A program made the position numbers and the translations under genes. A DNA stretch of 23,926 nt from a virus. Positions 1 to 23,926 of this stretch are shown piece by piece. The first letter of the stretch is position 1. Each line of letters starts with the position of its first letter. Below the pieces are notes generated by a model, which did not search any database, was not told where the DNA came from, and was given only the letters and a program-made list of their open reading frames with translations. The stretch spans positions 1-23,926 of the IMG/VR virus record IMGVR_UViG_3300032240_001835, one strand, 5' to 3'.

Positions 1-936
1 GTTCAGAACTTTATCACCACCAAGGCTCAAATAGATATCTGAATCATTTACATCGGAGAATAAACCAGTATATGCATTTGTATTGAAAGCATAACCACCA
101 GTTTGACCCATATCAGCAGCAAAGAATTGCTTAGCATACAATGCTGCACCGTTGGCAGACAAAGCACTTTGTGTAATGATATTGGATGTTAGGTTTTCTT
201 GGTCACCCAAAGCAATATTATCAAACAGATAATAGTCTGATGTACCAGCGTTACGAACCAAACCGGTTACAACTACTTCACCAGCTAAATTGCCTGTACC
301 TTCATGTTTACCATAGAAACCAATATCAAGTACGTCACCAATTGTGTTGTTGGCAGCAAGTTCAATTAACGAATCGTTTGTTTGATTGATTTGTGATTCT
401 ACATATGTTGTAGTACCTTGAACAGTCAAATTACCAGAAATTTGGACGTCTGTGTTGATGTGTTGTGGAGAACCTTCTGTATTAGAACGAACAACTGTGT
501 CATCAACATCTAAAGTTATTGTATTACCATTAACATTTGACGCTAAACCTTCACCACCAGCGATTGTTAGTGTGTCTGTTAACAGATTGATAGTATTTGG
601 ACCACCAGAATCACCGTCAACAGTCAGGTTTGTAACAAGACCTGTAAGAGCAGAACCATCACCAATAAAGTAAGCGGCAGTAACATTACCTGCGGCAAAG
701 TCACCGTTACCATCTCTGATTACTAGTGTGTCTGGTGTATTGGCTGAAGATGCCGAATCAATAACATTGGTGTAGTATTCACCACCAATTTTGTAGTAAC
801 CAGGACCTGTAGCAGTATTAGCACCAATAAACAGGGTATTGGATGCATATGAATATGCTAATTCACCTATATGTAAATTACCAGGTGTGGTATTCGCTAA
901 GGAGCGTTTAATGAAGATTTGTGTATTGGATGCCAT
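1..936 (-). CDS. Tail fibre or fibre-like virion protein (3' end outside the window)
   Basis: The frame is open from the ATG at 936 to the left edge, giving 312 residues with no stop. It begins MASNTQIFIKRSLANTTPGN, followed by LHIGELAYSYASNTLFIGAN, the N-terminal module repeated in the 64-aa protein. Next come fibre motifs: TLVIRDGNGDFAAGNVTAAY with FIGDGSALTGL (a common 'GDGS-LTG' fibre unit), NTITLDVDDTVVRSN, DVQISGNLTVQGTTTYVES with a QINQTNDSLIELAAN helix, and GFYGKHEGTG. These resemble the 'ISGNLTVQGTTTTV' core of large fibre-like structural proteins in marine T4-like phages. An AAGGG box precedes the start. It is a structural protein; whether it is a fibre or a whisker cannot be decided from this part. 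Confidence 0.85.
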   Translation of the reverse strand, partial: MASNTQIFIKRSLANTTPGNLHIGELAYSYASNTLFIGANTATGPGYYKIGGEYYTNVIDSASSANTPDTLVIRDGNGDFAAGNVTAAYFIGDGSALTGLVTNLTVDGDSGGPNTINLLTDTLTIAGGEGLASNVNGNTITLDVDDTVVRSNTEGSPQHINTDVQISGNLTVQGTTTYVESQINQTNDSLIELAANNTIGDVLDIGFYGKHEGTGNLAGEVVVTGLVRNAGTSDYYLFDNIALGDQENLTSNIITQSALSANGAALYAKQFFAADMGQTGGYAFNTNAYTGLFSDVNDSDIYLSLGGDKVLN

Positions 937-975
937 TTTCTACCCTTATTATTATTATTTTGTAGATTTTTGTTA
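937..975 (-). promoter_or_regulatory. AT-rich leader with AAGGG ribosome site
   Basis: 39-nt gap before the left-edge fibre gene. The minus strand carries an AAT triplet run (AATAATAATAATAAGGG) and AAGGG 6 nt before the ATG at 936. The leader of the preceding gene has a similar AATAATAAAAGGG layout. No clear promoter box is seen. Confidence 0.4.
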
Positions 976-1200
976 TTAGTCTGGAGCGCCGACCATTGCC
1001 ACAGCATTAGTGATTGTGTGCCATGCATCGTCATTCTTGCTACTCTTATTCAAACCAGCCACATTAGGAACAACTTGTGCATTCATAGAATCTTTGAATT
1101 GTTGTAATGTGATTGCTTTGGAATTGAATTGGTCAACTAATGACTTGGCTGTTGTTGCCAAAATCACCATCGGATCTGCTGGATTATGAGTGTAAGTCAT
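976..1200 (-). CDS. Small hypothetical protein in fibre cluster
   Basis: 74 residues, not recognised. It reads MTYTHNPADPMVILATTAKS, LVDQFNSKAITLQQFKDSMN, NVAGLNKSSKNDDAWHTITN, ending AMVGAPD. It looks mostly helical, unlike the beta-rich small proteins before it. A good AAAGGGA box lies 6 nt before the ATG, and the gene has its own 39-nt leader with a possible late promoter box. No membrane segment or signal peptide is present. It could be a fibre-assembly chaperone, by analogy with small proteins near fibre genes in T4, but no sequence similarity supports this. Confidence 0.6.
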   Translation of the reverse strand: MTYTHNPADPMVILATTAKSLVDQFNSKAITLQQFKDSMNAQVVPNVAGLNKSSKNDDAWHTITNAVAMVGAPD

Positions 1201-1233
1201 TTTTATTCCCTTTTATTATTATAGTTATTCTTC

Positions 1234-1241
1234 TATTTATT
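1234..1241 (-). promoter_or_regulatory. Possible T4-type late promoter box
   Basis: Minus strand reads AATAAATA, 7 of 8 with the T4 late promoter TATAAATA. It lies in the 39-nt gap before the 74-aa gene at 976-1200, leaving a ~27-nt leader that includes an AAAGGGA box. Such boxes occur by chance in AT-rich DNA, so confidence is low. Confidence 0.3.
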
Positions 1242-1434
1242 AAAAACTGCCACCGTCAATTGGGTTAATTACGTTAGCAATATAACCCTCACCAGCAATA
1301 GCGATTACTCCATTGGCATTATTACCAATATATAGTGTGTTTGAAGTGAATGAGTATGCTAATTCACCGTCATGTAGTGTATTTGGTGCGTCATGATTAT
1401 AAGAACGGAGAATTTGAATGGTCGTATTTGCCAT
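1240..1434 (-). CDS. Small protein equal to the N-terminal module of the next fibre
   Basis: 64 residues. It is a stand-alone relative of the first ~60 residues of the fibre at 1-936: both begin MA-x-T-x-I, then share RS, P, LH-x-GELAYS, SNTL-x-IG-x-N, with 18 identities over 32 aligned residues from the RS. It ends NVINPIDGGSF where the fibre continues from NVIDSAS. The start directly abuts the previous stop and has only a weak G-rich stretch upstream. It may occupy the same attachment site as the fibre, or cap it; this is inference from the similarity. Confidence 0.7.
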   Translation of the reverse strand: MANTTIQILRSYNHDAPNTLHDGELAYSFTSNTLYIGNNANGVIAIAGEGYIANVINPIDGGSF

Positions 1435-1659
1435 TTAAAAGAACCCCGCATCTAAATCTAGGATATTTGTTGTTGGATTTGTAATATAGAAATTGTTATT
1501 CGCAGCATTATAGGCAATAACATCTCCGTCTTGAGCACCAGCCAAAGACAAATCTGTGGCACTCTTGAGTGTCTTGGTACCGTAAGCAATATTACGGACT
1601 GTAGGTCCAAATTGGTTTCCTACTTGAACTCTGATTGTATTAATTGGATTCGCTGGCAT
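1435..1659 (-). CDS. Small virion-associated protein
   Basis: 74 residues, not recognised. It reads INTIRVQVGNQFGPTVRNIA, a middle LAGAQDGDVIAYNAANNNFY (a 'DGDVI-Y' motif frequent in fibre-associated proteins), and ends ILDLDAGFF. The ending resembles the PIDGGSF end of the next protein. An AAGGT box lies 6 nt before the ATG, and its TAA directly abuts the following ATG, so the two are coupled. The composition (Asn/Thr/Ala) matches the fibre genes around it. A fibre adaptor role is an inference. Confidence 0.62.
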   Translation of the reverse strand: MPANPINTIRVQVGNQFGPTVRNIAYGTKTLKSATDLSLAGAQDGDVIAYNAANNNFYITNPTTNILDLDAGFF

Positions 1660-1668
1660 CTCTATACC

Positions 1669-2010
1669 TTAAAATTTACTAACTTGTGGTATAACATTCA
1701 CGATACCTTCCAGAACCCTCGTCACATTATTTGCAGTATCTTTAATAATTACGTCATAAACATAACGACCAGCAGCAATATTGGCCGTGTTTGCTGATGG
1801 CACAGACATACTAATGACACCCGTTGGTGGATCATTAATCGTTATTGTAAAATGTGAGGTTTCGTTAGTGGAATAGTAAGATTTCTTGATTTGGCCTTTG
1901 GCAGCAACACCTGTCAAATCATATGGGTCACCATTTACATCATCCAACGTAATGGAGGTGTAAAAATCTGTTCCTTGTTCTAAGAATAGTTCTGTGTAAG
2001 CTGCTGACAT
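1669..2010 (-). CDS. Small beta-sandwich virion protein
   Basis: 113 residues. The pattern LFLEQGTDFYTSITLDDVNG, DPYDLTGVAAKGQI, ISMSVPSANTANIAAGRYVY, DVIIKDTANNVTRVLEGI belongs to a widespread small phage structural protein type: an opening EQG, a DLTG turn, a strand-rich middle, and G-x-Y-x-YD near the end. It probably decorates a fibre or the baseplate. The start follows the 108-nt gap and has only a weak AAAGAA upstream. The next gene begins 9 nt after its stop. The family has no established function that I know of. Confidence 0.72.
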   Translation of the reverse strand: MSAAYTELFLEQGTDFYTSITLDDVNGDPYDLTGVAAKGQIKKSYYSTNETSHFTITINDPPTGVISMSVPSANTANIAAGRYVYDVIIKDTANNVTRVLEGIVNVIPQVSKF

Positions 2011-2118
2011 GATTCTTTGTTATAGTTATCTAATATTTAGTCTAGGAGTGGATTCACTTTTTGGAATCCTGAAGCTGTCGGAGAAAATTCTTGGGCCGGA
2101 ACGCAAAATTTCGAAATT
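2011..2118 (-). other. Longest non-coding gap, rich in inverted repeats
   Basis: 108 nt between two small virion genes. Reading the minus strand: a 16-bp perfect palindrome AAAATTTCGAAATTTT (2105-2120, entering the upstream stop), a 6-bp stem GGATTC/GAATCC with an 8-nt loop (2050-2069), and CTAA-ATA-TTAG just downstream. Bases 2041-2104 have 31 G/C of 64, above the AT-rich surroundings. There is no T-run after a stem, so I do not call a terminator. The frame of the upstream gene stays open for 30 codons past its stop. A regulatory, processing or recombination role is possible but unproven. Confidence 0.5.
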
Positions 2119-2457
2119 TTAAGGAGTACCGTATCCAGTCACATCCGCCTTGGCGATAATATTGCCAGAAGAATCAATTGAAAACACGGTTGTGCCATTA
2201 TAAATGAAATTCAATTTTGTACCAGATTGTGAAACAACCCAACTACCTGAAACCAAACTATTTGATGTATTTGAATTAATCTGATAATATTGGTTGTTTG
2301 AAACCTGTGTAGCACTAACTGAAATTGTCGTATTAGACGCTGAAGTTAGTCTACCTTGTTGGTCAACAACCACAACAGGTATCTGTGTTGAACCACCATA
2401 TGTGCCGACTGTAACTGCCGTATTGGCAAGTGTCGATGAACTTACTCTTGTTGTCAT
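2119..2457 (-). CDS. Small fibre-like protein
   Basis: 112 residues. It overlaps the fibre stop by ATGA and has an AAAGGA box 8 nt before the start. YGGSTQIPVVVVDQQGRLTS followed by ASNTTISV is a motif common in phage tail fibres, and the end FSIDSSGNIIAKADVTGYG resembles the sequence that in many fibres runs straight into an S74 chaperone, which is absent here. There is no repeat block and no chaperone. It may be a minor fibre component, a fibre-tip partner, or a shortened fibre. The stop codon sits inside a 16-bp palindrome (2105-2120). Function not known. Confidence 0.7.
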   Translation of the reverse strand: MTTRVSSSTLANTAVTVGTYGGSTQIPVVVVDQQGRLTSASNTTISVSATQVSNNQYYQINSNTSNSLVSGSWVVSQSGTKLNFIYNGTTVFSIDSSGNIIAKADVTGYGTP

Positions 2458-5400
2458 TTAATTTGTCCTTTTAGTGCATCAACTTCATTTTTGAGTTCTT
2501 TAATGGCTTCAACAACCAATGGTATTAATTTATCGTAATATATTGTTAAATACTTATCATCGATTGGCGCCGTAGTAACAATCTCTGGAAGAACTTTTTG
2601 TACATCTTGAGCAGATACACCGACTTCTCTACGTACACCATATCCTAATGATTGTGCAGTTTCATTTGCTTGGTAATAGAAACCAGTCAAACTACACAAC
2701 TTGTCTAAAGCATTCTCAATAGTACCAAGTTTAGTTTTTAATCTATCATCGGAGTAGTAGGCAGTAATATTATTCGCTGCACGAATCTCACCAGCAACAC
2801 CTGAACCAGCAGTACCTACACCAATTGAATTAAATTGAGAATTCTGTGTTGTACTTGTAAATGTTGCTGCACTACCAGTAACACTACCACTAATTGAGCT
2901 ACTGAATGTTTTCGTACCAGCGATTGTTTGGTCACCAGATGTATAAACACCGTTTGATACTGTAGCAGCATTACCAGTAATATTTGTGGCTAGAGTACCA
3001 GAATTGTTAGCTAAGTTTTGTACATATGCTGTTGTAGCAAATGCTGTATTACTTGTTCCGGCAGCTACTGTGATACCTGTCGCAACTGTGGTAAATGTTG
3101 GTGATGATGCTAAATTAGCATAATACGTTGTAACTTTACTCGTTAGACTATCAATAGCAAGTTGAATTGTGTTTGCTGTTGATGAAATATTTGAATTGAC
3201 AGTATATGCGATATTGTTTGCATAATATGGATTTACATAGTATCCATCAACTTCAATCAAAATAGGTTCACCACTTGGTGGTGTAGTTGTAAACGTAATT
3301 GTGTTTGCACCTAAATTTAAAGAATATTCCGATTCAAACTGACGAACGCCAGAAATATAAGCACGAACTTGTGTACTTGATGTTGCTGTTGGTATAATAT
3401 AACTATTACCCGTATAACCAGAAGCACCGTTTGCTGTATAGGACAAACGAGTTGAGTTGATTGAAGTGCCTGGTGTTACACCACCACCGCCACCACTACT
3501 TGCTGCCCAATAGAAGTTACCTGGACCACCTGTTGTCAATACGTAACCAGCAGTTGTACCGGTTGGTAACAAAGCTGTCAGAGCAGAAGATGCTGATGTT
3601 GTTCCTGTACCACCTTGACTTAATGCTAAAGGTGTTGTTAGTGTTAGACCAGCAAATGTCGGTGAGGCGGTTGTTCTTAAATCTTGTGATGTAGAAACTG
3701 CTAAATTATTTGCTGATGTGACAACAAAAGTTACACCGTTATTACTAGAGAAAGAAACAGTATTTTGTGAAAAAGATCCTGTTGTTCCAATAAATGTTGT
3801 TACAGCATTGTTGGCAGCTGTATAAGCTGAATTGGCCTTTGAGAATGCTGAGTTGGCATATGATGCGGCTGAATTGGCAGTACCAAATGCAGCGTTTGCT
3901 TGTGTAAATGAACCATTAGCATACACAGCAGCAGAGTTAGCTGTACTAAACGCCGTATTGGCATATGTGCCAGTTGTATTTTGACTTTCATATGCAGAAT
4001 TGGCTTTCAGAAAAGCAGAGTTTGCGTATGTACCTGTTGTATTTTGTGATTCATAAGATGAATTTGCTTTTAAGAAAGCAGAATTGGCTATACTAAACGC
4101 AGTATTAGCATATGTACCAGTTGTATTTTGACTTTCGTATGCAGAATTGGCTTTTGTGAAAGCAGAGTTAGCATATGTGCCAGTTGTATTCTGTGAAGCA
4201 TATGCAGAATTTGCTTTTAAGAATGATGAATTAGCAGAAGAACCTGTTTGGTTCGCCAAGTAATTTTCAGTAATAACACGGGAGTAAACATTGCCTGTTA
4301 CATCAAGTGTTTCCCAATACAATGAAGGTTCATTCCAACGGAAGGCTGCATTTGCACCAGAAGAACCACGGTCAACTTGTATATAACTAGAAATACCTGA
4401 AGTGACGCCTGTGCTTAATTGAAAGGTATTTGAAGCATAAACTGTTGTACCAGTGAGTATAAAGTTGCCGTTTACGGTTAAACCACCGCCTTGAACTTGT
4501 AAACTATTAACAAATGCTGCAGCATTATTTCCGTCAAGTTTAGTATTAACAGTAAGTGTTGGTATAGTTGCACTAATATTGGCGGTAATTGTATTACCGA
4601 GTAAAGTTGGTGCACCAATTACATTATTTGCTTGAATATCATTTGCAATTACACTATTTGAAACGGAAATAATAGGAGTATTGATTGATGTATTTGCTTG
4701 TAATACTTTAGTAAATGTAGTACCTGCTACAGAAGCCGTAGCTGTATTAGTTGAGGTGTTGGCTTGTAATACACCAGTTAAAATAGAAGTATTAGCTTGT
4801 ACCTTATCAGCATAAGCCGATTGTGTTACACTAGATGTTTGTGTATTAGTTGAAGTGTTTGCTTGTAATACACCGGTTAAGATAGAAGTGTTAGCCTGCA
4901 AATCACCTGTAAGAACGGTTGTATTGGCCTGTAATGCACCTGTAAGAACGGTTGTATTGGCCTGTAATGCACCTGTAAGAACAGAAGTATTGGCATGTAC
5001 TGAACCTGTTCGAATAGATGTATTAGCTTGTATAATATTTGTTAAAATAGATGTATTGGCTTGTAAACCAGCAGTGAAAACTGAAGAATTGGCTCTGAAC
5101 ACATCAGCATAAACTGTACCAGTTATACTTGCTGTGGCTGTATTAACTAAAGTGTTTGCTTGAATATTGTTTGTTATTGTGTTATATTGAATGGTAGTGT
5201 TACCACCAACATAAGCAGAATTAGCAACATATAAACCAATACCTGGTCCTTGTGCAATCAACAAACCATTAATGTTTGCTTGGCCAGAGTTTGTTAGACC
5301 TAATGTAGTGTTTGAAAAATAAACTTGACCATAAACTGTCAAATTATTATCAATAGTGGCTGATGAACCTGGACCTTGAACCAGAAGTTCTTTTTGAACA

Positions 5401-5579
5401 ACGACACTACCATTTGATTGCAATGCGTTTTTGATTGTTTCAGATAGATAAATTGTACCTGAATCTTTTGTATAGTCGCTTTTTGCTAGTGTATTGTTTT
5501 CACCAATAAGAGCATCTGTCGCAACCATCCATTGACCAAATGTATTGGCATAACTTATAGTTGATACTGTATTTGCCAT
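2454..5579 (-). CDS. Tail fibre with S74 self-cleaving chaperone domain
   Basis: 1041 residues. Order: an N-terminal attachment region (1-138); 16 eleven-residue units (139-314, LQANTSILTG-type); a linker; 21 heptads (449-595, ANSAFxK-type); fibre motifs DLRTTASPTFAGLTL and LSQGGTGTTSA (~633-663); a five-glycine linker (~696-700); a beta-rich domain; SPTFTTVATGITVAAGT...ATTAYV (~827-853), a common fibre repeat; and a C-terminal S74 intramolecular chaperone from Ser943. The SDDRLK motif supplies the predicted cleavage serine (943) and catalytic lysine (948). Such chaperones fold the trimer and are released by autoproteolysis. By position it corresponds to T4 gp12, but no sequence similarity to gp12 is seen. 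AAAAAGG lies 5 nt before the start. It is the best candidate receptor-binding protein here. Confidence 0.88.
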   Translation of the reverse strand: MANTVSTISYANTFGQWMVATDALIGENNTLAKSDYTKDSGTIYLSETIKNALQSNGSVVVQKELLVQGPGSSATIDNNLTVYGQVYFSNTTLGLTNSGQANINGLLIAQGPGIGLYVANSAYVGGNTTIQYNTITNNIQANTLVNTATASITGTVYADVFRANSSVFTAGLQANTSILTNIIQANTSIRTGSVHANTSVLTGALQANTTVLTGALQANTTVLTGDLQANTSILTGVLQANTSTNTQTSSVTQSAYADKVQANTSILTGVLQANTSTNTATASVAGTTFTKVLQANTSINTPIISVSNSVIANDIQANNVIGAPTLLGNTITANISATIPTLTVNTKLDGNNAAAFVNSLQVQGGGLTVNGNFILTGTTVYASNTFQLSTGVTSGISSYIQVDRGSSGANAAFRWNEPSLYWETLDVTGNVYSRVITENYLANQTGSSANSSFLKANSAYASQNTTGTYANSAFTKANSAYESQNTTGTYANTAFSIANSAFLKANSSYESQNTTGTYANSAFLKANSAYESQNTTGTYANTAFSTANSAAVYANGSFTQANAAFGTANSAASYANSAFSKANSAYTAANNAVTTFIGTTGSFSQNTVSFSSNNGVTFVVTSANNLAVSTSQDLRTTASPTFAGLTLTTPLALSQGGTGTTSASSALTALLPTGTTAGYVLTTGGPGNFYWAASSGGGGGVTPGTSINSTRLSYTANGASGYTGNSYIIPTATSSTQVRAYISGVRQFESEYSLNLGANTITFTTTPPSGEPILIEVDGYYVNPYYANNIAYTVNSNISSTANTIQLAIDSLTSKVTTYYANLASSPTFTTVATGITVAAGTSNTAFATTAYVQNLANNSGTLATNITGNAATVSNGVYTSGDQTIAGTKTFSSSISGSVTGSAATFTSTTQNSQFNSIGVGTAGSGVAGEIRAANNITAYYSDDRLKTKLGTIENALDKLCSLTGFYYQANETAQSLGYGVRREVGVSAQDVQKVLPEIVTTAPIDDKYLTIYYDKLIPLVVEAIKELKNEVDALKGQIK
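2457..2753 (-). other. Peptidase S74 intramolecular chaperone domain
   Basis: The last 99 residues of the fibre. SDDRLKTKLGTIENAL places Ser943 and Lys948 in the usual S-D-x-R-x-K pattern; GYGVRREVGVSAQDVQKVLP and YYDKLIPLVVEAIKEL are the other conserved parts, ending in a helix that packs as a trimer. Cleavage is expected just before Ser943 (codon 2753-2751). Confidence 0.9.
3795..4235 (-). repeat. Heptad repeats (21 units) in fibre shaft
   Basis: Residues 449-595 consist of 21 consecutive seven-residue units with no break in register. The main unit is A-N-[ST]-A-[FY]-x-x; four units are QNTTGTY variants, which keep the length. A 21-residue higher-order repeat (QNTTGTY plus two ANSA units) is visible. 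Ala at positions 1 and 4 with an aromatic at 5 suggests a narrow, Ala-rich trimeric coiled coil. Confidence 0.88.
4638..5165 (-). repeat. 33-bp (11-residue) coding repeats in fibre shaft
   Basis: Residues 139-314 of the fibre keep an 11-residue register for 16 units, consensus L-Q-A-N-T-S-[IV]-L-T-G-x. Units 161-237 are seven consecutive single repeats; the rest are 22-residue double units (for example 238-259 and 271-292). At the DNA level 4905-4937 and 4938-4970 are identical 33-bp copies, followed by 12 further identical bases. The pattern suggests a stacked trimeric beta structure or hendecad coiled coil. Confidence 0.9.
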
Positions 5580-5580
5580 T

Positions 5581-5799
5581 TTAACCTTTTTCTAATAGTT
5601 TTACCATCAGGTTTTTAATATCTGATATGTCGTTTTTAATACCGTCAATTTCCATCTTTATGGTATTTATTTCTTGTTTTTGATTCGTTATCAATTGTTT
5701 TTTAAAGTTATATTCATTTTTACCCGACACATCTTTATTCACCAATGCCATGGTGTTGGTATCTCTATAATAATTTGTTCCTTCAACCTTAACTAACAT
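5581..5799 (-). CDS. Small conserved coiled-coil protein of T4-like phages
   Basis: 72 residues. I place the start at 5799, one base after the previous stop and 7 nt after an AGGA box; a longer reading from 5829 would overlap the preceding gene and has no ribosome site. The N-terminus MLVKVEGTNYYRDTNTMALV and NKDVSGKNEYNFKK resemble a short protein I remember from many T4-like phages next to structural genes. The C-terminal half (ITNQKQEINTIKMEIDGI, KNDISDIKNLMVKLLEKG) is a clear heptad coiled coil. Function unknown; lying between a structural protein and a fibre it may be an assembly factor or a minor virion protein. Its stop lies one base before the fibre start. Confidence 0.75.
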   Translation of the reverse strand: MLVKVEGTNYYRDTNTMALVNKDVSGKNEYNFKKQLITNQKQEINTIKMEIDGIKNDISDIKNLMVKLLEKG

Positions 5800-5800
5800 A

Positions 5801-7465
5801 TTATAATCCTGTGCCTGATGGTAAAGCAATCGTTCTCATATCTTTAAGGAAAGGCGAGAATGTTGAATCTGAAGATGACATAACAATTTTAATCATATAT
5901 TGATAAAAGGATGTGTAAGAGAATCCATTCACATCACTTACATAACTGACATAATTATTTGCCACATTGTTAACACCAGGTGCAGCTTCATATTCAATGA
6001 TATTGGACATGGAAGTTGAGTATGCTGAACTTCCATTCACAAGTGTCATTAACTGCCAGTTACAATCATCAATTTTTTGTGTATCTTCTCTGGATACAAT
6101 TTTATAATACACAGAAATTTCAGTATTGACTGGTCTATAAGCTGAGAAGAATACACGTAAGTCACCAGAATCATTACCCTCAGATAATGTGATTGGTTGT
6201 GTCAGATATCTTGCATATCCGTTTCCACCAGATTTTGATGTTTCACCATTAATTTGTATAACAGAATTTGAATTAGCTGTAGCAGTAATAGTAACTGTTG
6301 GTGTTGTCAAATATCCAGCACCTTCTGTTGTCACATATACACTAACTATATTTCCCATATAAACATTTGCTGAAACATAAGCTTGTGAGCCCCAAGTAGC
6401 ATCTGGACTAGACACAGAAATTGAAGGTGATGATATTGTACCATTTGCATTTGATAGATAACCAATACCACCGTTTACAAGAATGATATCATTATTGGAA
6501 ATACCCATGTTATTGATACGATATCTTGTTGTATATAAAGCCAAACCATCTTCAGAAATGACTGGACTTACAGTATCATCGGTTGTCGATAATGATGCTT
6601 CCAATATGAAAGAATTGTTTGAAGTGTAATCTAATACACGGCTTAATTTATTATCGTTTAGGTATACATCTGTTGATTTAGGTGTACCATATTTACCTGG
6701 AATAATAGAATTTGGACCATCCGTTAGACCAGAGTTGAGTGTTGTCGTATACTGATAAGTAATTGCTGTTCCAGGCGGTGTAAAATCAGTTGTGGATACA
6801 TTTAAAGCATCATAAATAGCGTTCGATGTGGCCGTTGCCATGTTGGTTTCAATAGTTTTTCTTTGTGGTAGTCCTGCCGGTACCACAAATGGTATTGTTG
6901 CTGCATCTGAAGTGAATTTACATCTATTGATGACAAACATCAAATCTTGTGTCAAATCTGCTGTCCAAGTCAAAGCGTTTTGTGATTCAAATAAATCTCC
7001 AACATATGGAGATTTCGAAATCTTTGTTGGTACCGTTGGTGCTATATCTGTTGGTGCTGCCTTTGATGTAGACAACAATGCAAAATCACTTTGTTTTGCT
7101 GACCACAATGTATAATCACTAGAACTAGACTGAACTACAAACGCATATAAAACATTTGGATTAATGTAGACTGGTGCTGAGAAACTAAATTTTGTCCAAG
7201 TAGCAGAATCTTTATAATGTGGACTTTCTGTTGCATTAATATTTGCAACTACCGATGTTGCAGGCAAAGATACCACAGAATAATCTAATGATGTTCCGTT
7301 TGGATAACCATTTAAAGTTGGAACAATCGAAAGATTGACTGGAATATTTGTAGTAGGCTTTGTTCGGAAAAACAAACAAATGGAACTTAAAAAAGCTCCA
7401 TTAGGATAGTTATTTCCATCAATAATAAAAGTCTGTGCTACAGGATCAATAATTGTCGTTGTCAT
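5801..7465 (-). CDS. Virion structural protein, detached C-terminal half of a DUF4815-type protein
   Basis: 554 residues. The start TTTIIDPVAQTFIIDGNN matches the internal DPLAQTF domain that follows the DUF4815 region in single-chain relatives, including FLSSICLFFRTKPTTNIPV, VPTLNGYPNG, SFSAPVYI, GDLFESQNALTWTADL and QDLMFVINRCKF. The C-terminus (LRVFFSAYRPVNTEISVYYK, then PFLKDMRTIALPSGTG) also matches the end of such proteins. Residues ~325-400 contain two GGIGY / GAGYLTTPTVTI units, the module shared with gp6-gp8. An AAGGA box 5-6 nt before the ATG lies inside the preceding gene's end, so the start is well supported. It probably assembles with the 1672-aa protein to rebuild the ancestral molecule. 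One base separates its stop from the next start. Confidence 0.8.
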   Translation of the reverse strand: MTTTIIDPVAQTFIIDGNNYPNGAFLSSICLFFRTKPTTNIPVNLSIVPTLNGYPNGTSLDYSVVSLPATSVVANINATESPHYKDSATWTKFSFSAPVYINPNVLYAFVVQSSSSDYTLWSAKQSDFALLSTSKAAPTDIAPTVPTKISKSPYVGDLFESQNALTWTADLTQDLMFVINRCKFTSDAATIPFVVPAGLPQRKTIETNMATATSNAIYDALNVSTTDFTPPGTAITYQYTTTLNSGLTDGPNSIIPGKYGTPKSTDVYLNDNKLSRVLDYTSNNSFILEASLSTTDDTVSPVISEDGLALYTTRYRINNMGISNNDIILVNGGIGYLSNANGTISSPSISVSSPDATWGSQAYVSANVYMGNIVSVYVTTEGAGYLTTPTVTITATANSNSVIQINGETSKSGGNGYARYLTQPITLSEGNDSGDLRVFFSAYRPVNTEISVYYKIVSREDTQKIDDCNWQLMTLVNGSSAYSTSMSNIIEYEAAPGVNNVANNYVSYVSDVNGFSYTSFYQYMIKIVMSSSDSTFSPFLKDMRTIALPSGTGL

Positions 7466-7931
7466 TTAATTCCTTCGGTATGTCATTTTCTTTTTCAAGA
7501 ACGTCTAACATATTATTTATTAGATGTTTTACATCTTCGTTTTTTTCTTCACCAAGTAATTTTACCACATCTTTTATGTGTTTATGATTAATTGCACTAT
7601 AAATTGAAAATTGTTCATAAAATGGTTTGTTCAGTATATCCATCTTTTCAATCAATTTTTCACATCTTACATAATATCCAACATTTTCTTCTTCTGTTGA
7701 ATTGTTTCTAAAATCCCTAAGAGATTTTACTTGTTCTTCTGTATAATCACCAATACCATAATGTGTAATATTATAAACAAAACAATTTTCTGCTCGGCTT
7801 AATAGAGTTGTTACACAATGTTCCTCATCACCATGTTCCAAACAATCGGAACAAGCTTCTTTTTGTGCAAAATATTCAGATACACTTATTCCCATATCAT
7901 TTATACAAGTTTTTCCAACATTTCTTAGCAT
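7446..7931 (-). CDS. Small acidic Cys-containing protein with CFI-box-like segment
   Basis: 161 residues if read from 7931, which overlaps the previous gene by 35 nt after a GGTGA box 9 nt upstream; a second ATG at 7895 starts one base after the upstream stop but lacks a good box, so the start is undecided. The product has Cys at 27, 30 and 39 (CSDCLEHGDEEHC), then NCFVYNITHYG...LRDFRN...NVGYYVRCEKL (residues 49-92). This second part has the spacing of CFI-box domains (CFI, YG, L-R-x-F-R, GYY), like the cassette at the end of the 1672-aa protein. The C-terminus is acidic and helical. Its end overlaps the next gene by 20 nt. I cannot name a function; a tail-assembly accessory or minor virion role is inferred from position. 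Confidence 0.65.
   Translation of the reverse strand: MLRNVGKTCINDMGISVSEYFAQKEACSDCLEHGDEEHCVTTLLSRAENCFVYNITHYGIGDYTEEQVKSLRDFRNNSTEEENVGYYVRCEKLIEKMDILNKPFYEQFSIYSAINHKHIKDVVKLLGEEKNEDVKHLINNMLDVLEKENDIPKELNDNDNY
7514..7521 (-). promoter_or_regulatory. Possible late promoter box upstream of the 554-aa gene
   Basis: Minus strand AATAAATA, 7 of 8 with TATAAATA, inside the end of the 161-aa gene and ~48 nt before the ATG at 7465. Spacing would allow a normal leader including the AAGGA box. Chance occurrence in AT-rich DNA is quite possible. Confidence 0.2.
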
Positions 7932-10900
7932 ACTTGGTTGTCACCAAGGCACCAACTGCCATCCATACTGTAATCCATACGAGTGAATTCGGTATAGACA
8001 ATGGATTAAATTTCTTACCCATGACCATATTGGTACCGTTGGTCCATGCCCAATTAGCATAAAGATTCATAAGTTTGTTGTCAGCACGTAATGCTGGTAC
8101 TAGTAATTTAGAACCAATCACTTGATAACCACGGCGGAAACATTCACCCAAAGTCTTATTGTGTAAATATTTTTCACACCATTGAATTAATGTGTCTTTT
8201 TGGTCTTGTTGCCAAATACCTTTATCTGTCAAAGCAGTAGCAATCACACAACATCCGCCACCACCACCTGATGACGCTGGCGCAGTTCTACTTTGATTTA
8301 GAATAACACTTTGTTTATCAATTATTGTGCTTGTATTTTTGGCTCCAACCACGGATGCTGAATAATTAACTTCCTGTGATTTAGTCACCAAACCTTGTGC
8401 GGTAAATTTAGCTTCGGCATATGACGTTTCTGTACCTTTAGCATAGAAGAAGTCGGATACACCTTGTGTAACTACTCGATTATCTAAACGGAAGATTCTT
8501 TCACCAGTATTGAAGTAATTGCCTGGTAAATAGAATATACCACAGATATTACCAATCTCATTGGTAATCAATGGACCAATCGAATAAGCATCACCAGTTA
8601 AATATGAAACATTTGTATCTAATGTAACTGTTTTTGTTGATGTGTTATAGGATTGTACTGTTGCTTTTGTTCCTTTTGCTATAGAAGAAATACCAGTTAT
8701 TGAACCTGAAACAAACCAGAAATCCATACCTGTATAGATATCAGTTGCAGATGCTTTGTTTGGATCCAATTTAACCGTATTTGTATTTGTTCCATTTTCT
8801 GTTGTTAAACCAGAATAGTGTGTTGTGGAATTAACTGTACCACTTACAGAACTAACTGATGCAACACCACTAGTATTAAATGTAGCGGTAACAGCAGTTG
8901 TGCCATATGTTGTTGTACCCATATCATTAATAACATATAAACGTACATTACCATTTGTATAAGTGTACACATCTGCGATGTAACCAGTTGGTACGAATAT
9001 AGAACTCTGTACATAACCAAGTACGTCACCAACATTAAATGTACCACTTACACCTGTTAATTCAATGATATTTGGTTTTCTAATCAAACGAGTAACACGT
9101 TTATCATCAAAGAAAGCGTTCACTTTTGTATTAAACAACAAACCTCTCGATTGGAATAAAATATGTTGTCCACGGATATAAGGTAGAATGCTTATATTTG
9201 TGATATAGTTTGCTGATTGATTGTATGATTGTGACCAATATCCTGTTGTATATTGGTTAGTTTTAACTGCTGTTGTGGTTGCAACAGTATAATTTGTTTC
9301 TTCTTCAACATAACTTGTTGTTTTCTCTGTACCAGGAATTGTTTTCCAGTCAGCAACAGATAATGTTGGATTGCCTTCTAATACATTATTTGTAGAAGAT
9401 GCTTGATACGTTTTTAAATTAGGGTCAATAAACAACAAACCAGGTTGTGCATTGTTATCTACCCAATTGTCCATCGGTGGAGTCAATAAAATTGTTCCGA
9501 CAGAACCAACAACAGCAAATGGATTAACTGAAATTGTACGACTTGCAAGCGGTTGAGATGCAATTTCTTCTTCAGTATACGCAAGAGTATATGATGGAGA
9601 TTGTCCAATTTGTGATGGAAAATAGTACAAAGTGTTAAGTGCTGCTGCTGATAGTTTACCAGAACCATATGTGTTCAACAACTGTTCATTAAATAATGGA
9701 TAATTTTTAACCAACAAAGCAGGCGACAAGTATTGTAACCGTGTGTTGATGGCAGCAGAGAAGTCTGGATTAAATGTGTCAGCAACAGAGAATGTTGAGA
9801 AATCATCAACCAAAAGACCATTTTTAAATCTGTTCAATCCATTTGCATCAGCAATTTGTAAATTTGTTGCTTTTTGTTCTAACAAATTCAAAGAAGCATA
9901 ATACTCCAAATTATTAACACGGGTTTGTAAATCTGTGATTTCACTAAATGCCCATCGTTTATGTGAAATTGGTTGTATGTTTACATTAGATTGTTGACCA
10001 GCAACTTCACCTGGAACATACGCTGTATATGGATCCAATGAAATATTAGCCAATAACAGAGAACCTTCTGGTGGTGTAGGTAAAGCAGGATTAATTGCTG
10101 GTTTACCTTCAATCAATTTAATCGTTTTGTCTTTACCGATAACCAAAACGTCTTTACGGCCCAAATAGTATTGATAATCAGATACAAAAGGAGTTAAATC
10201 TGCAGGCAGAAATAAACCAGAATTGTTTGTGCTTGTTGGTGTTACTTTGTATCTAAATGTAAAAGAACCTTGTGCATTCTTAACAGCAGGCCTAAAGTCC
10301 AAACAATCTTTTAAATCGTAATTTATACGATTTGTTGAGAAATATTTTGGACGCTCTGCAAAACCAACATTAGTATATGATTGTGCTGAGAAATAACCAT
10401 CGCCACCAGAATGTTGATAATAATTAAACAATATCCATAATGATTTTGGTATTGGTGCACCAGGTTTCAATGTAATAAAAGCGTGACCATAATAACTATC
10501 AGTTTGACCATTATTAAATACGAAATTACTTGTTACATCCATTGATGCAGTTGAATAAAAATTCACGTTTGGTGTGGCACCATTTGTATCAATAATCTTA
10601 ACGATATTTTTAACGTCAGAAACATAAAGTTTTTGTTGGTTACCATAATTTAATATGCCAGCAGCTGGAATCCAAACTTGGCCATTCGTTAAATCAACAT
10701 ATGTGTTATTAACAATACCATCTGGACCAGAATAACTTGCAACAGATGTGTTGGTTGTGATTAGTGTTTTTGTTTTTAATACAAAGTTTGTATCATTTGC
10801 ATTGGTTACACTCAATCGTGCATAGATGGTTGCAGCAAACGGCGCCAAATCTAAAGCAGTAAAGGTTACACCATTATTGTCAGAATCGACAACAACAGTT

Positions 10901-12915
10901 CTACCTACTGAAGTAAAATCTATAATTTCACCGGTAGAATTGTCAATGACCACCCAATTTTGTCTGATAGCATCAGCAGATTCTGTTGCACCTGTTCTAA
11001 TAAAATCAAATGTTCCTGTTGCTGATGGATCTATTTGTAAATATCGTTTAGAACCAGTTGAAAAAGAACCAAATGATTGTGCTCTGAATGCTTGGGTCGT
11101 TGTATAAGATGTATCGGTAACAGAAGCGACATATGGATTACCAATAGAACGAATTAGTTCAGGATTGTTAGTTGCAAATAGTTGTGTAGCACCTGATGAT
11201 ATATTGTTTATTTTACCCAAGGTACTCATAACAGCACTAGAAGTTAACACATAAGGTGTTCCTGCTGTTGATTGAACGATTGTTTCAAAATCTGATATAC
11301 CAAATCTTAGTGAGAAAGTATCACTTGCTTGTGGAGTTATATTGAAAGGTATATTTACAGTTGCTGTATGGGTTGAACCATTATAAGAAACGATTTGTCT
11401 TGTATCTCCAGCATCTACACCAGAATCGATAGTCAATGTCACACCTAAATATGCATCTGCAATATTTGAGAATTTTCCACCAGCTGTTGTAAATGTGATA
11501 GTATCCGATGTTGCAGCAGAAACTACACCACTCAAAACTTTATTTTGAACATCATACAGATGAGCTTTATAAGTGTAAGTTTGTGTATTTGCTGTGTTAC
11601 TTGATTGTACATAAGTTAAAGAACGTATGTAACCAGAACCAGCAACTGTTGAAGAATATGTGGTAGAATTGGATGTAATAATATTTGACGTTCCAACTGT
11701 GTGGAAATCTACCGCAGAACCTGTACTGATGTTGAAAAATCCACTATTCAAACCACGTAAATTATCAATGTAGAGATAATTACCATAATCAATAAAATTA
11801 CTATGATTTTGGACTAAATCGGTTGTTCTGGCTCTGTTAGCATTAATTCTGATTGTTGATTGATTTTCAGCACGATAACCTTCAACATAAGCAACACCTG
11901 GACCTATCGATAAAGTATACAAGTCTGGATTAAGTGAATTTGCACTAGGTGTAATCTTGAAATCGTTGACAATATAATCACCATTTGTTTCTTTTGTACG
12001 CTTGGCAAAATAATCATCAATTACAGAATAAACGGTATTATCAACTTGTTTAATAACATTACCTGCATCCAAACGAACCAATTCAATAAATTGGTCATCA
12101 TTACCCAATGTTAATGGTAATGTTGTTAGTGCCAAAGATATTTGATAACGGTCTGCACCTGGAGCCTGATAATTGGATGCACCAACAGCTGGATCCAATA
12201 ATGAATTATCATTAATATAATCAACAACCGTTTCGTTGATTTGCAAACCAACACGATATGTTGGTGTGTTATTGTATTTGTCTAAAATAATTGTATCATT
12301 TTGAACAGAAACAAAATGACCAATTGAATACTTAGTGTAAGTATTATCGGTATTAATTAATTGTGAATAACCATTGACGATATAGAAAATACCATCAGAT
12401 ATTGAAGCAACAGAAGATGAACCTACACCAGTTGAACCACCAGTTGATCCAATGATTGTGGCAGCAAAGTTTGAACCATCGACACAGGTAATAGTCATAG
12501 CATCAGTAAACTGCGTACCTGAAAGATATGTAACAATCAATGTTGGTGGATCACCAGCTTCAACATCTGTTCCTGTTGCTTCTGCTGTCTTAATAACTTT
12601 AGCTAAGATTGTACCAGTGGAATCTGTAATGATTCTGTTTAAAAAATCTTCTGCTGTGATATTTGCATTATCATATTGTTTGTTTAATTTCAAATAAAAA
12701 CAATTCAAGTTTGTGGTTATTTTGCCGCCACTTACAGGAGTATTTTGCTTGAAAATATTATCAGCAAAATTTGAAATTTGATTTTGTAAAATTGTCTGTG
12801 ATTGTGTTAGTTCTCTAGCCTGAACAGCACGACCTGGTTTAAACAATATGCGATGAAAATTCTTTGATGGGTCGAAATCATCGTAATATGGATCAACATT
12901 AAAATTCTGAGACAT
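7897..12915 (-). CDS. Giant DUF4815-type virion structural protein with C-terminal CFI-box-like cassette
   Basis: 1672 residues. The N-terminus (YYDDFDPSKNFHRILFKPGR, VQARELTQSQTILQNQ) is the hallmark of DUF4815-type structural proteins of T4-like and other phages. Further family-like parts are LKDCLDFRPAV (~870) and a helical WAFSEITDLQTRVNNLEYY (~990-1010). Around 1490-1540 (GIFYLPGNYFNTGERIFRLD) the sequence reaches the point where relatives continue into a DPxAQTF domain. Here it turns into five glycines (1550-1554), then CCVIATALTDKG, a GECFRRGYQVI segment, and a hydrophobic stretch ~1645-1660 (LVWITVWMAVGALVTT). The DPxAQTF part is encoded separately at 5801-7465. An AAAGGA box precedes the start. 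By position it replaces T4 gp9/gp10 in the outer baseplate (inference). Confidence 0.8.
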   Translation of the reverse strand: MSQNFNVDPYYDDFDPSKNFHRILFKPGRAVQARELTQSQTILQNQISNFADNIFKQNTPVSGGKITTNLNCFYLKLNKQYDNANITAEDFLNRIITDSTGTILAKVIKTAEATGTDVEAGDPPTLIVTYLSGTQFTDAMTITCVDGSNFAATIIGSTGGSTGVGSSSVASISDGIFYIVNGYSQLINTDNTYTKYSIGHFVSVQNDTIILDKYNNTPTYRVGLQINETVVDYINDNSLLDPAVGASNYQAPGADRYQISLALTTLPLTLGNDDQFIELVRLDAGNVIKQVDNTVYSVIDDYFAKRTKETNGDYIVNDFKITPSANSLNPDLYTLSIGPGVAYVEGYRAENQSTIRINANRARTTDLVQNHSNFIDYGNYLYIDNLRGLNSGFFNISTGSAVDFHTVGTSNIITSNSTTYSSTVAGSGYIRSLTYVQSSNTANTQTYTYKAHLYDVQNKVLSGVVSAATSDTITFTTAGGKFSNIADAYLGVTLTIDSGVDAGDTRQIVSYNGSTHTATVNIPFNITPQASDTFSLRFGISDFETIVQSTAGTPYVLTSSAVMSTLGKINNISSGATQLFATNNPELIRSIGNPYVASVTDTSYTTTQAFRAQSFGSFSTGSKRYLQIDPSATGTFDFIRTGATESADAIRQNWVVIDNSTGEIIDFTSVGRTVVVDSDNNGVTFTALDLAPFAATIYARLSVTNANDTNFVLKTKTLITTNTSVASYSGPDGIVNNTYVDLTNGQVWIPAAGILNYGNQQKLYVSDVKNIVKIIDTNGATPNVNFYSTASMDVTSNFVFNNGQTDSYYGHAFITLKPGAPIPKSLWILFNYYQHSGGDGYFSAQSYTNVGFAERPKYFSTNRINYDLKDCLDFRPAVKNAQGSFTFRYKVTPTSTNNSGLFLPADLTPFVSDYQYYLGRKDVLVIGKDKTIKLIEGKPAINPALPTPPEGSLLLANISLDPYTAYVPGEVAGQQSNVNIQPISHKRWAFSEITDLQTRVNNLEYYASLNLLEQKATNLQIADANGLNRFKNGLLVDDFSTFSVADTFNPDFSAAINTRLQYLSPALLVKNYPLFNEQLLNTYGSGKLSAAALNTLYYFPSQIGQSPSYTLAYTEEEIASQPLASRTISVNPFAVVGSVGTILLTPPMDNWVDNNAQPGLLFIDPNLKTYQASSTNNVLEGNPTLSVADWKTIPGTEKTTSYVEEETNYTVATTTAVKTNQYTTGYWSQSYNQSANYITNISILPYIRGQHILFQSRGLLFNTKVNAFFDDKRVTRLIRKPNIIELTGVSGTFNVGDVLGYVQSSIFVPTGYIADVYTYTNGNVRLYVINDMGTTTYGTTAVTATFNTSGVASVSSVSGTVNSTTHYSGLTTENGTNTNTVKLDPNKASATDIYTGMDFWFVSGSITGISSIAKGTKATVQSYNTSTKTVTLDTNVSYLTGDAYSIGPLITNEIGNICGIFYLPGNYFNTGERIFRLDNRVVTQGVSDFFYAKGTETSYAEAKFTAQGLVTKSQEVNYSASVVGAKNTSTIIDKQSVILNQSRTAPASSGGGGGCCVIATALTDKGIWQQDQKDTLIQWCEKYLHNKTLGECFRRGYQVIGSKLLVPALRADNKLMNLYANWAWTNGTNMVMGKKFNPLSIPNSLVWITVWMAVGALVTTKYAKKCWKNLYK

Positions 12916-12925
12916 TTTTTTCCTT

Positions 12926-14326
12926 TTAGTAACCTAATACCAGTCTAACTTGTTCTATACCGTCAGCACTTCTTTGTATTCCTGACCTATTTTCTACAAA
13001 AACAACATATCCTGATAGAGCAGAGAAATCTGGAGTGGTATAAAATAACAACGTTCTGTTTGTTTTTGGTATATTTCTTACAGGAGCATTCGTTATTGGT
13101 GTTCCTGCTGTATTTATTAGCCTCAAAACATTGCTTGATGTATCAAAACTCAAAACTGTTGCTGTGAATGTTGCATCATTAATATTATCGTTTGGTCCTT
13201 GGAAAACAGGTTCATCTTGTACATATGTTCCGAATCCAGCGGCAACAACAAAATCTGTACTTGTTCTGTAAATAGCACCGTTGGCTGGTAAAGAGAATGG
13301 AATACCATTGTTATCTGCTTCTAGTTTACGACCTCTTGTTGTTGGATTAATAACTATGCCAACTTGATGATAATCTATATCCGTTGGTATTACTCCACCC
13401 TCCGAACCAACGAATTCAGAAGTAAACATCACATGAGAACAACCCAGTTCTGATAAAGGATCAAAACCGTGGCCACCGACAGGTGAAGTAGGTGCAAAAG
13501 CCGCTGCGTTTGAACCAGTTGCTGATACAATTGTTACATTTGCATATGTGTAATCTCTACCTGGATTATCAACAATAATGTCACTTATAATTCCAGCATT
13601 TACGTTTGCGTTAGCCGATGCACCAGTTCCATCACCAGTAATTTTAATGGTGATTACGGAATTTGCTGGATCATAACCACTTCCACCATTAGTCACATTG
13701 ATAACATCCAAACTACCTGCGCCGGCTGAAGTTGATAAAGGATTAGGTGTATTGGCACCAACAGAAACTGGCATCCAATAGTTATCCATAAACTTTAACT
13801 TTAAACCGGTATCAATCGTGTAGATGTATTTCCATTTATAATTGTCTGTACCAGAGAATATGTTATTCGTTCCATATGTGCCTGGTTGAAAATATGGTTC
13901 TACGGTCGATGGTTCATCGTTGTTGTTCCAAAGACATTTGAAAACTTGGTCATATTTGTTTCGGACGTAAAACTTGTGTATGAGATATCCATTTTCATCC
14001 AATGCAATCATGTCAATTTCATCTTGGTAATGTTCATATACAGTACCGGATACCCAATCAGACCTTTCGATAACAGGTGAAATATCACTTGCAGATATCT
14101 TTTTGGCCACAAACATACTCTTTTGTACCTGTTTTATGTACTTAACATCAGCTTGTGGTTCCGAAGGATTATTGTCATCTTCCCAAGGAAGAACCTTAGA
14201 TAAGAAACAATATGTTGTACCCAAAGGAATTGTGTTATAAGGCGGAACTACAGCCTGAGGAGAATTATATATTAATTCTACCTGAGATATCTTTGCATTA
14301 GTTGTGAGTATGTTTTTATTTGCCAT
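12926..14326 (-). CDS. 8: Baseplate wedge protein gp8
   Basis: 466 residues (T4 gp8 has 334). Ordered matches to T4 gp8: VLPWEDDNNP (T4 SEPWSSNENE), SPVIERSDWVSGTVY (DAVIPRRDWGDTRY), QVFKCLWNN (LVYRCLD), NYKWKYIYTID (GYVWEYLFEIP), HQVGIVINPTTRGRK (RQISIITNPLEAKA), and a C-terminus with SGYVVFVENRSGIQRSADGI (SGEMIYMENRPPIIMAMDQT). The extra length comes mainly from residues ~200-290, which carry VTNGGSGYDPAN and a second half NPGRDYTYANVTI, the module also seen in gp6 and gp7. gp8 is a wedge dimer bound to gp7. The gap to gp7 is 17 nt and holds GATAAATA 4 nt before the ATG; there is no Shine-Dalgarno box. Confidence 0.9.
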   Translation of the reverse strand: MANKNILTTNAKISQVELIYNSPQAVVPPYNTIPLGTTYCFLSKVLPWEDDNNPSEPQADVKYIKQVQKSMFVAKKISASDISPVIERSDWVSGTVYEHYQDEIDMIALDENGYLIHKFYVRNKYDQVFKCLWNNNDEPSTVEPYFQPGTYGTNNIFSGTDNYKWKYIYTIDTGLKLKFMDNYWMPVSVGANTPNPLSTSAGAGSLDVINVTNGGSGYDPANSVITIKITGDGTGASANANVNAGIISDIIVDNPGRDYTYANVTIVSATGSNAAAFAPTSPVGGHGFDPLSELGCSHVMFTSEFVGSEGGVIPTDIDYHQVGIVINPTTRGRKLEADNNGIPFSLPANGAIYRTSTDFVVAAGFGTYVQDEPVFQGPNDNINDATFTATVLSFDTSSNVLRLINTAGTPITNAPVRNIPKTNRTLLFYTTPDFSALSGYVVFVENRSGIQRSADGIEQVRLVLGY

Positions 14327-14330
14327 GATT

Positions 14331-14338
14331 TATTTATC
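14331..14338 (-). promoter_or_regulatory. Late-promoter-like box at the gp8 start
   Basis: Minus strand GATAAATA, 7 of 8 with TATAAATA, ending 4 nt before the gp8 ATG, in the 17-nt gap after gp7. Same position relative to the start as the box at gp25, and again no Shine-Dalgarno box. Confidence 0.3.
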
Positions 14339-14343
14339 TGTGT

Positions 14344-16863
14344 TTAATCGAAGATACTATTTCCATAAATTACTACATTGGCCGCATAAGCAGTTAATGT
14401 ACCTGGAACAGTATCAAACCAATAATAATCTTTGAGTGTAATTGAACTTGTCAAAGAATTTGAACTTTCAATTTGTGATGTTACCACAACTCCATCATCG
14501 GTTGTGAAAGATATTGTTGTGTTTGGATATGATGTGTCAAGTATACCAACACCATTCATATCGTTGAATTCAATAATATTATTGTATCCAGTATTTCCGG
14601 AAGGAGACTGCATAGTTACATAAGAATTTACATCATCAGTATAATATGATAAAGGATATCCTTTACTTATATCTATATTACCAGCAAATGTGAAATCTGA
14701 ATATGATTTCAGAACATATCGGCCTAAAACTTTCATGCCGGTCGGATGTAATAAGTTTAACAACACATCACGGTATTTTGCAATTTCTTTCTCCACAGTA
14801 ATTTTGTATGTAAAATTATTGTAAGTTGTATCTTGTAGAACATCATATGAACTTGGATGTCCTTGTGTTGTTAGATATTGACCTTGGCTTATAACTAAAC
14901 CATTTAAGAAAGTGGCAGTTGCTTTTGCTGTGCCGTCACCATAATTCTTATATCCGTTTACAGTATATGATGCGTCATATTGTGTGTTTGCCATAGTCAT
15001 ATGAATATTGCGGTCAATATTCAATGGCAATGTTGGGTTAGGATTTGAATTGTAATTAAAAACTCTTAGATTGTATAATGACAATGCTGAGTTAATGTTA
15101 ACATTTAATGGTTTTATCGAATCAACTTTTGCCAAATATGTAGAATTATTTGTATTTGCACCTTGATAGATTACATCACCTTTTACAGGCAAATTATTTA
15201 ACGCAACATTCGCTACGACAATATCTTGTACCTTTAATGAAACATTAGGAGAAGTGACATAATCTTCACCTGCATTTAATATGTTAATCGTTGTAACTGA
15301 ACCTGTTCTATCTGTAACAAGAGAGAAAGTTGCTCCGTCACCTAAAATTCCTGGAACATAAAGACTGGCACCAGATGCTTGCACATTACTTGAGTTTACT
15401 GATACAGAAGGTAAATCTGCTGCTGAATATCCCATACCACCCAAAGGATAATCTGGAGTTGTACTTAACACATAAGCTACATTCGTGATAGCTCCGTTAG
15501 CATCAACTGTTTTTACATTTGCTCTTGCACCAAGACCATTACCACCAGAAAATACGATTACGTCATTAACTCGATAACCGTGACCACCATCAGTAATTTG
15601 TATTGGTCCTAATATACCAATAGAAGATAAAGAAATTACTGTATTAGTTGATAATGTAATTGCATTATCTGTTGTGAAGTTTGACTCTGCACTAACTTGA
15701 GGTATTTGTGATATACCTCCGCCACCATTAACAACAATTACAGAAGATAATGGATATGTTGTAAATGAGGTGAATGTAAAGGCATTGGCCAAAGTTGTAT
15801 TGGCATTTGAAGTTAAAACATTAGAAAAATGATAATTAGAATTTCCAATTTCAATGTCTTTCTTCAAACTTATAATATCGACTGGTATAAAAGCAACATT
15901 TGCTCTGTATCTATAATCAGGATTAAGTGAACCTACAAGAGCAATTGCACCTGGAGCATTAGTAATATTAATTGTTGTATTTGGTGATGCAGTATAACCA
16001 AATCCACCTTTGACAACAGAAATGCTTTTAATTGAACCTTTTGTAGTTTCACCTACTTCAGCCGTTGCACCGAGTCCAGATGTTGAATTTAGTCCATCAT
16101 ATACAACAACTGGATCTCCAGGTTGATACAATAGACCTCTATTTTTTGGATTAACGTTTATTTGACTGATTTGACCTACAATTTTTGCTCTGAGGGTTTG
16201 AGCACCAGAAGTTCCTTTAGGAACTATTTCACCATTTTTAAAATATACATCTTGATTGGCATTATCAACCACACGAACAAATTCACCAGATTGAAACAAT
16301 CTTCTAATATTTGAGATGAAAACTTCCATCTTTTTACCGACACGTACAGCATTTTCTACTGTTGCAATAGATTTGGTTGTTTCACCAAATAATCTATAAT
16401 TAGCAATATTCAAAAAATTTGAATCTTCTGATGCCAATTTTAATGACTTGGCAACATACCATACACCATCAGATGCTTTTAAAACGGCATCTTTTGTATA
16501 AAAAACATCAAAGTCGGAGTTATAAAGTATTCTAAAGAGAAACTTATATGATGCTGGTGTACCTTTAGTCTGATATAATTCTCTGGCAGTTCTTATCGCT
16601 TTCTGTTTATCAATTAATATATCTTGTGGAAAATATGGCAAAAAATCATTTGTAAAATAATCCAAAAATTCATCGGTCGTTGTATCAATATCTTTATAAC
16701 TTAAAAGATTCTTTGACCTTTCTGTTACCTTACCATTTTGTTCCATCCACTCATAGTAGGCAGTCAGAAATAAATTAAAATTCGCATAGTCAGGATTATC
16801 CCGAACGAATTCGGGTAACTGTGAATTAACTAATAACGATGTTTTTTGGTCGTTTGTTATCAT
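14344..16863 (-). CDS. 7: Baseplate wedge protein gp7-like, rearranged
   Basis: 839 residues (T4 gp7 has 1032). Two short segments match the C-terminal third of T4 gp7: residues ~90-121 with LYQTKGTPASYKFLFRILYN (T4 FYSTKGIEASYKFLFKVLYN), and ~693-716 with KYRDVLLNLLHPTGMKVLG (T4 WKSDVIRFVHPVGFGFIAI). The N-terminal ~700 residues of T4 gp7 have no counterpart; the match begins near the N-terminus here (PEFVRDNPDYANFNLFLTAY). Between the two matching segments lie ~570 residues, including several GG-x-GY beta-rich units (~285, ~376, ~427, ~475, ~531). gp7 initiates wedge assembly and binds gp10 and gp8 in T4. It overlaps gp6 by an ATGA and has no Shine-Dalgarno box. The call is firm from the motifs and from its place between gp6 and gp8. 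Confidence 0.85.
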   Translation of the reverse strand: MITNDQKTSLLVNSQLPEFVRDNPDYANFNLFLTAYYEWMEQNGKVTERSKNLLSYKDIDTTTDEFLDYFTNDFLPYFPQDILIDKQKAIRTARELYQTKGTPASYKFLFRILYNSDFDVFYTKDAVLKASDGVWYVAKSLKLASEDSNFLNIANYRLFGETTKSIATVENAVRVGKKMEVFISNIRRLFQSGEFVRVVDNANQDVYFKNGEIVPKGTSGAQTLRAKIVGQISQINVNPKNRGLLYQPGDPVVVYDGLNSTSGLGATAEVGETTKGSIKSISVVKGGFGYTASPNTTINITNAPGAIALVGSLNPDYRYRANVAFIPVDIISLKKDIEIGNSNYHFSNVLTSNANTTLANAFTFTSFTTYPLSSVIVVNGGGGISQIPQVSAESNFTTDNAITLSTNTVISLSSIGILGPIQITDGGHGYRVNDVIVFSGGNGLGARANVKTVDANGAITNVAYVLSTTPDYPLGGMGYSAADLPSVSVNSSNVQASGASLYVPGILGDGATFSLVTDRTGSVTTINILNAGEDYVTSPNVSLKVQDIVVANVALNNLPVKGDVIYQGANTNNSTYLAKVDSIKPLNVNINSALSLYNLRVFNYNSNPNPTLPLNIDRNIHMTMANTQYDASYTVNGYKNYGDGTAKATATFLNGLVISQGQYLTTQGHPSSYDVLQDTTYNNFTYKITVEKEIAKYRDVLLNLLHPTGMKVLGRYVLKSYSDFTFAGNIDISKGYPLSYYTDDVNSYVTMQSPSGNTGYNNIIEFNDMNGVGILDTSYPNTTISFTTDDGVVVTSQIESSNSLTSSITLKDYYWFDTVPGTLTAYAANVVIYGNSIFD

Positions 16864-18941
16864 GTTGTTTTAGCTGTTACATTCACAATAATTGAATTTG
16901 AATCATACGGGTCAACTGTAATGATTCTGTTATATGTTGATGAAATTATAGATGTGGTTGGCTTAGATGTAATTGATAATTGTCCCAAGTCATTATTAAC
17001 TTGAATAGGACCAAAAGAATTTAGTGTAACGATACCTAATTCATAATCAACTGTTCCTATGTTACCATTTAAAATAGTTTTAACATTTTGTGAATCATTA
17101 TAATAAGTTCTTAGATTACCATAACGACCTTGTAGAGTTGCTGTAGCAGCACCCAACAAACCAGTTGTGTCACCAGACGCTGGAGTAATTTGTACAATAG
17201 CACTTGTATAATTCGAACCAGCAGTCAATACAGTAATTTCTTTGATGTGTCCTGTACCTGTTATGGTTGCTACAGCAGTTGCACCTGTACCATCACCTAA
17301 GATTGTAATTGTTGGTGGATACTGGTAACCAAAACCAGGATTAATAACCTGAACTGAGTCTAGGCCACCTGTAGATGTTGGAACTTCTTCAATGTAAACA
17401 CCATCAATTATGTTTGTTGGATTAATTGTATCTCTAAATTGAACTGAAGGTGAACTTATTATACCACTCTGGAACATTCCACGGGTCAACGGTGCACCAT
17501 AGTATAAGTTATAGGTTGACGGTATTGTTAAATTAGGATAAAACTTTTTCTGTAATTTAATTGTTATTTCGTTTGTAATGATTGAACTATTTACAGAAGC
17601 AATAGTCTTCGAAAAATCTGTTGCAGAAAATGTTGAATTGAAATCATTTAAACTGGTATCTGCCAAATTTCTTATTGCTGTTCTAACATCATTTTCTATT
17701 TGACCAGTAGTCAAATTTGTTTTCTTCGAATCATATAATACATTTGCTGTTATCTGAATATATGTATAGTCTGGATCAACAATCGTTGGTTCCACAGTCA
17801 TAACAGAAACTGGTTTGATAATATCATTAATCAATCTTTGTTTTTGTGTAGCAGTTAATGTATAAGCACCTGCTGGTTTAATAGCAATAAACACTTGACC
17901 ATATACAGGTGAAGTACTTTCTTGGCCACCCCAAACACTAACTGCACCGATTGGATATCCAGCATCATTCTGTTTAATTGCATTAATGTAATCTTCTTTA
18001 GTAACTGCACGCTTCTGTGCAGCATATGCTTTAGGTGCATGAAACTGAATTGATTGTATAGATTCTCTTGTTGCACCAGAATTTGTTGCTTCAATAGGAT
18101 TAATTGATGTATTTGCATAACCGTTTATTGAACTCAACAAAACATAACTGTTTGCACCTGCCGCAGCAGTTCCATCTGTCACAATGTATGAAATATTTAC
18201 TATGTTACCATCAGTTAATTTTTTACCTAAAACATTATCACCAAAATAAATTTCATAATTACCAGACACACTTTCTTGTATAAAATATACAAGTGAATTA
18301 TTATCTAAAGACATATAATTCTCTGCGGCATTATAAATTTCATATGCTGTATTTACGGAAGACTCTTGTACTAAAACTTGAATAGTTGTGGTATCAATAT
18401 TTGTATCAGGTATTGTAAATTTCGATTTTGGATTTGAAGTATTGTTAACAGTAAATGTTAAAGATGTTGCAACACCTTGTTTCAATGTAATATTTGAGAA
18501 TGTTGCCGTGTTGTTAACAACCTGTACGGTTTGTGATGTAGTTGTGACAAAATTATAGTTTATACCATCAATCGCTTCGGACATGAAAGATGTATATTTT
18601 GGAAGTGTTAATGTTGAGTCTGTTACTTCATTTACGGCCAAAGTAATTTTAGATTCGGCTGCTCTTGTTGATTTTGGTATATAATTTAATAACTTGGCAT
18701 GTGAAACAACAGAACTTCTTTGAATTGCTGTATCTAAGAACATTTCGTTGGCCACCATGTTCAAGTAATAAGCATTGTATTGTGTATTATAGGCAAAAAT
18801 ATCCAACAACGTAGAAAGCGCAGAGCCTTCATAATTGTAATCTTTTAGTGTATCTTGTGATTGTAAGAACGTCTTTAGATTATTTTTAATTCCATTAAAA
18901 TCTAAATCCGTCATTTGAATTTGTGAATTAGCACCAGCCAT
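16860..18941 (-). CDS. 6: Baseplate wedge protein gp6 (baseplate J-like)
   Basis: 693 residues (T4 gp6 has 660). The N-terminal helical part contains YEGSALSTLLDIFAYNTQYN and RSSVVSHAKLLNYIPKSTRA, typical of gp6 and baseplate-J proteins, then a beta-rich middle, then ATRESIQSIQFHAPKAYAAQ with RAVTKEDY, the conserved baseplate-J core. gp6 dimers form the ring that holds the wedges together. Residues ~524-603 hold a GFGY...PPTITILGDGTGA module with a partner half (VLTAGSNYTSAIVQI) that I do not know from T4 gp6 and that recurs in gp7, gp8 and the 554-aa protein. The stop overlaps the gp7 start (ATGA). No Shine-Dalgarno box precedes the start. Confidence 0.93.
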   Translation of the reverse strand: MAGANSQIQMTDLDFNGIKNNLKTFLQSQDTLKDYNYEGSALSTLLDIFAYNTQYNAYYLNMVANEMFLDTAIQRSSVVSHAKLLNYIPKSTRAAESKITLAVNEVTDSTLTLPKYTSFMSEAIDGINYNFVTTTSQTVQVVNNTATFSNITLKQGVATSLTFTVNNTSNPKSKFTIPDTNIDTTTIQVLVQESSVNTAYEIYNAAENYMSLDNNSLVYFIQESVSGNYEIYFGDNVLGKKLTDGNIVNISYIVTDGTAAAGANSYVLLSSINGYANTSINPIEATNSGATRESIQSIQFHAPKAYAAQKRAVTKEDYINAIKQNDAGYPIGAVSVWGGQESTSPVYGQVFIAIKPAGAYTLTATQKQRLINDIIKPVSVMTVEPTIVDPDYTYIQITANVLYDSKKTNLTTGQIENDVRTAIRNLADTSLNDFNSTFSATDFSKTIASVNSSIITNEITIKLQKKFYPNLTIPSTYNLYYGAPLTRGMFQSGIISSPSVQFRDTINPTNIIDGVYIEEVPTSTGGLDSVQVINPGFGYQYPPTITILGDGTGATAVATITGTGHIKEITVLTAGSNYTSAIVQITPASGDTTGLLGAATATLQGRYGNLRTYYNDSQNVKTILNGNIGTVDYELGIVTLNSFGPIQVNNDLGQLSITSKPTTSIISSTYNRIITVDPYDSNSIIVNVTAKTT

Positions 18942-18942
18942 T

Positions 18943-19335
18943 TTATCTGTTTCTCTCTAAAAGAATTGTTGTTGTTGTTGGTAGTGTTGCGTTTTCTACG
19001 TAAAATGTTATAGAAACATTATAAGCATTTTTTTCTGGTTGTGATGATACATTTACACTTTGTATTCTAGCCCTAGGTTCATAAGCATTAATTATATTTG
19101 TAATCATGCTTTGTAATGTACCAGCAACAAGAGGAGATATGTTTTCAAATAATAAACCAGCAATTTGAGAACCTAGGTCTGGATTAAACAGTCGGTCGTA
19201 ATTTTTGGTATTTAACAGATTTCTGATAGAACGAGTTACAGCTTGTGTATCATAACTCAATGCTACATCACCCGTCACAGGTTTCTTTGTGAAAGTAAAA
19301 TCTATATCGGAATATATTTTGTTTAAGGTTGCCAT
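18943..19335 (-). CDS. 25: Baseplate wedge protein gp25
   Basis: 130 residues, matching the 132 of T4 gp25. It shows the expected gp25/GpW order: an N-terminal YSDIDFTFTKKPVTGDV, a helix with VTRSIRNLLNTKNYDRLFNP, the GSQIAGLLFE segment, and the conserved EPR motif (Glu86-Pro87-Arg88 in NAYEPRARI), followed by a two-strand ending. gp25 sits at the wedge-sheath interface, where sheath contraction is triggered; the family is named lysozyme-like but enzymatic activity is not established. The start lacks a Shine-Dalgarno box; instead CATAAATA lies 4 nt upstream (19340-19347). The stop is one nt before the gp6 start. The following gene, gp6, is its usual partner. Confidence 0.95.
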   Translation of the reverse strand: MATLNKIYSDIDFTFTKKPVTGDVALSYDTQAVTRSIRNLLNTKNYDRLFNPDLGSQIAGLLFENISPLVAGTLQSMITNIINAYEPRARIQSVNVSSQPEKNAYNVSITFYVENATLPTTTTILLERNR

Positions 19336-19339
19336 CTTT

Positions 19340-19347
19340 TATTTATG
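19340..19347 (-). promoter_or_regulatory. Late-promoter-like box at the gp25 start
   Basis: Minus strand CATAAATA, 7 of 8 with TATAAATA, ending 4 nt before the gp25 ATG. If used as a promoter the transcript would begin at or near the start codon (leaderless or almost so). It may instead simply be an A-rich translation start context, as no Shine-Dalgarno box is present. Confidence 0.3.
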
Positions 19348-20149
19348 AGTTTATCCTAGACTTTAATTTGTCGGTACCTATGTAATTATTGATTAAATAC
19401 TTCTCGGTCTGACCCGGATTACTAAATTGATTCAATACAGTATAGTCACTTACAATTGCTCTAGAATTATTATAGAAGTTTACATCACTGGTTCTACGTG
19501 TATCCATCAGATTTTTGATGGAATTTAGACCAGCCGTGACTGTCGATATCTGAATTGAAGTCAAATTACTTGTATATGTTGTGTAAGTATCTGGTGGATC
19601 TCCAACCGTTGTTACAGATATACTATTTGCAATATTTGACGAATAACCAGATATTACGGTGTTCATCGTACTCAATGTATCATTGACTGTCAGACTAGTA
19701 AAATTACCCATCAATGGCGCATTATTCTGTATTCCATCTGAACGGAATACAATAAACATAACGATTTTACTAACTCCTATAGCTGTACTATAATGTGGTT
19801 GTAATGGTTCATCCAATATGGAACTGACACCAGATATTCTATTTGTATGACGAATGAAAGTATTACAAGAACTTCTTAAATTGTTTACTGTTGAATAAAT
19901 GTCAGGTAGTGCCTCCTGAAGTCCAGTAATGGCAATAATCGTGTTTGCTGTATTCCATATACCTTGTGTCACATTTGCTACAGGATTAACAAAATAACCA
20001 TTAACATCACTATTACTTGAATCTTCTATTTGCCAATCATTCAACAATGGCGGCATCCGTTCCATCGTTGTTATGGCATTATTCGATAATGGTGTCACCA
20101 CATTTGAGGTGTTCGCAGAATCGTAGCCCAATCTACCAAAAATACTCAT
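19343..20149 (-). CDS. Unrecognised protein between spike and gp25, probable virion protein
   Basis: 268 residues, not recognised. It opens with SIFGRLGYDSAN and contains a Trp/Pro segment MERMPPLLNDWQIED, a conserved-looking GYFVNPVANVTQGIW, and Ser/Thr/Asn-rich middle and C-terminal parts with helical stretches (LQEALPDIYSTVNNLRSSC; STVTAGLNSIKNLMDTRR). There is no signal peptide; one short hydrophobic stretch (SKIVMFIVF, ~126-134) is too short for a clear membrane span. An AAGGA box lies 6 nt before the start, and the gene starts 9 nt after the needle stop, so it is co-translated with the spike genes. In T4 the gene after gp5 region encodes the PAAR tip gp5.4, but this protein is far longer and shows no PAAR-like pattern. 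A baseplate hub or spike-assembly role is an inference from position only. Confidence 0.55.
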   Translation of the reverse strand: MSIFGRLGYDSANTSNVVTPLSNNAITTMERMPPLLNDWQIEDSSNSDVNGYFVNPVANVTQGIWNTANTIIAITGLQEALPDIYSTVNNLRSSCNTFIRHTNRISGVSSILDEPLQPHYSTAIGVSKIVMFIVFRSDGIQNNAPLMGNFTSLTVNDTLSTMNTVISGYSSNIANSISVTTVGDPPDTYTTYTSNLTSIQISTVTAGLNSIKNLMDTRRTSDVNFYNNSRAIVSDYTVLNQFSNPGQTEKYLINNYIGTDKLKSRINS

Positions 20150-20158
20150 TTTATATCC

Positions 20159-21016
20159 TTAAACAAAAACTGTGTATGGTGCTCCGGCACCAAAGCCTTC
20201 GTGGAGATGTGAATTAAAAATGCCTGAGTTAACAGTATCTGACATCAATCCAGCTTTCATAGTTCCAAAATTACCAATTGGTGAGAACATAGACACAGCA
20301 GCATTTACTGTTATGCCAGCATTTATACTACCGATACAAAGTATGTTACCTGATACTGCTATAGGGTATCCTACTGATACACCACCAAGCATCGTAACAA
20401 AGCCATCTTTACCAGCACTCATACCACCTGTTGGTGATGTGTCAACTCGACCATCTGAGTATATGTTTCCAGCCATCAACTGGCCACGAACTCTTGTGTT
20501 GCCATCCATACTCACATTTGGTGCTTTAATTTGTAGTCCACCAGAGATTCCACCACCAGCAGTAAGTGTCGTACCAAGTTGAGATGTTACAGATGAATAA
20601 CCTTCCACGACTTGTGTGTAGTTTCCTTTGATGTGTTGAATTACATCACCATCAATATTCTCAATCTTGTTACCAGCTATCTGCATATTAACATCGCCAT
20701 AGACTGTAATATTCAATTTCTTGGCTAGTTGGCCATCATCCACACCAATAGAAATATTGTGGTCACCAAGTGTGATTGTATAACCATCACCAAATATCTT
20801 ATGTACTTCATCACCGTTCGGATGCATTTCAATGAATGTATTGGCACGGTGTTGTAAACGAACTCGCTCACGTGTTTTGGTATCATCCAATTCAAACATA
20901 TGACCAGACCTACTCTGTGTCACATTGTTGTATGGATATATTGGTTGATAATCTGTATTGGCTGCCGATTCTGGTTCGGTCCAACCCCAAAATGCGTCAG
21001 GTTTGTTCATGCCCAT
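20159..21016 (-). CDS. gp5 C-terminal-like beta-helix spike (needle) protein
   Basis: 285 residues corresponding to the gp5C part of T4 gp5. Residues ~24-75 (YPYNNVTQSRSGHMFELDDT, ERVRLQHRANTFIEMHPNG) match the T4 region YPYVHTMETESGHIQEFDDT, RYRLVHPTGTYEEVSPSG. Residues 102-141 form five octapeptide units ending in [VI]xG ([IVA]-x-G-[DN] spacing of 8), the signature of the triple-stranded beta-helix. The end carries SHLHEGFGAGAP, an HxH motif (His270, His272) of the kind that binds iron at the tip of other phage spikes. The start is ambiguous: ATG at 21016 is 3 nt from an AAAAGGA box; a second ATG at 21010 is 9 nt from it and overlaps the upstream stop as ATGA. In T4 the same polypeptide is made by maturation cleavage. 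Confidence 0.88.
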   Translation of the reverse strand: MGMNKPDAFWGWTEPESAANTDYQPIYPYNNVTQSRSGHMFELDDTKTRERVRLQHRANTFIEMHPNGDEVHKIFGDGYTITLGDHNISIGVDDGQLAKKLNITVYGDVNMQIAGNKIENIDGDVIQHIKGNYTQVVEGYSSVTSQLGTTLTAGGGISGGLQIKAPNVSMDGNTRVRGQLMAGNIYSDGRVDTSPTGGMSAGKDGFVTMLGGVSVGYPIAVSGNILCIGSINAGITVNAAVSMFSPIGNFGTMKAGLMSDTVNSGIFNSHLHEGFGAGAPYTVFV

Positions 21017-22179
21017 TGTTCCTTTTTAGGATCAAAATTATTTGATTCTGCTGTCGCCATTATAGTATTTGCGTTTCCGTGTGTTTCAGAAACATATTGT
21101 ATGATTGTATTGCTGTGGTCTAAAAGTGGGTCACTAAACAAAACCTCTAAACCTTTTGGTATAGTTGTGTTGGCCAGTTCTTCTTTTTGTTTACCTAGTA
21201 ATTCATCTGCGCCAGTTTGAATTGACTTACCCAATGATTCTACTGTAGCACCAATTTGATCTGGTACTGCTGCAACTTGAGCAGCAAACGCTTTTGCACC
21301 ATTTAAGAATCTTGTTATACAATCTTGTACGATTGCCAAGAATCTTGCTGGCAAACTTTTTAAGTATGCAACAATGTCATTGATGTTCTTAACCAAGTAG
21401 TATATAGTTGCTGCTACCTCAACATATTCAGCAACATCTCTTATAAAATCATTAATGTCCTGTAATGTAGCAGTAATTTTACCATAGATAACTGCTGTTG
21501 TTCCTGTTGGGTCAAGGCCAATTGCTTTCATTATTGCTTTTAATGATGCTGTAATTGTATCATTTAATTTCTTAATCAACATAGCAATAAAATTGGCAGC
21601 ATTATTTTTACCATTTTTAATAGCATTTGTAATTGCTGTTATTGGATTGACAAGGCCAGCAATACCAATATCAAACTGTAATTGATATCTGAAATCACAA
21701 ACATGACTTAATGCAGAGTTTGTTAATGATATACCTGTATTAGCAACAATTCCTCTAGAGATATAAGAATTGGTTGTTGGATTCTGTTCAGCTGCCTTAG
21801 CTATTGCTGGAGGCATTTCTGGTTTATTAGGTTCTGCTTTTTTACCTGGAATTAGGGGTTGTGGTGAAAATCCTTTACTTGTGTTCCAAGGATTTGCAAC
21901 TAAGTCTCTGACTCCAGGTAATATTGAAATGATATAAGGATTTTGTGCTGATTTACCATCAACAAAATAACCATTAACGAAATCACCAGGCGCTGGCATA
22001 GTAAAACCACCCATTGAATTGGACATTACTGTTGCCCATGGTAGACTTGCTGTAGGTAATTTTATTAAATCATCGGTGTGCCAACCAAAAACACGAACCT
22101 TTGCACGGCCAATCTTTAATGGATCATCAATATTTTCTACAACTCCTATCCATGAAATATATTCTGTATTCTCCATCAT
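21007..22179 (-). CDS. gp5-like baseplate hub OB-fold protein without lysozyme domain
   Basis: 390 residues. Residues ~7-95 align by eye with the T4 gp5 N-terminal OB domain: ISWIGVVENIDDPLKIGRAK and VRVFGWH match T4 WFVGVVEDRMDPLKLGRVRVRVVGLH, LPTASLPWATV matches IPTEKLPWMSV, and GDFVNGYFVDG matches EGTRVYGHFLD. T4 gp5 continues into a T4-type lysozyme; here residues ~155-335 are instead a long helical, partly hydrophobic region (a Cys-bearing HVCDFRYQ, then VNPITAITNAIKNGKN and KAIMKAIGLDPTG). No lysozyme catalytic pattern is seen. The protein ends where the separate needle gene begins, with a 10-nt overlap. An upstream GGAG precedes two tandem ATGs; the first overlaps the previous stop, the second (22176) has the more usual spacing. 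It should bind the gp27-like hub and seat the needle. Confidence 0.85.
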   Translation of the reverse strand: MMENTEYISWIGVVENIDDPLKIGRAKVRVFGWHTDDLIKLPTASLPWATVMSNSMGGFTMPAPGDFVNGYFVDGKSAQNPYIISILPGVRDLVANPWNTSKGFSPQPLIPGKKAEPNKPEMPPAIAKAAEQNPTTNSYISRGIVANTGISLTNSALSHVCDFRYQLQFDIGIAGLVNPITAITNAIKNGKNNAANFIAMLIKKLNDTITASLKAIMKAIGLDPTGTTAVIYGKITATLQDINDFIRDVAEYVEVAATIYYLVKNINDIVAYLKSLPARFLAIVQDCITRFLNGAKAFAAQVAAVPDQIGATVESLGKSIQTGADELLGKQKEELANTTIPKGLEVLFSDPLLDHSNTIIQYVSETHGNANTIMATAESNNFDPKKEQWA

Positions 22180-23495
22180 TTTACTCCAGTTGAAGATTCA
22201 AGTTTAGTTGAATAACTATCTTTTGCTAATTCCATAAAAGTCTGATACATTCCATTTGATGGTTGTAAAACATGCCTTACAGCATTAACCAAATATTTAC
22301 CTGAATATATTTTGTCCAATTCTCGTTTTTTTCCATTTTGACCTAAAGAATATAAATTTAATTTAACTGTTAATCCAACTGTTAAGTTTGGATCACCAGG
22401 AACAGAAACTTTTAGTAATATAAAATTAGCAAGAGTAATTTCTGAATTTCTATTTGGTATAAAGTTCTCAGCCATAATATCGTTGGCAACGGAACCTGGT
22501 ATGTCATTGATATATTTAACTTTGTATTGGTCTGAATTAGCAACAACAACTCTTACAACACTAGTTGAATTTTCATTTAAACTATGGCCAAGTCGGTCTT
22601 TATCATCATTTATTAAACTATTACCGTCTGAAGGTTTATTTTCGGCAATATACTTATTATAATCAAAGTTTGTAACTTTGTAAGACCTAGTTAAAGGATC
22701 AACAGATATTAATCTGTTAGCGAATGCACCGGTACCTATTGCATCTAAAGCATTAAATGTTCTAACAAATTTTAGTTGTAAAATATCGTGTGTTTTTTTC
22801 GCTATGTCTGTATTTACATTTGTTAAATTATAATTATAATAATTATAAGTATCTTTGGCCATCAAAGACCTTAATGATTTAAAATTGAATCCGTATTTAT
22901 TTTCAAAAAATATCATATCGGCACCAGTTAATTTTTGTTCTAGTGGTCTAGCTCTAGATGCTAGCCAATTTAATGCCTCAAAAGCACTCTTGGTGTCAAT
23001 ATTTAAATTTTGAATACCACTTGTTCTTTCAATATCAATAGGTTTTTGTATCTTTAATTGTTCTTTTAATATGTATTCTACGGTTTTGTGTATTTCTTCA
23101 CCATCTTTTGGTGCACCTCTTTGTATTTTAAATTTTTGAGATAATATTAATTCTTCGGAACAAAAATACAACTTTAAATAATCTTCTTGTGTACTACCTG
23201 TTGGTTGTCTTTCGAAAGCATACAATATAAAAAATCCAGAAACATTTTCTGAAGCACCTTTAATTCTACCAAAATTAATTTTAATTTTACAAAGATTTAA
23301 CAATTCCCATCTCTCAACAAGGCCTTGAGTATCACTCAATGTAACAAAACCCGATGCAACAAAACCATAGAGGTCTTCAAAATAATTCAATTCAATTACT
23401 TGTTCTTTAACCAAAAGTTCTTGACCATTTAATGGATAAATGGTTACTTCATCTATACTTACACTTTGTGCATTACTTAGTTTGTTATCTGCCAT
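22176..23495 (-). CDS. Baseplate hub protein, gp27-like
   Basis: 439 residues (T4 gp27 has 391). The N-terminal ~130 residues alternate short beta strands and include YFEDLYGFVASGFVTLSDT, a pattern I associate with the tail-tube-like barrel domains of hub proteins. The C-terminus (LVNAVRHVLQPSNGMYQTFM) resembles the last barrel of gp27-type hubs. No signal peptide or membrane segment is seen. It sits directly upstream of the OB-fold part of gp5, the known binding partner of gp27 in T4, which is the strongest argument for the call. The stop overlaps the next start as ATGA. The start follows the gp53 stop after one base and has only a weak GGT upstream. Sequence identity to T4 gp27 is low, so the assignment rests on context and fold-like pattern; another hub or tube protein is possible. 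Confidence 0.6.
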   Translation of the reverse strand: MADNKLSNAQSVSIDEVTIYPLNGQELLVKEQVIELNYFEDLYGFVASGFVTLSDTQGLVERWELLNLCKIKINFGRIKGASENVSGFFILYAFERQPTGSTQEDYLKLYFCSEELILSQKFKIQRGAPKDGEEIHKTVEYILKEQLKIQKPIDIERTSGIQNLNIDTKSAFEALNWLASRARPLEQKLTGADMIFFENKYGFNFKSLRSLMAKDTYNYYNYNLTNVNTDIAKKTHDILQLKFVRTFNALDAIGTGAFANRLISVDPLTRSYKVTNFDYNKYIAENKPSDGNSLINDDKDRLGHSLNENSTSVVRVVVANSDQYKVKYINDIPGSVANDIMAENFIPNRNSEITLANFILLKVSVPGDPNLTVGLTVKLNLYSLGQNGKKRELDKIYSGKYLVNAVRHVLQPSNGMYQTFMELAKDSYSTKLESSTGVK

Positions 23496-23496
23496 A

Positions 23497-23926
23497 TTAT
23501 ACCATTAATCGTTTTAATTCTGATTCAAATTCATTAACATAATCTTTATTTAATAATCGGATGTTTCTTTTGGATTCATTTAACTCCAACTCGTATGTGT
23601 AATAACTAATTGCTCTACCCATGGTTGTTACAGATACCAAACCAGTTGGTAAAGTATAGGTGTTTGTTTCTTCTGTGATGCCGTTGTACGTATCTTCATC
23701 TACGGATATTACATTTGTTGTTACAATACCTGTTTGTATGTCGGTTTGTTGTATCAATTTTTCAAAATGGTGTGCCGTTGCATATGGATTAAATTCTGTA
23801 TACTTATCTGCAATGTACCTATTGAAATTATTTCCACTTAATGGCCAGTCCCATTGTGGATCAAGTATTTGGTTTGCAAACAAAACAATCCAGTAACGAT
23901 AAGAATCACCATAATACTTATGTGCA
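23497..23926 (-). CDS. 53: Baseplate wedge protein gp53-like (5' end outside the window)
   Basis: Only the C-terminal 142 residues are in the window; the frame stays open to the right edge, so the true start lies outside. In T4, gp53 is a wedge component that helps join wedges around the hub. Visible similarity to T4 gp53: a segment reading KYYGDSYRYWIVLFAN (T4 has YGNPQLYWVLLMCN), then DPQWDWPLSG where T4 has DPYYGW, and a C-terminus LNESKRNIRLLNK...ELKRLM like the T4 ending ENEKLRQIKII...LIRIM. An apparent start at 23883 is a TTG codon (Leu) inside the conserved stretch and should not be used. The stop lies one base before the next ATG, suggesting translational coupling. Position beside the hub genes supports the call. 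Confidence 0.85.
   Translation of the reverse strand, partial: AHKYYGDSYRYWIVLFANQILDPQWDWPLSGNNFNRYIADKYTEFNPYATAHHFEKLIQQTDIQTGIVTTNVISVDEDTYNGITEETNTYTLPTGLVSVTTMGRAISYYTYELELNESKRNIRLLNKDYVNEFESELKRLMV

Follow-up and report, generated by a model that had tools for sequence, protein, structure and literature searches.

Organization of the locus

The locus considered here raises the question of how a DUF4815-type baseplate protein comes to be encoded in two chains, and what the additional sequence at the joint may do. It belongs to a minus-strand baseplate operon of T4-like type within a 23,926-base virus fragment (the window); the gene order is gp25-gp6-gp7-like-gp8-DUF4815-fibre. Three minus-strand open reading frames make up the locus: 7897–12915 (1672 aa, P0001), 7446–7931 (161 aa) and 5801–7465 (554 aa, P0002). 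The five-glycine linker, the motif CCVIATAL and the hydrophobic tail that the first-pass annotation had described on the first protein can all be read in P0001 (at 8268–8254 and 8253–8230, with the tail ending at 7900), and about 118 further residues follow GGGGG-CCVIATAL before the first stop. The same annotation had placed a 161-aa gene between the two halves. That reading frame is present, but the start of the gene, here called P3, is most likely the ATG at 7895, one base past the P0001 stop, because P3 of the relatives begins there; the predicted product is then 149 aa long (MGISVSEYF...). The gene for the C-terminal part (C-part) overlaps P3 by 20 bases, and an AAGGA sequence is located inside the end of P3, about 7 bases before the P0002 ATG. 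The features of the locus are collected in Table 1. Elsewhere in the window, downstream of the S74 fibre gene, a 113-aa protein (1669–2010) has a match to the LtfC-like beta-sandwich family (PF23926) just above the cut-off.

Table 1. Features of the split DUF4815 locus (positions in the window)
Feature	Position	Strand	Support
N-part, DUF4815/VrlC baseplate protein (P0001 residues 1–1549)	8269..12915	-	PF16075, phrog_358, PDB 9EUF
Five-glycine linker	8254..8268	-	read from sequence
Class-A Cys-headed C-terminal tail domain, CCVIATAL to the end of P0001	7900..8253	-	17-tail alignment, AF2, CFI-box profile link
P3, putative tail partner gene, 149 aa (open frame reaches 7931)	7446..7895	-	P3 alignment, 18/18 loci, AF2
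AAGGA, likely ribosome-binding site of the C-part, within the end of P3	7471..7475	-	GAAGGAATTAAATG
C-part, separate 554-aa chain (P0002) from DPVAQTF	5801..7465	-	phrog_358 from 1421, PDB 9EUF

Together the two chains make up one VrlC/DUF4815 protein

P0001 matched PF16075 (DUF4815) with an E-value of 1e-61 and 209.5 bits (the curated cut-off is 30) and aligned to positions 5–1408 of the 2056 positions of phrog_358, and the match of P0002 to the same profile begins at position 1421. The two chains span successive stretches of phrog_358 and are therefore consecutive parts of one profile. Both also matched the chain of PDB 9EUF, a solved single chain of 1152 aa deposited as a 'DUF4815 domain-containing protein' (E 3e-29 for P0001; E 3e-8 for P0002, over residues 787–951 of the chain). 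The proposal of the first-pass annotation that the 1672-aa protein carries the DUF4815 half and that the 554-aa protein starts at the DPxAQTF domain is thus borne out. The N-terminus of P0002 reads MTTTII-DPVAQTF, and alignment with the single-chain relatives L010, L037 and L003 (L numbers denote individual loci) places the break just before DPxAQ[ST]F, within a linker that is short and variable. Encoding in one chain is usual for this family but does not define it, as many relatives are split, and in the window there are two open reading frames.

P0001 and P0002 together probably represent a two-chain VrlC/DUF4815 baseplate protein of a T4-like phage, with gene order alone indicating the location in the baseplate. 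VrlC is an integral part of double-layered baseplates, in which it takes the place of T4 gp7 (PMC7029224); apart from that paper, literature searches on DUF4815, the CFI-box and phage gene fission yielded nothing useful. The N- and C-parts match successive regions of the known VrlC/DUF4815 proteins (PF16075, phrog_358, PDB 9EUF and 14 further PDB entries) and the gene order is alike, but the window differs from the single-chain forms in having two chains, an additional domain at the end of the first chain and an additional gene between the two.

Break points across the family and the origin of the split

Domain profiles indicated that proteins of this family are broken at three different boundaries. 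The first (B1), between DUF4815 and the next domain, is used in the more distant relatives L016, L017, L019, L024, L025, L029 and L031, and also in L008, L011 and L013; the second (B2), inside the domain that follows DUF4815, in L001, L002, L004–L007, L088 and L090; and the third (B3), before DPxAQTF, in the window group and L111. Breaks at both B1 and B3 leave L116 and L118 in three pieces, and the viral contigs L003, L010, L036 and L037 carry intact forms. A baseplate protein that has repeatedly been cut at differing boundaries yet stays functional provides a natural map of the joints at which it can be opened. In L008, L011 and L013 (8142–8871), a gene for a protein of 224–240 aa lies between the DUF4815 part and the next part.

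The ends of the N-parts are equally varied. A class-A tail (described below) followed by P3 is found in the window group, a class-A tail without P3 in L088 and L090, a class-B tail without P3 in L111 and L115–L118, and a Hint domain in L005, L007, L019 and L026; other N-parts have a proline-rich end or nothing special. Within the sister group of the window-type loci (L001–L007, L088 and L090), the end is a tail without P3 (L088, L090), a Hint domain (L005, L007) or a short or proline-rich stretch. The Hint assignments differ in strength: L019 and L026 match PT-HINT above its cut-off and end in SHN, and L005 and L007 match Pfam Hint with an E-value of 3e-5, below its cut-off. In L005 the Hint joint is at about 7230–7899. 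A joint module in the C-terminal part of L017 3996–8498 (GGGGGCVVLESFVPL...ILHHN, with GGGGGCVVLES...) was considered as Hint-like by its appearance, had no Pfam match and was not counted.

The combination of a DUF4815 part with a class-A tail, P3 and a DPxAQTF part was found in 18 viral contigs, the window included. All four pieces (N-part, tail, P3 and C-part) gave pairwise dN/dS values of about 0.01–0.21, which argues that no piece is decaying, and this together with the recurrence in independent contigs makes the arrangement more than a chance event. The split is evidently old and under purifying selection, and the earlier view that the protein was divided at a domain boundary with both parts maintained is upheld by the alignment and by these values.

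The direction of the change was judged against wide outgroups, and a fission origin of the window gene is supported by the comparison. Seven of the eight sampled cultured phages (S-RIM2, phiM9, phiD3, phiM19, Vibrio K442, Syn1 and SIOphi) have a single chain, and with the outgroups intact the single chain is favoured as the older state. In the eighth, phage 812, the annotation divides the DUF4815 gene into two CDS that differ in frame (Gp122 and Gp123; L153, NC_029080.1, 1647–5104); the homologous PDB chain has 1152 residues. In a tree built from the DUF4815 and DPxAQTF columns (48 rows), 14 window-type rows, eight B2 rows and the intact L003 form a clade with a support of 99, within which the B2 rows group with L003 with a support of 100. 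The best tree has the window-type rows in basal position and places L003 among the B2 rows, so that L003 would be a re-fusion. Neither a tree with the window-type rows constrained together (AU p 0.44) nor one with B2 constrained to exclude L003 (AU p 0.11) was rejected. The first-pass annotation had stated that its reading would fail if close relatives were all split and the intact forms were separate fusions: the nearest relatives are indeed all split, but the re-fusion of L003 is insecure given the latter AU value, and the outgroups are intact. That the two-chain state is ancestral throughout, with the intact forms as independent fusions, is accordingly something we regard as very improbable. 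This reading is supported by the best tree, where L003, the closest intact form, groups within split relatives; against it, the deep outgroups are intact except for the one annotated record, the solved phage homologue is a single chain, and break points that differ between lineages are more readily explained by fission having occurred repeatedly than by repeated fusions of an ancestral pair.

It had also been proposed that a foreign-looking cassette was inserted at the joint and split the ancestral gene. The foreign appearance was not confirmed: among windows of the same length from neighbouring genes, the codon use of the tail and of P3 falls at the 9th and 18th percentile, and the only unusual composition in the cassette is the low GC content of P3 (0.282). 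Fission as such stands when the gene is compared with single-chain outgroups. One insertion as its cause, giving rise to the two-chain state here, has in its favour the single-chain outgroups and the coincidence of break and cassette in all 18 contigs, and we consider it a rather poor candidate nonetheless: relatives are split at other boundaries without the cassette; L111, broken at this very boundary, has a different tail and lacks P3; unrelated proteins carry the tail and P3 as well; and the codon use is ordinary. The family is better described by recurrent fission with ends that can be exchanged, a model that has no need of a single splitting insertion but is compatible with one.

The tail domain occurs in two classes

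An alignment of 17 class-A tails showed an invariant G-C-C-V--T-A pattern. The AF2 model of the window tail (pLDDT 89.7, pTM 0.81) contains six helices, of which the fifth is hydrophobic. The Kyte-Doolittle value of this helix over 19 residues, 1.55, is borderline for a membrane helix, and in the model it is packed within the domain. Class-B tails (e.g. GGGGGCSIICTKL) were found in 54 viral loci; comparison of the first 60 residues of the two classes gave a score of 35.3, against a maximum of 18.9 in shuffles. They often lack the leading cysteine, and the cysteine four residues further on is kept. A hydrophobic segment is present in every class-A tail (1.46–1.87) and in the class-B tails that are linked to P3. 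The linkers that precede other tails are rich in glycine, proline or arginine. In L119–L121, small proteins without P3 have a Cys-Asn-rich region (NCNCACTYNC...) before a class-B tail. A bacterial relative of class-B tails is found in a Micavibrionaceae MAG, where a protein with a signal-peptide-like start (L151, 3524–4387) ends in the tail GGGKVICGHFYTRG.

Searches of Pfam, NCBIfam and PHROGs gave no match above cut-off for either the tail or P3. Searches of the PDB with both gave no Foldseek match at E <0.001 and no VIA-align match at Z ≥5, which is not proof of new folds. The best viral fold match of the class-A tail was S4S2E0, a protein of 762 aa (probability 0.97, TM 0.62, 20% identity), which on the basis of its length only we take to be gp49 of HMO-2011; the C-terminus of HMO-2011 gp49 was also reached through the class-B profile. 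The gp49 proteins of HMO-2011 and CRP-1 have C-terminal tails like that of the window (in CRP-1 it reads GGYSCYVATALNAKGYW), but the carrier differs, its gene is located beside the portal gene and is not accompanied by P3, and the HMO-2011 tail is without the hydrophobic end (0.82).

P3 is paired with the tail

P3 is all-helical in its AF2 model (pLDDT 80.5). When the P3 profile alone was used for searching, 18 viral loci were retrieved, and in every one of them a tail gene lies directly upstream, with a spacing of -42 to +7 bases (longest open frame). In the reverse direction, P3 is the next gene in 20 of the 22 contigs with a class-A tail, the window included (the L075 contig ends inside P3), and in 23 of the 54 class-B loci. 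L088 and L090 have a tail without P3 in the available contig; these and the many class-B tails without P3 argue that the partner is not always needed. In L039–L048, P3 and a second tail-like domain form one fused protein. Short forms of P3 have no N-terminal Cys motif, so the motif is not essential to the P3 family. No P3 was found in bacterial genomes, a protein search of the phage collection with the window P3 gave no match (its relatives were reached via the tail), and the score of P3 against the tail profile was within that of shuffles.

Sequence comparison shows that the gene was split at a domain boundary, that the split is old, that all pieces are under purifying selection, and that tail and P3 occur as a pair on differing carriers. 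The mechanism that we favour, with confidence no better than moderate, is that of a two-chain baseplate protein whose tethered tail would serve as a docking or anchoring module, with P3 as a co-translated dedicated partner and with both tail and P3 related to the CFI-box. The N-part would end in a Gly-rich tether, the invariant Gly-Cys-Cys and a compact six-helix domain, and P3, a small helical protein, would be made in coupled translation. Both halves would still assemble side by side in the baseplate, as suggested by the location of the break in a variable linker and the retention of both. The tethered tail would dock or anchor its carrier, either to a membrane or to some other protein of the virion; P3 may bind the tail as a dedicated partner, cap or chaperone. 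T4-like phages have pairs of a gp37/gp38-type tail-fibre adhesin and a downstream chaperone gene. In these pairs, as for P3, a small gene lies directly downstream of the gene for a host-facing virion protein, but no similarity between P3 and gp37/gp38-type chaperones was detected.

The tail could also be a self-processing or covalent-linking C-terminal domain, in which case cleavage or transfer of the peptide would take place at Gly-Cys once the particle has assembled, with P3 assisting. Hint domains are self-processing domains in which a peptide is cut or transferred, and Cys-first Hint-type or bacterial intein-like domains occupy the corresponding joints, after a linker, in the same protein of L005, L007, L019 and L026; the glycine and the first two cysteines are moreover invariant in class A. 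Still, we think this unlikely, as the all-helical tail model does not have the Hint fold, the window tail has no match to a Hint or intein profile, and class-B tails are often without the leading cysteine and keep the one four residues on.

Tail and P3 are probably distantly related to CFI-box-CTERM

Against the CFI-box profile, built from bacterial proteins, the class-A tail scored 32.6 and P3 28.6, with maxima of 17.9 and 17.8, respectively, in 100 column shuffles. The direct score of the class-B tail was within the shuffles, so its link to the CFI-box runs through class A. No match of the window tail to the curated model NF041770 was obtained, and P3 reached an E-value of only 0.12. Since the profile scores exceed the shuffles and the window tail has no NF041770 match, class-A tails and P3 are probably distant relatives of the CFI-box domain and not members. 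The CFI-box proteins compared (26 loci, one bacterial phylum) consist of a tether, C-F-I-A-T-A, a helical region and a hydrophobic end with basic residues. The window tail shares with CFI-box-CTERM its C-terminal position after a Gly-rich tether, the start with Cys-hydrophobic-I-A-T-A (CFI-box type Cys-x-I-A-T-A), a helix with a pattern of aromatic and charged residues and the C-terminal hydrophobic segment. It differs in starting with GCC, in the absence of the LRxFRD and YYxxSPP motifs and in the presence of a partner gene. CFI-box-CTERM was found above cut-off in 41 of 148 genomes sampled from one bacterial phylum (that of G011); a single genome, G082, has 37 matches. A paper describing the function of CFI-box-CTERM was not found in our literature search, and the tail and P3 offer a testable handle on it.

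The bacterial proteins also bear on whether the tail is a membrane-active anchor, whose hydrophobic C-terminal helix would insert into a host membrane while the phage assembles or enters, with P3 shielding it beforehand. CFI-box proteins often combine a signal peptide and a Gly linker with a C-terminal hydrophobic segment and basic end, the secreted-type protein of L151 ends in a class-B-like tail, and the hydrophobic segment is present throughout class A and in P3-linked class-B tails. Such a role nevertheless seems improbable, given the borderline hydrophobicity in the window, the HMO-2011 tail that does without the segment and the packing of the helix within the domain in the AF2 model.

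The tail and P3 are carried by differing proteins

Outside the DUF4815 proteins, the tail with P3 was found on Gly-rich carriers (about 490 aa in the L039 type, 564 aa in L087, whose contig measures 374 kb), on a further large protein in L089 and in the cultured cyanophage SynMITS9220M01 (Kyanoviridae), in which gene 028 bears the tail and gene 029 is a short P3. The Gly-rich carriers, among which gene 028 is counted, appear to be fibre-like. The presence of tail and P3 on unrelated carriers marks them as a portable module and not a scar of the DUF4815 gene. In the tail tree, the L087 and L089 tails fall among those borne by DUF4815 proteins and reach 58–61% against the window tail, but their P3 proteins are nearest to that of L112, which follows a class-B tail (53–56%, against about 30% to the window P3). 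These differing affinities suggest that tail and P3 are exchanged separately and yet keep company.

Baseplate genes in pieces and accessory domains at the C-terminus are each of a known kind; what is new is their combination with a portable pair of tail and partner that lies below the cut-offs of the family libraries searched. As a more general and tentative proposal, tail and P3 may constitute a hitherto undescribed two-gene module of tailed phages (freshwater and marine contigs), both CFI-box-related, that would serve differing virion proteins as a shared device for docking, anchoring or processing and would make use of the recurrent fission joints of DUF4815. As the cultured SynMITS9220M01 carries the pair, its function can be tested. 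The tether of the tail in gene 028 of this phage (L068, 2672–4522) is not glycine and consists of a long poly-proline followed by a poly-arginine stretch.
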